This document shows positions 1-64,000 of a DNA stretch of 64,000 bases, piece by piece. The position numbers and the translations under genes are program-made. A model generated the notes under the pieces. The model did not search any database, had not been told where the DNA came from, and was given only the letters and a program-made list of their open reading frames with translations. The stretch spans positions 1,469,778 to 1,533,777 of the forward strand of contig NZ_CP132360.1 of the NCBI RefSeq assembly GCF_030758955.1. Direction: 5' to 3'. Origin of the DNA: Agrococcus beijingensis (lineage in GTDB: Bacteria; Actinomycetota; Actinomycetes; Actinomycetales; Microbacteriaceae). The stretch's first letter is position 1. Every line of letters begins with the position of its first letter.

Positions 1-373
1 GGTCGATGACGAGCTCGACCGGCGCGAGCGGGTTGATCCTGGTGGCGTCGCCGCCGAGCTCGGCCACGGCCTCGCGCATGGTGGCGAGGTCGACGATGCA
101 GGGCACGCCGGTGAAGTCCTGCAGCACGACGCGCGCCGGCGAGAACTGGATCTCGACGTCGGGCTCGGCCGCGGCATCCCACGACCCGAGTGCCTCGATC
201 TGCGCCTTCGTGACGTTCGCGCCGTCCTCGGTGCGCAGCAGGTTCTCGAGCAGCACCTTGAGGCTGAAGGGCAGCCGCTCATGGCCCGCGACCGTGTCGA
301 TGCGGTAGTAGGTGTAGTCGGTGCCGCCGACCGACAGCGTGTTCTTGCTGCCGAAGCTGTTGGGGTTCGCCAT
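1..373 (-). CDS. acnA: Aconitate hydratase A, N-terminal part (runs off the left edge)
   Basis: Interconverts citrate and isocitrate in the TCA cycle as a cytosolic [4Fe-4S] enzyme. Only the first 124 residues are visible. They read [12 protein letters not shown] at the start, then [14 protein letters not shown] and [18 protein letters not shown], which are the conserved N-terminal stretches of the AcnA/IRP family. The cluster cysteines and the C-terminus lie outside the window. The ATG at 373 follows a GAGGAG ribosome binding site 5-6 bases upstream. The gene has its own promoter (417-444) downstream of the DUF3159 gene, and a perfect palindrome at 461-478 may regulate it. The family is certain; completeness cannot be judged. 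Confidence 0.95.
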
Positions 374-416
374 CGTGACTCCTCAGGGTCTCGCGGGATG
401 CGCTGGCTGCGCCTCG

Positions 417-444
417 AGTGTATGCCTCGGTCTGCTGATCACAA
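417..444 (-). promoter_or_regulatory. Probable acnA promoter
   Basis: On the minus strand TTGTGA (444-439) and TACACT (422-417) are separated by 16 bases. Transcription would begin near 410, giving a leader of about 36 bases that carries the GAGGAG site before the ATG at 373. Confidence 0.5.
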
Positions 445-460
445 CGGCCTCGAGGCGAGA

Positions 461-478
461 TATCTTGACGTCAAGATA
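461..478. promoter_or_regulatory. 18-bp perfect palindrome upstream of acnA, candidate operator
   Basis: TATCTTGACGTCAAGATA is a perfect inverted repeat with 9-base arms and no loop, the geometry of a dimeric regulator site rather than of a terminator. It lies 2 bases beyond the DUF3159 stop codon and about 50-70 bases upstream of the predicted acnA transcription start. No regulator gene adjoins it. I saw no second copy in the window. Confidence 0.6.
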
Positions 479-480
479 CC

Positions 481-1221
481 TTACTCCGACGTGGAGGTCT
501 CGGCATCTGCAGGCGTGTCGAGCACCGCGCGGACCATCAGCCACGAGACCCACAGCGCGGCAAGGTACAGCGGCACGCCCATGACGAGCTTGGTGGCGGC
601 CAGCGCCTCGACCGCGCCGCGCACGCCGGCGTCGGCGGCGAGGTACATCGGCACCTGGATCGCCAGGCGGGCGCCGATGACCACGAGCCACAGCACGGTC
701 GCGCGCCAGGCGACCGCGCGCTTCGCCCGCTCGGTGCGCCAGGCGTAGGGCTTCGCGGTCAGCCCGCCGGCGATCAGGCCGACCAGCGGCCGGCGCGCGA
801 GCATGCTCACGAGCAGCACGACCACGAGCACCGCGTTGACGGTGAAGCCCCAGAGGAAGTTGTCCTCCCCCTGGCCGGTGATGAGCGCCACCGCGGCGGA
901 GATGCCGACGCCGATGAGCCCGGCGAAGGCGAGCACGGGCTGGCCCTTCTGCACGACCCGCCAGGTCACGAAGCCGACCGAGACGACTAGCGGCACGAGC
1001 ACCGAGATCAGCACGTCCTTGGTCGTCGCGTACAGGACCAGGAAGAGGATGCCGGGCAGCAGCGACTCGAAGAGGCCGCGCACCCCGCCCATCGCGCCCA
1101 GCAGCGCGTCGGCCGAGGGCTTCGCCGAGGGGTCGAGGTGGCCGAGCTTCGAGCTGCGGATCGCCGCGCCCACCTGGTCGGCGAACGTCGGCTCCGGCTC
1201 CTGCTGCCGGTCGTCGGTCAC
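481..1221 (-). CDS. DUF3159 family membrane protein
   Basis: Multi-pass membrane protein of 246 residues; biochemical function unknown. The soluble N-terminus (about 45 residues, QVGAAIRSSKLG region) is followed by roughly five or six hydrophobic segments, including LLPGILFLVLYATT and FTVNAVLVVVLLVSMLA, with a basic loop near residue 165 (WRTERAKRAVAWR). This pattern matches actinobacterial DUF3159. The start is GTG at 1221, one base after the DUF3710 stop, so it is the third gene of the dut operon. The same neighbours (dut, DUF3710, DUF3159) occur together in mycobacteria, from memory of family context. Function in that set is not established. Confidence 0.85.
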   Translation of the reverse strand: MTDDRQQEPEPTFADQVGAAIRSSKLGHLDPSAKPSADALLGAMGGVRGLFESLLPGILFLVLYATTKDVLISVLVPLVVSVGFVTWRVVQKGQPVLAFAGLIGVGISAAVALITGQGEDNFLWGFTVNAVLVVVLLVSMLARRPLVGLIAGGLTAKPYAWRTERAKRAVAWRATVLWLVVIGARLAIQVPMYLAADAGVRGAVEALAATKLVMGVPLYLAALWVSWLMVRAVLDTPADAETSTSE

Positions 1222-1222
1222 G

Positions 1223-1822
1223 TCAGACCGGCTTCGGTGCGCTCAGGGGGATGAGGTCGCGCGGGGGCATCGGCTGCACGCCGCGGCACACCACCGTCGA
1301 GCGGAACAGCTCGAAGGCCTTCTCCGCCTGCGCGTCGTCGACCGCCGCGTTGCCGCCGATGAGGCCCTGCAGCATCCAGCGCGGGCCGTCGACGCCGATG
1401 ATGCGCACCGCCCGCGGGGCGCCGTCGGGGCCGACCGTGAGGCGGGCGCGGAGCTCGGGGCCCAGCGGCCCGTCGGCCTCCTCGACCGACGCGCCCTGGC
1501 GCTCGAGCTGCGCGCGCAGCACCTCGCGCACCGGCTCCCAGATGCCCTCGCTGCGCGGGGCGGCGAACGGCTGGAGCTGCACGGTCGAGCCCTCGTGCTC
1601 GAGCGTGACGGCGACGATGCGCTTCGTCTTCTCCTCGACCTCGAGCCGCATCTGCATGCCGGGCCGGGGCACGATCCGCAGCCCGCCCAGATCGACGTAC
1701 GGGCGCACCGGCGCCTCGGACTCGTCGAGCGGCCCGGCGACCGCGCGGTCCTCCGGGGCGCTCTTGTCGACGAGCTGCTCCTCGTCGGGCAGCTCTTCGG
1801 TGCTGTCTGTGGTGTCCGTCAT
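1223..1822 (-). CDS. DUF3710 family protein
   Basis: Soluble protein of 199 residues with no assigned activity. The N-terminal 35 residues are acidic and probably disordered ([17 protein letters not shown]). The body contains [29 protein letters not shown] and [13 protein letters not shown], the hallmark segments of DUF3710. The ATG at 1822 overlaps the dut stop codon in an ATGA arrangement and follows GGAGG inside the dut 3' end, so translation is coupled. It is the second gene of the three-gene dut operon. No signal peptide or membrane segment is visible. Confidence 0.88.
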
Positions 1823-2271
1823 CGTGCGGTCCCCTCCGGTGCGGCGCCGCGGCCGGTGGATCCGTGCCCGCGCTCACCCCGATCCGATCCCGGCAGCCGC
1901 TCGACCGCGATGAAGCGCGCGCGCTCGACGCGCTGCACGATCAGCTGGGCGATGCGGTCGCCCACCTCGATGCGGTGCGGCTCGCCGCCGGTGTTGAGCA
2001 GGTTGACCTTGATCTCACCGCGGTAGCCCGCGTCGACCGTGCCCGGTGCGTTCACGATCGTGATGCCGTGCTTCGCCGCCAGCCCGCTGCGCGGGTGCAC
2101 GAACGCGGCGTAGCCGTCGGGCAGCGCGATCGCGATGCCCGTGGCGACGAGCGCTCGCTGGCCGGGCTCGAGCGTGAGCGCCTCCGCGGCGTGCACGTCG
2201 GCACCGGCATCGCCGGGGTGCGCGTAGGACGGCACCGGCGATCCGGTGATGAGGACTTCGACCTGCTCCAT
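1819..2271 (-). CDS. dut: Deoxyuridine 5'-triphosphate nucleotidohydrolase (dUTPase)
   Basis: Hydrolyses dUTP to dUMP and pyrophosphate, preventing uracil incorporation into DNA and feeding dTMP synthesis; the family is a homotrimer. All five motifs are visible: [10 protein letters not shown] (1), [11 protein letters not shown] (2), [15 protein letters not shown] (3, with catalytic Asp and Tyr), [11 protein letters not shown] (4) and a Gly-rich tail ending [10 protein letters not shown] (5). The length of 150 residues is normal. The ATG at 2271 is chosen because it begins motif spacing correctly and sits 7 bases after a TAGCCT -10 box. First gene of the operon dut-DUF3710-DUF3159. Confidence 0.96.
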
Positions 2272-2284
2272 CGCACCGAGGCTA
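2271..2284 (-). promoter_or_regulatory. Leaderless dut promoter
   Basis: TAGCCT at 2284-2279, seven bases, then the dut ATG. No Shine-Dalgarno is present, so the transcript should start at or next to the start codon. Confidence 0.6.
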
Positions 2285-2338
2285 TCCGAGCGAGGCCGCG
2301 TGGGAAAACGCACGGCCGAGTCGCGAGAGGATGGGGGC

Positions 2339-2785
2339 ATGGAAACCGCCCCCTCGTACCGCGAGCGGCTCGCGCCGCCGTGGTGGCTGCTGCTGGTCCT
2401 GCTGCTCATCGTGCCCGCCGTGCTGCTCGTGTTCCTGCCGGTGAACCCGCAGGTGGGGGTCGCGCTGGCGATCGGCATCTATCTCGCCGTGGTCGCGCTG
2501 CTGTGGCTGGCCGCGCCCGTGGTCGAGGTGCAGGGCGGCACCCTGCGCGCCGGTCGCGCCCGCATCGAGGTGGAGCACCTCGGCACCGCAGAGCCCAAGC
2601 TCGGCGACGACGCGAAGGCGCAGATGCGCGCGGGTTGGCAGCCCGACGCGCACCACGTGATCTCCCCATGGACGCGCACGCTCGTGCACGTGCCGGTGGC
2701 GGATCCCAGCGACCCGACTCCCGCCTGGGTCATCAGCTCGCGTCGGCCCGAGCGCCTCGCCGCCGCCATCGAAGCGGCCAGGTAG
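2339..2785 (+). CDS. DUF3093 family membrane protein
   Basis: Small membrane protein of 148 residues and unknown function. After the conserved start [11 protein letters not shown] come two hydrophobic segments ([19 protein letters not shown] and a second at residues 40-60). A cytosolic domain follows, with [23 protein letters not shown] and a C-terminus ending [14 protein letters not shown]. These features define actinobacterial DUF3093. It is divergent from dut with 67 bases between starts. The ATG at 2339 is used because the family begins at this point. A hairpin shared with the convergent DUF4193 gene follows the stop. Confidence 0.85.
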
Positions 2786-2789
2786 CAGT

Positions 2790-2820
2790 CGAGCCCCGGC
2801 CGTCACCGGCTCGGGGCTCG
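2790..2820. terminator. Hairpin terminator shared by two convergent genes
   Basis: The arms CGAGCCCCG and CGGGGCTCG can pair, with a further internal C/G stem. It lies between the DUF3093 stop and the convergent DUF4193 stop. No U-tract follows on either strand, as is usual for GC-rich actinobacteria. Confidence 0.6.
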
Positions 2821-2854
2821 CATCGCTCTGGGTGGAACGCTCAGGGTCGATCGA

Positions 2855-3139
2855 TCACGTGCACTCGCGGCAGATCGGGCCGAGCTTGGTCTCGTGGTCG
2901 AACTGCAGGCGGTGCTTCACCAGGAAGCAGCTCACGCAGGTGAACTCGTCCTCCTGCGCCGGCAGCACGACGACGTCGAGCTCGACGTCGGCGAGGTCGG
3001 CGGCGGAGAGATCGAAGCTGCCCGGGTTGTCGGCATCCTCGTCGGTGGAGACGCTCTTCGCAGGGACACGCTCCTTGAGCGCCTCGATCGACTCGTTCTC
3101 GTCGTCGGTCTTGCGGGGGGCGTCGTAGTCGGTGGCCAT
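2855..3139 (-). CDS. DUF4193 family zinc-ribbon-like protein
   Basis: Soluble acidic protein of 94 residues; function unknown. The conserved start MATDYDAPRKTDDE leads into an acidic linker (residues 20-60). A C-terminal metal-binding-like cluster follows: FTCVSCFLVKHRLQF, then ICREC near the end, giving a CxxC...CxxC pair. This is the actinobacterial DUF4193 layout. The ATG at 3139 follows AAGGA by about 9 bases. It is divergent from sepH, with 228 bases between the two starts. In mycobacteria the equivalent gene also neighbours the dut/DUF3093 group (family knowledge). Confidence 0.87.
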   Translation of the reverse strand: MATDYDAPRKTDDENESIEALKERVPAKSVSTDEDADNPGSFDLSAADLADVELDVVVLPAQEDEFTCVSCFLVKHRLQFDHETKLGPICRECT

Positions 3140-3367
3140 CTGGCAGTCCTTGCTGGGGGTGGTGGGCGGCGTCGGCGCATATTCAACACGAAACCTCACG
3201 CCCTGGCAAATCAGATATCTGCCGGGCCGATTCCTGCCGAACGAGCGCCGACGTTCCGCAGTGCTCTACCCCACCGAACGCGCGGCGCGCCCGCACCATT
3301 CCCGAGCCGTCCCCGGTCCGCGTGGGATGCTGGCACGAACCGACACCGCCAGGAAGGACCGACGAAC

Positions 3368-4579
3368 ATGCAGCAGCTGAGCGTCATCGGCGTCGAGGAC
3401 GACGTGCTCATCCTCGAGACCGAGTCCGGCGAGCGCTTCAGCGTGCCCGTCGCCGCACTCCCCGAGCACCGCAAGCAGCAGGCGGCGATCCCCCACCGGG
3501 ATCGCAAGGCCAGCCCGCGCGACATCCAGGCCTTCATCCGCGGCGGCATGTCCGCCGAGGAGGTCGCGTCGTCGACCGGCGAGGAGCTCGCCTACGTCGA
3601 GCGCTTCGAGGGGCCGGTGCTGGCCGAGCGCGCGCACGTGCTCTCCTCGGCGCTGTCGATCCCCGTGGCATCCGGCGACATCGACCCGCTCGCGGGCGAG
3701 ACGACCTTCGGCGCCGCCATCGAGGAGCGGCTCGACGACCTGCACGCATCCGACCGCTCCTGGGCCTCCTGGAAGGAGGGCGAGGGCGGCGTCTGGCTGG
3801 TGCGCCTGCGCTTCACGACCGAGGGCATCCAGCACGAGGCGCTGTGGGGCTACGAGCCCAAGAAGGCCACGCTGACGCCGCGCGGCAAGGAGGCCACGTC
3901 GCTGAGCCAGTCGGGCGACGCGTCGAGCGTGCTCGTGCCGCGCCTGCGCGCCATCGACCGCCAGACGCGACCGGTCGCACCCGAGCAGGAGGCTTCCGAA
4001 GCAGCCTCCGCGGGCTCCGCGCCGGCACCCGCGGAGGCTCCTGCTCCCCCGATCTCGCAGCGCGCCGCGACCGGCGACACCGGCAGGTTCGACTCCGACG
4101 CGTTCCGCATCCAGCGCGGCACGACGCGATCGGCGCCCAGCCCGGTCGAGCCCGGCGTCGGCCTCGAGGAGGCCGTCGCGTCGTCGACCGCGACCGAGTC
4201 GAGCGTCGACGATCGGCCCCGCGAGGCGACGAAGAGCGAGAACCCGTGGCTGCGCCGTCGCACCGGCGAGGTCGGCAGCCAGCCCGAGAACGTGCAGGCC
4301 GCCGCCATCAACCGGCCCGCCGCGGCGACCCAGCCGAACCACACCGCCGAGCTGCTCGACGCGCTCCGCCGGCGACGCAGCGAGCGCGAGGCGGCGCTGC
4401 GCACCGCCGAGACCGAGCCGGCCCTGCTGGAGGTGGAGCCCCAGGCAGAGGCGCAGGCCGAGGAGCAGCGTCCCCACCGGGCGCAGGCGACGGGGCCCGT
4501 CGGCGCCAAGAAGCGCGGCTCGCGCGCCGCCATGCCCAGCTGGGACGAGATCGTCTTCGGGTCGCGCACCGACGACTGA
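3368..4579 (+). CDS. sepH: Septation protein SepH
   Basis: Cell-division factor that in Streptomyces and mycobacteria binds FtsZ and promotes its assembly (family knowledge). The 403-residue protein has an N-terminal DUF3071 domain (about residues 1-200) with the helix-turn-helix-like segment SPRDIQAFIRGGMSAEEV. RSWASWKEGEGGVWLVRLRF and the WGYEPKKATLTPR stretch follow. Residues 210-380 are low-complexity Ala/Pro/Glu, and the C-terminus is a basic conserved tail (GSRAAMPSWDEIVFGSR). The ATG at 3368 follows AGGAAGGA by 10 bases. A strong hairpin at 4597 ends the unit. Confidence 0.9.
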   Translation: MQQLSVIGVEDDVLILETESGERFSVPVAALPEHRKQQAAIPHRDRKASPRDIQAFIRGGMSAEEVASSTGEELAYVERFEGPVLAERAHVLSSALSIPVASGDIDPLAGETTFGAAIEERLDDLHASDRSWASWKEGEGGVWLVRLRFTTEGIQHEALWGYEPKKATLTPRGKEATSLSQSGDASSVLVPRLRAIDRQTRPVAPEQEASEAASAGSAPAPAEAPAPPISQRAATGDTGRFDSDAFRIQRGTTRSAPSPVEPGVGLEEAVASSTATESSVDDRPREATKSENPWLRRRTGEVGSQPENVQAAAINRPAAATQPNHTAELLDALRRRRSEREAALRTAETEPALLEVEPQAEAQAEEQRPHRAQATGPVGAKKRGSRAAMPSWDEIVFGSRTDD

Positions 4580-4596
4580 CACGCATCCGATCGACG

Positions 4597-4630
4597 AAGG
4601 GGCGGGCATCCGAGCGATGTCCGCCCCTTT
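4597..4630 (+). terminator. Intrinsic terminator after sepH
   Basis: A 14-bp stem (4597-4610 with 4616-4629, one G-U pair) and a 5-base loop begin 17 bases after the sepH stop. The stem starts AAGGGGCGGG on one side and ends CCCCTT on the other. Confidence 0.85.
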
Positions 4631-4672
4631 CGCGTCTCCGCGCGGCGTGCACACCTGAACGCAACGTCATGT

Positions 4673-4678
4673 TAGGTT
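4673..4678 (+). promoter_or_regulatory. Probable -10 box of the MHS transporter gene
   Basis: TAGGTT lies about 40 bases before the ATG at 4719, leaving room for a short leader with the AAGGAGG site. No convincing -35 is visible. Confidence 0.4.
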
Positions 4679-4718
4679 GCTCGCTGGCACAGTCCCGTGC
4701 ACCTACAAGGAGGTAGGC

Positions 4719-6101
4719 ATGTCTCAGTCCGTCAACGACACCTCGAGGGAGAGCGCGTCGCGAGACAACTCGCGCTCCGGCCTCGGCAGGGTCGTCACCG
4801 CAGCGATGGCCGGCACGGTCGTCGAGTGGTACGAGTTCTTCCTCTACGCCACGGCATCGACGATCGTTTTCAACCTCATCATGTTCCCGGCGAGCGATGA
4901 CCCGTACTTCCCGATCATCAGCGCGTTCCTGACCTACGCGGTCGGCTTCATCGCCCGCCCGCTCGGCGGCATCGTGTTCGGCCACTTCGGCGACAAGTTC
5001 GGCCGCAAGAAGCTGCTGCAGTTCGCCATCATCCTCGTCGGCGTCGCCACGTTCCTCATGGGCTGCCTGCCGACGTTCGACCAGATCGGCTACTGGGCTC
5101 CGGCGCTGCTGGTCATCCTGCGCTTCTTCCAGGGCTTCGCGGTCGGCGGCGAGTGGGGCGGCGGCGTGCTGCTCGTCGCGGAGCACGCGCCCAACAAGGA
5201 GCGCGGCTTCTGGTCGTCGTTCCCGCAGGCCGCCGTGCCCGCCGGCAACCTGATCGCCACGCTGGTGCTGCTGGTGCTGCAGGCGACGCTCTCGGACGAC
5301 GACTTCCTGGCATGGGGCTGGCGCGTCGCGTTCTGGCTCTCGGTCGTCATCGTCGCGGTCGGCTACTACATCCGCACCCGTGTCGAGGACGCCCCGATCT
5401 TCCAGGACGTCCGCGACGAGGTCGCGCAGTCAAAGGCACAGGGCTACGGCGTGCTCGAGGTGCTCAAGCGCTACCCCAAGGGCGTGCTGACGGCCATGGG
5501 CCTGCGCCTGGCGGAGAACATCCTCTACTACCTGGTGGTCACGTTCTCGATCGTCTACCTGCGCACCTACCTCGAGTACGACGTCTCCCGCATCCTCGGC
5601 CTGATGGCGATCGCGCACGTCGCGCACTTCATCTTCGTGCCGATCGTGGGCCGCTTCGTCGACACCGTCGGCCGCAAGCCGATGTACCTCGCCGGTGTCA
5701 TCCTGGGCGCGTCGTGGGGCTTCATCGCCTTCCCGATGTTCGACTCGGGCAACGACATCGTCATCCTGCTCGGCATCATCCTGGGCCTCGCGTTCCACGC
5801 GCTCATGTACGCAGGTCAGCCGGCGATCATGGCTGAGCTGTTCCCGACGCGCATGCGCTACTCGGGCGTCTCGCTCGGCTACCAGGTCACGTCGATCGTC
5901 GCGGGCTCGCTCGCGCCGATCATCGCGACTGCGCTGCTGGGCCAGTTCGGCAGCCACATCCCGGTCGCGATCTACCTGGTGATCGCCTGCGCGATCACGC
6001 TCGTCGCGGTCCTGGTGCTCAAGGAGACGAAGGGCATCTCGCTGCACGACGTCGACGACGAGGACCGTCAGCGCCTCCTCGCCGAGAAGGGCACGATCTG
6101 A
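4719..6101 (+). CDS. MFS transporter, metabolite:H+ symporter (MHS) family
   Basis: Twelve-helix inner-membrane secondary transporter of 460 residues, related to ShiA, ProP and KgtP, which import shikimate, compatible solutes or dicarboxylates with protons. Diagnostic motifs are GTVVEWYEFFLYATAS in helix 1, the loop 2-3 signature GHFGDKFGRKKLL, RFFQGFAVGGEWGGGVLL in helix 4, and a repeat signature VGRFVDTVGRKPMYL in the second half. The ATG at 4719 is chosen over an upstream one because an excellent AAGGAGG lies 5 bases before it. It is followed, beyond a terminator, by two dehydrogenase genes on the same strand. The substrate cannot be read from the sequence; a branched-chain or hydroxy acid is a guess from the neighbours. 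Confidence 0.9.
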   Translation: MSQSVNDTSRESASRDNSRSGLGRVVTAAMAGTVVEWYEFFLYATASTIVFNLIMFPASDDPYFPIISAFLTYAVGFIARPLGGIVFGHFGDKFGRKKLLQFAIILVGVATFLMGCLPTFDQIGYWAPALLVILRFFQGFAVGGEWGGGVLLVAEHAPNKERGFWSSFPQAAVPAGNLIATLVLLVLQATLSDDDFLAWGWRVAFWLSVVIVAVGYYIRTRVEDAPIFQDVRDEVAQSKAQGYGVLEVLKRYPKGVLTAMGLRLAENILYYLVVTFSIVYLRTYLEYDVSRILGLMAIAHVAHFIFVPIVGRFVDTVGRKPMYLAGVILGASWGFIAFPMFDSGNDIVILLGIILGLAFHALMYAGQPAIMAELFPTRMRYSGVSLGYQVTSIVAGSLAPIIATALLGQFGSHIPVAIYLVIACAITLVAVLVLKETKGISLHDVDDEDRQRLLAEKGTI

Positions 6102-6124
6102 TCTCCTGATCGGATCCCGACACG

Positions 6125-6158
6125 GGACGGGCGGCGGGGGCTTCCTCGCCGCCCGTCC
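6125..6158 (+). terminator. Intrinsic terminator after the MHS transporter
   Basis: A perfect 12-bp stem (GGACGGGCGGCG with CGCCGCCCGTCC) encloses a 10-base loop, 23 bases after the stop codon. It separates the transporter from the dehydrogenase pair. Confidence 0.85.
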
Positions 6159-6172
6159 TGCGTCCGGTCAGA

Positions 6173-6178
6173 TAGCGT
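6173..6178 (+). promoter_or_regulatory. Probable -10 box of the dehydrogenase pair
   Basis: TAGCGT sits 31 bases before the ATG at 6210. The predicted leader of about 25 bases carries GGAGGG (6196-6201). Confidence 0.45.
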
Positions 6179-6209
6179 TGCAGCAAGCACCCAACGGAGG
6201 GAATCGACG

Positions 6210-7124
6210 ATGACGTCAATCGCCTGGATCGGACTCGGCAACATGGGCAGCCGCATGTCCTCCCACCTCGTCACCGCAGGCCACGAGGTCAAGGGGTACG
6301 ACGTGGTGGATGCGCTGCGGCAGAGCGCGACGGAGCACGGCATCGTGCCGGTCGAGTCGGTCGCCGCCGCCGTGGAGGGCGCCGAGGTGATCATCCTCAG
6401 CCTGCCGAAGGGCGAGCACGTGCGTCAGGTGCTCGCGGGCGACGACGGCGTCTACGCCCACGCCGCGCCGAACGCCCTGATCCTCGACACCTCCACCGTC
6501 GACATCGAGACCTCGCGCTGGTCGCACCTCGAGTCGAGCTCGCGCGGCTTCCGCTTCGTCGACTCCCCCGTCTCCGGCGGCATCCAGGGGGCCGAGGCCG
6601 CGACGCTGACGTTCATGCTGGGCGGCTCCGAGGAGGACGTCGCCGACGCGAAGGCGATCGTCACGCCGATGGCGGGCAACGTCTTCTCGGTCGGCGAGGC
6701 CACGCACGGCATCGCCGCCAAGCTCGTCAACAACATGATGCTGGGCATCTCGGTCCTGGCGATGTCGGAGGGCTCGCAGCTCGCGCAGCAGCTCGGCCTC
6801 GACCCGAAGGCCTTCTACGACGTGGCGCGCGTCTCCTCCGGCGACTCCTGGGCGGTGCGCACCTGGTACCCGGTGCCGGGCATCGTGCCGGGCGCCGCCG
6901 CCAACTTCAACTTCGACGCATCCTTCTCGGCGATGCTCTGCCACAAGGACGTCACGCTCGCCGTGGCCGGCGCCGAGGCGGCGGGCGTCCACGTGCCGGC
7001 CGCCACCCTGATCCGCGACCAGCTGCAGCGGCTGCTCGACGACGGCCTGGGCGGCAAGGACTGCACGCTGGTGGTGCGCGAGGCGAGCCCCGACGGCGCC
7101 GTCGAGGGCTGGGACGGCAACTGA
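6210..7124 (+). CDS. mmsB: 3-hydroxyisobutyrate dehydrogenase family oxidoreductase
   Basis: NAD(P)-dependent beta-hydroxyacid dehydrogenase of 304 residues. The likely reaction is 3-hydroxyisobutyrate to methylmalonate semialdehyde in valine breakdown. The N-terminal Rossmann domain begins IAWIGLGNMGSRM. The family substrate motif appears as DSPVSGGIQGAEAATLTFM, and the catalytic lysine lies in GIAAKLVNNMMLG. The C-terminal helical domain contains CHKDVTLA. GGAGGG precedes the ATG by about 9 bases. The stop overlaps the start of the zinc dehydrogenase in TGATG. No acyl-CoA dehydrogenase or methylmalonate semialdehyde dehydrogenase is nearby, so the exact substrate is inferred. Confidence 0.85.
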   Translation: MTSIAWIGLGNMGSRMSSHLVTAGHEVKGYDVVDALRQSATEHGIVPVESVAAAVEGAEVIILSLPKGEHVRQVLAGDDGVYAHAAPNALILDTSTVDIETSRWSHLESSSRGFRFVDSPVSGGIQGAEAATLTFMLGGSEEDVADAKAIVTPMAGNVFSVGEATHGIAAKLVNNMMLGISVLAMSEGSQLAQQLGLDPKAFYDVARVSSGDSWAVRTWYPVPGIVPGAAANFNFDASFSAMLCHKDVTLAVAGAEAAGVHVPAATLIRDQLQRLLDDGLGGKDCTLVVREASPDGAVEGWDGN

Positions 7125-8230
7125 TGCGCATCCGCGGAGCGGTGCTGCGGGCGATCGGCGCCGAGCGCCCGTTCGCCGACTCCCGACCGCTCGACCTGGT
7201 CGAGCTGGAGCTCGACGCGCCGGAGCCGGGCGAGCTGCTCGTGCGCATCGAGGCGGCTGGCCTGTGCCACAGCGACCTCTCGGTCGTCGACGGCGCCCGG
7301 CCGCGACCGGTGCCGATGCTGCTGGGCCACGAGGCCGCCGGCATCGTGGAGGCGCTCGGCGAGGGCGTGACCGACGTCGCCATCGGCGACCGGGTCGTCA
7401 CGACGTTCCTGCCGCGCTGCGGCGAGTGCGCCGCGTGCGCCACCGACGGCCGGCTGCCCTGCGAGCGCGGATCCGCATCGAACGGCGCCGGCGAGCTGCT
7501 CGGCGGCGGCCGTCGCCTGCACGAGGGAGACGTCGAGGTGCACCATCACCTGGGCGTCTCGGCCTTCGCGACGCACGCGGTGCTCGACCGCCGCTCGGTG
7601 GTGCCGGTCGGCGCCGACGTGCCGCCCGCCGTCGCGGCGGTGCTCGGATGCGCGATGCTCACCGGCGGCGGCGCCGTCATCAACGCCGGCAGGCCGCGCG
7701 AGGGCGACGACATCGTCATCGTCGGCCTCGGCGGCGTCGGCATGGCTGCGCTGCTCGCGGCGGTGTCGCTCGGGCTCGGGCGGGTGATCGGGGTGGATGC
7801 GGTGCCCGCGAAGCTCGAGCGTGCGCTCGAGCTTCGCGCGCACGGCGCGCTCTCCCCCGACGAGGCCGTCGCGCAGGGTCTGCGCGCGCCGGTCGTCGTG
7901 GAGGCCGCCGGCCACCCGAAGGCGTTCGAGACCGCGTTCGCCCTCACCGCGCCGGGTGGGACGACCGTGACCGTCGGCCTGCCGCATCCGGATGCCCGGT
8001 CGTCGCTGTCGCCGCTGACGTTCACCGCCGAGGCGCGGTCGGTCGTCGGCTCGTACCTGGGCTCTGCGGTGCCCGCGCGCGACATCCCGCGCTACGAGCA
8101 GCTGTGGCGCGAGGGCAGGCTGCCGGTCGAGGAGCTCGTCACGAGCGAGATCGGCCTCGACGACCTCAACGAGGCGCTCGACACGCTCGCCGACGGGAAG
8201 GCGATCCGGCAGGTCGTGCGGTTCAGCTGA
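7124..8230 (+). CDS. Zinc-dependent alcohol dehydrogenase (MDR superfamily)
   Basis: Medium-chain NAD(P)-linked dehydrogenase of 368 residues. The catalytic zinc ligand set starts AAGLCHSDLSVVDG (Cys48) and continues with GHEAAGIVEALGEGV. The structural zinc lobe shows four cysteines in the order CGECAAC...LPCERG. The Rossmann motif is VIVGLGGVGMAALLA, near residue 210. The gene starts in the TGATG overlap with mmsB, so the two are co-translated and probably act in one pathway, oxidising an alcohol or hydroxy acid. It resembles class III-like alcohol dehydrogenases. Substrate unknown. Confidence 0.87.
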   Translation: MRIRGAVLRAIGAERPFADSRPLDLVELELDAPEPGELLVRIEAAGLCHSDLSVVDGARPRPVPMLLGHEAAGIVEALGEGVTDVAIGDRVVTTFLPRCGECAACATDGRLPCERGSASNGAGELLGGGRRLHEGDVEVHHHLGVSAFATHAVLDRRSVVPVGADVPPAVAAVLGCAMLTGGGAVINAGRPREGDDIVIVGLGGVGMAALLAAVSLGLGRVIGVDAVPAKLERALELRAHGALSPDEAVAQGLRAPVVVEAAGHPKAFETAFALTAPGGTTVTVGLPHPDARSSLSPLTFTAEARSVVGSYLGSAVPARDIPRYEQLWREGRLPVEELVTSEIGLDDLNEALDTLADGKAIRQVVRFS

Positions 8231-8242
8231 CCACGGCGCCGA

Positions 8243-8356
8243 TCAGCGTCGGCGCGCCCTCCCGGTGCCCTTGCGCTGCTCGTTGCGCTCGGTGACGCGC
8301 TTGACGATGAAGCCGATGACGGCGGTAGCGACGGTCGTGATGAGCCACCTGCGCAT
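8243..8356 (-). CDS. Short predicted membrane protein (37 residues)
   Basis: Begins MRRWLITTVATAVIGFIVKRVTE: a single hydrophobic helix followed by a strongly basic tail (ERNEQRKGTGRARRR). The ATG at 8356 is preceded by GAGAGGAG at good distance, which is the main support for its being real. The stop lies 12 bases from the convergent alcohol dehydrogenase stop. I do not recognise a family. The size and shape fit small actinobacterial membrane peptides of unknown role. Confidence 0.55.
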   Translation of the reverse strand: MRRWLITTVATAVIGFIVKRVTERNEQRKGTGRARRR

Positions 8357-8470
8357 GATGCGCTCCTCTCCCCCGCGCCGAGTGTCGGGCGGAGGGCCAT
8401 CCTGCCCGCGCACGCTGAGCGCCCGGTGCATGCCGCGGGCGCGCGCATCGAGGCCGAGGCGTGCGACGCC

Positions 8471-8815
8471 TCAGGACGTCGGGCAGAGATCGCCTTGGAG
8501 CGCCGCGAACTGCTCGACCTGCTCCGGCGGGATGAAGACGTAGTCGACCGTGTCATCGCCCACGCACACCGATCGGATGACCCAGCTCGCGCGCGCCTCG
8601 TCATCCGGTGCCGTCGGCTGGAGCTGCCAGCCGCCGCCGTCGAGCATCTCGGCGGCGTGCGCGAACGCGTAGCCGTCGGCGACCTGCTCGGCGCTGTCGG
8701 GCAGCGTCTCGATGCCCGCGCCGGCGACGAAGCCTTCGGGGGGCGTCGGTGCCGACGCACAGCCGCTGACCGCCAGCGCGGCCACCAGCACGATGATCCC
8801 GGTGGTGCCTCGCAT
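8471..8815 (-). CDS. Hypothetical lipoprotein
   Basis: Secreted lipid-anchored protein of 114 residues and unknown function. The signal peptide MRGTTGIIVLVAALAVSGC ends in a lipobox (VSGC, Cys at residue 19). The mature part is acidic with SAEQVADGYAFAHAAEML, SWVIRSVCVGDDTVDYVFI and a last cysteine four residues from the end, possibly a disulfide pair. The ATG at 8815 follows GAGGAG by 5 bases. It lies 40 bases downstream of the phosphodiesterase gene on the same strand and may be co-transcribed with it. Confidence 0.75.
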   Translation of the reverse strand: MRGTTGIIVLVAALAVSGCASAPTPPEGFVAGAGIETLPDSAEQVADGYAFAHAAEMLDGGGWQLQPTAPDDEARASWVIRSVCVGDDTVDYVFIPPEQVEQFAALQGDLCPTS

Positions 8816-8855
8816 GGCCGCTCCTCTCGGGGCGCCGTCGCCCGCTCCCCGCACT

Positions 8856-9935
8856 CTAAGCCGCGAAGGCGCCGAAGCGGCGCAGCGGCACCCGCAGCTC
8901 GTCCTGCGTGAGCGAGCCGTGCTGGCCGATCATGCCGCGGGCCGGGTCGAGCTCGTCGAGGTAGATCGCGCCGCGGCCTCGCGCAGCCACGAACACCTGG
9001 CCGAGGCGCGGCGCGACCTCCGGGTGCACCTCGCCCAGCCAGCCGGCGTCGATCACCTGCTGGCGGGTGGCGACCCATGCGCCGTCACCGATCCATGCGC
9101 GCCAGGCGTCGGCCACCGCATCCGCCTCGCCGTCGACCTGCAGCTGCAGGCAGCGCGGCTCACCCGCGACGTCGGTGACGCGCTCGAGCAGCTCGCGCGG
9201 CACGATGTGGTGGGCGGATGCGTCGACGTCGACCATGCCGTGATCCGCGGTGGCGATGAGGCCCACGTCACGCGGCAGCGCGGCGGCCAGGCGCGCGACG
9301 AGGCCGTCGAGCTCCTCGAGCGCGTCGATCCAGGCGTCGGACTGCCAGCCCGACTCGTGGCCGGCGCGGTCGAGCTCCGGCACGTAGAGGTAGACGAGGC
9401 TGCGCTCGCGCGCGGCCCGCTCGGCGAGCGCGAACCGCTCGGCCATCGTGCGGGCGCCGCGGAACTCTGCGCCGCGCAGCACCGCGTGCGTGAAGCCGCT
9501 CGCGGCGTGCTTCGCCTCGGCGATGACCACCGAGCGCGTCGACTCGAAGATCGTCGGCCGGCGCTGCCAGAGGGTCGGATCCATCGGCCCGCCCCAGTCG
9601 CGCAGCTGGTTGCGCACGCCGTGGCCGGGCACGAACGCGTCGTAGCCGACGAGGCCGTGCTCGCCGGCCAGCACGCCCGTCGCGAGGGTGGCGAGCGACA
9701 CCGCGGTCGTCGACGGGAAGCCCGCGTCGAGCGACCCGCCGGGCGCGCCCGCGAGCGTGCGCGCGTGGCCCGCGCGCTGTCCGAGCTGCGCCGCGCCCAG
9801 CCCGTCGACGAGCAGCACGACCGCGCCGACGACGGCGGGCAGCTTGAGCGCGTTCTGCGCACCGCGCAGAGCCTGCGACGAGCTCACGAGAACGTCGGCA
9901 AGGCTCCGGGAGCCTGGCGCCCTGGTCGGTAGCAT
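8856..9935 (-). CDS. Alkaline phosphatase superfamily nucleotide pyrophosphatase/phosphodiesterase
   Basis: Metal-dependent phosphoesterase of 359 residues. Superfamily metal and nucleophile sites are visible: [13 protein letters not shown] (first Asp), [22 protein letters not shown] (Thr nucleophile), [13 protein letters not shown] (Asp/His pair) and [12 protein letters not shown] (Asp-His). The layout matches the type I phosphodiesterase/NPP group. There is no signal peptide, so it is probably cytosolic. The ATG at 9935 is 6 bases after a TAGGCT box and only 11 bases from the parC ATG on the other strand. Natural substrate unknown. An unchanged neighbourhood next to parC is common in this lineage, from memory. 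Confidence 0.82.
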
Positions 9936-9947
9936 CTTCTCAGCCTA
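9930..9947. promoter_or_regulatory. Face-to-face promoters of parC and the phosphodiesterase gene
   Basis: Minus strand: TAGGCT (9947-9942), six bases, ATG of the phosphodiesterase. Plus strand: TAGCAT (9930-9935), eleven bases, ATG of parC. Each -10 box overlaps the other gene's start codon. Confidence 0.55.
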
Positions 9948-12394
9948 TGACTGCCACGCCCGCTCCCCCCTCCTCCGACAGCACCTCCGCTGAGCGCATC
10001 GACGACGTCGACGTCACCAGCGAGATGCAGGACTCGTTCCTCGAGTACGCCTACTCCGTCATCTACGCCCGCGCGCTGCCCGACGCCCGCGACGGCCTGA
10101 AGCCGGTGCAGCGCCGCATCCTCTTCCAGATGTCGGAGATGGGGCTGCGCCCCGAGAAGGGCCACGTGAAGAGCGCCCGCGTCGTCGGCGACGTGATGGG
10201 CAAGCTGCACCCCCACGGCGACTCGGCGATCTACGACGCGCTCGTGCGCCTCGCGCAGCCGTTCAGCCTGCGCCTGCCGCTCATCGACGGCCACGGCAAC
10301 TTCGGCTCGCTCGACGACGGCCCCGCCGCGCCCCGCTACACCGAGGCCCGCCTCGACGCTGCCGGGCTCTCGCTCACCGAGGGCCTCGACGAGGACGTCG
10401 TCGACTTCGTCCCCAACTACGACAACTCCTACCAGCAGCCCGACGTGCTGCCCGCCTCCTACCCGAACCTGCTCGTCAACGGCGCCAGCGGCATCGCGGT
10501 CGGCATGGCGACGAACATGGCGCCGCACAACCTCATCGAGGTGGTGCAGGCGGCCAAGCACCTGCTCGCGCACCCCGACGCATCCGTCACCGACCTCATG
10601 CGCCACCTGCCCGGCCCCGACCTGCCCGGCGGCGGCGTGATCGTCGGCCTCGACGGCATCCGGGATGCGTACGAGACCGGCAAGGGCTCGTTCCGCACCC
10701 GGGCGCGCACCTCGATCACCCGCGAGGGCCGCAAGACCCAGATCGTCATCACCGAGCTGCCGTACCTGGTGGGCCCGGAGCGCCTGATCGAGAAGATCAA
10801 GGACGCCGTGCAGTCGAAGAAGCTGCAGGGCCTCACCGACGTGCAGGACCTCACCGACCGCAAGCACGGCCTGCGGCTCGTCATCGGCATCAAGACGGGG
10901 TTCGACCCCGAGGCGGTGCTCGGCCAGCTCTACCGCGTGACGCCGCTCGAGGACGGCTTCTCGATCAACAACGTCGCGCTCGTGCACGGCCGGCCCGAGA
11001 CGATGGGCCTCAAGCAGCTGCTGCGCGTCTACCTCGACCACCGCGTGAGCGTGGTGCGGCGACGCAGCGAGTTCCGGCTGCAGAAGCGCCGCGACCGGCT
11101 GCACCTCGTCGAGGGCCTGCTGATCGCGATCCTCGACATCGACGAGGTCATCCAGATCATCCGCACCTCCGACGACTCGGAGCAGTCGCGCTCGCGGCTG
11201 CAGACGATCTTCGACCTCTCCGAGGCTCAGGCGGAGTACATCCTCGACCTGCGGCTGCGACGGCTGACGAAGTTCAGCCGCATCGAGCTCGAGGGCGAGG
11301 CCGACGAGCTGCGCGCGCAGATCGCCGAGCTCGAGCGCATCCTCGGCACCGAGGCGGCGCTGCACGCGGTGGTCGCCGACGAGCTCGACGAGGTCGCCGA
11401 GCGCTTCGGCACGCCGCGCCGCACCTCGCTCACCGAGGGCAACGGCCAGCCGACCACGGGCCGCGCCTCGGCCGCGAAGGCCGCCGCGAGCCTCGAGATC
11501 GCCGACGCCGCGACTCGCGTCGTCATGTCGGCGACCGGCCGGCTGGTGCGCGTCGACGGCGACGAGCCGATCCCCGCGCCCGCCCGCCGCAGCCGCCACG
11601 ACGCGATCCGCTCGCAGGTGACCACCACCACCCGCGGCGCCTTCGGCCTGGTGCTGTCTTCGGGGGCCGTGCTGCGCCTCACCCCCGCCGATCTGCCCTC
11701 GGTGCCAGCCGCATCCGTCGGCCTCAACGCAGGCGTGAAGGTGCGCGAGCTGGGCGCCTTCGAGCGCGGCGAGGAGGCCGTGGCCCTCATCGACCTGGCC
11801 TCCGAGCAGCCGTGGCTCGTCGCCACCGCGCAGGGCATCGTCAAGCGCGTCAAGCCTGCGGAGCTGCGCGACCGCGACCGCGAGACCGTGATCGCGCTGA
11901 AGGGCGCCGACCGGGTCGTCGGCGTCGCACCGGCGGCCGACGACGACTGGGTGGTGCTCATCACGAGCGACGCGCAGCTGCTGCGCTTCGCCGCCTCGGC
12001 GGTCAACCCGCAGGGGCCGGGCGCCGGCGGCATGAAGGGCATCGGCCTCAAGGCGGATGCGTCGGTGCGGTTCGCGGGTGTCGTCGCCGAAGGCGCCGAG
12101 GTGGTCACGGTCACCGAGGCCGCGGAGACCCTCGCGGGGCTCGACGAGCCGCGCGTGAAGGTCTCCGACCTCGCCGAGTTCCCGCCCAAGGGCCGCGGCA
12201 CCGGGGGCGTGCAGGCGCACCGCCTGCTGAAGGGCGAGGTGGGGCTGTCGCTCGCGTGGGCCGGCCCGTCGCCGCTCGCGGTGGGCGCCGACGGCTCGCA
12301 GCGGCAGCTGCCGCCGGGCGGCGCGGCCCGTGCAGGCTCGGGCGTCGCGATCGACGGCACGATCGGCGCGATCGGCGCGCGGCTGGGCGACTGA
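9947..12394 (+). CDS. parC: DNA topoisomerase IV subunit A (second type II topoisomerase)
   Basis: Cleaves and rejoins double-stranded DNA with ParE to decatenate chromosomes and relax supercoils. Of 815 residues, the N-terminal half has the winged-helix segment [23 protein letters not shown]. The active-site tyrosine, Tyr131, is in [12 protein letters not shown] coiled-coil gate follows near residues 370-480. The C-terminal half is a beta-pinwheel, and it lacks the GyrA-box QRRGGRG, favouring topoisomerase IV over gyrase. It is convergent with parE, an arrangement seen also around hrdB in other actinobacteria (memory). Start chosen from the family alignment and the leaderless promoter. Confidence 0.92.
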
Positions 12395-12439
12395 CCGCGC
12401 AGTGACGCGCCCCGCCGCGGCCGATGCGGCCCCGGGCGG

Positions 12440-14539
<2,100 letters not shown>

Positions 14540-14585
14540 GAGACGACGCGCCCGAGCTGCGCGCAGGGCAGACGGGAACCCAGCA

Positions 14586-14591
14586 AGCCTA
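14586..14591 (-). promoter_or_regulatory. Probable parE -10 box
   Basis: TAGGCT on the minus strand, giving a start near 14579 and a leader of about 40-55 bases depending on which parE start is used. Confidence 0.45.
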
Positions 14592-14728
14592 GAGCCGCGC
14601 GGGCGGTGCGCTCCGCAGGCCACGCGGCCCGCCCTTCGGTTGCGCCGCTGGCGAACCGCGCGCTGATCGACGGGGAATCCTGGGTCGGGCGTGCGACGAT
14701 GGACTCCAGACGGAAGAAGGAGGGCACC

Positions 14729-14950
14729 GTGAACGACATCCAGACCACGACGCTCGAGGCCGACCCGGCGAACGCGCCGCTCAGCGGGCTTGACCGCTGC
14801 GACAGCTGCGGCGCCCAGGCATATGTCCGCGCGACGATGGAGAGCGGCGTGCTGCTCTTCTGCGCGCACCACGCGGCGAAGCACCGCGAAGCGATGCAGC
14901 CGCTCGCCGTCGTGTGGCACGACGAGACCGCCAAGCTCGAGGAGCGCTGA
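14729..14950 (+). CDS. DUF7455 family zinc-ribbon-like protein
   Basis: Soluble protein of 73 residues, function unknown. It contains DRCDSCGAQAYVRA and LLFCAHHAAKH, giving CxxC plus CxxH, a likely zinc site. This small protein is habitually found beside parE and the principal sigma factor gene in actinobacteria. GTG at 14729 is preferred over the in-frame ATG at 14699 because AAGGAGG lies 6 bases before it and the family begins close to this point. It is divergent from parE and ends before a strong hairpin shared with the convergent ABC transporter. Confidence 0.85.
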   Translation: MNDIQTTTLEADPANAPLSGLDRCDSCGAQAYVRATMESGVLLFCAHHAAKHREAMQPLAVVWHDETAKLEER

Positions 14951-14973
14951 CCCCCGCAGCCTCGCCCGACGTC

Positions 14974-15008
14974 GAAGCGGCCCGCCCCCATCCGGGGCGG
15001 GCCGCTTC
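14974..15008. terminator. Bidirectional hairpin terminator
   Basis: A perfect 15-bp stem (GAAGCGGCCCGCCCC with its complement) and 5-base loop lies between the convergent DUF7455 and ABC ATPase stops. The perfect pairing should serve both strands. Confidence 0.88.
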
Positions 15009-15032
15009 GCATGTGCCGGGTCGATCGGCGAC

Positions 15033-15824
15033 TCAGCCGAACGGCCCCTGCAGCCGCTGCAGGAAGCGCTTCGTGCGCTCGTGCTGCGGGTCGCCGAACA
15101 CCTGCTCGGGGCCGCCGCGCTCGACGACCACGCCCTCGTCGAAGAACGACACCTGATCGGCCACCTCGCGCGCGAAGCGCAGCTCGTGCGTGACGACCGC
15201 CATCGTCCAGCCCTCGGCGGCGAGCTCGGTCATGACGCTCAGCACCTCGCCGACCAGCTCCGGGTCGAGCGACGACGTCGGCTCGTCGAACAGCAGCATG
15301 CTGGGCGCGAGCGCCAGCGCGCGCACGATCCCGACCCGCTGCTGCTGGCCGCCCGAGAGCGACGACGGGAACGCATCCGCCTTCTCCCGCAAGCCGACGC
15401 GCTCGAGCAGCGCCAGCGCATCCGCCCGCACCTCGTCGCGGTCGCGCCCCTGCACCCTGATGGGGCCGATCGTGACGTTGCCGAGCACGGTCAGGTGCGG
15501 GAAGAGGTGGTGCTGCTGGAAGACCATGGCGGATGCGCGGTGCAGCGCCGCGCGCTCGGCGCGTCGGCGGGGCTCGGCGAAGTCGATCGCCAGATCACCG
15601 ATGGCCAAGGTGCCGGCGTCGGGCGTCTCGAGCCCGTTCAGCGAGCGCAGCACGGTCGTCTTGCCGGAGCCCGAGGGGCCGACGAGGGCGTGCACGGTGC
15701 CGGGCTGGATGTCGAGGTCGACGCCGCGCAGCACGTGGTTGTCGCCGAACGACTTGTGCAGGCCGCGCGCCGACAGCAGCGGAGCGCGGGGCGCGGGATC
15801 GGTGGGCACGGGCTCAGACGGCAT
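15033..15824 (-). CDS. Amino-acid (cystine-type) ABC transporter ATP-binding protein
   Basis: Cytosolic ATPase energising uptake, 263 residues. Walker A is GPSGSGKT, the Q-loop is in MVFQQHHLFPHLTV, the signature is LSGGQQQRVGIVRALA, Walker B is MLLFDEPTSSLDPE and the switch His is in VVTHELRFA. The overall match is to polar amino-acid transporters (GlnQ/TcyC/HisP group). Its start lies inside the permease gene (11-base overlap), so it is third in the operon binding protein-permease-ATPase. The N-terminal dozen residues (SEPVPTDPAPRAP) are an unconserved extension. Confidence 0.9.
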   Translation of the reverse strand: MPSEPVPTDPAPRAPLLSARGLHKSFGDNHVLRGVDLDIQPGTVHALVGPSGSGKTTVLRSLNGLETPDAGTLAIGDLAIDFAEPRRRAERAALHRASAMVFQQHHLFPHLTVLGNVTIGPIRVQGRDRDEVRADALALLERVGLREKADAFPSSLSGGQQQRVGIVRALALAPSMLLFDEPTSSLDPELVGEVLSVMTELAAEGWTMAVVTHELRFAREVADQVSFFDEGVVVERGGPEQVFGDPQHERTKRFLQRLQGPFG

Positions 15825-16470
15825 AGCGATCCAGACGGCGCTCGAGGCGGTCCTGGCCGCCGGCCAGCACCAGGCAGATCACCCAGTAGACGGCGGCGGC
15901 GACCAGGTAGACGGTGAGGAACTCGCCGCTGGGCGCCGCGATGCGCTCCGCGACGCGGAACAGCTCGGTGACGAGGATCACCGAGGTGAGCGAGGTGTCC
16001 TTCACCAGCGAGATGAAGGTGTTCGACAGCGGCGGCACCGAGACGCGGGCGGCCTGCGGCAGCACGATGCGCCACAGCGACTGGCCGCGCGACATGCCGA
16101 TCATCGACGCCGCCTCCCACTGCCCGCGCGGGATCGACAGGATCGCCGCGCGGATGATCTCGGCCGCGTAGCCGCCGACGTTGAGCGACAGCGCGATGAT
16201 CGCGCTCGGCCACGGGTCGAGGGTGATGCCGACCTGCGGCATGCCGTAGAAGATCACGAACAGCTGCACGAGCATCGGGGTGCCGCGGATGATCGAGATG
16301 TAAGCGCGGGCGATGCCGGAGAGCCAGGCGATGCCCGAGATGCGCATGAGCGCCATCCCGATCGCGATCACGAGGCCGAGCGAGAACGACGCGAGCGTCA
16401 GCGGGATCGTGCCGGTCAGCCCGCCGAGCGCGATCGGCCCGATCGAGTCGAGGATGAGCTGCCAGTCCAC
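15814..16470 (-). CDS. Amino-acid (cystine-type) ABC transporter permease
   Basis: Integral membrane subunit of 218 residues with about five helices. The N-terminus has the HisM/GlnP-type region GLTGTIPLTLASFSLGLVI. The conserved cytoplasmic EAA-type loop reads EAASMIGMSRGQSLWRIVLPQAARV. SLVKDTSLTSVILVTEL is typical of the TcyB/YecS branch. The ATG at 16470 lies 77 bases from the binding-protein stop. Only one permease is present, so the transporter is probably a homodimer. The specificity (cystine) is inferred from branch resemblance only. Confidence 0.9.
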   Translation of the reverse strand: MDWQLILDSIGPIALGGLTGTIPLTLASFSLGLVIAIGMALMRISGIAWLSGIARAYISIIRGTPMLVQLFVIFYGMPQVGITLDPWPSAIIALSLNVGGYAAEIIRAAILSIPRGQWEAASMIGMSRGQSLWRIVLPQAARVSVPPLSNTFISLVKDTSLTSVILVTELFRVAERIAAPSGEFLTVYLVAAAVYWVICLVLAGGQDRLERRLDRYAV

Positions 16471-16547
16471 GGCGCGAGCCTACGCGAGCGCGACCCCGGC
16501 CGGAGACGATGCTCCGGCGGGGGCCGCGTGGTCGTGGTGACCCGAGG

Positions 16548-17387
16548 TCACGGCTGCGAGACGTCCTCGCCGAAGTACCGCTCCGAGATCTCGGCGAGCG
16601 TGCCGTCGGCGGCGAGCGCGGCGAGCGCCTCGTCGACCGCGGCGACCAGAGTCTCCGAGCCGGGGCGGAACGCCACGGCGCTCTCGCTGACCTCGTCGGT
16701 CTCGGCGACGATCGACAGGCCCGTCTCGCCGCCCTGCGACTGCTCGTAGTCGAGGAAGGTCAGGCGGTCGTTGATGGTCGCGTCGACGCGGCCCTGGCGC
16801 AGCAGCTCGGCGGCCTGGGCGAAGCCCTCGACCTCCTCGACCTGGGCGCCGGCCTCGGTGGCGGTCTCTGCCCAGTTGCTGGTGAGCGACTGCGCGCTCG
16901 TGCGGCCCGACAGCGAGTCGAACCCGGCGATGTCGCTGCCCTCGGGCACGATCAGCACGCCGGGCGAGTAGGTGTACGGCGTCGAGAACTCGTAGCGCTC
17001 CTGGCGCTCGGGGGTGATCGAGACCTGGTTGGCGATCACGTCGAAGCGGCCGGCGTCGAGGCCGGCGAAGATGCCGTCCCACTGCGTCTCCTGGAACTCC
17101 ACCTCGACACCGAGCTCGTCCGCGACGGCGGTGATGACGTCGACGTCGAAGCCGGTCAGCTCACCTGCGCCGCCCTCGTGGAACGAGAACGGCGAGTACG
17201 TGCCCTCGGTGGCGACGACGATCACGCCCGCTTCCTGCACCTGCTCGAGCGTCACACCGCCGGTCGACGGCTCCTCGCTGCTGGCAGCGGGCGCGCCGCC
17301 GGTCGAGCAGCCGACGAGCAGTGCGGATGCGGCTGCGACAGCGGCGAGGGGGGCCAGACGGGACAGCGTGGTGCGGGCACGAGGCAT
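16548..17387 (-). CDS. Amino-acid ABC transporter substrate-binding lipoprotein
   Basis: Extracytoplasmic binding protein of 279 residues. The signal ends at the lipobox ASALLVGCSTGG, followed by a Ser/Gly/Pro linker. The SBP family 3 fold begins GVIVVATEGTYSPFSFHE and continues GFDVDVITAVADELGVEVEF, with FDVIANQVSITPER as the family signature. The closest shape is FliY/TcyJ cystine binders. The ATG at 17387 follows AAGGAG by 5 bases. First gene of the three-gene operon, transcribed from a TAGGAT box that abuts the sigA terminator. Confidence 0.9.
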   Translation of the reverse strand: MPRARTTLSRLAPLAAVAAASALLVGCSTGGAPAASSEEPSTGGVTLEQVQEAGVIVVATEGTYSPFSFHEGGAGELTGFDVDVITAVADELGVEVEFQETQWDGIFAGLDAGRFDVIANQVSITPERQERYEFSTPYTYSPGVLIVPEGSDIAGFDSLSGRTSAQSLTSNWAETATEAGAQVEEVEGFAQAAELLRQGRVDATINDRLTFLDYEQSQGGETGLSIVAETDEVSESAVAFRPGSETLVAAVDEALAALAADGTLAEISERYFGEDVSQP

Positions 17388-17415
17388 GAGCGCTCCTTCT
17401 TGGGGGTAGAACTCC

Positions 17416-17421
17416 ATCCTA
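17416..17421 (-). promoter_or_regulatory. -10 box of the amino-acid ABC operon
   Basis: TAGGAT on the minus strand predicts a start near 17409 and a 22-base leader with AAGGAG. Its -35 region falls inside the sigA terminator hairpin. Confidence 0.5.
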
Positions 17422-17423
17422 GA

Positions 17424-17467
17424 ACGACTCGAGGCCGCCCCCTATTCCGGGGACGACCTCGAGTCGT
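17424..17467 (-). terminator. Terminator of the sigma factor gene
   Basis: On the minus strand an 18-bp stem forms with two G-U pairs around a short loop, about 32 bases after the stop at 17499. The wobble pairs work only for the minus-strand RNA, showing which gene it serves. Confidence 0.8.
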
Positions 17468-17498
17468 GGTGAGGAGCGTCAGCGCGACGCTCGCCCGA

Positions 17499-18932
17499 TC
17501 ACTCCAGGTAGTCGCGCAGCTGCTGCGACCGCGACGGGTGGCGCAGCTTCGCCATGGTCTTCGACTCGATCTGACGGATGCGCTCGCGCGTGACGCCGAA
17601 GGTGTCGCCGATCTGGTCGAGCGTCTTCGGCATGCCGTCGCCCAGGCCGAAGCGCATGCGGATCACGCCAGCCTCGCGCTCCGAGAGCGAGTCGAGCAGC
17701 GACTCGAGCTGGCGCTGCAGCATCGTGAAGCCCACCGCGTCGGCCGGCACGACCGCCTCGGTGTCCTCGATCAGGTCGCCGAACTCGCTGTCGCCGTCCT
17801 CGCCCAGTGGGGTGTGCAACGAGATGGGCTCGCGGCCGTACTTCTGCACCTCGATGACCTTCTCGGGCGTCATGTCGAGCTCGCGCGCCAGCTCCTCGGG
17901 GCTCGGCTCGCGGCCGAGGTCCTGGAGCATCTGGCGCTGCACGCGGGCGAGCTTGTTGATGACCTCGACCATGTGCACCGGGATGCGGATCGTGCGGGCC
18001 TGGTCGGCCATCGCACGGGTGATGGCCTGGCGGATCCACCACGTCGCGTAGGTCGAGAACTTGAAGCCCTTCGTGTAGTCGAACTTCTCGACCGCACGGA
18101 TCAGGCCCAGGTTGCCCTCCTGGATGAGGTCCAGGAACTGCATGCCGCGGCCGGTGTAGCGCTTCGCGAGCGACACCACGAGGCGCAGGTTGGCGCCCAG
18201 CAGGTGGCTCTTGGCGCGCTGGCCGTCGCGGGCGATGCGGGTGAGGTCGCGCTTGAGCTGCCACTCGAGGCCGTCGCCCTCCATCGAGAGCTTCTCCTCG
18301 GCGAACAGGCCGGCCTCGATGCGCATGGCGAGGTCGACCTCCTGCTCGGCGTTGAGGAGCGCGACCTTGCCGATCTGCTTCAGGTAGTCCTTGACCGGGT
18401 CGGCCGTGGCGCCGGTGATCTGCGTGGCGGCGGGCTCGTCGTCGTCGCCCGAGAGGCGCATGGCGCCCGTCGGGAGCTTCTCGACGTGGACCTCTTCCTC
18501 TTCCTCCTCCTCGGCGACCTCTTCGGTGGTCTCCTCGGCGTTGGCCTCGTCGACGGGGTCGGCAGCCTTGCGGCGTCCGCCGCGCGCGGGCTTCGCGGCG
18601 GCCGGCTTGGCGGCGGCCTCGTCGCCCTCCGCGGCCTTCGCCTTGGCGCGGGCAGCGGTCGTCTTGGCAGCGGTCGTCTTGGTGGCCGTCGTCTTGGCAG
18701 CCGTCGTCTTCGCGGCCGCCGTCTTCGCGGCGGTCGTCTTCGCAGCCGTCGCCTTGGCGGCCGGAGCGGCCTTCGCGGCCGTCGTCTTGGCGGCGGTCGT
18801 CCTGGTCGCGGCCGGCTTCTCGGCGGCGGACTTGGCCGGCGCCTTCGCCACTGTCGTCGCGACCTCGGCGGGCTCGGCAGCCGCCTTCGTCGCGCGGCTG
18901 CGCGAACTCGTGGTGGTCTCCTTGGCTGGCAT
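17499..18932 (-). CDS. sigA: Principal RNA polymerase sigma factor (RpoD/SigA/HrdB)
   Basis: Directs core polymerase to housekeeping promoters. Of 477 residues, about the first 120 are Lys/Ala/Thr repeats ([12 protein letters not shown] units), then an acidic run ([13 protein letters not shown]). Region 1.2 is [21 protein letters not shown]. Region 2 covers [19 protein letters not shown] and [18 protein letters not shown]. Region 3 contains [14 protein letters not shown], and region 4 ends with the helix-turn-helix in [16 protein letters not shown]. The ATG at 18932 follows GGAGG; upstream in-frame codons belong to the leader. A TATACT box at 19051 predicts a leader of about 107 bases. Confidence 0.95.
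18640..18850 (-). repeat. Degenerate in-frame repeats coding the Lys/Ala-rich sigma N-terminus
   Basis: Imperfect 15-18 base units encode AAKTT/TAAKT-like peptides of the sigma factor. Units differ at third positions, so this is a protein-level low-complexity tract rather than a recent tandem duplication. Confidence 0.7.
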
Positions 18933-19045
18933 GCGTCCTCCGGTCGTCTCGTGCGCCCAGAACCAGTGCGGTCTGACGAAGGGCAGTCGAATGACCCATG
19001 TCAAGTCCGGGCGTTGGCACCGGTCTCGACTGGGTCGGTCTTGAC

Positions 19046-19051
19046 AGTATA
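19046..19051 (-). promoter_or_regulatory. Probable sigA -10 box
   Basis: TATACT on the minus strand is the best -10 match in the window. No TTGACA is correctly placed upstream. A start near 19039 gives a long leader. Confidence 0.5.
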
Positions 19052-19109
19052 GCGCTCCGTATGGCATAGCCATTCCCAGCCTGCGCTCATGCTCGCCTCG
19101 GGCGCTCGC

Positions 19110-20441
19110 TCAGCGGCCGCGATCCTTCATCCACTGGGCGACGGCGCGCCACAGCGGCGCGACCTCGACGCCCTCCTCCTCGCGCATCCGCGCCCGGATG
19201 AGCCGACGCATCCGCAGGATCATGCAGAAGCCGAGCACGAACACCACCAGCTGCGAGGCGAGCGCGATGCGGAAGCCCTGCCAGTCGTAGAGGCCCACCG
19301 ACTCCCCCGCGGCGACCCGGGCCGAGTGCACCAGGTCGAGGGCGATGCCCACCGCCGGCATGATCATGAACGCCGCGATGAACCCACCGACGTTGACGAT
19401 GCCGTTCGCCGAGCCGAGCACCCGCAGCGGGTTCGACGTGCGGGCGAAGTCGAAGCCCACCGTCGAGCCGGGGCCGGCGATGCCGACGACGATCAGCAGC
19501 AGCACGATCATCCAGGTGGGCGGATGCGTCGGCCACAGGAGGGTCACGGACCACGCGGTCGTGAGGATGGCCGTGATCGAGAGCACGAGGGTGGAGCGGC
19601 GGAGCGGGAAGCGGGCGGTCGCGATGCCGACGATCGGACCGGCAACCATGCCGGTCACGACCACGATGCTCATCAGCCCTGCCGCCTCGCCCTGCGAGTA
19701 GCCGAGCCCCTCGACCAGCATCGGGAAGCCCCACAGCAGCAGGAAGGTGTTCGTCGAGGCGAGCAGCGTGAAGTGCGTCCAGAAGCCGAGCCTCGTGCCC
19801 GGCTGGCGGAAGGCGCTCTGCAGCCTGGGCCACCAGCCCTGCGGCACGTCGATGGAACCGGTCGGCGGCGTGCCCCCGGGCGGGGCGTCGCGCAGCAGGA
19901 TGAGCACCAGCACCAGGATCACGGCGCCCACGGCCGCGAGCGTGGCGTACGACAGGGTCCAGCCGACCTGGTTGAGCAGCCACACGAACGGCACCGCCGA
20001 AAGCAGCTGGCCGAACTGGCCCGCCATGCCCGTCCACTGCGACATCTGGGCGAGGATCGGTCCCCGGAACCAGCCCGCCGCGAGCCGGATCACCGAGATG
20101 AAGGTGGCGGCATCGCCGATGCCGAGCAGCACGCGGCCCACGATCGCCACCGGCAGCTCGGTCGCGACCGCGACGAGCACCTGCCCGACGAGCATGACCG
20201 CGGCGCCCGAGGCGATCAGCAGGCGCGGGCCGAAGCGGTCGAGCAGCACGCCCACCGGGACCTGCATGGCGGCGTAGACGCCGACCTGCACGGCTCCCAG
20301 CGTCGCCAGCAGCGTGGCCGCGATGTCGAAGCGCTCAGCGGCCGCCGGGCCGGCGACCCCCAGCGAGGAGCGGTGCAGGATCGCGACGACGTAGGCCAGC
20401 GTGCCGACCGCCCACACCAACCATGAGCGGGCGCTGTTCAT
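19110..20441 (-). CDS. MFS transporter
   Basis: Twelve-helix membrane transporter of 443 residues. Helix 1 begins SWLVWAVGTLAYVVAILHR. The loop 2-3 signature appears as PVGVLLDRFGPRLLIASG, and a charged central loop (RDAPPGGTPPTGSIDVPQ) lies near residue 210. The second half begins GTRLGFWTHFTLLAS. The ATG at 20441 overlaps the PAC2 stop in ATGA, so the two genes are coupled. It resembles the sugar-phosphate/nitrate-like MFS-1 group. The substrate is not predictable, and export is as likely as import. Confidence 0.85.
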   Translation of the reverse strand: MNSARSWLVWAVGTLAYVVAILHRSSLGVAGPAAAERFDIAATLLATLGAVQVGVYAAMQVPVGVLLDRFGPRLLIASGAAVMLVGQVLVAVATELPVAIVGRVLLGIGDAATFISVIRLAAGWFRGPILAQMSQWTGMAGQFGQLLSAVPFVWLLNQVGWTLSYATLAAVGAVILVLVLILLRDAPPGGTPPTGSIDVPQGWWPRLQSAFRQPGTRLGFWTHFTLLASTNTFLLLWGFPMLVEGLGYSQGEAAGLMSIVVVTGMVAGPIVGIATARFPLRRSTLVLSITAILTTAWSVTLLWPTHPPTWMIVLLLIVVGIAGPGSTVGFDFARTSNPLRVLGSANGIVNVGGFIAAFMIMPAVGIALDLVHSARVAAGESVGLYDWQGFRIALASQLVVFVLGFCMILRMRRLIRARMREEEGVEVAPLWRAVAQWMKDRGR

Positions 20442-21358
20442 CCGATCGGGTCCGAGCCCGGCCGGCGGCGCTCCCGCAGGTAGCGCTCGAGCTCGTCGGC
20501 GATCTCGTCGGCGCTCGGCAGCGAGCCGTCCTCGTCGGTCAGCGGCGACTTCACCGACGACTGCGCCATGAACGCGTCGTAGCGCGCCTCCAGCGTGCGC
20601 ACGACCCGCTGCAGGTCCTCGTTCGTCTCCATCTGCTGCGAGACGAGCTGCTGGAACTCGCGATCGGCCTGCCGCAGCTCCTCGGTGCGGAAGGCGAGCG
20701 AGGTGGCGCTCGTGACCCCCTCGAGCGCCGCCAGCGCGGGGCCTGCGGAGCCGGACTCGCCCACGTAGTGCGGCACCAGCACCGTGAACGTCGCGACGGG
20801 CGCGCGGGGGTGCAAGCGGTGCTCGATGCGGTGGATGACCGAGGCGGGAGCCGTCGAGACCGGCCGCCACGCCGAGTACTGCTCGATCAGCTCTGCCCGG
20901 TTGCCCGAGACCGTCGAGACCAGCGGGCGCGTGTGCGGCACGGGCATGCCGATCGAGGTGATGATCGTCGTCGAGGCGACCTCGAGCTCGTCGTGCAGCT
21001 CGAGCAGCGCGTCGGTGAAGCGCTCCCACAGCCAATCGGGCTCGGGGCCGGTGAGCAGCAGGAACGGCGCGCCCGCGTCGTCCTCGACCTGCAGCAGCGT
21101 GAGCGTGTGCGGCAGGTACTCCTCGATGTGGTCCTCGTTGAACAGCATCCGCGGGCGGCGCGAGCGGTGGTCGATGAGGATGTCGGTGTCGAACTCCACC
21201 ACCGGGCGGTGCGGCAGCGTGTCGAGCACGGCGGCGGCAGCGGCCTCCGCCGCGGCACCGGCATCGACGAAGCCGTGCAGGGCGATCACGAGGTCGAGGC
21301 CGCGCGGCACCGTCTCGAGATCCTCGAGGGCGAGGGTCAGGTCACGGGGCTCGAACAC
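20438..21358 (-). CDS. PAC2 family (proteasome assembly chaperone-like) protein
   Basis: Cytosolic protein of 306 residues with the PAC2 fold. Conserved segments are LVIALHGFVDAGAAAE, VEFDTDILIDHRSRRP, LLLTGPEPDWLWE and the C-terminal VPHYVGESGSAGPALAALEG. In actinobacteria this family is conserved, but a role in proteasome assembly is unproven. The C-terminal 60 residues are charged and helical (QMETNEDLQRVVRTLEARY). GTG at 21358 is chosen because it lies exactly 6 bases after a TAGTCT box. Divergent from pepA with 45 bases between starts. Confidence 0.87.
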   Translation of the reverse strand: MFEPRDLTLALEDLETVPRGLDLVIALHGFVDAGAAAEAAAAAVLDTLPHRPVVEFDTDILIDHRSRRPRMLFNEDHIEEYLPHTLTLLQVEDDAGAPFLLLTGPEPDWLWERFTDALLELHDELEVASTTIITSIGMPVPHTRPLVSTVSGNRAELIEQYSAWRPVSTAPASVIHRIEHRLHPRAPVATFTVLVPHYVGESGSAGPALAALEGVTSATSLAFRTEELRQADREFQQLVSQQMETNEDLQRVVRTLEARYDAFMAQSSVKSPLTDEDGSLPSADEIADELERYLRERRRPGSDPIG

Positions 21359-21404
21359 TGCTCCAGACTAGTGAACCCAGCGGCGCCGGTATCCTCGTGA
21401 CCCA
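21356..21404. promoter_or_regulatory. Divergent leaderless promoters of PAC2 and pepA
   Basis: Minus strand: TAGTCT (21370-21365), six bases, GTG. Plus strand: TATCCT (21390-21395), eight bases, ATG. Neither gene has a Shine-Dalgarno sequence, and polymerases binding the two boxes would collide. Confidence 0.6.
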
Positions 21405-22852
21405 TGCCCATCCCTGCGCTCTCCATCATCGCCCGCCCCGAAGACGCCACCGCCGAGCTCATCGTGCACGGCGTGCGCCCCGGCGAGACGCCAGAGGCCG
21501 ACGGCTTCGACAGCGAGCTGCTCGTCGGTCTCGGCGCCACCGGCAAGCGCGAGCAGGTCGTGCGCGGCGTCGTCGACGGTCGTCGCGTCGCGTTCGTGGG
21601 GCTGGGCGACCAGGTGACCTCGGACCGCCTGCGCGAGGTCGCCGGCGCGGCCGTGCGCGCGCTGCGGGAGGTGCCGACGATCGCCCTGGCGCTGCCGGTC
21701 GCCACGAGCGACGACGTGCTCGCCGTGCTCGAGGGCGCCGCGCTCGGCGCCTACCGCTACGACGGGCTGAAGACCGCGCCGAAGCCGGGCGTGCTCGAGA
21801 TCGCGGTGGTCGCCGGCGAGGCAGAGGTCTCCGAGACCGTCGTCGCGATGGCCCAGGCCGCCACGCAGGCCGTGTGGACCACGCGCGACCTGGCGAACAT
21901 GCCGCCCAACCTGCTGAGCCCCGTCACGTTCGCCGACATCGTCGCCGCGCAGGCGCCCGAGGCAGGGCTGAGCGTGGTCGTGCGCGACGAGGAGCGCCTG
22001 CGCCGCGAGGGCTTCGGCGGCATCGTCGGCGTCGGCCAGGGGTCGAGCCGGCCGCCGCGCCTCGTCACGGTCGAGCACGCGCCCGAGAACGCCACCCGCC
22101 ACGTGGTGCTGGTCGGCAAGGGCATCACCTTCGACTCGGGCGGCCTCTCGCTGAAGCCCGCCGCCTCGATGCAGCACATGAAGTACGACATGACCGGCGC
22201 CGCGACCGTCTACGCGGTCACCGTCGCCGCGGCGGCGCTGCAGCTGCCGATCCGCATCACCGCCCACCTGTGCCTCGCAGAGAACATGGTCTCCTCGACC
22301 TCGACACGCCCGGACGACGTCATCACCATCCGCGGCGGCAAGACCGTCGAGGTCACCAACACCGACGCCGAGGGCCGGCTGGTCATGGCCGACGGCCTCG
22401 TGCTCGCCAGCGAGGCGCAGCCCGACGCGATCATCGACGTCGCCACCCTCACCGGCGCGCAGGTGGTGGCGCTGGGCAGCCGCGTCAGCGGCGTGATGGG
22501 CAACGACGGCGCCTTCGTCGACGCCGTGGTGCGCGCCTCGCGGGAGGTGGGCGAGCAGGTCTGGCCCATGCCCATCCCCGAGGAGATGCTGCCGATGCTC
22601 GACTCGGAGGTCGCCGATCTCGCGAACGCCAAGGTCGGCAACCGGGCCGGCGGCATGCTGCTGGCCGCGGCGTTCCTGGCCGAGTTCATCGGCGAGCGCG
22701 ACGGTGCGCGCATCCCGTGGGCCCACGTCGACATCGCCGGGCCGTCGACCAACACCGGCAAGGCCTTCGGGTTCACGCCCGTCGGTGCGACCGGCGTGGT
22801 CGTGCGCGGCATCCTGCGCACCCTGTCGAAGATGTCTCGCTCGGCCGAGTAG
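21404..22852 (+). CDS. pepA: Leucyl aminopeptidase (M17 family)
   Basis: Cytosolic dizinc/dimanganese aminopeptidase of 482 residues, removing N-terminal Leu and other residues from peptides; the family is hexameric. The C-terminal catalytic domain shows VLVGKGITFDSGGLSLK (metal Lys and Asp), the family signature NTDAEGRLVMADGLV and IDVATLTGAQVVALG. The N-terminal 165 residues form the variable regulatory domain. The 3' end is LRTLSKMSRSAE. The ATG at 21404 is the only plausible start and fits the leaderless promoter. It stands before lpd and sucB on the same strand but has its own unit. Confidence 0.94.
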   Translation: MPIPALSIIARPEDATAELIVHGVRPGETPEADGFDSELLVGLGATGKREQVVRGVVDGRRVAFVGLGDQVTSDRLREVAGAAVRALREVPTIALALPVATSDDVLAVLEGAALGAYRYDGLKTAPKPGVLEIAVVAGEAEVSETVVAMAQAATQAVWTTRDLANMPPNLLSPVTFADIVAAQAPEAGLSVVVRDEERLRREGFGGIVGVGQGSSRPPRLVTVEHAPENATRHVVLVGKGITFDSGGLSLKPAASMQHMKYDMTGAATVYAVTVAAAALQLPIRITAHLCLAENMVSSTSTRPDDVITIRGGKTVEVTNTDAEGRLVMADGLVLASEAQPDAIIDVATLTGAQVVALGSRVSGVMGNDGAFVDAVVRASREVGEQVWPMPIPEEMLPMLDSEVADLANAKVGNRAGGMLLAAAFLAEFIGERDGARIPWAHVDIAGPSTNTGKAFGFTPVGATGVVVRGILRTLSKMSRSAE

Positions 22853-22878
22853 TCCCCGAGCACCCCGGCGCGTGCGGC

Positions 22879-22884
22879 TAGGCT
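22879..22884 (+). promoter_or_regulatory. Probable -10 box of lpd-sucB
   Basis: TAGGCT lies 73 bases before the lpd start, giving a leader of about 66 bases with AAGGAG near its end. Confidence 0.45.
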
Positions 22885-22956
22885 GGCAAAGGCAGGAACT
22901 GCCGAGCACCGCTGCGTCCACCGACGCGGCAACGAAGACTCATAAGGAGCAAGTGC

Positions 22957-24330
22957 GTGTCCGATCAGAGCTTTGACATCGTCGTCCTGGGTGGCGGCAG
23001 CGCGGGGTACGCCGTGGCGCTGCGGGCCGTGCAGCTCGGCAAGACCGTCGCGATCGTCGAGAAGGACAAGCTCGGCGGCACGTGCCTCCACAAGGGCTGC
23101 ATCCCGACGAAGGCCATGCTCCACTCCGGGGAGGTCGCCGACGTCGTGCGCGAGTCCGGTGAGGCCGGCGTCGACGCCGAGCTCAAGGGCATCGACATCC
23201 AGCGCGTGACCGCCTTCCGCGAAGGCATCGTCTCGAAGAAGTTCAAGGGCCTGCAGGGGCTCATCAAGGCCAAGGGCATCCCGGTGATCGAGGGCGAGGG
23301 CGAGCTGACGTCCCCCACGACCGTGCAGGTGGGCGAGCAGACGATCACGGGCAAGAGCATCGTGCTCGCCACCGGCTCCTACCCGAAGTCGCTCCCCGGC
23401 CTCGAGATCACCGGCAACGTCATCACGAGCGAGCAGGCCCTGCAGCTCGACTGGATCCCGCAGCGCGCGGCGATCCTCGGCGGCGGCGTCATCGGCGTGG
23501 AGTTCGCGAGCGTCTGGCGCTCCTTCGGCGTCGAGGTGACGATCATCGAGGGCCTTCCTCACCTCGTGCCCAACGAGGAGGAGTCGGTCTCGAAGCAGTT
23601 CGAGCGGGCCTACAAGAAGCGCGGCATCCAGTTCAAGCTCGGCGCCCGCTTCTCGGGCGTCACGCAGGACGACTCGGGCGTGCACGTCTCGCTCGAGACC
23701 GGCGAGACCATCGACGCCGACCTGCTGCTCGTGGCCGTCGGCCGCGGCCCGGTCACCGCGAACCTCGGCTACGAGGAGGTCGGGGTGCAGATGGACCGCG
23801 GCTTCGTGACCGTCGACGAGCGCCTCCAGACCTCCGTGCCGGGCGTCTACGCCGTCGGTGACATCGTGCCCGGCCTGCAGCTCGCGCACCGCGGCTACCA
23901 GCAGGGCATCTTCGTCGCCGAGCAGATCGCGGGTCTCGACCCGCGCCCCGTCGCAGACCTCAACATCCCCAAGGTCACCTACTCCGACCCCGAGGTCGCA
24001 TCCGTCGGCTACACGGAGGCGAAGGCCAAGGAGCAGTTCGGCGACGACCGGATCGAGTCCTACGAGTACTCCCTCGGCGGCAACGCCAAGAGCGAGATCG
24101 TCGGCACCGCCGGATCGGTGAAGGCCGTGCGCGTCAAGGACGGCCCCGTGGTCGGCGTCCACATGATCGGCCGCCGCGTCGGCGAGCTCATCGGCGAGGC
24201 GCAGCTCATCGTGAACTGGGAGGCGTACCCCGAGGATGTCTCCCAGCTCATCCACGCGCACCCGACGCAGTACGAGGCGCTCGGCGAGACCATGCTGAAG
24301 CTCGCGGGCACGCCGCTGCACGCCATCTGA
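22957..24330 (+). CDS. lpdA: Dihydrolipoyl dehydrogenase (E3)
   Basis: FAD flavoprotein re-oxidising dihydrolipoyl groups of 2-oxoacid dehydrogenase complexes, reducing NAD+. Of 457 residues, the FAD motif is VVLGGGSAGYAVALRA and the redox disulfide is Cys43/Cys48 in GGTCLHKGCIPTK. The NAD motif is AAILGGGVIGVEFASVW, and the second FAD segment is VYAVGDIVPG. The catalytic His-Glu pair is in HAHPTQYEALGE near the C-terminus. GTG at 22957 follows AAGGAG by about 7 bases. It is 24 bases upstream of sucB, so E3 and E2 form one operon. Confidence 0.96.
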   Translation: MSDQSFDIVVLGGGSAGYAVALRAVQLGKTVAIVEKDKLGGTCLHKGCIPTKAMLHSGEVADVVRESGEAGVDAELKGIDIQRVTAFREGIVSKKFKGLQGLIKAKGIPVIEGEGELTSPTTVQVGEQTITGKSIVLATGSYPKSLPGLEITGNVITSEQALQLDWIPQRAAILGGGVIGVEFASVWRSFGVEVTIIEGLPHLVPNEEESVSKQFERAYKKRGIQFKLGARFSGVTQDDSGVHVSLETGETIDADLLLVAVGRGPVTANLGYEEVGVQMDRGFVTVDERLQTSVPGVYAVGDIVPGLQLAHRGYQQGIFVAEQIAGLDPRPVADLNIPKVTYSDPEVASVGYTEAKAKEQFGDDRIESYEYSLGGNAKSEIVGTAGSVKAVRVKDGPVVGVHMIGRRVGELIGEAQLIVNWEAYPEDVSQLIHAHPTQYEALGETMLKLAGTPLHAI

Positions 24331-24354
24331 TCGATTGCCACAGGAGACACACGC

Positions 24355-26283
24355 ATGACTGACATCAAGCTCCCCGAGCTCGGCGAGAGCGTCACCGAGG
24401 GCACGATCACCCGCTGGCTGAAGGCCGTCGGCGACGAGATCGCCGTCGACGAGCCGCTGGTCGAGATCTCGACCGACAAGGTCGACACCGAGGTGCCGTC
24501 GCCCATCGCCGGCACGCTCACCGAGATCCTGGCCGGCGAGGACGACACCGTCGAGGTCGGCGCGGTCATCGCCCGCGTCGGCGACGCCGGCGACGCGCCC
24601 GCCGAGGCCGCTCCGGCGGACGAGGCTCCCGCAGAGGAGAGCGCGACCGAGGCCGCCACCGAGGGCACCGACAGCGACGCCGACCAGGAGGCCGACGACG
24701 AGTCGGCCGCCGAGGCGCAGGAGTCGCCGTCGAAGGAGGCCGACGAGGCTCCCGCCGAGCAGGAGGCCCCCACGCCCGAGCAGGCGCCGACCGCCGACCA
24801 GGCGCCGGCCGCCGAGGGCGGCATCGACATCAAGCTCCCCGAGCTGGGCGAGAGCGTCACCGAGGGCACGATCATCCGCTGGCTGAAGGCCGTCGGCGAC
24901 ACGATCGAGGTCGACGAGGCCATCGTCGAGATCTCCACCGACAAGGTCGACACCGAGGTGCCGTCGCCGGTCGCCGGCACGATCTCCGAGCTGCTCGTGA
25001 ACGAGGACGACACGGTCGAGGTCGGCTCCGTCATCGCACGCGTCGGCGGCTCCGCGGGCGCCCCGGCCGCCGCACCCGCCGGCGACCAGAAGACCGACGA
25101 GCCCCCGGCCGAGTCCGAGGGCTCCGCCGAGGCGCAGGACGCCGCGCCCGCCGAGCAGCCCGCGCCGGCACAGCCGTCGACCGAGCAGCCCGCGCCCGCC
25201 AAGGCGCCCGAGACCGAGGCACCGAAGGCCGCGGCACCCGAGGCCGCGGCTCCGAAGGCACCGGCGCAGCCCGCGCGCCCGGCTCCGGCAGCTCCGGCCC
25301 CGGCAGCACCGGCTCCGGCAGCCGCCGCTCCCGCACCGGCTCCGACGCCTGCCGCGGCCCCGGCCGCGCCCGCATCGTCGGGCTCCGTCTACGTCACGCC
25401 GATCGTGCGCAAGCTGGCGAACGAGCAGGGCGTCGACCTCGCCTCGGTCACCGGCACGGGCGTCGGCGGCCGCATCCGCAAGGAGGACGTGCTGGCCGCC
25501 GCGCAGGCGAAGCCCGCAGCCGCGGCCGCCAGCGGGTCGGCTCCGGCTGCAGCCGCCCCGGCCCCCGTCGAGGTGTCGCCCCTGCGCGGCACCACCGCGC
25601 CCCTCTCGCGCCTGCGCAAGGTGGTCGCGAAGCGGGCGGTCGAGTCGATGCAGACGCTCGCGCAGCTCACGACGGTCGTCGAGGTCGACGTGACGAAGGT
25701 CGCGCAGCTGCGCGACGCGAAGAAGGCCGCCTTCCAGCAGGAGACGGGCAACAAGCTCACCTTCCTGCCGTTCTTCACGCAGGCCGCCGTCGAGGCGCTC
25801 AAGTCGCACCCGCTGATCAACTCGACCGACGACGGCGAGACGATCACCTACCCGGCGACCGAGAACCTCGCGATGGCGGTCGACACCGAGCGGGGCCTGC
25901 TCACGCCGGTCATCCGCGACGCGTCGTCGAAGAGCATCAAGGAGCTCACGGCCGAGATCGCCGATCTCGCCCAGCGCACCCGCGACAACCAGCTCAAGCC
26001 CGACGAGCTGGCCGGCGGCACCTTCACGCTCACCAACACCGGCTCGCGCGGCGCGCTCTTCGACACGCCCGTCGTGTTCCAGCCGCAGCGCGCGATCCTC
26101 GGCGTCGGCACGGTCGTGAAGCGCGCCGCGGTGGTGACGGTCGACGGTCAGGACTCGCTCCAGATCCGCTCGATGGTCTACCTCGCCCTGTCGTACGACC
26201 ACCGCATCATCGACGGCGCCGACGCGGCCCGCTACCTCGGCCAGGTCAAGGCTCGTCTCGAGTCGGGCGCCTTCGAGGTCTAG
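24355..26283 (+). CDS. sucB: Dihydrolipoyl acyltransferase (E2) of the 2-oxoacid dehydrogenase complex
   Basis: Lipoylated core enzyme of 642 residues. Lipoyl domain 1 covers residues 1-80 (lipoyl Lys42 in [14 protein letters not shown]). Lipoyl domain 2 covers about 158-235 (Lys197 in the same motif). Ala/Pro/Glu linkers follow each. The E3-binding domain is near 345-380 ([19 protein letters not shown]) and the catalytic domain runs from about 405. The active site is [16 protein letters not shown] (His616, Asp620). In actinobacteria this E2 serves pyruvate dehydrogenase and associates with 2-oxoglutarate dehydrogenase (family knowledge), so succinyl specificity should not be assumed. A hairpin terminator lies 26 bases after the stop, inside the convergent gene. 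Confidence 0.93.
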
Positions 26284-27239
26284 TCGACCCAGGCGTCGCG
26301 CAGCGTCCAACCGGCCTCGGTGCTCATCACGAGCACCGAGGCCGGTTCGCGTTCCGACACCACGCGCAGCAGCCACGCATCGCCCACCCGCTGCACCACC
26401 TCGAGGGTGCCGTCGTCGGGCATGCGCCACGGCGACGTCGCGCGCAGCTGCGGGCTGTCGGGCTCGTGCAGCCCCACCAGGCACGCCGCATCGCCGGCAT
26501 CGATGCACGACTCCCGCTCGACGAGCAGCGCCGCGGCGCCGACCAGCGGGTCGTCGCCCACCGCGCTCTCGGGGGCGGATGCGTCGGCGCCGGCCGCGCC
26601 GTCGTCCGCCGCCTCGGTCGCGGGTGCGGTCGCGTCGGCCGCTGCAGGCTCCCCCTGCGGTGCGGCCGCCGCTGGCGACGGCACCACCGCGATGGTCGGC
26701 AGCGCGATCTCGGCATCCGCCGAGGCAGCACCGGCACCGGCGGAGGCCGCCGACCATGCCAGTGCGCCCGCGACCACGAGGGAGATCGCGCCGGCGCCCG
26801 CGAAGCCCCAGAAGCGCGGCCGCACGGTGCCGAGCGACGCGCGGAGCCGGTCGATCGCGGTGCCCGCCGACGGCAGGGCCTCCAGCAGCAGCGCCACGCG
26901 AGCCCAGACGGCCTCGAGCCCGACCGCCCGCTCGCGGCGACGCATCCGCGGCCTCGGCGCCGACGACACCGCCGCGGGTGCGTCGAGCGTCAGCGGCAGC
27001 GCCGGCCACGCGCGCAGCAGCGCCTCGCCCGCGCCCGCCAGGTCGCGCGCCTCGAGCGCCGGCTCGACCGCCGCGGGCAGCGGTCGTCCGCAGGCGTCGG
27101 CCAGCAGCAGGGCGAGCTCGCGCCAGCCGGCGACGTCGGCCGCCACGGCCTCGCTCGCGTCGCGCCACGCCCGACTGGGCCGCTCGGTCTCGATGCGTGC
27201 GCCCTCGGCCGTCAGCAGCGGCGCGCCGTCGGCGTCGAG
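26280..27239 (-). pseudogene. 3' part of a membrane protein gene, 5' end lost
   Basis: The open frame encodes about 320 residues before sense is lost at 27240. Visible parts are a helical segment with AGWRELALLLADACGRPL, a basic stretch (RPRMRRRERAVG), one membrane helix (FWGFAGAGAISLVVAGALAW), and an Ala/Pro linker. An external C-terminal domain follows with two cysteines in ESCIDAGDAACLVG. The order cytosolic helical region-helix-external domain resembles actinobacterial kinase-like membrane proteins, but I cannot identify it. Upstream of 27240 the frame is merely antisense to the HNH fragment, so the true N-terminus appears deleted. The stop shares a CTAG with sucB. A shortened functional protein starting at an internal GTG is possible. 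Confidence 0.5.
26309..26347. terminator. 17-bp perfect hairpin after sucB, inside the convergent gene
   Basis: AACCGGCCTCGGTGCTC pairs perfectly with its complement across a 5-base loop. It begins 26 bases after the sucB stop and lies within the last codons of the convergent truncated gene, so it ends sucB transcription and would also affect the opposite one. Confidence 0.82.
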
Positions 27240-27761
27240 ACGGTCGTCTGGGAGCGGCTGTTCCTCCACCCGGTCACCGGGCTGCCGGTGACGGTCGACA
27301 CCTACCAGCCCAACCGTGCGCAGCGCCGGCTGCTGCGCGCCCGCGACGGCCACTGCCGCTGGCCCGGCTGCGCCAACCCCGTCTCCCGCGCCGACGTCGA
27401 CCACACGCGCGACTTCGCGAAGGGCGGGATGACCACGCTGTCGAACCTCGCGCACCTCTGTAGACGGCACCACACCATGAAGCACGCCACCCGCTGGACC
27501 GTGCGGCAGCTGCCCGACGGGGTGCTCGAATGGACCAGCCCCCTCGGCACCATCCACCGCGACGAACCCGAACCCCAAGGGCCACGCTTCGCCGACACAC
27601 CCTCCTCGGACCCGTGGGAGAGCATCTGGGCGATCCCCATCGGCATCGTCGCCCCACCCAGCCCCGACGAACCACCCTGGGTCTACGGCACCACCTGGGC
27701 GGCCTGGGCACCCGACCCGGCGACCACCCGCCCGAACTCGGCAGGCTCGGCATCTGCATGA
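27240..27761 (+). pseudogene. 3' fragment of a DUF222/HNH endonuclease (13E12-repeat) gene
   Basis: The frame encodes the C-terminal third of an HNH nuclease of the actinobacterial DUF222-HNH type: HPVTGLPVTVDTYQPNRAQR, then ARDGHCRWPGCANPV, DVDHTRDFAKGGMTTLSNLA and LCRRHHTMKHATRWTV. The last gives the HNH metal site. The usual N-terminal DUF222 domain (250-300 residues) is missing: left of about 27240 the frame is antisense to another gene. There is no start codon with a ribosome binding site. These genes exist in many near-identical copies per genome and often recombine, which explains the breakpoint. The fragment ends SAGSASA and a TGA at 27761. Confidence 0.8.
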
Positions 27762-27803
27762 CCTGACCGAGTCGGCATCCGGTCGCACGCTGGTCCGGCT
27801 GCC

Positions 27804-28271
27804 TCAGGTCGTGCGCACCTCGTCGGCGAGCTCGCCGGGCGAGTTGGCCGCGATGTGGGCGTCCTCCTGCTCGCGCCAGAGCGTCCACCAGGAATCGTCG
27901 CCGTCGCGCGCCAGCGCACGCGCGTGGCGCAGCTCCTCGGGTGCCTCGAGCCAGATCGCGAGGTCGGCGTGCTCACGGCTCTCGAGCGTCAGCGAGCCGC
28001 ACCCCTCGATGATGAGCGCCTCGCCAGGCACGGCGCCGTCCTCCTCGCGCCAGTCGCCGAGCTCCCAGTCCCAGCGCCGCCATGAGGCCGCGGCGCCCAC
28101 GGCCAGCGGCATCAGGATCGCCCGCTCGAGCAGGCGCGAGCCGGTCGCGAGGCCGTGCCAGCCGGCGTAGAGGTCGTCCATGTGGATGACGCGCGCGCCG
28201 GTCTCCGCCGCGAGCCGCTCGGCGAGCTGGGTCTTGCCCGAGCCGGAGCGCCCGTCGATGATCGTGATCAC
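27804..28271 (-). CDS. Small P-loop kinase-like protein, fourth gene of the thiamine operon
   Basis: Cytosolic protein of 155 residues with the uridine/nucleoside-kinase-like fold. Walker A is IIDGRSGSGKTQLAERLA, and HMDDLYAGWHGLATGS matches the substrate/Mg region. EALIIEGCGSL and DLAIWLEAPEELRHARALARD complete the kinase-like core. The ATG at 28271 overlaps the EcfT stop in ATGA, so it is translated with the TPP-regulated ykoEDC genes. Similar uridine-kinase-like proteins are widespread in actinobacteria without assigned substrate. The context invites a role in thiamine-precursor phosphorylation, but that is inference only. Confidence 0.75.
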   Translation of the reverse strand: MITIIDGRSGSGKTQLAERLAAETGARVIHMDDLYAGWHGLATGSRLLERAILMPLAVGAAASWRRWDWELGDWREEDGAVPGEALIIEGCGSLTLESREHADLAIWLEAPEELRHARALARDGDDSWWTLWREQEDAHIAANSPGELADEVRTT

Positions 28272-29158
28272 CGTGCCCCCTCCCAGATCGGTGCGAACGA
28301 TCCTGTCGCGACCGACACCGCGATGGCGGCAGCCGCGACGGCGATCGCGAGGATCAGCAGCGCCGCGTCGTGCCAGCCGACCGTCGACGGCCTCGCCCAG
28401 GTGCGCACCGAGCCGCCGAAGCCTCGCGCCTCCATCGCCGTCGCGAGGGTGCCGCCGCGGCGCAGCGCCACGACGAGCAGCGCGAACGCCGCTTGCAGCG
28501 CCCGCCGCACCGCGCCGGTGTCACCGAGCCCGCGTGCTCGGCGCGCGAGCGCGACCTGCCGCCAGTCCTCTCCCAGCACGCCGAACAGCCGGGTGCCGGC
28601 GAGCGCCGCGAGCACGAAGCGGTGCGGCAGCCGCGCCACCTGCGCCAGTCCGTCGGCGAGCCGGGTCGGGTCGAGCCCGACGAGCCCGACGAGGGTCGGC
28701 ACACCGAGCGCGAGCACGCGCAGCCCGATGGCGAGCGCCAGCTCGATCGAGTGGTCGCTGATCACCGCGAGCCAGAGCCGCGCGTGGATGCGTCCGCCCG
28801 GCTCGGCGTAGAGCAGCATGCTCACCGCCGACAGCGGTGCCGCGATCAGCAGCGGCCACGATCGGCGCAGGACCGTGCGCGGCCCGATGCCGACCGCAGC
28901 GAAGACGAGCAGCCAGGCGCCGAGCGCGACCGCCGCGGTGACGACGTCGATCGTCAGCAGCATCGGGATGGAGTACAGCACCGCGGCCGCGATCGGCGTG
29001 ACGGGATTCAGTCGGTCGATCACGGTGGTGCGACGCTGCGACGTCCCGGGCGCGGCCACGACGGTCGATGGCCGCGAACGTCCTCCGCGCGTGCGATGCG
29101 CACGTGCACCAGAGTCGGTCGCGCGCGCCTTCGCGCCGTCGGAAGACGATTGCCTCAC
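28268..29158 (-). CDS. ykoC: ECF transporter transmembrane (T) component
   Basis: Membrane coupling subunit linking the ATPases to the substrate-binding protein, 296 residues. The N-terminus has a basic, poorly conserved extension, then VIDRLNPVTPIAAAVLYS and about five helices. The cytoplasmic coupling motifs appear as ARRARGLG and AMEARGFGG, the two Ala-Arg-Gly signatures of EcfT/CbiQ. GTG at 29158 is chosen because it overlaps the ykoD stop in GTGA, as do the other genes of the operon. A shorter start near residue 60 cannot be excluded, because residues 1-50 are not family-conserved. Confidence 0.82.
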   Translation of the reverse strand: MRQSSSDGAKARATDSGARAHRTRGGRSRPSTVVAAPGTSQRRTTVIDRLNPVTPIAAAVLYSIPMLLTIDVVTAAVALGAWLLVFAAVGIGPRTVLRRSWPLLIAAPLSAVSMLLYAEPGGRIHARLWLAVISDHSIELALAIGLRVLALGVPTLVGLVGLDPTRLADGLAQVARLPHRFVLAALAGTRLFGVLGEDWRQVALARRARGLGDTGAVRRALQAAFALLVVALRRGGTLATAMEARGFGGSVRTWARPSTVGWHDAALLILAIAVAAAAIAVSVATGSFAPIWEGAR

Positions 29159-30615
29159 GATGCACCGCCCAGCCGCAGCACCCGGTCGCCGAGCACCCGC
29201 TCGACATCCGCGTCGTGCGTGACCGCGACCACCGCGCATCCCTGGTCGTCGACCAGCGAGGCGATGAGCCGCACCATCTCCTGCCAGGTGCGGCGATCCT
29301 GCCCGAAGGTCGGTTCGTCGAGCACCATCACGCGCGGCGCCGGCGCGAGCACCGTCGCCACGGAGAGCCGGCGCTGCTCGCCGCCCGAGAGCGTGAACGG
29401 GTTGGCGTCGGCGAGCGCCTCGAGCCGCAGCGCCGCGAGCAGGGCGCCGACGCGCGCGTCGACCTCAGGCTGCGGCAGCGCCAGCGCCAGCAGGCCCGCT
29501 GCGATCTCGTCGCGCACCCGCGCGGCGACGAACTGGTGCTCGGGCTGCTGGAAGACGGTGCCGATGCGCCGCGACAGCTGCTTCGGCCGCCATCGGATCG
29601 GCTCCGGCGCCGCCACGTCGCTGCGCAGTGCTTCGGTCGCCACCACCCGGCCCGAGACCGGCGGCAGCAGACCGCCCAGCGTGAGCGCCAGCGTCGACTT
29701 GCCGGCGCCGTTCGGGCCGGTCACGACCAGCGCCTCCCCCGCCCGGATCGACAGCTCGACCGCCTCGTGCACCGCGACCCGACCGCGTCCTGAGCGCAGC
29801 GCATCCGTCGTCAGGAGCGCATCGCGCGGCGCACCCTGCTCGACCGAGCGGCGCCCGCGCGCGACATCGACCGGCAGGCCCGGCACCCAGACGCCGTCGT
29901 GCGCGAGCTGCTCTCGGTGGCGGTCGAGCACCTCGTGCGGCGAGCCGTCGGCCGCTGCTCCCCCGCCTGCCTCGAGCACCACGACGCGGTCGACCACTGG
30001 CAGCCAGGTGTCGACGCGGTGCTCGACGACCACGAGCGTCGCGCCGGTGTCGGCGGCGACGCGCGCCACCGCATCCCGCACCTCGACGACCCCGACGGGG
30101 TCGAGGTTGGCGGTCGGCTCGTCGAGCAGGATGAGCCCCGGCCGCATCGCGATGACGCCGGCGAGCGCCAGCCGCTGCCGCTGCCCGCCCGAGAGCGCCG
30201 CGGTCGATCGGTCGAGGCCGACGTCGAGGCCGACCGCGTCGAGCGCCGCCCGCACCCGCAGCCAGATCTCGTCGCGCGGCACCGCCAGGTTCTCGCAGCC
30301 GAAGGCCACGTCGTCGCCGACGCGCGACATGATCGTGTTCGCCTGCGGATCCTGCAGCACCAGCCCGGCGGTGCCGCGCAGCCGCGTCGGGTGCGCGCCG
30401 TCGACGGTCAGCTCTCCCGACTCGTCGCCCTCGTCCTCGCCGCCGAGCACGCCGGCGAGCGCGGCGAGCAGGGTCGACTTGCCCGCGCCGGAGGGCCCGA
30501 GCAGCAGCACGCGCTCGCCGGGCTCGATGTCGAGGTCGAGCCCGGCGACAGCGGGCGCCTGGCGGCTCGCGTGCCGCCAGCCCCAGCCGCGGGCCCGGAT
30601 GCGGGAGCCGGTCAC
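29155..30615 (-). CDS. ykoD: ECF transporter duplicated ATP-binding protein
   Basis: Fused pair of ABC ATPases, 486 residues, powering vitamin uptake. Domain 1: LLLGPSGAGKSTLLAALAG, VLQDPQANTIMSRVGDDVAFG, LSGGQRQRLALAGVIA and LILLDEPTANLDPVG. Domain 2 from about residue 250: VVTGPNGAGKSTLALTLGG, FQQPEHQFVAARVRDEIAAG, LSGGEQRRLSVATVLA and VMVLDEPTFGQDRRTW. Both sites look intact. The NPQAN/QPEHQF Q-helix motifs are typical of EcfA1/EcfA2. GTG at 30615 overlaps the ykoE stop in GTGA. A fused ATPase with the YkoE-type S component is the thiamine-precursor arrangement. Confidence 0.92.
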   Translation of the reverse strand: MTGSRIRARGWGWRHASRQAPAVAGLDLDIEPGERVLLLGPSGAGKSTLLAALAGVLGGEDEGDESGELTVDGAHPTRLRGTAGLVLQDPQANTIMSRVGDDVAFGCENLAVPRDEIWLRVRAALDAVGLDVGLDRSTAALSGGQRQRLALAGVIAMRPGLILLDEPTANLDPVGVVEVRDAVARVAADTGATLVVVEHRVDTWLPVVDRVVVLEAGGGAAADGSPHEVLDRHREQLAHDGVWVPGLPVDVARGRRSVEQGAPRDALLTTDALRSGRGRVAVHEAVELSIRAGEALVVTGPNGAGKSTLALTLGGLLPPVSGRVVATEALRSDVAAPEPIRWRPKQLSRRIGTVFQQPEHQFVAARVRDEIAAGLLALALPQPEVDARVGALLAALRLEALADANPFTLSGGEQRRLSVATVLAPAPRVMVLDEPTFGQDRRTWQEMVRLIASLVDDQGCAVVAVTHDADVERVLGDRVLRLGGAS

Positions 30616-31280
30616 CGGGTGCGCGACCGCCCCGACGCGAAGCGGTCGAGCACGCCCGTCGCGGCGAGCGCACGCGTCAGCAGCCAGCCGAGCAGGCCGG
30701 CCAGCAGCGCGCCCGAGACGATGAGGCAGGCGAGGTAGATGACGAGGAATTCGCCGCTCATGGCCAGGTTGCCGGAGGTGAAGAGCTCGAGGGTCCAGGC
30801 GAAGACGCCCGAGGCGGCGCCCGCGAGCATCGCGACGAGCACGCCGAAGCGGCGGTACGCGAAGAGCAGGAAGATCAACTCGGCGCCGAGTCCCTGCGCG
30901 ACGCCGGAGTAGACGGTCTCGATCGACCACTGCGCACCGAGCAGCATCGAGACGCTGGCGGCGAGCAGCTCGACGAAGAGCGCGGCGCCGGGCTTGCGGA
31001 TGATGAGCCCGCCGAGCACGCCGCCGATCAGCCAGATGCCGACGGCGAGGCCGCCGAAGCCGGGCGTCAGCGCGTCCATCGCGCTGAACCAGACGAAGCC
31101 GACGCCGTTCCAGACGACGAACAGCAGGCCGGTCGCGACGCCGAGCACGGCGGCGACGACGATGTCGACGACCCGCCAGCGAACCAGTCGACGAGCGGGT
31201 GCGGTGGCATCCGACAGGGCGGATGCGGTGGGTGCGGTGCCGTCGACGGTGGCGCCGACGGGCTGGGATGCGTTGTGCAT
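30612..31280 (-). CDS. ykoE: YkoE-type substrate-binding (S) component of a thiamine-precursor ECF transporter
   Basis: Membrane protein of 222 residues. After a 35-residue flexible N-terminus come five or six helices: VVDIVVAAVLGVATGLLF, FWFSAMDALTPGFGGLAVG-like region, GALFVELLAASVSMLLG, VAQGLGAELIFLLFAY and a C-terminal pair. The WNGVGF and GQWS-like positions fit the YkoE family, which imports hydroxymethylpyrimidine or thiamine (family knowledge). The ATG at 31280 follows GAGGAAGG by about 6 bases. A TPP riboswitch lies directly upstream, so expression falls when thiamine pyrophosphate is plentiful. First gene of ykoE-ykoD-ykoC-kinase. Confidence 0.9.
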   Translation of the reverse strand: MHNASQPVGATVDGTAPTASALSDATAPARRLVRWRVVDIVVAAVLGVATGLLFVVWNGVGFVWFSAMDALTPGFGGLAVGIWLIGGVLGGLIIRKPGAALFVELLAASVSMLLGAQWSIETVYSGVAQGLGAELIFLLFAYRRFGVLVAMLAGAASGVFAWTLELFTSGNLAMSGEFLVIYLACLIVSGALLAGLLGWLLTRALAATGVLDRFASGRSRTR

Positions 31281-31320
31281 GAGTGCCTTCCTCGAACGAG
31301 ACGGCACGGGTGATGTGTCC

Positions 31321-31405
31321 TCCCTGCGCTGGCATGATCCAGATCAGGTTTGACGGTCGAAGACTTCGGTCTTCCTCTCAGCCCGGCGCACCGGACTCCC
31401 GTGTC
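31321..31405 (-). ncRNA. TPP (thiamine pyrophosphate) riboswitch
   Basis: The minus strand carries the THI element in order: GGGAG near 31400, CCGGGCTGAGAGG, then ACC with AACCTGATCTGGATCATGCC, and GCGCAGGGA ending near 31321. These are the conserved P2-P4-P5 and pyrophosphate/pyrimidine sensor parts. The ykoE start is 41 bases beyond the aptamer. Because the GAGGAAGG site is close, control is more likely at translation initiation than by termination, but no expression platform was modelled. Confidence 0.95.
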
Positions 31406-31411
31406 GCAGAG

Positions 31412-31417
31412 AGTCTA
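31412..31417 (-). promoter_or_regulatory. -10 box of the riboswitch-ykoEDC operon
   Basis: TAGACT places the transcription start near 31405, exactly where the aptamer begins. Confidence 0.6.
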
Positions 31418-31445
31418 GCCCGGTTGCGCCGCACGCGTCGGCACC

Positions 31446-31460
31446 TAGGCTGGTCGCGTG
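31446..31460 (+). promoter_or_regulatory. Leaderless promoter of the SGNH hydrolase gene
   Basis: TAGGCT, six bases, GTG. It is divergent from the ykoEDC promoter 30 bases away. Confidence 0.6.
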
Positions 31461-32219
31461 CAGGGCATCGGATCGTTCGTGGCCATCGGCGACAGCTTCA
31501 CGGAGGGCGTCGGCGACGAGCTGCCCGACGGCTCCGTGCGGGGCTGGGCCGACTTCGTCGCCGCGGGCCTCGCGACCGCGCAGGGCGGGCCGGTGCGCTA
31601 CGCGAACCTCGCGATCCGCGGCCGGAAGCTCGGCGGCATCCTGCACGAGCAGCTCGAGGCCGCCATCGCCCTCGGGCCCGACGCGATCAGCATCAACGGC
31701 GGCGGCAACGACATCCTGCGCCCGCGCGTCGCGATCGACCACGTCGGCGAGCGCCTGGCCGAGGCCGCGCACCGCATCGCTGCCGCCGGCATCCGCCCGA
31801 TCATGCTCTCGGGCGGCAACCCGAGCGCCGTGATGCCGATCGGCGCGGTCATGCAGCGGCGCGGCGACGCGCTCGCCCGGGCGGTGCGGGCGCGCGTCGC
31901 CGACCTCGACGCGCCCTACGTCGACAACTGGAGCGACCCCGAGCTGCGCGCGCCGCGCTTCTGGTCGCGCGACCGGCTGCACCTGAACGCCGCCGGCCAC
32001 GCGCACGTGGCGCGCAACGTGCTGCGCGCGCTCGGCTACGACGCGCCGGAGGGCTGGCGCGACCTCGCGGGCACCTCGACCGCCGAGGGCATGCGCGACA
32101 TCGGCTACTACCGCGAGTTCGTGCTGCCGTGGCTCGGCCGCCGCTTCACCGGCCGCTCCTCCGGCGACGGCCGCGACCCGAAGCTGCCCGGCTTCGTCGA
32201 GGTGCCGCCGATCGGCTGA
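31458..32219 (+). CDS. SGNH/GDSL hydrolase
   Basis: Cytosolic serine esterase/lipase of 253 residues. The four blocks are visible: block I VAIGDSFTEGVGD (catalytic Ser), block II Gly in NLAIRGRKLGG, block III SINGGGNDILRP (Asn) and block V DRLHLNAAGHAHVA (Asp and His). There is no signal peptide, so its substrate is intracellular. The C-terminal 60 residues (REFVLPWLGRRFTGR) are typical of the actinobacterial branch. GTG at 31458 is fixed by the leaderless box. Substrate unknown. Confidence 0.88.
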   Translation: MQGIGSFVAIGDSFTEGVGDELPDGSVRGWADFVAAGLATAQGGPVRYANLAIRGRKLGGILHEQLEAAIALGPDAISINGGGNDILRPRVAIDHVGERLAEAAHRIAAAGIRPIMLSGGNPSAVMPIGAVMQRRGDALARAVRARVADLDAPYVDNWSDPELRAPRFWSRDRLHLNAAGHAHVARNVLRALGYDAPEGWRDLAGTSTAEGMRDIGYYREFVLPWLGRRFTGRSSGDGRDPKLPGFVEVPPIG

Positions 32220-32234
32220 GCGGTCAGCGGGCGG

Positions 32235-33098
32235 TCAGGCCGCGGGGGCCGTCACGAAGTCGATCAGCTCCTCGACGCGCCCCAGCAGCTCGGGCTCGAG
32301 GTCGTTCCAATCGCGCACGCGGGAGCGCATGCGCTGCCACGCCCTCCCGACGTCCTCCTGGCTGCCATGGGGCATGCCGAGCCGCTGGAGCGTGCCGCGC
32401 TTCCAGTCCTCGCCGCGCGGCACCTCTGGCCAGGCCGCGATGCCCAGCCGCGCCGGCTTGATCGCCTGCCAGATGTCGATGAACGGATGCCCGACGATGC
32501 GCACGTGCGCACCGTGCGGCCCGCTCGTCACGGCCTCGGCGATGCGGGTCTCCTTCGAGCCGCGCACGAGGTGGTCGAGCAGGATGCCGAGCCGCCGCTC
32601 GCGGGTCGGCCGGAACTCCGCCACGATCGCGGCCAGGTCGTCGGCGCCGTGCAGCGGCTCGACCACGACGCCCTCGACGCGCAGGTCGTGGCCCCACACC
32701 TGCTCGACCAGCTCAGCGTCGTGCACGCCCTCGACGAGGATGCGGCTCGGCAGCGCCACGCGCGCCTTCAGGTCGGCGACGGCGCGAGAGCCCGATGCGG
32801 TGCGGGTGGGACCTGCGGCCGCCTTCGCCGCGGCCGGCACCAGCTCGACCTCGACGCCGTCGACGAAGAAGCCACGGCCGAGCGGGAACGCCCGCACCTT
32901 GCCGCGCCGATCCTCGAGGTGCACGTTGCCCGACTCGACGCCGACGACAGCGCCGACGTAGCCGTCGTGCCGCTCGACGACCAGCTCGCGCTCGGCCGGC
33001 ACCCGCCTGGGCGGAGCGGGCGTGCGTGCCGCCCTCGCCTCCGCGGAGAGCACGTCTCCGCCCCAGGAGCCCCAGTCCATCCCGATGCCGTTCGCCAC
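32235..33098 (-). CDS. DUF3097 family protein
   Basis: Cytosolic protein of 287 residues, unknown function, conserved across actinobacteria. The N-terminal third contains MDWGSWGGDVLS and VERHDGYVGAVVGVESGNVHL-type beta elements. The central part has ILVEGVHDAELVEQVWG, VVVEPLHGADDL and LGILLDHLVRGSKE, acidic clusters reminiscent of a TOPRIM-like fold (my inference). C-terminal PFIDIWQAIKPARLGIAAWP is diagnostic for the family. GTG at 33098 follows TAGGCT by six bases. A TOPRIM role in nucleic-acid processing is untested. Confidence 0.85.
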   Translation of the reverse strand: MANGIGMDWGSWGGDVLSAEARAARTPAPPRRVPAERELVVERHDGYVGAVVGVESGNVHLEDRRGKVRAFPLGRGFFVDGVEVELVPAAAKAAAGPTRTASGSRAVADLKARVALPSRILVEGVHDAELVEQVWGHDLRVEGVVVEPLHGADDLAAIVAEFRPTRERRLGILLDHLVRGSKETRIAEAVTSGPHGAHVRIVGHPFIDIWQAIKPARLGIAAWPEVPRGEDWKRGTLQRLGMPHGSQEDVGRAWQRMRSRVRDWNDLEPELLGRVEELIDFVTAPAA

Positions 33099-33110
33099 CG
33101 GATGAGCCTA
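33096..33110 (-). promoter_or_regulatory. Leaderless DUF3097 promoter
   Basis: TAGGCT (33110-33105), six bases, GTG. It lies in the 20-base gap after the convergently oriented upstream stop of the oxidoreductase on the same strand. Confidence 0.6.
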
Positions 33111-33118
33111 CGTCGAGG

Positions 33119-34153
33119 TCACTCCCGCAGCCGTGCGACGGCCCGGAGCGCCTCGAGATCGCCCTGCACGAGGATGCGCGTGACGACCGACTCCTCCCAG
33201 CGCGCGAGCCCGTCGCGCACCCGATCGATCGGCCCGATCAGCGCGATCTCGTCGACGAGCCGCGTCGGCACGGCGGCGATCGCCTCGGCCTTGCGGCCCG
33301 CGAGGTAGAGCTCCTGGATCGCGAGGCACTCCGCCTCGAACCCGAGCCGCGCGACCGCGTCGAAGTGGAAGTTCGCGCCCTTCGCCCCCATGCCGCCGAC
33401 GTAGAGCGCGATCATCGGCCGCAGCCGATCGGCGGCCGCCTCGACGTCGTCGTCGACGACGATCGGCACCGGCACCGACACCTCGAAGGCATCCGCCGGC
33501 GGCAGCGCCGCGTCGCGCTTGGCGAAGCCCTCCGCGAGCAGCGCCCGCGCGTCGGCGTCGTTCGCGGGCGAGAACAGGAACGGCAGCCAGCCGTCGGCGA
33601 TCTCAGCGGCCAGGGCGGTGTTCTTCGGGCCCTCGGCCGCGAGGTGGATCGGGATGTGCGGGCGCACCGGGTGGAGCGTCGACATCAGCGGCTTGCCGAG
33701 CCCGGTCGTGCCCTCGCCCGTCAGCGGCAGCGGCAGCTGCGGCCCCGCGGCCGTCACCGGCGCCTCGCGCGCCATGATGCTGCGCAGGATCGCGACGTAC
33801 TCGCGGGTGCGCGCCAGCGGCTTCGGGAACGGCTGGCCGTACCAGCCCTCCACCACCTGCGGGCCGCTGACGCCGAGCCCCAGGATCACCCGGCCGCCCG
33901 AGAGGTGGTCGAGCGTCATCGCGGTCATCGCCGTCGAGGCGGGCGTGCGCGCCGACAGCTGCGCGATGCCGGTGGCGAGACCGATGGTCGTCGTCGACGC
34001 TCCCCACCATGCCAGCGGCGTGAACGCATCCGACCCGTAGGCCTCGGCCGTCCACACCGAGTCGAAGCCGAGCCGCTCGGCCTCCTGCACCGCCTCGAGC
34101 GCGCCTGCCGGCGGGCCGGCCTTCCAGTAGCCGAGCATGTAGCCGTAGTCCAT
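33119..34153 (-). CDS. LLM class F420-dependent oxidoreductase (first)
   Basis: Bacterial luciferase-like flavin/F420 enzyme of 344 residues with a TIM barrel. Motifs are EAERLGFDSVWTAEAYGSD, GLATGIAQLSARTPASTAM, LDHLSGGRVILGLGVSGPQ and HPVRPHIPIHLAAEGPKN. The first and last are typical of the F420-type subfamily rather than FMN alkanal monooxygenases. The substrate and the redox direction are unknown. Its start is 95 bases from that of a second LLM enzyme transcribed the other way. The organism is therefore expected to make coenzyme F420. Confidence 0.88.
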   Translation of the reverse strand: MDYGYMLGYWKAGPPAGALEAVQEAERLGFDSVWTAEAYGSDAFTPLAWWGASTTTIGLATGIAQLSARTPASTAMTAMTLDHLSGGRVILGLGVSGPQVVEGWYGQPFPKPLARTREYVAILRSIMAREAPVTAAGPQLPLPLTGEGTTGLGKPLMSTLHPVRPHIPIHLAAEGPKNTALAAEIADGWLPFLFSPANDADARALLAEGFAKRDAALPPADAFEVSVPVPIVVDDDVEAAADRLRPMIALYVGGMGAKGANFHFDAVARLGFEAECLAIQELYLAGRKAEAIAAVPTRLVDEIALIGPIDRVRDGLARWEESVVTRILVQGDLEALRAVARLRE

Positions 34154-34236
34154 GCAGCGATCGTGGCATCCCCACGGGCCGCAGCGGCGCCGGTTGTCGG
34201 CGATCCACGACGCGGCCGCGATCGGCGCGGGCTCCT

Positions 34237-34251
34237 TAGGCTGGCCGCATG
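34237..34251 (+). promoter_or_regulatory. Leaderless promoter of the second LLM oxidoreductase
   Basis: TAGGCT (34237-34242), six bases, ATG at 34249. No Shine-Dalgarno. Confidence 0.62.
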
Positions 34252-35175
34252 GACTTCCGCATCTTCACCGAGCCCCAGCAGGGCGCCTCCTACGACGAGC
34301 TGCTCGCGGTCGCGCTGCGCACCGAGCAGCTCGGCTTCGACGGCTTCTTCCGCTCCGACCACTACCTGCGCATGGGCGACGGCGACCCGGGTTACGGGCC
34401 GACGGATGCGTGGACGACGCTGGCAGGGCTCGCTCGCGACACCGAGCGGGTGCGGCTGGGCACGCTCGTCTCCTCCGTCACCTACCGGCTGCCGGGGATC
34501 CTCGCCGTGCAGGCGGCGAACGTCGACCAGATGTCGGGCGGCCGCGTCGAGCTGGGCCTCGGCACCGGCTGGTTCGAGCGGGAGCACACCGCGTTCGGCA
34601 TCCCCTTCCCCGAGCGGCGCTTCGACCTGCTCGAGGAGCAGCTGGCGATCGTCACCGGGCTGTGGGCGACCCCCGCAGGGGCGCGCTTCACCTTCGAGGG
34701 CGACCACTACCGGCTCGAGGACTCCCCGGCCCTGCCGAAGCCGACGCAGGCGCGGCTGCCGGTGATCGTCGGAGGCCTGGGCGAGCGGCGCACTCCGCGA
34801 CTGGCGGCCGAGTTCGCCGACGAGCACAACCTGCCGTTCCCCGCCTTCGACCGCATCCGTCCGCTGTTCGCCGCGCTCGATCGCGCCGTCGAGCAGGCCG
34901 AGCGCAGCCGGCCGATCGTGCGCTCGGCAGCGCTCGTGACGGTGGTCGGCGACGACCCGGCGACATTCGCCCGCCGCGCGGCGGCGATCGGCCGGGAGCC
35001 GGCGGAGCTGCGCGAGCACGGCGTCGCGGGCACCCGTGCAGAGGTCGAGGACCGGATCGGAGCGCTCGCCGAGGCGGGCGTCGAGCGGCTCTACCTGCAG
35101 GTGCTCGACACGACCGACCTCGACCACCTCGACGAGATCGCGTCCATGGTGGGTGTGCGCGCCGCGGCAGCCTGA
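34249..35175 (+). CDS. LLM class F420-dependent oxidoreductase (second)
   Basis: Luciferase-like oxidoreductase of 308 residues. Motifs are LGFDGFFRSDHYLRMGDG, VRLGTLVSSVTYRLPG, VDQMSGGRVELGLGTGWFE and GIPFPERRFDLLEEQLAIV. It belongs to the TIGR03560-like F420 group, from memory, and is only distantly similar to its divergent neighbour, so this is not a recent duplication. There is no signal peptide. A hairpin shared with the convergent GlsB-like gene follows. Substrate unknown. Confidence 0.88.
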   Translation: MDFRIFTEPQQGASYDELLAVALRTEQLGFDGFFRSDHYLRMGDGDPGYGPTDAWTTLAGLARDTERVRLGTLVSSVTYRLPGILAVQAANVDQMSGGRVELGLGTGWFEREHTAFGIPFPERRFDLLEEQLAIVTGLWATPAGARFTFEGDHYRLEDSPALPKPTQARLPVIVGGLGERRTPRLAAEFADEHNLPFPAFDRIRPLFAALDRAVEQAERSRPIVRSAALVTVVGDDPATFARRAAAIGREPAELREHGVAGTRAEVEDRIGALAEAGVERLYLQVLDTTDLDHLDEIASMVGVRAAAA

Positions 35176-35203
35176 GCGCGGACGCCGGAGTCCGGGGACG
35201 CGA

Positions 35204-35231
35204 AAGGGGGCTGCCCGCAGGCAGCCCCCTT
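35204..35231. terminator. Bidirectional hairpin terminator
   Basis: A perfect 12-bp stem (AAGGGGGCTGCC with its complement) and a CGCA loop lie between the convergent oxidoreductase and GlsB-like genes. Confidence 0.85.
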
Positions 35232-35248
35232 CGTGCGTCCGTCGAGCG

Positions 35249-35521
35249 TCAAGCGCTGGCGCGACCGCGGTTCTTGGTCAGCAGGCCGTAGATCAGCAGC
35301 ACGATGATCGCACCACCGATGGCCAGCAGCCACGTCGAGATGTCGAAGAAACCCTCGATGCCGGTGTTGAACAGCACCGAGCCGATGAAGCCTCCGAGCA
35401 GCGCTCCGACGACACCGAGGATGAGGGTCATGATCCAGCCACCGCCCTGACGGCCGGGGAGGATCAGCTTTGCGATAGCACCGGCGATGAGGCCGAGGAC
35501 GATCCAACCGAGAATGCCCAT
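35249..35521 (-). CDS. GlsB/YeaQ/YmgE family stress-associated membrane protein
   Basis: Small membrane protein of 90 residues with three helices: GWIVLGLIAGAIAKLILPG, GWIMTLILGVVGALLGGFIG and WLLAIGGAIIVLLIYGLL. The GRQGGGW loop after helix 1 is the family signature. Members are induced by stress in several bacteria, but their mechanism is unknown. The ATG at 35521 follows AAGGGA by about 10 bases. Upstream GGAAT half-sites suggest an alternative sigma factor. Confidence 0.9.
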   Translation of the reverse strand: MGILGWIVLGLIAGAIAKLILPGRQGGGWIMTLILGVVGALLGGFIGSVLFNTGIEGFFDISTWLLAIGGAIIVLLIYGLLTKNRGRASA

Positions 35522-35583
35522 GTGTTGTGGTCCCTTCTCTGTGCAGCGGTGCAAGGTGACTCCGCTGGGCCCCGCCGTTGCGG

Positions 35584-35625
35584 AACCAGGAATACCTTGG
35601 CGCAGATTCCTGGTGGATTCCTGCA
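35584..35625 (-). promoter_or_regulatory. Candidate stress promoter with repeated GGAAT half-sites upstream of the GlsB-like gene
   Basis: On the minus strand two GGAAT elements 12 bases apart precede GGTT; the second (35610-35606) is 19 bases from GTT (35586). This resembles the GGAA...GTT pattern of SigE/SigH-type sigma factors. An inverted repeat CCAGGAAT...ATTCCTGG overlaps it. Confidence 0.35.
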
Positions 35626-35647
35626 CGGCACCTGAGTGACGCATAGG

Positions 35648-37159
35648 TCAGCCGGCTGCGCGCTCCAGTACGATCTCGCGCACCCGCGCCGCGTCCGCCT
35701 GGCCGCGCATCGCCTTCATGACGGCACCGATGACCGCACCCGCGGCCTGCACCTTGCCGTCGCGGATCTTCGCGAGCACGTCGGGCTGGGCGGCGAGCGC
35801 CTGGTCGACGGCCGCCACGAGCGCGGTCTCGTCGGTGACCACCTGCAGGCCGCGCGCGGCGGCCACCTCGCTCGGGCTGCCCTCGCCGGCGATGACGCCC
35901 TCGAGCGCCTGGCGCGCCAGTCGGTCGTTGAGCGTGCCCGCGTCGATGAGCTGCTGCAGCTCGGCGACGTGCGCCGGCTCGACCAGCGACTCGGCCTCGA
36001 CGCCGCGCTCGTTGGCGACGCGGGCGATCTCGCCCGTCCACCACTTGCGCGCCGACTGGGGCGATGCGCCGGCGGCCACCGTGGCCTCGAGCAGGTGCAG
36101 CATGTCGCCGTTCACGACGTCCTGGAACTCGAGGTCGGTGAAGCCCCAGTCGCCCTTGAGACGGCGACGACGGGCGACGGGCTGCTCGGGCAGCTCGGCG
36201 CGCAGCTCCTCGACCAGCGCTCGGCTCGGCTGCACGGGCAGCAGGTCGGGCTCGGGGAAGTAGCGGTAGTCGTCGGCATCCGACTTGGGGCGTCCCGGGC
36301 TGGTGGTGCCGGTGTCCTCGTGCCAGTGGCGCGTCTCTTGCGTGATCGTGCCGCCGGCGTCGAGGATCGCCGCCTGGCGCTGGATCTCGTAGCGCACGGC
36401 GCGCTCGACCGAGCGCAGCGAGTTGACGTTCTTCGTCTCGGTGCGGGTGCCGAGCTTCGCGTCGCCGCGCGGGCGCAGGCTCACGTTGGCGTCGCAGCGC
36501 AGGTTGCCGCGCTCCATCCGCGCCTCGGAGATGCCGAGCGACAGCACGATGTCGCGGATGGTGGCGACGTAGCGCTTCGCGATCTCCGGTGCGTCGTGCT
36601 CGGCGCCGAAGATCATGTTCGTGACGATCTCCACCAGTGGCACGCCCGCCCGGTTGTAGTCGACCAGCGAGTACTCGGCGCCCTGGATCCGGCCGGTCGA
36701 GCCGCCCACGTGCGTGAGCTTGCCGGCGTCCTCCTCCATGTGGGCGCGCTCGATCGGGATGGTGACGATGCGGCCGTCGGCCAGCTCGATCTCGACCTGC
36801 CCGTCGAAGGCGATGGGCTCGTCGTACTGCGAGATCTGGTAGTTCTTCGGGGTGTCCGGGTAGAAGTAGTTCTTGCGCGCGAAGCGGCTCGACTCGGCGA
36901 TCTGGCAGCCGAGCGCGAGGCCCAGCGAGATCGACGAGCGCACCGCCTGCTGGTTGACCACCGGCAGACTGCCGGGCAGGCCGAGGCTCAGCGGGTCGAT
37001 CAGCGTGTTGGGCGCGGCGTCGTGGAACTCCGGATTAGCGGGGTTCGGCGCGGCGGAGAACATCTTCGTGCGGGTGCCGAGCTCGACGTGCACCTCGAAG
37101 CCGAGCACGGGCTCGAACAGCTCGAGGGCCTTGTCGAAGTCCATCAGCCTGTCCTTCAT
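35648..37159 (-). CDS. gatB: Asp-tRNA(Asn)/Glu-tRNA(Gln) amidotransferase subunit B
   Basis: Phosphorylates misacylated Glu-tRNA(Gln) or Asp-tRNA(Asn) and carries out the amidation with ammonia from GatA. Of 503 residues, the catalytic cradle shows [46 protein letters not shown] and [24 protein letters not shown] segments. The C-terminal YqeY-like tail domain holds [21 protein letters not shown]. The start overlaps the gatA stop in ATGA. Last gene of gatC-gatA-gatB. Its presence implies the organism lacks one or both of GlnRS and AsnRS. Confidence 0.95.
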
Positions 37160-38670
37160 CGGGTCGCCTCCGCAAGCTCCGGTGCCTTCGTCGTCAGGAT
37201 GCCGCCCCAGCGGTCGGCGAGCAGCGCCTCGATGGTGGCGCCGGCGCGGTAGAGCCGCTCGTCCTCGAACATCGGCGCCAGCAGCTGCAGGCCGACGGGC
37301 AGGCCGTCGTCGCCGAGCCCCATCGGCAGCCCCATGCCGGGGATGCCGGCGAGGTTGGCCGGGATCGTCGTGATGTCGTTGGCGTACATCGCGAGCGGGT
37401 CGTCGAGCTTCTCGCCGAGCTTGAACGCCGTGGTGGGCGCGGCCGGGCTGATGAGGATGTCGGCCTGCTCGAACGCGGCGTCGAAGTCGCGCTGGATGAG
37501 CGTGCGCACCTTCTGCGCGGAGCCGTAGTAGGCGTCGTAGTAGCCGGCGGAGAGGGCGTAGGTGCCGAGGATGATGCGGCGCTTCACCTCGGAGCCGAAG
37601 CCAGCCTCGCGCGATGCCGCCATGACGTCCTCGACGGTCTGGCCGGGTCGCTCGACGCGCAGGCCGAACCGCACGGAGTCGAAGCGTGCGAGGTTCGACG
37701 AGGCCTCCGCCGGGAGGATCAGGTAGTAGGCGGCGACCGAGTACGCGAACGACGGGCACGAGACCTCGACGACGTCAGCACCCGCATCCGTCATGAGCTG
37801 CACCGCCTCCTGGAAGCGGGCGTCGACGTCGGCGGCGATGCCGTCGCTGTCGAGCTCCTTGACCACGCCGACCTTCATGCCCTGCAGGCTGCCGGCCGCC
37901 GCGCCCTCTCGGGCGGCGGCGGCGAACGACGGCCAGGCGCGGTCGAGGCTGGTGGAGTCGTGCGGGTCGTAGCCGCCGATGACGTCGTGGATGAGCGCCG
38001 AGTCGAGCACGGTGCGCGTGACGGGGCCGACCTGGTCGAGGCTCGACGCCAGCGCGATCGAGCCGTAGCGGCTGACGCCGCCGTAGGTGGGCTTGACGCC
38101 GACGGTGCCGGTGACGGATGCGGGCTGGCGGATCGAGCCGCCGGTGTCGGACCCGAGCGCGAAGGGCGCCTCGAACGCGGCCACCGCAGCGGCCGAGCCG
38201 CCGCCGGAGCCGCCGGGGATGCGGTCGGTGTCCCAGGGGTTGCGAGTGGGGCCGTAGGCGGAGTGCTCGGTCGACGAGCCCATCGCGAACTCGTCCATGT
38301 TGGTCTTGCCGAGCGGCACGAGGCCCGCGGCCTTCAGGCGCGCGACGGGCGTGGCGTCGTACGGGGGCACCCAGCCCTCGAGGATGCGCGAGCCCGAGGT
38401 CGAGGGCATGCCGATCGTGCAGAGCACATCCTTGATGGCGACCGGCGCTCCGGCGAGCGCGTGCAGCTGCTCGCCCGCGGCGCGGCGCTCGTCGACGGCG
38501 CGCGCCTGGTCGAGCGCGCCGGCGTTGATGTGGAGGAAGGCGTGGATCTCGCCGTCGACCGCGGCGATCCGGTCGAGGTGCGCCTGGGTCGCCTCGACGC
38601 TCGAGACCTCGCCGCTCGTGAGCAGGCCTGCGAGCTCGTGGCCCGCGAGGCGCGTGAGGTCGCCGCTCAC
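37156..38670 (-). CDS. gatA: Glutamyl-tRNA(Gln) amidotransferase subunit A
   Basis: Amidase generating ammonia from glutamine for GatB; 504 residues. The amidase signature is seen as [20 protein letters not shown] (catalytic Lys), [16 protein letters not shown] and [30 protein letters not shown] holds the nucleophile and cis-Ser. GTG at 38670 overlaps the gatC stop in GTGA, and its own stop overlaps gatB. Length and motifs are normal for the family. Confidence 0.96.
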
Positions 38671-38966
38671 TGCTCCTCCCCCAGGATCGCCGAGACGCGG
38701 AAGCGCTCGCCGTCGTGGCTGGGGGCGCCGCGCAGCGCCTGCTCGGTGGTCAGCGTGTCGCCCACGATGTCGTCGCGCATGACGTTGGCCATCGGCACCG
38801 GGTGGCTCGTCGCCGGCACGTCGTCGCCGGCGACCCGGTTGACGGTGGCGATCGCGTCGACGATCTTCGCCAGCTCGCTCGTGAGGCTCGTCACCTCGTC
38901 GTCGGTGAGCGCGATGCGGGCCAGTCCAGCCAGGTGCTGGACCTCCTCGCGGGTGATCTCGGACAT
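38667..38966 (-). CDS. gatC: Glutamyl-tRNA(Gln) amidotransferase subunit C
   Basis: Small linker subunit of 99 residues that wraps around GatA and GatB. It begins [20 protein letters not shown], contains [19 protein letters not shown] and ends with [21 protein letters not shown], all typical. The ATG at 38966 is preceded by GAGGAG at 5 bases. First gene of gatCAB. A 35-base gap separates it from the YdcF gene upstream, so it may be read through from there. Confidence 0.95.
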
Positions 38967-39001
38967 GCGTCTCCTCGTCGGCTGCGGGGGTTCGCTCAAT
39001 C

Positions 39002-39934
39002 CTACGGCTGTGCGATCAGGGCCCAGACCGCCAGGGCCTCGAGCAGCACGGCCGCCACGACGCAGCTCCAGCGGTGGTCGGCCGCGATCGCGAGCGCTTC
39101 CCGCACGATCGCGCCCGGCCGGTACGAGGGCCGCGTCCAGGCGCCGACGACCGTGCCGTCGATGCCCGCCTCGGCGAGCAGCCAGGCCGTGCGGTAGGCG
39201 TGATACTCGCTCGTGACCACCGCGAGCGGCAGCTCGGTGACCAGCGACCTCGAGAGCGCGAGGTTCTCGCGGGTGCTCGTCGACCGCTCCTCGAGATCGA
39301 TGGCTGCGGCCGGCACACCCAGGTGCTGCTGGAGATGCTCGGCCATCGCCGACGCCTCGGTGCGCACCTCGTCGTTGCCCTGGCCTCCCGAGACCAGGAT
39401 GCGGGCGCCGGGTCGGGCATCGAGCGCCTCGCGCCAGAGCTCGGCCCCGCGCTCGACCCGACGGCGCAGCAGCGGGCCGACGGCGCGCCCGCGCAGGCCC
39501 GCGCCCAGGATCAGCACCGTGCCGGGCGCAGGCTCGGCGCGCGAGCGGCGCGCGTAGAGCGCCATCGCCGTCAGCAGCACGGCGAAGGCGAGGCCCGCGG
39601 CCCACAGAGGGAGCGCGAGCAGCAGCAGCGCGCGGGCGACGGCCGGGGCCGGCACAGCCGCGAGCGCGATGCCGGCGGCGAGCAGCAGCATGCCCGCGCC
39701 GAGCAGCGCGATGAGCACGTCGGTCGCGCGCACCCGCACCAGCCGGGTCAGCACCAGCGCGTGCCAGAGCGAGCCGCCGCCGAGTCCGGCGGTCGCGATG
39801 GCGGCGGCGCTCACCAGCAGCGGCTCGGGCACGGCCGGGGCGAGCACGAGCGCGAGCAGGCAGGTGGCGGCCGTGACGAGCGCGACGGCGCCGAGCGCGG
39901 GGCGGAGCACCCGCATCCGCCGCCCGTCTGCCAC
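39002..39934 (-). CDS. YdcF/ElyC/SanA family (DUF218) membrane protein
   Basis: Membrane protein of 310 residues. The N-terminal 150 residues carry four or five helices ([39 protein letters not shown] and others). The DUF218 domain follows with [49 protein letters not shown] and [15 protein letters not shown]. Family members act in envelope or peptidoglycan precursor handling, with mechanism unclear. GTG at 39934 lies 7 bases after TAGGGT. An alternative ATG six codons later is less likely. Divergent from the LexA-boxed radical SAM gene. Confidence 0.85.
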
Positions 39935-39947
39935 GCTCAGCACCCTA
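39932..39947 (-). promoter_or_regulatory. Leaderless YdcF promoter
   Basis: TAGGGT (39947-39942), seven bases, GTG. Confidence 0.58.
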
Positions 39948-39975
39948 CAAGCGGCGCGTCGCGCTTGCGCCGCGA

Positions 39976-39991
39976 TCGAACGTGTGTTCGA
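39976..39991. promoter_or_regulatory. LexA (SOS) box
   Basis: TCGAACGTGTGTTCGA is a perfect match to the actinobacterial SOS box TCGAAC-N4-GTTCGA. It ends 9 bases before the radical SAM start and lies in the -42 to -57 region of the divergent YdcF promoter. Confidence 0.85.
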
Positions 39992-40000
39992 ATGTCGGGC

Positions 40001-41047
40001 ATGCGATGGGAAGGCCAGACCGCGACGCACATCGACGCCGACGCCCTGCCCGGTCTCGAGGAGCGCGCGAGCGTGCTCGAGTCGTGGCCGACGCCGGGCT
40101 TCGACGGCATGTCGTTCCTCGAGATCACCGCGAAGAGCGCGCTGAACCACGTGCCGGGCGACGGCTTCATGGGCGGCACGTGGACGATCAACCCCTACCG
40201 CGGCTGCCAGCACGCGTGCCGCTACTGCTTCGCGCGCAACACCCACACCTATCTCGACCTCGACGCGGGCGCCGACTTCGACTCGCGCATCGTCGTGAAG
40301 GCCAACCTGGTCGACGTGCTGGAGCGCGAGCTCGCCGGGCCGCGGCGCGACGTGCAGGCGGTGCAGCTGGGCACGAACACCGACCCGTATCAGCGCGCCG
40401 AGGGCCGCTACCGGCTCATGCCCGGCGTGCTGCGGGCGCTCGCTCGGCACGGCGCCTCGATCTCGATCCTCACGAAGGGCACGCTGCTGCGCCGCGACCT
40501 GCCGCTCTTGGCCGAGATCGCGAAGGAGGTGCCGGTCTCGGTGGCGATGTCGATCGCGATCTTCGACGACGAGCTGCAGCAGCAGGTGGAGCCGGGCACC
40601 CCGACGACGCGCTCACGGCTCGAGACGGTTCGGGCCGTGCGCGAGGCCGGGCTCGACTGCGCCGTCTTCGCGATGCCGATCCTGCCCGGGCTCACCGACA
40701 CCCGCGCGCATCTCGAGGGCGCGTTCGCGGCGATCGCCGAGGCGGGCGCGACGAGCGCGATCGCCAGCGCCCTGCACCTGCGGCCCGGCGCGCGCGAGTG
40801 GTACACGGCCTGGCTGCGGCAGGAGCATCCGGAGCTCGTGCCGCTCTACGGCCGCGTGTACGGGGGCGGCACCTACGCGCATCCGGAGTACCGCGCGTGG
40901 TTGCGCGAGCGCATCCGCCCGCTCGTGCGCCGCCACCGGCTCGCGCCCGTGCGCACGACCGCGGGCACCGGGCTCGCCGCTCCCCCGCCGCGCGCGCGGC
41001 AGCTGCCGTCGACGAGCGAGCCGCTGCCGGCGACGACGCTGTTCTGA
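40001..41047 (+). CDS. Radical SAM protein, Rv2578c / spore-photoproduct-lyase-like family
   Basis: Iron-sulfur radical enzyme of 348 residues. The cluster motif is YRGCQHACRYCFARNTH (CxxxCxxC, near residue 70). GTNTDPYQRAEGRYRLMPG and SILTKGTLLRRDLPLL are diagnostic of the Rv2578c group. Relatives resemble SplB, which repairs DNA photoproducts; the substrate of this group is unproven. The C-terminus ends PATTLF. Start at 40001 matches the family start MRW; an in-frame ATG at 39992 touches the LexA box. SOS control is predicted from that box. It converges on the PIN toxin gene with a 2-base gap. Confidence 0.9.
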   Translation: MRWEGQTATHIDADALPGLEERASVLESWPTPGFDGMSFLEITAKSALNHVPGDGFMGGTWTINPYRGCQHACRYCFARNTHTYLDLDAGADFDSRIVVKANLVDVLERELAGPRRDVQAVQLGTNTDPYQRAEGRYRLMPGVLRALARHGASISILTKGTLLRRDLPLLAEIAKEVPVSVAMSIAIFDDELQQQVEPGTPTTRSRLETVRAVREAGLDCAVFAMPILPGLTDTRAHLEGAFAAIAEAGATSAIASALHLRPGAREWYTAWLRQEHPELVPLYGRVYGGGTYAHPEYRAWLRERIRPLVRRHRLAPVRTTAGTGLAAPPPRARQLPSTSEPLPATTLF

Positions 41048-41049
41048 GC

Positions 41050-41457
41050 TCAGACCTCGTGCGCGCGCAGTCCCCTGTGGCGCGCCGCTCTCGCGACCGC
41101 ACGGTCGGTCGTCGCGAGCTGGGCACCGAGAAGCTCTGCAGTGTGCACCACGACCGCGTCGGGCATTCGGAGGCCCGTTTCACTGCGGATGGTCGCGATC
41201 GCCGCCGCGCCGTCCGCAGAGAGCGCGATTCGTGCCACACCGAGCTGTTCGATAGCCCGCTCGGCGCGGCTCAGGATGCCTCTGCTGGCCGGGTGCGCGA
41301 GACATTCAGCGATCGTCAGCACACTCGCAGCCAGCGGCGCGGGCGCGAGACTGTTGAGGAGCTCCTCGGTTCGTGCGTGCAGCGCGTCATCCCCGTCGAG
41401 GTGCGCGATGATCACGCCGGCGTCGAGCACGACCACCGCCGGAGAGGCTTGGCTCAC
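41050..41457 (-). CDS. PIN-domain toxin (VapC-like)
   Basis: Predicted ribonuclease of 135 residues. The acidic residues of the PIN site are present: VVVLDAGVIIAHLDGDD (Asp), LTIAECLAHP (Glu), LRMPDAVVVHTA (Asp) and ATTDRAVARAA (Asp). GTG at 41457 overlaps the antitoxin stop in GTGA, the usual toxin arrangement. Another in-frame GTG at 41466 is possible. VapC toxins cleave specific tRNAs or rRNA, and the target here is unknown. The only mobile or defence-like module between the SOS gene and ligA. Confidence 0.85.
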   Translation of the reverse strand: MSQASPAVVVLDAGVIIAHLDGDDALHARTEELLNSLAPAPLAASVLTIAECLAHPASRGILSRAERAIEQLGVARIALSADGAAAIATIRSETGLRMPDAVVVHTAELLGAQLATTDRAVARAARHRGLRAHEV

Positions 41458-41723
41458 GCGGGCCACTCCGCACGCAGACGCTCGCGTTCGCCGGGCTCGT
41501 ACACGCCGGAGAGCGCGCCCGCAGTCGTACGGATTGCCTCGAGTCGCTCGGCGATCGCCTGCTCGACGGCGCTCTCAGCGTGTTCTGCGCCACGTTCGAT
41601 GAGCTTGCGCAGCAGCGCCGGCCGGTCGTCGCGCAGTTCGGGCCAGGCGCGAGCCGCGATGTCGAGCGCGTGCTCGATCGCCTCGGTCTCCGTGATGGAA
41701 TGTCGCGGCCTTGTCGTCGGCAT
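41454..41723 (-). CDS. Putative antitoxin of the PIN toxin
   Basis: Protein of 89 residues immediately upstream of and overlapping the toxin gene. It is rich in charged helical sequence (HALDIAARAWPELRDDRPA, SAVEQAIAERLEAIRTTAG) and ends YEPGERERLRAEWPA. No classical ribbon-helix-helix, AbrB or Phd signature is obvious to me, so its identity rests on position and size. The ATG at 41723 lies 6 bases after a TACACT box, leaderless. The tail would be expected to enter the toxin active site. Confidence 0.65.
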   Translation of the reverse strand: MPTTRPRHSITETEAIEHALDIAARAWPELRDDRPALLRKLIERGAEHAESAVEQAIAERLEAIRTTAGALSGVYEPGERERLRAEWPA

Positions 41724-41735
41724 GGCTTGAGTGTA
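41721..41735 (-). promoter_or_regulatory. Leaderless promoter of the antitoxin-toxin pair
   Basis: TACACT (41735-41730), six bases, ATG. No inverted repeat for autoregulation is evident nearby. Confidence 0.6.
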
Positions 41736-41781
41736 GCACCGGCCACTCGGTGCAGCACTGACCCTGTGGCGCCTGGGCCGG

Positions 41782-45359
<3,578 letters not shown>

Positions 45360-45497
45360 CTATGCGTGGGCTGTCCGTCCGGCCAGGATTCCCGATCACC
45401 GACCCAATCCGTCTCGACCAGGGCTCCGAACCCCGTACGACACCCAAGGCGCCACCCCGGCGCGAGGCCCGCAACGGCCATCACACAAGGAGGAGTC

Positions 45498-45908
45498 ATG
45501 ACTCAGTCCCCCAACCGGCTCGTCGCCACGATCTTCGGCGCGGTCTACCTGCTGGTCGGCGTGCTCGGCCTCTTCGTCGCCGGCGGCAACTTCGCCGGCC
45601 AAGAGGGCGGCCTGCTGCTCGGCATCTTCCAGGTCAACCACCTGCACAACATCGCCCACCTGCTCATCGGCGGCGCCCTGCTCGCCGCCGGCCTGCGCAG
45701 CACCCCCGCTGCCAAGAGCGTCAACATCGCCGTCGGCGCCGTCTACCTGCTGCTCGGCATCGTCGGGTTCTTCCTGGTCGGCACCGCGCTGAACATCCTG
45801 GCCCTCAACACCCCCGACCACATCCTGCACCTCGCCTCGGCCATCGTGCTGCTCGGCACCGGCCTGGCGCTCGACCGCAGCGCGAGCACGTCGCGCGCTG
45901 CGATCTAG
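45498..45908 (+). CDS. DUF4383 family membrane protein
   Basis: Membrane protein of 136 residues with four helices: LVATIFGAVYLLVGVLGLFV, VNHLHNIAHLLIGGALLAAG, VNIAVGAVYLLLGIVGFFLV and a last one ILHLASAIVLLGTGLAL. The NHLHNIAHL and DHILHLASA histidine-containing repeats are diagnostic of DUF4383. The ATG at 45498 follows AAGGAGG by 5 bases. Function unknown. It is followed 8 bases later by another membrane protein gene, likely one operon. Confidence 0.88.
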   Translation: MTQSPNRLVATIFGAVYLLVGVLGLFVAGGNFAGQEGGLLLGIFQVNHLHNIAHLLIGGALLAAGLRSTPAAKSVNIAVGAVYLLLGIVGFFLVGTALNILALNTPDHILHLASAIVLLGTGLALDRSASTSRAAI

Positions 45909-45916
45909 GGGGACGC

Positions 45917-46408
45917 ATGGATGCGCTGACGCGGGTCTGGGGGGCCGTGGCAGCGCTCGGCGCGGCGCTCATCGCTCTGGCGGTGGGCGCCGCGGCCACG
46001 CCCTGGGTCGCGGTGCCGCTGCTGGCAGCGGGCGTGGCGCAGGCGGTCGTCGGCGTCATCGCCCTGCAGGGACGCCGCTGGCCCTCGGTCGCGGTGCTGA
46101 CGCCTATGCTCGTGCCCACCGTGGTCTGGCTGGCCGCGCTCCTCGCCGTGCCCGAGACGGCCGCGGCGCTGCCCATGGCGCCGCTGCTGGCCGAGACCGT
46201 GCTGGCGCTCGGCGCCGGTGCGCTGCTGCTCCTGCGGCGGCCGAGCGACGCCGAGCCCAAGCCGCTCGCGACCGTGCTCGGCCTGCTGAGCGCTGCGGCG
46301 GTCGTGGCGACCGTGGCCACCACGGCCCTCGCCGGCACGAACGCGGGCGCCTTCGCCGTGCCGCACGGCGAGCACGGCCTGACGGTCCAGGAGCACAGCG
46401 GGCACTGA
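45917..46408 (+). CDS. Hypothetical membrane protein
   Basis: Protein of 163 residues with four hydrophobic helices (VWGAVAALGAALIALAVGAA, VAVPLLAAGVAQAVVGVIAL, a third at 60-80 and LLAETVLALGAGALLLL) and a fifth near 130. The C-terminus is His-rich (VPHGEHGLTVQEHSGH) and would lie outside if helices are five. No family is recognised. The ATG at 45917 follows GGGGG. It lies 8 bases after the DUF4383 gene, so both are probably co-transcribed. Confidence 0.65.
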   Translation: MDALTRVWGAVAALGAALIALAVGAAATPWVAVPLLAAGVAQAVVGVIALQGRRWPSVAVLTPMLVPTVVWLAALLAVPETAAALPMAPLLAETVLALGAGALLLLRRPSDAEPKPLATVLGLLSAAAVVATVATTALAGTNAGAFAVPHGEHGLTVQEHSGH

Positions 46409-46423
46409 GCCCGCGAGCACCGA

Positions 46424-47545
46424 TCAGGCCGCGATCACGTCGGCTACCACCGTGCGGTCGATGGTGCACTGCCCCAGCACGCGCGTGCCGAGGTACAGCA
46501 CCGCCGACTGGCCGGTCGCGACGCCGGTGAGCGGCTCGTCGGCGTCGATGACGAGCTCGTCGCCCTGCATGCGGGCGCGCGCGGGCACCGGGTCGGCGTG
46601 GGCGCGGATCTGCACCTCGACCTCGAGCCCGTCGCCGCTGGCGTCGTCTCCGACGAGGGCCGGATGCGGTGCCCCGGCATGGGAGATGCGGCTGCCGGCG
46701 AGGCGCGACACCGCGAGCGCCTCCTTCGGCCCCACCACGATCTCGCGCGTCGCGGGCTTCACCTCGAGCACGAAGCGCGGGCGACCGTCGGGCGACGGCA
46801 CCCCGAGCGACAGCCCGCGGCGCTGGCCGACCGTGAAGCCGTGCACGCCGTCGTGGCTGCCGACGACGGCGCCGTCGCGGTCGACGATCTCGCCCGGATC
46901 GCTGCCCAGCCGCTCGGCCAGGAACCCGCGGGTGTCCCCGTCGGGGATGAAGCAGATGTCGTGGCTGTCGGGCTTCTGCGCCAGCAGGAAGCCGCGCTCG
47001 GCCGCCTCGGCGCGCACCTCGGCCTTCGAGGGGGTGTCGGCGAGCGGGAACCAGCAGTGCGCGAGCTGCGACGCGGTGAGCACGCCCAGCACATAGGACT
47101 GGTCCTTCGCCCAGTCGGCGGCCCGGTGCAGCTGGGGCCCCTCGGCGGTGTGCTCGACACGCGCGTAGTGGCCGGTGACGACGCGGTCGAAGCCGAGCCC
47201 GATGGCCCGGTCGAGCAGCGCCTCGAACTTGATCTTCTCGTTGCACCGCAGGCACGGGTTGGGGGTGCGGCCGGCGGCGTACTCGTCGACGAAGTCCTGC
47301 ACCACGTCGCCGTGGAAGCGCTCGGAGAAGTCCCAGACGTAGAAGGGGATGCCGAGCCGGTCGGCGACGCGGCGGGCATCCATGGCGTCCTCGACGGTGC
47401 AGCAGCCGCGGCTGCCCGTGCGGAGCGTGCCGGGCATGCGGCTGAGCGCCAGGTGCACGCCGACGACCTCGTGCCCGGCGTCGACGGCGCGCGCGGCCGC
47501 GACGGCCGAGTCGACGCCCCCCGACATGGCTGCCAGCACCTTCAT
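46424..47545 (-). CDS. mnmA: tRNA-specific 2-thiouridylase MnmA
   Basis: Thiolates U34 of Lys, Glu and Gln tRNAs, using ATP and sulfur relayed from a cysteine desulfurase. Of 373 residues, the PP-loop is [18 protein letters not shown]. The first catalytic cysteine is in [17 protein letters not shown] and the second in [15 protein letters not shown]. The tRNA/beta-barrel C-terminus has [13 protein letters not shown]. The ATG at 47545 follows GGGAGG by 5 bases. A probable sulfur donor, the desulfurase at 48955-50082, lies one gene pair away on the same strand, as is common in actinobacteria. Confidence 0.95.
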
Positions 47546-47564
47546 GCGCACCTCCCGACTGATC

Positions 47565-47570
47565 AGGGTA
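47565..47570 (-). promoter_or_regulatory. mnmA -10 box
   Basis: TACCCT predicts a short leader of about 13 bases carrying GGGAGG. Confidence 0.45.
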
Positions 47571-47615
47571 CCGACTCAGCCCGGATGGCTCAGGCCCGTG
47601 TGCGAGGGTGCCGAC

Positions 47616-48398
47616 GTGAGCGCTCGGTCCACGACGCCGCCGCGCGTCTCCGTCGTCATCCCCGTGCGCGATGACGCTCGAGCACTCCGCGCGTGCCTCC
47701 GCAGGCTCGCTGCGCAGACCGTCGCCCCGTTCGAGGTGATCGTCGTCGACAACGGCAGCCGCGACGACAGCATCGACGTGGCGCGCGCGGCCGGGGCGAC
47801 GGTGCTCGAGGAGCCGCGGCCGGGCATCCCGGCGACGGCCGCTCGCGGCTACGACGCGGCGGCCGGCGAGGTGATCGCGCGCTGCGACGCCGACTCGCTG
47901 GTGCCGCGCGACTGGATCGAGCGCATCGCGGCCGCGTTCGCGGCCGACGACGCGCTCGACGCCCTGACCGGGCCGGGCAGGTTCCACGACCTGCCGCGGC
48001 CCTGGGCAGGGCTCGCGAGCGCCGCCTATGCGCTCGGCGTCTTCGGCGTCGCAGGGGCCGCGGTCGCGAACGTGCCCGTGTGGGGCTCCAACATGGCGCT
48101 GCGACGCTCGGCCTGGCTGGCGATCGCCGACCGCGTGCCGCGCGACGACCCGCAGCTGCACGACGACCTCGACGTGTCGATGCGGCTCGGTCCCGACGCT
48201 CGCGTGCGCCTCGACCCCAGGCTGCGGGTGCGCGCGCAGGGCCGCATGTTCCGCAGCCGGGCCGACGTGCGCCGCCGCTTCTCGGTCGCCATGCGCACCT
48301 TCCGGCGCGGCTGGGCCGACGAGGGCTCGCCGGGCCGCCGCTGGCTGCGCAGGCTCGGGCAGCCGCGGCCGCGGCCGCGGCGGCGGGGCCGGCGATGA
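47616..48398 (+). CDS. Family 2 glycosyltransferase
   Basis: Cytosolic or membrane-associated GT-A enzyme of 260 residues. The fold begins RVSVVIPVRDDARALRACL, has VIVVDNGSRDDSIDVARAAG and the metal site VIARCDADSLVPRDWIERI. The acceptor region VWGSNMALRRSAWL is followed by DPQLHDDLDVSMRLG. The C-terminus is strongly basic (RPRPRRRGRR) and lacks helices. GTG at 47616 is weakly supported by GAGGG. It overlaps the next membrane protein gene in ATGA. Sugar donor and acceptor unknown; envelope or lipid glycosylation is likely. Confidence 0.85.
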   Translation: MSARSTTPPRVSVVIPVRDDARALRACLRRLAAQTVAPFEVIVVDNGSRDDSIDVARAAGATVLEEPRPGIPATAARGYDAAAGEVIARCDADSLVPRDWIERIAAAFAADDALDALTGPGRFHDLPRPWAGLASAAYALGVFGVAGAAVANVPVWGSNMALRRSAWLAIADRVPRDDPQLHDDLDVSMRLGPDARVRLDPRLRVRAQGRMFRSRADVRRRFSVAMRTFRRGWADEGSPGRRWLRRLGQPRPRPRRRGRR

Positions 48399-48958
48399 CC
48401 GAGCCGTTCGGGCCTCGGCGCTGGCTGATCGCCGACGCGGTGCGGGTGCTCGGCGCGCTGTCGGTGCCGCTCGCCTGGGCGCTGGTCGACGCCACGGCGG
48501 CCGCGGTGCTGCTGCTCGTGCTCGGCGGCGCCGTGGTGGCCCGCACGGCGCGGCTGCCGCAGCCGGTCGACACGGCCGTGCAGCTCGTGCTGCTCGCCGC
48601 GGGCTGGTTCGCGGCGCTCGGCGCCTACGACGCCATCCCGGGGCTCGACCTCGCCACCCACGTCGCGGCGGGCGCGGCGCTCGGCCTGCTCGCCCGGGCG
48701 CTGCTGCTGCGCGCCCGGCTGCTGCCCGACGGCCGCGGTCGCTGCCGCGCCACCGCCCGCATCCTGCACACGACCACGGCGGTCATCGCGCTGGGCCTCC
48801 TCTGGGAGCTCGGCGAGTGGGCGGGCCACATCGGCGTCTCGAGCGCGATCGGCGTCGGCTACGAGGACACGCTGAGCGACCTGGTCGCCGACCTGGTCGG
48901 CGCCGCGGTGGCGGTGTCGGCGTGGGAGCTCGTCGCGCGGCGCCGTCGAGCGAGCTAG
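48395..48958 (+). CDS. DUF2238/YjdF-like membrane protein
   Basis: Membrane protein of 187 residues with five or six helices. The conserved tail reads ALGLLWELGEWAGHIGV, then GYEDTLSDLVADLVGAAVAV: an acidic motif (E..EW, D..SD..AD) inside membrane helices that resembles the DUF2238 family. The start overlaps the glycosyltransferase stop (ATGA), suggesting joint action at the membrane. Its stop codon shares a CTAG with the convergent desulfurase stop. Function unknown. Confidence 0.75.
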   Translation: MTEPFGPRRWLIADAVRVLGALSVPLAWALVDATAAAVLLLVLGGAVVARTARLPQPVDTAVQLVLLAAGWFAALGAYDAIPGLDLATHVAAGAALGLLARALLLRARLLPDGRGRCRATARILHTTTAVIALGLLWELGEWAGHIGVSSAIGVGYEDTLSDLVADLVGAAVAVSAWELVARRRRAS

Positions 48959-50082
48959 AGCGAGCGTGCCCGCGCGATCGCCGTCGGCAGCGCGGCGAGC
49001 AGCACGTCGACCTCGGCGGCGGTCGTCGTGCGGCCGAGCGAGAGGCGCAGCGGCGCGACGCCCTCGAGGCCGCACGCGCGCACCACGTGCGACTCGCGCG
49101 ACACCCCGGCCGAGCAGGCCGAGCCGTTCGAGACGGCGAAGCCGCCCTCGTCGAGCAGGAACTGCAGCGCCTCGCCCTGCGCCCCCTCGACCACCAGGTG
49201 CGCGATGTGCGGCAGCCGCTCCTCGGCGGCCAGCAGCCGCACCCCCGGAAGGGGTGCGACGGCCGTGCGGATGCGCTCCGTCAAGCCGTGCAGGCGCGTC
49301 GCCTCGGTCTCGAGCTCGGCGAGCGCCTCCTCGGCGGCGAGCGCGAACAGCGACGCCCCGAGCGCATCCTGCGTGCCGGAGCGGAGCCCTCGCTGCTGCC
49401 CGCCCCCGTGGTGCAGCGCCTCCAGCCGCGCGTCGCGGCGCACGACGAGCGCACCGACGCCATGGGGGCCGCCGATCTTGTGGCTCGCGACGCTCAGGAG
49501 CGAGGCGCCGGTCTCGGCGAACCGCAGCGGCAGGTGCCCGAACGCGCCTACGGCGTCGAGGTGCAGGGGCACGCCCGCGCGAGCGGACGCATCCGCCACC
49601 GCCTGCACCGGCTGCAGCGACCCGACCTCGTTGCTGGCGACCAGCATCGTCGCGACGGCAGCGCCCGGCAGCGCGGCGGCGAACGCCTCGGCGTCGGTCA
49701 CGGCGCGGCCGTCGACCGGGATCCAGCGCGGCTCGGCCCCCTGCCGCGCGAGCCACTCGACCGCGTCGAGTGTCGCGTGATGCTCGGCGACCGGCACGAC
49801 GAGCGCACCGGGGCCGTCGGCGCCGCCGGCTGCGCGCGCCGCCCACCAGGTGCCCTTCAGCGCCAGGTTGATCGACTCGGTGCCGCCGGAGGTGAGCACG
49901 ATCTCGGTCGGGTGCGCGCCCAGGGCTGCGGCGAGGCGCTCGCGCGCGTCCTCGAGGACGGCGCGGGCACGCTGGCCCTCGCGGTGCGTCGACGCGGGAT
50001 TGGCCAGCGGCGCCGCCGTCGCGAGCGCGCGGCGCACCGAATCCCGCATGGGGGTCGCCGCGGCGTGATCGAACTGGTGCAC
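48955..50082 (-). CDS. Cysteine desulfurase (NifS/IscS type)
   Basis: PLP enzyme of 375 residues converting cysteine to alanine and enzyme-bound persulfide for tRNA thiolation or Fe-S assembly. Motifs are HQFDHAAATPMRDSVR, LTSGGTESINLALKG, the PLP lysine in SVASHKIGGPHGVGALVV, GQQRGLRSGTQ and the catalytic cysteine in VSNGSACSAGVSRESHV. The short loop around that cysteine places it in the IscS-like group. GTG at 50082 is used by family alignment and lies 8 bases after TAGGGT. With mnmA nearby on the same strand, tRNA thiolation is the likely main job. Confidence 0.93.
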   Translation of the reverse strand: MHQFDHAAATPMRDSVRRALATAAPLANPASTHREGQRARAVLEDARERLAAALGAHPTEIVLTSGGTESINLALKGTWWAARAAGGADGPGALVVPVAEHHATLDAVEWLARQGAEPRWIPVDGRAVTDAEAFAAALPGAAVATMLVASNEVGSLQPVQAVADASARAGVPLHLDAVGAFGHLPLRFAETGASLLSVASHKIGGPHGVGALVVRRDARLEALHHGGGQQRGLRSGTQDALGASLFALAAEEALAELETEATRLHGLTERIRTAVAPLPGVRLLAAEERLPHIAHLVVEGAQGEALQFLLDEGGFAVSNGSACSAGVSRESHVVRACGLEGVAPLRLSLGRTTTAAEVDVLLAALPTAIARARSL

Positions 50083-50105
50083 GCTCCCCTACCCTAGAGC
50101 GCGTG
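50080..50105. promoter_or_regulatory. Overlapping divergent leaderless promoters (desulfurase and glgX)
   Basis: TACCCT (50090-50095) serves glgX, seven bases before its GTG. TAGGGT on the minus strand (50096-50091) serves the desulfurase, eight bases before its GTG. Both boxes are read from the same seven base pairs, TACCCTA. Confidence 0.6.
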
Positions 50106-52211
50106 GGGGATTCGAACGTTCGAGAGCGCGGGCTCGAGCCGACCCCCGGCGGCCACCGCCTCACCGTCTGGTCGAAGCACGCCACGGCGATGCAGCTGCG
50201 CGTGTTCGACCCGCACGACCCCGACTGGCTGCTGCACACGCTGCCGATGGAGCGGGTCGGCGACGACTTCACGATCGAGACCGAGCTGCTCGAGATCGGC
50301 ACGCCCTACGCGATCGGCGTCGAGGGCCCCACCGGCGCCGGCCACGCGTTCGACCCGCAGCGCAACGCCGTGCCGCCGCATGCGCGCGGCATCATCCGCA
50401 CCCCGCACGGCCAGCACCGGGCGACGGTCATCGACCCGACCTTCGACTGGGGCGGCGTCGGCCGGCCCGAGGTGCCCCTCGACCGCCAGGTGATCTACGA
50501 GGCGCACGTGAAGGGCCTCACGAAGCTGAGCCCGCACATGCCGACCGAGCTGCGCGGCACCTACGCGGGCCTCGCGCATCCGTCGACGATCGACTACCTG
50601 CAGCAGCTCGGCGTCACCACGGTGCAGCTGCTGCCGATCCACCTGTTCGTCTCCGAGCAGCGGCTGCTGCAGCAGGGCCGCGTCAACTACTGGGGCTACA
50701 ACACGCTCAGCTGGTTCGCCCCGCACGGGGCGTACGCGTCGCGCAACGCCCGCTTCGACGGCACCGGCGGCGTGCTGCGCGAGGTCAAGGGCATGATCCG
50801 CCTGCTGCACGAGGCGGGCATCCAGGTGTTCCTCGACGTCGTCTACAACCACACGTCCGAGGAGGGCATGGGCGGGCCGCCGTCGAGCCTGCGCCTGATC
50901 GACAACGCCTCGTACTACCGCGTCGGCGGCGACGGCGGGCTGGTCGACTGGACCGGCTGCGGCAACACCGTCGACTTCTCGGTGCCCGCGGCGCAGCAGC
51001 TGGTGCTCGACTCGCTGCGGTACTGGCGCAGCGAGTTCCAGATCGACGGCTTCCGCTTCGACCTGGCGACCACGCTCGGCAGGGGCGCCGACGGCGCCTA
51101 CGACCCCGAGCATCCGCTGCTCGAGCGCATCCTCGACGATCCCGCGCTGCAGGGCGCCACCATGATCGCGGAGCCCTGGGACATCGGGCCCGACGGCTGG
51201 AAGACCGGCAGGTTCCCGGGCGGCTACACCGAGTGGAACGACCGCTTCCGCGACACGGTGCGGCAGTTCTGGCTCAGCGACTACCGCTCCTTCCGGCACG
51301 GCGGCCAGGGCGCCACCGGCGTCGGACCGCTCGCCCACGCCGTGTCGGGCTCCGAGGGGCTGTTCGACTCCAGCCGCGGACCGCTCGCGAGCCTCAGCTT
51401 CATCACCGCGCACGACGGCTTCACGCTCGCCGACCTCGCCCGGTACGACCGCAAGCACAACGAGGCGAACGGCGAGGACAACCGCGACGGCGCCGACGAG
51501 AACCGCTCGTACAACCACGGGCTCGAGGGCCGCACCGACGACGTCGGCGTGCAGCTCGACCGGCGCAAGTCGATGCGCAACCTGCTGGGCACGCTGCTGG
51601 TGTCGGCCGGCGTGCCGATGCTGACGATGGGCGACGAGTTCGGCCGCACGCAGCGCGGCAACAACAACGCCTACTGCCAGGACTCGGCACTGACATGGAT
51701 GCGCTGGGAGCGGAAGGACTGGCAGGACGCGTTCCTCGCCCAGACCCGGCGCCTGCTGCAGCTGCGGCGCGAGCACCCGGCGCTGCGGCCGCTCGAGTAC
51801 GGCCAGGCCGGCCAGCGCATGGCCGGCAGCTCGAGGCTCGATTGGTTCAACGCGGCGGGCGCCGCGATGACGATCGACGACTGGGATCACTCGCACGACC
51901 GCACGATGCAGATGCTCGCCGAGTCGACGCCGGCCGAAGAGGACTACTCGCGGGTGCTGGTGGTCTTCCACGGCTCGCCGCGCGACACGATCGTCACGGC
52001 CCCGATGGCCGACGGCGCCACCGAGTACGAGCTGCTCTGGGACTCCGCGAGCGACCTGCTCGGCGACGAGCGGGTGACGCCCGGCGCGGGTGTGCTGATG
52101 GCCGCCATGAGCATGCGCGTCTACACGGTGCACGGGCTGCCGAGCGGCGGCGAGCCCGAGGCGACCGTGGTGCGGCTGCGGATCCCGCCGTCGCCGCCGA
52201 CCGCCGAGTAG
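50103..52211 (+). CDS. glgX: Glycogen debranching enzyme GlgX
   Basis: GH13 isoamylase-type enzyme of 702 residues hydrolysing alpha-1,6 branches left by phosphorylase. An N-terminal CBM48-like domain (residues 1-125) precedes the barrel. QVIYEAHVKGLTKLSPHMP and VVYNHTSEEGMGGP are family hallmarks. The catalytic nucleophile is in IDGFRFDLATTLG (about residue 320), the acid/base Glu357 in MIAEPWDIGPDGW and the third Asp in FITAHDGFTLADL (about 437). FRDTVRQFW matches GlgX/TreX. GTG at 50103 is set by the leaderless box. It converges on glgP, 33 bases apart. Confidence 0.95.
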   Translation: MGDSNVRERGLEPTPGGHRLTVWSKHATAMQLRVFDPHDPDWLLHTLPMERVGDDFTIETELLEIGTPYAIGVEGPTGAGHAFDPQRNAVPPHARGIIRTPHGQHRATVIDPTFDWGGVGRPEVPLDRQVIYEAHVKGLTKLSPHMPTELRGTYAGLAHPSTIDYLQQLGVTTVQLLPIHLFVSEQRLLQQGRVNYWGYNTLSWFAPHGAYASRNARFDGTGGVLREVKGMIRLLHEAGIQVFLDVVYNHTSEEGMGGPPSSLRLIDNASYYRVGGDGGLVDWTGCGNTVDFSVPAAQQLVLDSLRYWRSEFQIDGFRFDLATTLGRGADGAYDPEHPLLERILDDPALQGATMIAEPWDIGPDGWKTGRFPGGYTEWNDRFRDTVRQFWLSDYRSFRHGGQGATGVGPLAHAVSGSEGLFDSSRGPLASLSFITAHDGFTLADLARYDRKHNEANGEDNRDGADENRSYNHGLEGRTDDVGVQLDRRKSMRNLLGTLLVSAGVPMLTMGDEFGRTQRGNNNAYCQDSALTWMRWERKDWQDAFLAQTRRLLQLRREHPALRPLEYGQAGQRMAGSSRLDWFNAAGAAMTIDDWDHSHDRTMQMLAESTPAEEDYSRVLVVFHGSPRDTIVTAPMADGATEYELLWDSASDLLGDERVTPGAGVLMAAMSMRVYTVHGLPSGGEPEATVVRLRIPPSPPTAE

Positions 52212-52244
52212 GCGGCCGGCTGCGGCAGCGCCGGCGGCGCCGGC

Positions 52245-54785
52245 TCAGGCCTTGGCGTAGGCAACGAGGCCGAGCTCGGCGTCGTTCGCGAGCATCTCGT
52301 GCTTCGGCACGACCCGCACGGTGTAGCCGAACGTGCCCGCGATCGGCAGCTCGATGGCGGCCTCGAAGCGCCGCGCGGCGCTGTCGCCGCCCCGATCCTC
52401 GAGCGTGAACCGCCGGGTGTGGCGCAGCTCGCCCTCCTCCGACATCGCACCGGCGACCACCTCGACCGTGACGTCGTCGGGCGACAGCGCACCCAGGTCG
52501 AGGAAGGCCCGCACGCGCACCTGGTCGCCGACGATCGGCGGCACGTCGACGCCGTCGACCTCGACGTGGTGCACCGACACGCCTCCGAACGCCTGACGCA
52601 TCCGCCCCGTCCATGCGGCGAAGCCACGGCCGGCCTCAGCGGTGTCGGCACCGGCGATCGACGCCGCGCGCGCCGCCGGCGCGTAGAGCTCGCGCACGTA
52701 CTCGGCGAGCATCCGCTCGGCCGAGAGCTCGGGGCTCAGCGTCGCCAGCGTGTGGCGGATCGAGGCGATCCACGCCGTCGGCAGCCCGCGCTCGTCGCGG
52801 TCGTAGAAGCGCGGCGCCACCTGGTGCTCGATGATCTCGTACATGGCGTTCGCCTCGAACGCGTCGCGCTCGGCCGCATCCATCTGCTCGTGCGCCGAGG
52901 GGATCGCCCAGCCGTTCTGGCCGTCGAAGTACTCCTCCCACCAGCCGTCGAGGATCGAGAGGTTGAGCGAGCCGTTCAGCGCGGCCTTCATGCCGGAGGT
53001 GCCGCACGCCTCCAGCGGGCGCGGCGGGTTGTTGAGCCACACGTCGCAGCCCGGGTAGAGCGACTTGGCCATCGCGATGTCGTAGTTCTCGAGGAACACC
53101 AGCCGGCCGCGGATGTCGGGCTCCTGCGAGAAGCGCACCAGCTCCTGGATCAGCTGCTTGCCCGCCTCGTCGGCCGGGTGCGACTTGCCGGCGATGACCA
53201 GCTGCACCGGGCGCTCGGGGTCGGTCAGGATCGACCGCAGCCGCTCGCGGTCATGGAGCATGAGCGTGAGCCGCTTGTAGGTCGGCACGCGGCGGGCGAA
53301 GCCGATCGTCAGCACGTCGGGGTCGAGCATCCGGTCGATCCACGAGGGCGCCACGCCCTCGTTGCGCTCGTGCTTGCGGCGCGTGCGGGCGCGGGCCTCG
53401 TCGACCAGGTGCGCGCGCATCTCCCGCCGCACCGACCACAGCGTCTCGTCGCTCACCGCGTCGGAGCCCCAGTCGCAGCGGGCGGTGTCGAGCGTGCCGA
53501 GCTCGCGCTCGGCCAGGTGCTTGAGCGACGGCGAGGTCCAGGTGGGCGCGTGCACGCCGTTGGTGACCGAGGTGATCGGCACCTCCTCGACGTCGAAGCC
53601 CGGCCAGCGGTCCTGGAACATCGCGCGGCTGACAGCGCCGTGCAGCTTCGAGACACCGTTCGCGCGCTGCGCGATCGAGAAGCCCAGCTGCGCCATGTTG
53701 AAGATCGAGGGGTCGTCCTCGCGGCCGAGCGCGAGCACCCGCTCGACGTCGACGCCCGGCACGAGGTCGCCCGAGAGGTGCCTGCGCACCAGGTCGAGGT
53801 CGAACCGGTCGATGCCGGCGGGCACGGGCGTGTGCGTCGTGAAGACGGTGCCCGCGCGCACGACCGCGAGCGCCTCGTCGAACGTCAGTCCGGCCGAGGC
53901 GGAGAGCTGCGCGATGCGCTCGATGCCGAGGAAGCCCGCGTGCCCCTCGTTGGAGTGGAAGACGGTCGGCTCGGGAGCGCCGGTCAGCTCGCTGTAGACG
54001 GCCAGCGCCCGCACCCCGCCGATGCCGAGCAGCAGCTCCTGCTGCAGGCGATGCTCGCCGCCGCCGCCATAGAGCCGATCGGCGACGCCGCGCAGCTCGA
54101 GCTCGTTCTCGTGGATGTTCGTGTCGAGCAGCAGCAGCGGTACGCGGCCGATCGTCGCCTGCCAGATGCGGGCGTGCAGGGTGCGCGCACCCGGCAGCGC
54201 GAGCGCGACGGTCGCGTGCGTGCCGTCGGCGTTGCGCAGGATCGTCAGCGGCAGCCCGTCGGGATCGAGCACCGGGTACGACTCCTGCTGCCAGCCCTCG
54301 CGCGAGATGGCCTGCTTGAAGTAGCCGGCCTGGTAGAACAGCCCGACGCCGACGATCGGCACGCCCAGGTCGCTGGCGGCCTTCAGGTGGTCGCCGGCGA
54401 GGATGCCGAGGCCGCCGGAGTACTGCGGCAGCGCGCTGGTGATGCCGAACTCGGGAGAGAAGTAGGCGATCGCCTCGGGTGCGTCCTCGAGCGACTGGTA
54501 CCAGCGCGCCTGCGACAGGTAGTCGTCGAGGTCGTCGGCGAGCGCATCGACACGGCTGACGAACCCCTCGTCGTCCGCGAGCTGCCGCAGCCGCTCGGTG
54601 CCGACCCAGCCGAGCAGCTGCACCGGGTCGTGGCCGGTGGCGCGCCAGCCGTCGAGCGAGATCTCGCGGAACAGCTCGCGGGTCGGCTCGTGCCACGACC
54701 AGCGGAGGTTCGAGGCAAGCTGCTCGAGCCTGGCCAGGCGCTCGGGGAGGGACGTGCGGACGGTGAATCGGCGGATCGCTCTCAC
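52245..54785 (-). CDS. glgP: Alpha-glucan phosphorylase
   Basis: Releases glucose-1-phosphate from glycogen with inorganic phosphate (GT35). The 846-residue protein has the N-terminal DUF3417 domain (LARLEQLASNLRWSWHEP), AIAYFSPEFGITSALPQYSG and HSNEGHAGFLGIERI. The PLP site is EACGTSGMKAALNGSLNLS (Lys in GMKA). This is the short actinobacterial/thermophile type, not the allosteric MalP type. The C-terminal 120 residues (SVHHVEVDGVDVPPIVGD) form the extra beta domain of that type. GTG at 54785 lies 8 bases after TAGGCT. Divergent from glgE. Confidence 0.94.
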   Translation of the reverse strand: MRAIRRFTVRTSLPERLARLEQLASNLRWSWHEPTRELFREISLDGWRATGHDPVQLLGWVGTERLRQLADDEGFVSRVDALADDLDDYLSQARWYQSLEDAPEAIAYFSPEFGITSALPQYSGGLGILAGDHLKAASDLGVPIVGVGLFYQAGYFKQAISREGWQQESYPVLDPDGLPLTILRNADGTHATVALALPGARTLHARIWQATIGRVPLLLLDTNIHENELELRGVADRLYGGGGEHRLQQELLLGIGGVRALAVYSELTGAPEPTVFHSNEGHAGFLGIERIAQLSASAGLTFDEALAVVRAGTVFTTHTPVPAGIDRFDLDLVRRHLSGDLVPGVDVERVLALGREDDPSIFNMAQLGFSIAQRANGVSKLHGAVSRAMFQDRWPGFDVEEVPITSVTNGVHAPTWTSPSLKHLAERELGTLDTARCDWGSDAVSDETLWSVRREMRAHLVDEARARTRRKHERNEGVAPSWIDRMLDPDVLTIGFARRVPTYKRLTLMLHDRERLRSILTDPERPVQLVIAGKSHPADEAGKQLIQELVRFSQEPDIRGRLVFLENYDIAMAKSLYPGCDVWLNNPPRPLEACGTSGMKAALNGSLNLSILDGWWEEYFDGQNGWAIPSAHEQMDAAERDAFEANAMYEIIEHQVAPRFYDRDERGLPTAWIASIRHTLATLSPELSAERMLAEYVRELYAPAARAASIAGADTAEAGRGFAAWTGRMRQAFGGVSVHHVEVDGVDVPPIVGDQVRVRAFLDLGALSPDDVTVEVVAGAMSEEGELRHTRRFTLEDRGGDSAARRFEAAIELPIAGTFGYTVRVVPKHEMLANDAELGLVAYAKA

Positions 54786-54799
54786 GCGTCCAGAGCCTA
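54783..54799 (-). promoter_or_regulatory. Leaderless glgP promoter
   Basis: TAGGCT (54799-54794), eight bases, GTG. Confidence 0.55.
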
Positions 54800-54826
54800 G
54801 CGGCGCCCGCGCCGCGGCTGTGCACC

Positions 54827-54877
54827 CCGCGCCCACCGGGGCCTCTGTAGGCCCGCGCCCACCGAGGCCTCTGTAGG
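54827..54877. repeat. Tandem 25-bp duplication in the glgE promoter
   Basis: Copies at 54827-54851 and 54853-54877 match at 24 of 25 bases (one G/A change). Each ends CTCTGTAGG. In the second copy this becomes the TAGGTT -10 box of glgE; in the first it reads TAGGCC and lacks the final T. Confidence 0.85.
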
Positions 54878-54889
54878 TTGGGTGCCGTG
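54874..54889 (+). promoter_or_regulatory. Leaderless glgE promoter
   Basis: TAGGTT (54874-54879), seven bases, GTG at 54887. Confidence 0.6.
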
Positions 54890-56896
54890 GCGAACAAGCG
54901 CGAGATGGATGTCCTGTCCGGCCGGATCCCGGTGCTCGACCTGAGCCCCCAGCAGCCCGGCAATCGATTCCCCGCGAAGGCGGTGGTCGGCGACGTGGTG
55001 CCCTTCGAGGCGGCGGCGTTCCGTGAGGGCCACGATCGCATCGGCGTGACGCTGGTGCTCCGCTCCCCCTCCGGCGTCCGCGCCCGCGTGCCGATGCATC
55101 CGCTCAACGACGGCCTCGACCGCTGGCGCGCGCTCGCGCAGGTCTCCGAGCGGGGCCTCTGGCGCTGGCACGTCGAGGCGTGGGCCGACGAGTGGGCCAC
55201 CTGGCACCACAACGCAGAGATCAAGATCCCCGCAGGCATCGACACCGAGGTGATGGCGGCGCTCGGCGCGCAGCTGCTCGCCCGCGCCGCGCGCCAGTCG
55301 AAGGGCATGGACGCCACCCTGCTCGCGGGCGCCTCGAGCGCCCTCTCCAACCCTGCGGCGCCGATCATGCACCGCTGGGCCTCGGTCAACGACCCCGAGA
55401 TCCTGGCGGCCGTCGACCGGGCGCGCCCGAGGTCGCTCGTCACCGAGTCCGAGAAGCTGACGCTGCGCGTCGAGCGCACCCGCGCGGGCGTCGGCGCCTG
55501 GTACGAGCTCTTCCCCCGCTCGGAGGGCGCCGTGCAGCGCCCCGACGGCAGCTGGCAGTCGGGCACCTTCGCCACCGCCGCGAAGCGGCTTCCCGCCGTC
55601 AGGGCGATGGGCTTCGACGTGCTCTACCTGCCGCCCGTGCATCCGATCGGCGAGGTCAACCGCAAGGGCCCCAACAACACCCTGACGCCCCAGCCCGGCG
55701 ACCCCGGCTCCCCATGGGCGATCGGCTCGAAGGCGGGCGGGCACGACACCATCCACCCCGACCTCGGCACGATCGACGACTTCCGCGCCTTCGTGCGCGC
55801 GGCGGCGGATGCGGGGCTCGAGGTGGCCATGGACCTCGCCCTCCAGGCGGCCCCGGACCATCCGTGGGTGACCGAGCACCCGGAGTGGTTCACGACGCTG
55901 CCGGACGGCTCGATCGCCTTCGCCGAGAACCCGCCGAAGAAGTACCAGGACATCTACCCCGTCAACTTCGACAACGACCCCGCCGGGATCGTCGAGGAGG
56001 TGCTGCGGCTGCTCGACCACTGGATCGGCTGCGGCGTGCGCATCTTCCGCGTCGACAACCCGCACACGAAGCCCCTGTGGTTCTGGGAGCGCGTCATCCG
56101 CGACGTGAACAAGGAGCACGGCGACATCGTCTTCCTCGCCGAGGCCTTCACGCGCCCCGCGATGATGCAGGCGCTCGGGAAGGTCGGGTTCCAGCAGTCG
56201 TACACGTACTTCGCCTGGCGCAACACGAAGGCCGAGCTCGAGGAGTACCTGCGCGAGGTGACCGGGCCGCAGGCGGCGTGGTTCAAGCCTGCCTTCTGGG
56301 TCAACACGCCCGACATCCTCACCGAGTACCTGCAGTTCGGCGGCGTGCCGGCGTTCAAGGTGCGCGCCGCGATCGCCGCCACCGCGGTGCCGACCTGGGG
56401 CATGTACGCGGGCTACGAGCTCATCGAGGACGTCGCCCGGCCCGGGGCCGAGGAGGCGATCGACAACGAGAAGTACGAGTACAAGCCGCGCGACTGGGCG
56501 CAGGCCGAGCGCAACGGCACCACCATCGCGCCGTACATCGCGCGCCTCAACGAGATCCGTGCCGCCCACCCGGCGATCCGGCAGCTGTGGGCGCTCGACG
56601 TGCACTGGTCCGACGACGAGGCCGTGCTCGTCTACTCGAAGCACGTCGACGGCGCCTTCACCGAGTCGGGCGAGAGCGACACGATCATCGTGGTCGCGAA
56701 CGTCGACCCGCACTCGGCCAGGCAGACGACCGTGCACCTCGACCTGACGAAGCTCGGCATGCGCCCCGGCGACACGTTCGAGGCCCACGACCTCATCTCT
56801 GGCGAGACGTGGAGCTGGAGCGACCACAACTTCGTGCGCCTCGATGCCCACATCGAGCCCGCGCACGTCATCCACGTGCGACGATCGGCTGCATGA
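54887..56896 (+). CDS. glgE: Alpha-1,4-glucan:maltose-1-phosphate maltosyltransferase
   Basis: Extends alpha-glucan by transferring maltose from maltose-1-phosphate (GH13_3). Of 669 residues, the N-terminal DUF3416 domain covers about 1-190. The barrel holds VGAWYELFPRSEGAVQ and YLPPVHPIGEVNRKGPNN. The nucleophile is Asp390 in FRVDNPHTKPLWFWE and the acid/base Glu419 in VFLAEAFTRPAMM. FWVNTPDILTEYLQ and DNEKYEYKPRDW are diagnostic of GlgE rather than TreS. GTG at 54887 is set by the leaderless box. It overlaps glgB by 4 bases or 1 base. The enzymes making maltose-1-phosphate (TreS-Mak or GlgM) are not in the window. Confidence 0.95.
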   Translation: MANKREMDVLSGRIPVLDLSPQQPGNRFPAKAVVGDVVPFEAAAFREGHDRIGVTLVLRSPSGVRARVPMHPLNDGLDRWRALAQVSERGLWRWHVEAWADEWATWHHNAEIKIPAGIDTEVMAALGAQLLARAARQSKGMDATLLAGASSALSNPAAPIMHRWASVNDPEILAAVDRARPRSLVTESEKLTLRVERTRAGVGAWYELFPRSEGAVQRPDGSWQSGTFATAAKRLPAVRAMGFDVLYLPPVHPIGEVNRKGPNNTLTPQPGDPGSPWAIGSKAGGHDTIHPDLGTIDDFRAFVRAAADAGLEVAMDLALQAAPDHPWVTEHPEWFTTLPDGSIAFAENPPKKYQDIYPVNFDNDPAGIVEEVLRLLDHWIGCGVRIFRVDNPHTKPLWFWERVIRDVNKEHGDIVFLAEAFTRPAMMQALGKVGFQQSYTYFAWRNTKAELEEYLREVTGPQAAWFKPAFWVNTPDILTEYLQFGGVPAFKVRAAIAATAVPTWGMYAGYELIEDVARPGAEEAIDNEKYEYKPRDWAQAERNGTTIAPYIARLNEIRAAHPAIRQLWALDVHWSDDEAVLVYSKHVDGAFTESGESDTIIVVANVDPHSARQTTVHLDLTKLGMRPGDTFEAHDLISGETWSWSDHNFVRLDAHIEPAHVIHVRRSAA

Positions 56897-59076
56897 TGCT
56901 CGACGAGAACACCCTCCGGCAGCTCGGTGACGGGGAGCACCCCGCACCGCACGATCTGCTCGGCGCGCATCCGGATGCGTCCGGTCACGTCGTGCGGGCG
57001 GTGCGCCACCTGGCCGCCTCGGTCGAGGTGATCGGCACCGACCCCGCCGCCGTGCCGACCCCCATGGAGCACCTCGGGCAGGGGGTCTGGGCGGCGACCG
57101 TGACCGGACCCATCCGCCCCTATCGCCTGCGCACGACCTACGGCGACGGCGGCAGCTGGGAGGCCGAGGACCCGTATCGCTTCACGCCCACGCTGGGCGA
57201 GCTCGACCTCCACCTGTGGAGCGAGGGCCGCCACGAGCAGGTCTGGAAGGTGCTCGGATCGCGCCTGCGCGAGCACGAGGGCGTGCGGGGCGCGACCTTC
57301 GCCGTGTGGGCGCCGAACGCGCGCGCCGTGCGCATCATCGGCGACTTCAACGACTGGGTCGGCCGCGCGCACCCGATGCGCAGCATGGGCGGCTCGGGCG
57401 TCTGGGAGCTGTTCGTGCCGGGCGAGCTCGAGCACTCCGGCTACAAGTACGAGATCCTCACCGACCACGGGTGGGTGACCCGGGCCGACCCGATGGCGCG
57501 CTACACCGAGGTGCCGCCCGCCACCGCGTCGAAGGTCGGCACGAGCCGCTTCGCGTGGAGCGATGACGAGTGGATGGCGTCCCGGGCCGCCAAGGACGTG
57601 TACAACTCCCCCATGTCGGTCTACGAGCTGCACTTCGGCTCCTGGCGGCCGGGCCTCGGCTACCGGGAGATGGCGGATGCGCTCATCGAGCACCTCGAGG
57701 AGACCGGCTTCACGCACGTCGAGTTCATGCCGCTCGCGGAGCACCCGTTCGGCGGTTCCTGGGGCTACCAGGTGACCGGCTACTACGCCCCCACCAGCCG
57801 CTTCGGGCACCCCGACGACCTGCGCTACCTGATCGACCGGCTGCACCGCGCCGGGTACGGCGTGCTCGTCGACTGGGTGCCGGGCCACTTCCCGAAGGAC
57901 GAGTGGGCGCTCGCCCGCTTCGACGGCCGCGCCCTCTACGAGCACCCCGACCCGCGCCGCGGCGACCAGCCCGACTGGGGCACGCACGTGTTCGACTTCG
58001 GCCGCCCCGAGGTGAAGAACTTCCTGGTCGCCAACGCGATCTACTGGTTCGAGGAGTTCCACATCGACGGCCTGCGCGTCGACGCGGTCGCGTCGATGCT
58101 CTACCTCGACTACTCGCGCAAGGACGGCGAGTGGCTGCCGAACGTGCACGGCGGGCGCGAGCACCTCGAGGCGATCTCGCTGCTGCAGGAGGTCAACGCG
58201 ACGGTCTACCGCCGGCACCCGGGCATCGTGATGATCGCGGAGGAGTCGACCTCGTGGCCGGGCGTCACGAAGCCGACCGACCAGGGCGGGCTCGGCTTCG
58301 GCATCAAGTGGAACATGGGCTGGATGCACGACACGCTCCAGTACATGGCGGTCGACCCGATGTACCGGTCGCACCACCACAACGACATCACGTTCTCGTT
58401 CTTCTACGCGTTCTCGGAGCAGTTCATGCTCCCGATCAGCCACGACGAGGTCGTGCACGGCAAGGGCTCGCTGCTGAGCAAGATGCCCGGCGACCAGTGG
58501 CAGAAGCTCGCCTCCGTGCGCGCCTACCTGACCTTCATGTGGGCGCACCCGGGCAAGCAGCTGCTGTTCATGGGCCAGGAGTTCGGGCAGCCGAGCGAGT
58601 GGAGCGAGGCGCGCGGGCTCGACTGGTGGATCCTCGACCAGCCGGTGCACCGCGGGCTGATGTCGCTGGTGACGCAGCTGAACCGCGTCTACCGCGACAC
58701 CGAGGCGCTCTGGCTGCGCGACAACGAGCCGGGCGGCTTCGAGTGGATCGACGGCGGCAACTCGGCCGACAACCTCGTGGCGTTCCTGCGCTGGGGAGCC
58801 GAGGGCGACGCGGTCGCCGCGGTCGTCAACTTCTCGGGGCGCCCGGTCGAGGGCTACCGGATCGGGCTCCCGAGCTCTGGCGACTGGGAGGAGGCCGTGA
58901 ACTCGGACGCGCAGGAGTTCGGCGGCTCCGGCGTCGGCAACCTCGGCGTCGTGCACGCGGTCGACGAGCCGTGGGGCGGTCGCCCGGCGTCAGCGACGAT
59001 CACCGTGCCGCCGCTGGCGGGGCTGATCCTGCGGCGCAGGGCCCCTGCTCCCGACCGGGCGGTCGAGGCTCAGTAG
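56893..59076 (+). CDS. glgB: 1,4-alpha-glucan branching enzyme
   Basis: Introduces alpha-1,6 branches into glucan made by GlgE or GlgA (GH13_9). Of 727 residues, an N1 domain (1-110) and a CBM48 (FAVWAPNARAVRIIGDFNDW) precede the barrel. YELHFGSWRPGLGYREM, PLAEHPFGGSWGYQVTGY, nucleophile Asp397 in GLRVDAVASMLYLDYSR, acid/base Glu450 in MIAEESTSWPGV and the third Asp in PISHDEVVHGKGSLL are all present. Two adjacent ATGs (56893, 56896) overlap the glgE stop; either gives coupled translation. The 3' end overlaps the convergent thioredoxin-like gene by 7 bases. Confidence 0.96.
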   Translation: MMLDENTLRQLGDGEHPAPHDLLGAHPDASGHVVRAVRHLAASVEVIGTDPAAVPTPMEHLGQGVWAATVTGPIRPYRLRTTYGDGGSWEAEDPYRFTPTLGELDLHLWSEGRHEQVWKVLGSRLREHEGVRGATFAVWAPNARAVRIIGDFNDWVGRAHPMRSMGGSGVWELFVPGELEHSGYKYEILTDHGWVTRADPMARYTEVPPATASKVGTSRFAWSDDEWMASRAAKDVYNSPMSVYELHFGSWRPGLGYREMADALIEHLEETGFTHVEFMPLAEHPFGGSWGYQVTGYYAPTSRFGHPDDLRYLIDRLHRAGYGVLVDWVPGHFPKDEWALARFDGRALYEHPDPRRGDQPDWGTHVFDFGRPEVKNFLVANAIYWFEEFHIDGLRVDAVASMLYLDYSRKDGEWLPNVHGGREHLEAISLLQEVNATVYRRHPGIVMIAEESTSWPGVTKPTDQGGLGFGIKWNMGWMHDTLQYMAVDPMYRSHHHNDITFSFFYAFSEQFMLPISHDEVVHGKGSLLSKMPGDQWQKLASVRAYLTFMWAHPGKQLLFMGQEFGQPSEWSEARGLDWWILDQPVHRGLMSLVTQLNRVYRDTEALWLRDNEPGGFEWIDGGNSADNLVAFLRWGAEGDAVAAVVNFSGRPVEGYRIGLPSSGDWEEAVNSDAQEFGGSGVGNLGVVHAVDEPWGGRPASATITVPPLAGLILRRRAPAPDRAVEAQ

Positions 59077-60014
59077 AGGAGCGTCGTCAGCCGCTTGCGG
59101 GCGGCTGCCACGCGCTCGTCGTCGAGGCCGACGATCTCGAACAGGTCGAGCAGGCGCAGTCGGGCGTCCTGCTTCTCGTCGCCCGCGAGCGAGCCGACGA
59201 GGTCGAGCATGCGCAGGAACGCGTCCTCGACGTGACCGCCGGAGAGGTCGAGGTCGGCGACGAGCATCTGCGCCTCGGCGTCGGTCGGAGCGGCCGCGGC
59301 CGCGGCGCGGATCTCGTCGGCGCCCTTCCCGCGCAGGCGTGCGAGCAGCCGCACCTGCGCGAGCCCGGCGATCGCGTCGGCGTCGCGCGGGTTCTGCGCG
59401 ATCGCCTTCTCGAACGCGGCGATGCCGGCGTCGAGGTCGCCGGCGTCGATCGCGTCGTAGGCCTCCTGGTGCAGCGGCGGCACCGGTGCCGGCGCGGGCT
59501 CTGCGTCGTCGCCAGCCGCGTCGCCGACCGGCACGCTGCCGGTGATGCCCTGCTGCTCGGCGAACGCCAGCACCTGCTCGAGCACGTCCTTCACCTGCTC
59601 CTCGGGGATCGCCCCGGTGAACAGCGGCGCGGGGCGGCCGGCGATGATCGCGGCCACGGTGGGGATCGACTGCGCGTTGAACGCCTGCACGAGCTGCGGG
59701 TTGGTGTCGGCGTCGACCTTCGCGAGCACGAGGCGGCCGCCGTACCCCTCGATGAGGCGCTCGAGCACCGGCGAGAGCTGCTTGCACGGTCCGCACCACT
59801 CGGCCCAGATGTCGATGATGACCGGCACCCGGTTCGACAGCTCGACGATCGTGGCGAGGTCGGCGTCGGTGACGTCGACGATCACGCCCGGCGTGCCGGC
59901 CGCAGGTGCGCCCTGCGCGGCCTCGGGCGCTGCTGCGGACTGCTGGTGGCGCGCGGCGAGGGCCGACAGGTCGACCGCCCCTCCCATCGACGCGGGCAGA
60001 CGTGCCTCGGACAT
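59070..60014 (-). CDS. Thioredoxin-TPR fusion protein (CnoX/YbbN-like)
   Basis: Of 314 residues, the thioredoxin domain occupies about 45-150 with active site IIDIWAEWCGPCKQLSPVLE and the cis-Pro loop FNAQSIPTVAAIIAG. Tetratricopeptide-like repeats fill the C-terminus (LDAGIAAFEKAIAQNPRDADA and LLARLRGKGADEI). This is the YbbN/CnoX layout, a redox chaperone-like protein in other bacteria, but here the CGPC pair is intact. The ATG at 60014 overlaps the upstream gene's stop in TGATG and follows GGGAGG. Cytosolic, no signal peptide. Confidence 0.88.
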   Translation of the reverse strand: MSEARLPASMGGAVDLSALAARHQQSAAAPEAAQGAPAAGTPGVIVDVTDADLATIVELSNRVPVIIDIWAEWCGPCKQLSPVLERLIEGYGGRLVLAKVDADTNPQLVQAFNAQSIPTVAAIIAGRPAPLFTGAIPEEQVKDVLEQVLAFAEQQGITGSVPVGDAAGDDAEPAPAPVPPLHQEAYDAIDAGDLDAGIAAFEKAIAQNPRDADAIAGLAQVRLLARLRGKGADEIRAAAAAAPTDAEAQMLVADLDLSGGHVEDAFLRMLDLVGSLAGDEKQDARLRLLDLFEIVGLDDERVAAARKRLTTLLY

Positions 60015-61921
60015 CACTGGACCTCCCTTGCGCTGACGAGTGCCTGGCTGTAGCCGACCACCTGGATCTGGGTGCCCTCCGGAGCGTCGGCGGGCGGCAC
60101 CGAGAAGAGCACCTGGATCTGGTAGGTGGTCTCGATGCCTCGTGTCGACTGCTGGACGCCTGCGAGGATGCCGGCGCCCGCCTGGGCCTCGATCTCGACG
60201 CCCTCGTCGGCCGGCGTGGCGCGCTGGGTCTCGAGGAACGAGCTCGCCATGAGCGCCCCGCCCTCGTTGTTCACCAGCAGGATCGGCGCCTGCTCGTCCT
60301 CGGCCGCCGACCACTCGAGGGTCGAGAGCTCGAACTCGGGCAGCGCGCGCTGGGCGTCCTTGGCGGGGCGGCCGATCTCGGCGCGCAGCGCATCGCCCTC
60401 CTCGCGGAACCAGGCGTTGAACTGCGACTCCGCGCCGTTCAGCAGCACGTCGGCGTAGGCGGCGGTGATCTCGTTCGGCCGGCGCTGCAGCAGCGGGGTG
60501 TCGCCCGGCAGGCTGGCGGCACCGATCGTCGGGCTGGCGACCGCGGGCAGCTGCACGCCGGAGGCGAGCGTCGTGATGTAGACGAGCTTGTAGTCCGAGC
60601 GCGCATCGGCCTGCTGGAAGGTCAGCGCCGACTGCGCCTGCGTGCCGTCCTGCCAACCGACGATCGCCATCACGCTGCGCGGCCAGATCTCGGTCTGCTG
60701 CGGCAGCAGCAGCTCGACCTCACCGTCGGCGATGCCCGCCACTGCGGCGATCTCACCGTTCTGCGTGCGCACCTGGTAGCTGGTGGTGCGGGCCTCCAGC
60801 GCCGGACCAGCGAGGCGCTGCGCGGCGATGTCGGGATTGAGCGCGGCATCGGCCTCGACGACCGCGGCGCGCGTGGCCTCGAGCACCCGGCCGAACTGGT
60901 TCTCGGTCAGGGCCACCGGCGGCAGCGTCTCCTCGAGGCTCGTCGGCGTCGGAGCGCCGGTGGGCTGCGCGGTCGGCTCGGCGCTGGGCCAGTACTGCGG
61001 GCCGCAGCCGGTCAGGCCGACCACGGCCACGACGGGCAGGGCGAGCAGGCCGAAGCGACGCTTCCGTCGCGGTGCCGCGGAGACGTTCTTGCCCCGCTCC
61101 GCCTCGACCTCTGGGCCGGTGTCGCTCGGGGGCGTCGGCGCGGATGAGCCCGACGCGGCGTCATCGCCCTGCGGTGTCGACGCATCCGCCGCCTCGATCT
61201 CGCCCTGCGGCTCGCGCGGCTCGACGGCCGCGCGGTCGGGGCGAGGCAGGCCCTGCTGCGCGTCGCGCCGCAGCTGGCGGCGCTCGGCCCGGGTCAGGTC
61301 GCGGTGCGAGCGACGCTGCGGGCCGCGACGACGCCGGTGGCTGCGCAGGGCGAGGAGGAAGAACAGCAGCGCGAGCGCGAGGAAGAAGAGCCCTGCGGCG
61401 ACCAGCGGGCCGAAGAGCGGCGTCTTCGCATCGAACGGCCACTCCACGCGGATGTCGGAGGGAGCCGCCGATCCGGGTGCTCCGGCGATCGCGATCGTGT
61501 AGCCGACGGGCAGGTCGATGGTCATCTCGACCGAGCCCTCGCCCTGCTGCTCCTCGATCCACATGTCGCTGCCGGCGAGCTCGGGCAGCGGGGCGTCGTC
61601 GCCCGGCTCGAGCTGCAGCGCGAGCGCGTCGCTCGCATCGAGCTGCGCGATCGCGTGCTCCGTCTCGCCCACCCAGCCGAGCACGTCGTGCTCGCGGCCG
61701 ACCACCGCGGTGATCGGGCCCTCGCCCTCGATGGCGATGCTCTGGACGCCGTCGTGCGTGTTCAGCGCCTCACCGCCGAGCAGCACGATCTGGGCCGATG
61801 TCGGCTCCTGGACCTCGGCCACGATCGAGTCGGGCGGGGCCCACAGGGTGCGCTGCCCGATGCCGAGGCCGAGCAGCACGAGCGAGATCACGAGGCTCAC
61901 AGCCGCGAGGATGTATCGCAC
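60014..61921 (-). CDS. Large membrane protein with an internal lipoprotein-like signal
   Basis: Protein of 635 residues, unknown function, of a kind conserved in Microbacteriaceae (DUF8094-like, from memory). The first part has an N-terminal helix (AVSLVISLVLLGLGI), an external beta-rich domain (30-160), a second helix (LVAAGLFFLALALLFFLLALR) and a basic/acidic cytosolic stretch (190-280). Then RRKRRFGLLALPVVAVVGLTGC looks exactly like a lipoprotein signal with lipobox. It is followed by a Pro/Thr linker and a 300-residue external domain. One uninterrupted frame; I see no separate start before the second signal. GTG at 61921 follows AAAGGA. Coupled to the thioredoxin-TPR gene. Confidence 0.7.
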   Translation of the reverse strand: MRYILAAVSLVISLVLLGLGIGQRTLWAPPDSIVAEVQEPTSAQIVLLGGEALNTHDGVQSIAIEGEGPITAVVGREHDVLGWVGETEHAIAQLDASDALALQLEPGDDAPLPELAGSDMWIEEQQGEGSVEMTIDLPVGYTIAIAGAPGSAAPSDIRVEWPFDAKTPLFGPLVAAGLFFLALALLFFLLALRSHRRRRGPQRRSHRDLTRAERRQLRRDAQQGLPRPDRAAVEPREPQGEIEAADASTPQGDDAASGSSAPTPPSDTGPEVEAERGKNVSAAPRRKRRFGLLALPVVAVVGLTGCGPQYWPSAEPTAQPTGAPTPTSLEETLPPVALTENQFGRVLEATRAAVVEADAALNPDIAAQRLAGPALEARTTSYQVRTQNGEIAAVAGIADGEVELLLPQQTEIWPRSVMAIVGWQDGTQAQSALTFQQADARSDYKLVYITTLASGVQLPAVASPTIGAASLPGDTPLLQRRPNEITAAYADVLLNGAESQFNAWFREEGDALRAEIGRPAKDAQRALPEFELSTLEWSAAEDEQAPILLVNNEGGALMASSFLETQRATPADEGVEIEAQAGAGILAGVQQSTRGIETTYQIQVLFSVPPADAPEGTQIQVVGYSQALVSAREVQ

Positions 61922-62073
61922 GGGTCAGAGGTCCTTTCACGCTCGCCGAGAGCTTCGGCAGGTCGACCAGACGGACGACGCAGAGCGGGCAAGCCTCCAG
62001 GGTACCGAGCCGGAGCGCGATCTGCCAAGCCCCATCGGGCGCGCGCCCCCCAGGGTGGGGCTCCCCCGCGCCC

Positions 62074-62089
62074 TAGGATGCCGAATGTG
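62074..62089 (+). promoter_or_regulatory. Leaderless promoter of the AI-2E-type transporter
   Basis: TAGGAT (62074-62079), seven bases, GTG at 62087. An in-frame ATG at 62078 overlaps the box and is therefore unlikely to be the start. Confidence 0.58.
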
Positions 62090-63154
62090 AACATCAGGAA
62101 CGGCTTCCTCCTCGGCCTCGTGGGCGGGCTCGGGGTGCTGCTGGCACTGGCCATCGGCGCCGGCATCCAGCAGATCAGCACCGTGCTCGTCTGGGCGTTC
62201 GCCGGCATCTTCCTGGCGCTGGGCCTCGAGCCGGTGATCCAGTTCCTGATCCGGCGCAAGGTGCCCCGATGGGCGGCGGTGCTGATCATCTTCGTCGTGA
62301 TCGTGGCCGTGCTGGTCGGTGCGACCTGGCTGATCGTGCCGACGATCGTCGCCCAGTTCACCGTGCTGGTGCAGTCGATCGTCGAGGAGATCGAGGGCGG
62401 CGCGCTCGACAGCGTGCTGACCTGGGTGCGCGAGACGTTCCCGCAGTTCGACATCGACGGCACCGTCGAGCAGATCATGCTCGCCCTGACCGACTTCGAG
62501 ACCTGGTCGACGCTGCCCCCGTGGGTGGCCGACATCGCGGCGGGCGTGGTCGGCGGCGTCGGCCAGGTCGTGTTCGCCCTCGGCGGCGCCTTCATCGTCA
62601 TCGTCCTCATGCTGTACTTCACGGGCTCGCTGCCGTCGCTGAAGTCGGGCATGTACCGCCTGGTGCCGGCCTCGTCGCGGCCGAAGTTCATCGAGATCGC
62701 CGAGCAGATCATGAAGTCGGTCGGCCGCTTCGTGCTCGGCCAGGGCTCGCTCGGCCTGCTGAACGGCGTGCTCTCCTTCATCGTGCTGTCGATCGCCGGC
62801 TCGGAGCTCGCCGGCGTCTACGCGTTCGTGGCGCTCATCGCGTCGACCATCCCGCTCGTCGGCACGATCTCCGCCTCCGTGGTGATCTCGCTGCTGGTGC
62901 TCGCGCTCGACGGGCCGCAGACGGCGCTGCCCGTCGCGATCTGGTACCTGCTCTACATGCAGCTCGAGGCCTACGTCATCAGCCCGCAGATCATGAACCG
63001 GGCGGTGAAGGTGCCCGGTGTCGTGGTCGTGCTGGCTGCCCTCATCGGCGGCACCCTGCTCGGCATCCTCGGCGCGCTCGTCGCGATCCCGGTGGCGGCG
63101 GCGATCCAGCTGATCCTGAAGGAAGTCGTGATCCCGAAGCAGGACGCCAGATAG
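62087..63154 (+). CDS. AI-2E family transporter (PF01594-type membrane protein)
   Basis: Membrane protein of 355 residues with about eight helices: NGFLLGLVGGLGVLLALAIG, VLVWAFAGIFLALGLEP, WAAVLIIFVVIVAVLVGATW, and a C-terminal group including LAGVYAFVALIASTIPLVG. The cytosolic middle has LYFTGSLPSLKSGMYRLVP and VGRFVLGQGSLGLLNG. The end (VVLAALIGGTLLGILGALVAIPVAAA) is the family signature. Members export AI-2-like compounds or act as Na+/H+ antiporters, so the name is only a family label. Confidence 0.88.
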   Translation: MNIRNGFLLGLVGGLGVLLALAIGAGIQQISTVLVWAFAGIFLALGLEPVIQFLIRRKVPRWAAVLIIFVVIVAVLVGATWLIVPTIVAQFTVLVQSIVEEIEGGALDSVLTWVRETFPQFDIDGTVEQIMLALTDFETWSTLPPWVADIAAGVVGGVGQVVFALGGAFIVIVLMLYFTGSLPSLKSGMYRLVPASSRPKFIEIAEQIMKSVGRFVLGQGSLGLLNGVLSFIVLSIAGSELAGVYAFVALIASTIPLVGTISASVVISLLVLALDGPQTALPVAIWYLLYMQLEAYVISPQIMNRAVKVPGVVVVLAALIGGTLLGILGALVAIPVAAAIQLILKEVVIPKQDAR

Positions 63155-63170
63155 CGGCAACCGCTGCGCG

Positions 63171-63455
63171 TCAGCGGGCGCGCCAGCAGCCGGTGTGCCA
63201 GTGGCGCCGATCCTCGACCGCGCGCTCGCCGAAGATCGAGTCGGCCCGCCACACGACGACGTGCGCCGTGCCCTGCACGACCGAGGCACCGCATCCGGGG
63301 CAGACGTAGTCCTTCACCGCGCTCGCGGCCGACATCGGCTGCACGTGCCACTCGGCGCCCGCGCGCCGTTCGATGCGGGCGGTGCCCTGCATCAGGCGGT
63401 CGACGTCGAGCGGCACGTAGGGCTGCGCGCGACGACTGGGCCGCCGCGAGGGCAT
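63171..63455 (-). CDS. Hypothetical zinc-ribbon-like protein
   Basis: Soluble basic protein of 94 residues. The start MPSRRPSRRAQPYVPLDVDRL leads to VKDYVCPGCGASVVQG and HWHTGCWRAR at the end, giving CxxC plus HxxC, a probable metal site. Similar short proteins recur in actinobacteria without assigned function. The ATG at 63455 overlaps the stop of the upstream wall-protein gene in TGATG, so it is translated with it. Confidence 0.72.
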   Translation of the reverse strand: MPSRRPSRRAQPYVPLDVDRLMQGTARIERRAGAEWHVQPMSAASAVKDYVCPGCGASVVQGTAHVVVWRADSIFGERAVEDRRHWHTGCWRAR

Positions 63456-64000
63456 CAGTACCAGCCCACCTGCTGCGAGTGGCCCCAGGCGCCGCACGGC
63501 GTGCCGTAGCGACCGGAGATGTAACCGAGGCCCCAGGTGATCTGCGTCACCGGGTTGGTCTGCCAGTCAGCCGCGACCGTCGCCATCTTGGAGCCGGGGA
63601 GCGACTGCGGGATGCCGTACGCGCCGCTGGAGCGGTTCTGCGCGTAGACGTTCCAGTTCGACTCCTTCTGCCACAGCTTGTAGAGGCAGGCGTACTGATC
63701 CTCGCCCCAGCCGCGGTTCAGCACCATCTCGCGGGCGATCGCCTGGGCGGTGCCCGGGTCGGGCGCGGCGACCGCGGGGATGGCGACCGTTGCACGGGGG
63801 GCGGCGGGCGCGGCGCCGGCGACGGGCGCCGCAGCGGCGACCCGCGTCGGCGTGGGGGTCGGGGTGGGCGTGGGCGTGGGCGTCGGCGTCGGGGTGTGCA
63901 CCACGATCGTGTCGCGCACGAGCGACGCCTGCGCGCCGGTGATCTCGCCGATCGCCTGGCCGGGGCGGTTCTCGCTCGGCAGCGAGGCGGGATCGGCCAT
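63455..64000 (-). CDS. Lysozyme-like wall protein (aggregation-promoting-factor type), C-terminal part
   Basis: The last 181 residues of an exported protein; the N-terminus runs off the right edge, because the visible start region (ADPASLPSENRPGQ) is not a signal peptide. A Thr-Pro repeat (HTPTPTPT-type, about residues 35-52) forms a wall-spanning linker. It is followed by an Ala/Pro linker and a small transglycosylase-like domain: LYKLWQKESNWNVYAQNR (catalytic Glu), SGAYGIPQSLPGSKMA and GLGYISGRYGTPCGAW. The fold is the one found in resuscitation/aggregation-type muralytic proteins. It ends HSQQVGWY. Confidence 0.85.
   Translation of the reverse strand: MADPASLPSENRPGQAIGEITGAQASLVRDTIVVHTPTPTPTPTPTPTPTPTRVAAAAPVAGAAPAAPRATVAIPAVAAPDPGTAQAIAREMVLNRGWGEDQYACLYKLWQKESNWNVYAQNRSSGAYGIPQSLPGSKMATVAADWQTNPVTQITWGLGYISGRYGTPCGAWGHSQQVGWY
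63847..63897 (-). repeat. Thr-Pro codon repeat
   Basis: Six-base units (ACGCCC/ACCCCG on the minus strand) encode about eight Thr-Pro pairs. Purely repetitive DNA here could vary in copy number. Confidence 0.8.

Follow-up and report, generated by a model that had tools for sequence, protein, structure and literature searches.

A radical SAM gene of Agrococcus beijingensis shares a fixed SOS box with its Rv2578c-family homologs, many of which end in a clamp-type peptide

The chromosome of Agrococcus beijingensis carries a radical SAM gene immediately downstream of an SOS box, which raises the question of what such an enzyme might do when DNA is damaged. The window analyzed here is a stretch of 64,000 nucleotides, in which the gene occupies positions 40001..41047 of the + strand and encodes a protein of 348 aa with a match to PF04055. 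The original prediction of a perfect box, placed 9 bases before the start, was confirmed on both points: TCGAACGTGTGTTCGA lies at 39976..39991 (+ strand), matches the actinobacterial palindrome TCGAACN4GTTCGA at every defined position and precedes the ATG at 40001 by that distance. It is the single perfect site within the window. When up to two mismatches were allowed, 11 matches were obtained against a mean of 2.43 in shuffled sequence; the remaining ten all carry two mismatches and mean little, because the sequence is GC-rich.

The genome as a whole, a single contig of 2,892,984 bases, contains three perfect sites; with one mismatch allowed the number rises to 27, the perfect ones among them, compared with 6 for the reversed pattern. 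The second perfect site lies just 5' of an ImuA' gene (NF058630, 132.6 bits, cut-off 65) and, on the opposite strand, is the identical 16-mer; the third lies just 5' of an ImuB-like gene with an IMS domain. One-mismatch sites were located upstream of lexA (site at 1138275, S24 peptidase domain at 1138696) and of recA, named from its sequence (site at 1148401). Because these sites precede lexA and recA, TCGAACN4GTTCGA is the LexA motif of this genome, and the radical SAM gene thus has in its promoter region a motif shared with the organism's own lexA and recA. A chance origin of the box was rejected in view of the three perfect sites per genome and the fixed place of the box in homologs.

The upstream regions of homologs were compared in a class-level draw of 296 Actinomycetes genomes, 119 with a member over the family cut-off and 134 with any match. 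The draw yielded 130 loci, or 131 with the Agrococcus gene, matches below the family cut-off included. Nine loci without a recognizable MRW-like start (L100, L143, L148-L152, L157, L158) were excluded, six of which (L100, L148-L152) nonetheless have boxes with one or two mismatches; the counts refer to the other 122 loci, the Agrococcus gene included, and are raw numbers that ignore kinship and are inflated by near-copies. The best box within 120 nt upstream had 0, 1, 2, 3 and 4 mismatches in 19, 48, 33, 20 and 2 loci, respectively. Control blocks of the same loci contained boxes with up to two mismatches in 27 of 2466 cases when drawn from the gene and the region downstream of it, and in 17 of 1325 when drawn from further upstream. 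The core GAACN4GTTC was present no more than 60 nt upstream of the start in 90 of the 122 loci, as against 2 of 7669 control blocks, and in 88 loci a box with up to two mismatches ends 7–9 nt 5' of the start codon.

The position of the box relative to putative promoter elements is equally regular. Among 91 genes with the fixed spacing, 74 have a TTGACA-like hexamer (up to three mismatches) whose first base lies 11 or 12 nt ahead of the box; in 59, a TTGAC-like hexamer, most commonly TTGACA, starts 11 nt ahead of it, and in 70 the dinucleotide that follows the box is AT. Given the resulting 17-nt spacer, the 3' arm of the box together with the following AT would form the -10 element, and transcription would be expected to begin at the start codon itself. 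A Shine-Dalgarno-like sequence was seen in only 2 of 90 genes with the same spacing (the Agrococcus gene not counted) and in none of the other 88. A different arrangement was found in family f25, taken to be Streptomyces, where 24 of 25 genes have a Shine-Dalgarno-like sequence and the core box, present in 21, is mostly found some 45 nt upstream. Because the box position is fixed and Shine-Dalgarno sequences are almost absent in homologs, a leaderless, LexA-repressed promoter with LexA seated on the spacer and the -10 element is likely.

In Agrococcus, the conserved geometry would assign a -35-like role to TTGCGC (39965..39970, + strand), which starts 11 nt before the box, and a -10-like role to TCGAAT (39988..39993, + strand), which overlaps the 3' arm of the box at a 17-nt spacing. 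The latter hexamer is without the usual A at position 2, and a strict sigma-70 scan called no promoter at this site. An alternative in-frame ATG abuts the box (39992..39994, + strand). Translation from this codon was rejected, since both the promoter geometry and the common MRW start of the family fit the ATG at 40001, which is the probable leaderless start. Of the genome's own SOS genes, imuA' and the imuB-like gene show a similar distance from box to start. At 30 imuA' loci from other genomes, the stretch scanned held a box with no more than one mismatch in 21 cases, and a long reading frame starts 7–10 nt after the box in 5 of 30, four of which belong to family f1, the family of Agrococcus itself; the tight geometry is therefore common to some imuA' genes of that family and is not general.

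The radical SAM gene has one match in the genome, and the best matches of its protein are from Agrococcus, at 90% identity. The neighborhood comprises a divergent DUF218 gene, an amidase gene that by place and sequence is gatA, with genes read as gatB and gatC on either side of it, a PIN-domain gene and ligA.

Outside the Actinomycetes, LexA control appears to be kept through unrelated motifs. The alphaproteobacterial LexA motif GTTCN7GTTC, scanned on either strand from -250 to +100 of the match start, was found at 74 of 80 PA0069-type loci versus 3 of 624 control blocks; these loci are the best 80 of 587 confirmed, hence near the query, and nearly all alphaproteobacterial by title. Just upstream of a member from Aeromonas, a CTGT-N8-ACAG site was read by eye, which we take to be a LexA-type motif. 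In a phylum-level draw, mostly of other actinobacterial classes, 28 of 48 loci had a box with up to two mismatches, a count made without control blocks and probably too low, because long members, apparently with inteins, may have been searched in the wrong place.

Published work agrees with this distribution. LexA control of splB was predicted earlier in Alpha- and Betaproteobacteria (PMC3323433), and SOS control of SplB-like genes was reported for Bacteroidetes with reference to earlier reports (PMC8565304); such control has been in print for other groups since at least 2012 (PMC3323433). In S. venezuelae, LexA ChIP identified the radical SAM gene vnz_31145 as a target, and mitomycin C induced it 19.97-fold (PMC9380542); it is likely the same gene as SVEN_6313, the Rv2578c ortholog of PMC12924846. 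LexA binding and induction have thus been demonstrated by others for a probable ortholog, and the box printed for vnz_31145 was matched in none of the Actinomycetes loci compared. The original prediction had named Rv2578c of M. tuberculosis as a LexA regulon member. RecA-dependent mitomycin C induction of a ‘DNA repair photolyase’ is indeed described for that species (PMC8151990), and the account gives no locus number by which the gene could be equated with Rv2578c. A report linking PA0069 to LexA was not found in the open-licence literature. The further proposal that regulation is conserved over a long distance is borne out by the Actinomycetes and PA0069-type loci alike, with the qualification that some close relatives have a weak box or none (in family f1, four mismatches at L137 and three at L121, L123 and L132) and that no box with up to two mismatches was seen in any of the 6 members from another actinobacterial family, f56.

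Placement in the Rv2578c group, likewise proposed at the outset, follows from a score of 461.3 bits against the equivalog cut-off of 430 for NF038135, with profile positions 1–316 of 317 covered. The PA0069 family NF033668 gave 210.8 bits, under its cut-off of 360, and the window protein falls in the other branch of the tree. The predicted CxxxCxxC motif for a [4Fe-4S] cluster is present as C69, C73 and C76 (40205..40228, + strand) and is invariant in 58 of 58 rows of alignment A1 and 39 of 39 rows of alignment A4. A second family signature, GTNTDPYQ (residues 124–131; 40370..40393, + strand), contains no invariant cysteine; its G124, D128, Y130 and Q131 are invariant in both alignments, as are T158 and S184, and K159 is nearly so. 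A PADLOC scan returned a weak viperin match at the cluster as its sole result (E 0.0061), and therefore makes no case for phage defence.

The C-terminal end of the family, on which the original prediction was silent, is the main addition made here. In the window protein, residues 321–348 (40961..41044, + strand) form a tail modeled with low confidence (mean pLDDT of 51, 43 and 49 over the last three blocks) and ending in ATTLF. The consensus of the family alignment ends in QLxLF, and in many members a variable Pro/Ala-rich linker leads to QLTLL, QLSLL, QPTLF, QDALF and similar ends; the Sinorhizobium meliloti member, for instance, ends in QLSLL. Such peptides resemble the published β-clamp consensus QL[S/D]LF, which is usually C-terminal (PMC3716654, PMC4549789), so that a peptide of this type is present in the family at large. 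When the last 8 residues were searched for the strict pattern Qxx[LM][FLIM], 86 of the 122 Actinomycetes loci matched, and 103 carry a terminal L[FLIM] no more than 3 residues from the end. Position by position, Q stands at -5 in 84 of these loci, L at -2 in 102 and F, L or I at -1 in 97; at positions -10 to -6, no residue exceeds 47. The motif Q and L are each at least 90% conserved in alignment A4.

The strict tail extends well beyond the class: it is present in 77 of the best 80 of 587 PA0069-type loci and in 98 of the 120 best-listed sequences homologous to the Aeromonas protein, a set with many Aeromonas near-copies and a few fragments, and the phylum-level draw has it in 29 of 48 loci, with distant relatives counted. 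As a control, 131 of 138 annotated CDS from three 50-kb stretches were scanned, with cut CDS and two IS3 transposases excluded; of the two matches, one proved to be a Tsukamurella member of the Rv2578c family, which leaves 1 of 130 outside the family. None of nine plasmid-borne radical SAM relatives set as an outgroup has the strict tail; one of them, L247, ends in QLSFF, a near miss that fits a loose form of the pattern. Among the distant relatives of the phylum-level draw, 3 of 5 (L299-L301) do match. The pattern may therefore predate the Rv2578c/PA0069 clade and, judged on these sequences, is not exclusive to it.

On a 77-row tree, scored with a looser tail pattern, the tail label requires 10 changes, compared with a shuffled mean of 20.2. 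The PA0069 clade has the tail in 30 of 31 rows; the tail-less row is a 45-residue fragment of L253 that is probably misplaced there. The tail is absent from several Actinomycetes lineages, including the window protein and the three other rows of its family, all of which lack the glutamine. Some rows scored as tail-less end in QLALPGF, which we take to resemble longer clamp motifs. Close homologs of the window protein have the strict tail in 65 of 120 cases and the LF ending in 117 of 120. The window protein does not conform to the QL[S/D]LF type: the TLF end with its last L and F is kept, and the Q and the second-position L are missing. Because its own tail is degenerate, clamp binding is less sure for this protein than for the family.

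To our knowledge, no radical SAM enzyme has been described as clamp-bound. Our search of the open-licence literature found no report of a clamp motif in SplB-like or radical SAM proteins: the word ‘clamp’ is absent from PMC8565304, PMC12926913 has none of ‘radical SAM’, ‘SplB’ and ‘photolyase’, a paper on mycoplanecin proved unrelated, and the only source found to bring SplB together with a sliding clamp was an archaeal review (PMC4929162). The statement of the original prediction that no lesion had been assigned to the enzyme agrees with the same literature, where no substrate was found reported.

We consider it reasonably probable that the product of the gene is a radical SAM enzyme that is induced in the SOS response, recruited to the clamp and active on a DNA lesion. 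By occupying the box, which lies in the promoter spacer and overlaps the -10 element, LexA would block the leaderless transcript, and RecA-triggered cleavage of LexA would lift the block. The radical SAM barrel, related to that of spore photoproduct lyase, would generate a 5'-deoxyadenosyl radical at the [4Fe-4S] cluster, and in the family the β-clamp-type peptide on the flexible C-terminal tail would carry the enzyme to the sliding clamp at forks, whether replicating or stalled. There, a damaged base or an intrastrand crosslink could be reversed or processed by radical chemistry. Action on a DNA lesion near the fork is the most likely activity to be predicted from these features: the tail is kept from Actinomycetota to Alpha- and Gammaproteobacteria and LexA control persists in unrelated motifs, and DNA, forks especially, is therefore the first place to look.

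Alternatively, the protein could be a clamp-bound accessory of translesion synthesis that aids ImuA'-ImuB-DnaE2 or other translesion polymerases without repairing the lesion itself, which we regard as unlikely. Shared LexA control would fit this, the other two perfect boxes of the genome belonging to imuA' and the imuB-like gene, as would the clamp-type tail of the family. Across the 296 class genomes, with both genes scored over their cut-offs, Rv2578c and ImuA' occur together in 70, the radical SAM gene alone in 49, ImuA' alone in 54 and neither in 123, which corresponds to an odds ratio of 3.25 (p = 1.5e-6, kinship ignored). The association is positive, but the 49 genomes (of 119 with the radical SAM gene) without an over-cut-off ImuA' and the 54 of the reverse kind indicate that the radical SAM gene is not an obligate part of the mutasome, and an obligate link to ImuA'-ImuB-DnaE2 was rejected on these grounds. 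The fully conserved cluster site, moreover, points to catalysis.

The majority of radical SAM families have targets other than DNA, and in the SOS response the enzyme might instead modify RNA, a protein or a metabolite, its tail binding a partner other than the clamp. The tail of the window protein itself, which fails the strict pattern, leaves some room for this reading; we nevertheless think it improbable, since the published clamp consensus is matched by family tails from several phyla and seldom by control proteins, and LexA control is kept in groups with unrelated LexA motifs.

The likeness to spore photoproduct lyase on which the original prediction drew was upheld in part. A single-sequence search of the PDB gave no radical SAM protein and one unrelated match (E 0.42). 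When the A1 profile was used, spore photoproduct lyases were the sole matches (best E = 0.0027), whereas a profile from A3, with more PA0069 members, ranked SkfB and NifB slightly above them; the resemblance is thus evident in the cluster motif and, weakly, in the profile. Spore photoproduct lyase needs an additional H-donor cysteine besides the cluster cysteines and has a tyrosine relay. No fourth invariant cysteine was found in A1, where the next best, C220, is present in 42 of 58 rows, or in A4, where no other cysteine reaches 30% of the 39 rows; the comparison was judged by invariance within the two alignments. Directly after the third cluster cysteine, F stands in 56 of 58 A1 rows; of the 39 A4 rows, 29 have F and 10 have Y, while the lyase chains shown by the PDB profile search mostly have Y there. 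The Streptomyces ortholog shares 17.6% identity with B. subtilis SplB, at an RMSD above 4 Å (PMC12924846). A true spore photoproduct lyase under SOS control, reversing 5-thyminyl-5,6-dihydrothymine in dried or UV-irradiated cells, would suit the A1 result and a photoproduct role proposed for soil bacteria (PMC3323433), but is very unlikely given that the similarity is weak, local and extended by A3 to SkfB and NifB, and given the cysteine, F/Y and structural differences. An assignment to the spore photoproduct lyases was accordingly rejected for want of a fourth invariant cysteine, and on the present comparison ‘SplB-like’ should not be read as ‘repairs spore photoproduct’.

Returning to the SOS-induced, clamp-recruited enzyme, the tail conservation and LexA control would direct the whole family to the replisome. 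We propose more tentatively, as an extension that could nearly as well hold as fail, that the Rv2578c/PA0069 clade comprises widespread SOS-induced, clamp-tethered radical SAM DNA repair enzymes, which reverse or open a replication-blocking lesion, e.g., an intrastrand crosslink, in place, before or alongside translesion synthesis. If true, this would add a new kind of clamp client. It would also argue against the view of PMC12924846, where the Rv2578c ortholog of S. ambofaciens ATCC 23877 is interrupted by the Samy prophage, no significant fitness effect is inferred by the authors and a repair role is regarded as speculative.

Compared with known systems, the window protein is closest to the other NF038135 members, with which it shares the common start, the cluster motif, the GTNTDPYQ signature and the SOS box position, and from which it differs by a tail without the Q of the Qxx[LM][FLIM] pattern. 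The PA0069 family, taken as the COG1533 ‘splB’ of Proteobacteria, has a common core, a local LexA motif upstream (for splB, PMC3323433) and a C-terminal clamp-type tail, but the window protein scores below its cut-off and the family forms a separate clade. SplB of Bacillus and Geobacillus (PDB 4fhc, 4k9r) is similar in its radical SAM nature, its CxxxCxxC motif and a weak profile similarity; the Rv2578c family departs from it in the fourth cysteine and in having mainly F, not Y, after the third cluster cysteine, and on the side of the Rv2578c/PA0069 family stand SOS control and a clamp-type tail, the tails of the lyases lying outside the comparison. Clamp-docked proteins such as Pol II, UmuC and transposases offer a short QLxLF-type peptide, usually C-terminal (PMC3716654, PMC4549789), yet none of them is a radical SAM enzyme, and a clamp role for the present family is suggested by a motif that is short, though conserved over a long distance. 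A link between SplB-like genes and ImuB-C domains has been drawn from gene neighborhoods (PMC3765255), and a further parallel is archaeal. In a number of archaea, a SplB-like gene adjoins nreB, whose product is a paralog of NreA and a possible sliding-clamp binder with a less clear-cut PCNA motif; NreA itself is a PCNA binder, mitomycin C repair in Haloferax volcanii requires it together with UvrABC, and the author of the review offers the speculation that other crosslinks are repaired by archaeal SplB-like proteins (PMC4929162). In these archaeal pairs the PIP motif resides on the Nre partner, whereas in the Rv2578c/PA0069 proteins the clamp-type motif is found on the radical SAM protein itself.

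The SOS box (LexA box) preceding the radical SAM gene of the Rv2578c family occupies the short gap (window about 39941-39991) between this gene and a divergently transcribed DUF218 gene on the opposite strand. Given this placement, LexA might also contact the DUF218 promoter. On the other side, a PIN-domain gene (window 41050-41466, minus strand) is convergent with the radical SAM gene and may encode the toxin of a VapBC-type pair.

Elsewhere in the same genome, imuA' and an imuB-like gene each carry a separate perfect SOS box (loci L016 and L309), the two boxes being about 4 kb apart. A dnaE2-like gene is located away from this pair, at 2528762-2531188, and a scan of the region surrounding its start turned up no SOS box with two or fewer mismatches. 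A minus-strand reading frame of 115 aa and of no known kind (genome positions 1448004-1448351; L017:5005-5352) starts within or directly after a one-mismatch box, TCGAACATACATTCGA, at 1448344. Another box, at 387858, precedes a short frame whose start resembles that of the 115-aa frame; both frames are possible uncharacterised SOS genes.

Ten genomes of family f23 encode a divergent radical SAM copy that falls under the family cut-off (L147-L156), four of them alongside a standard copy. Every divergent copy has a two-mismatch SOS box, and the proteins of the five for which a start was called terminate in QLSLL, QLSLI or QLTLV. Members longer than 450 aa make up 25 of the 122 Actinomycetes members with a recognisable start (among them L043, L052 and L102), the extra length apparently being due to inteins. 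NCBIfam keeps a separate intein model, and the stretch of the window's protein that matches this model best begins with the third cluster cysteine, residue 76.

A Runella plasmid carries a more distant radical SAM relative (L245:1405-2253), with hipA-like genes on one side and, on the other, a UvrD-type helicase gene with which it shares 4 bases. In Streptomyces, PMC12924846 describes a Rv2578c-family gene as the insertion site of the Samy prophage, and PMC9380542 describes vnz_31145 as LexA-controlled. These two are probably the same gene, which would place the prophage within an SOS gene.
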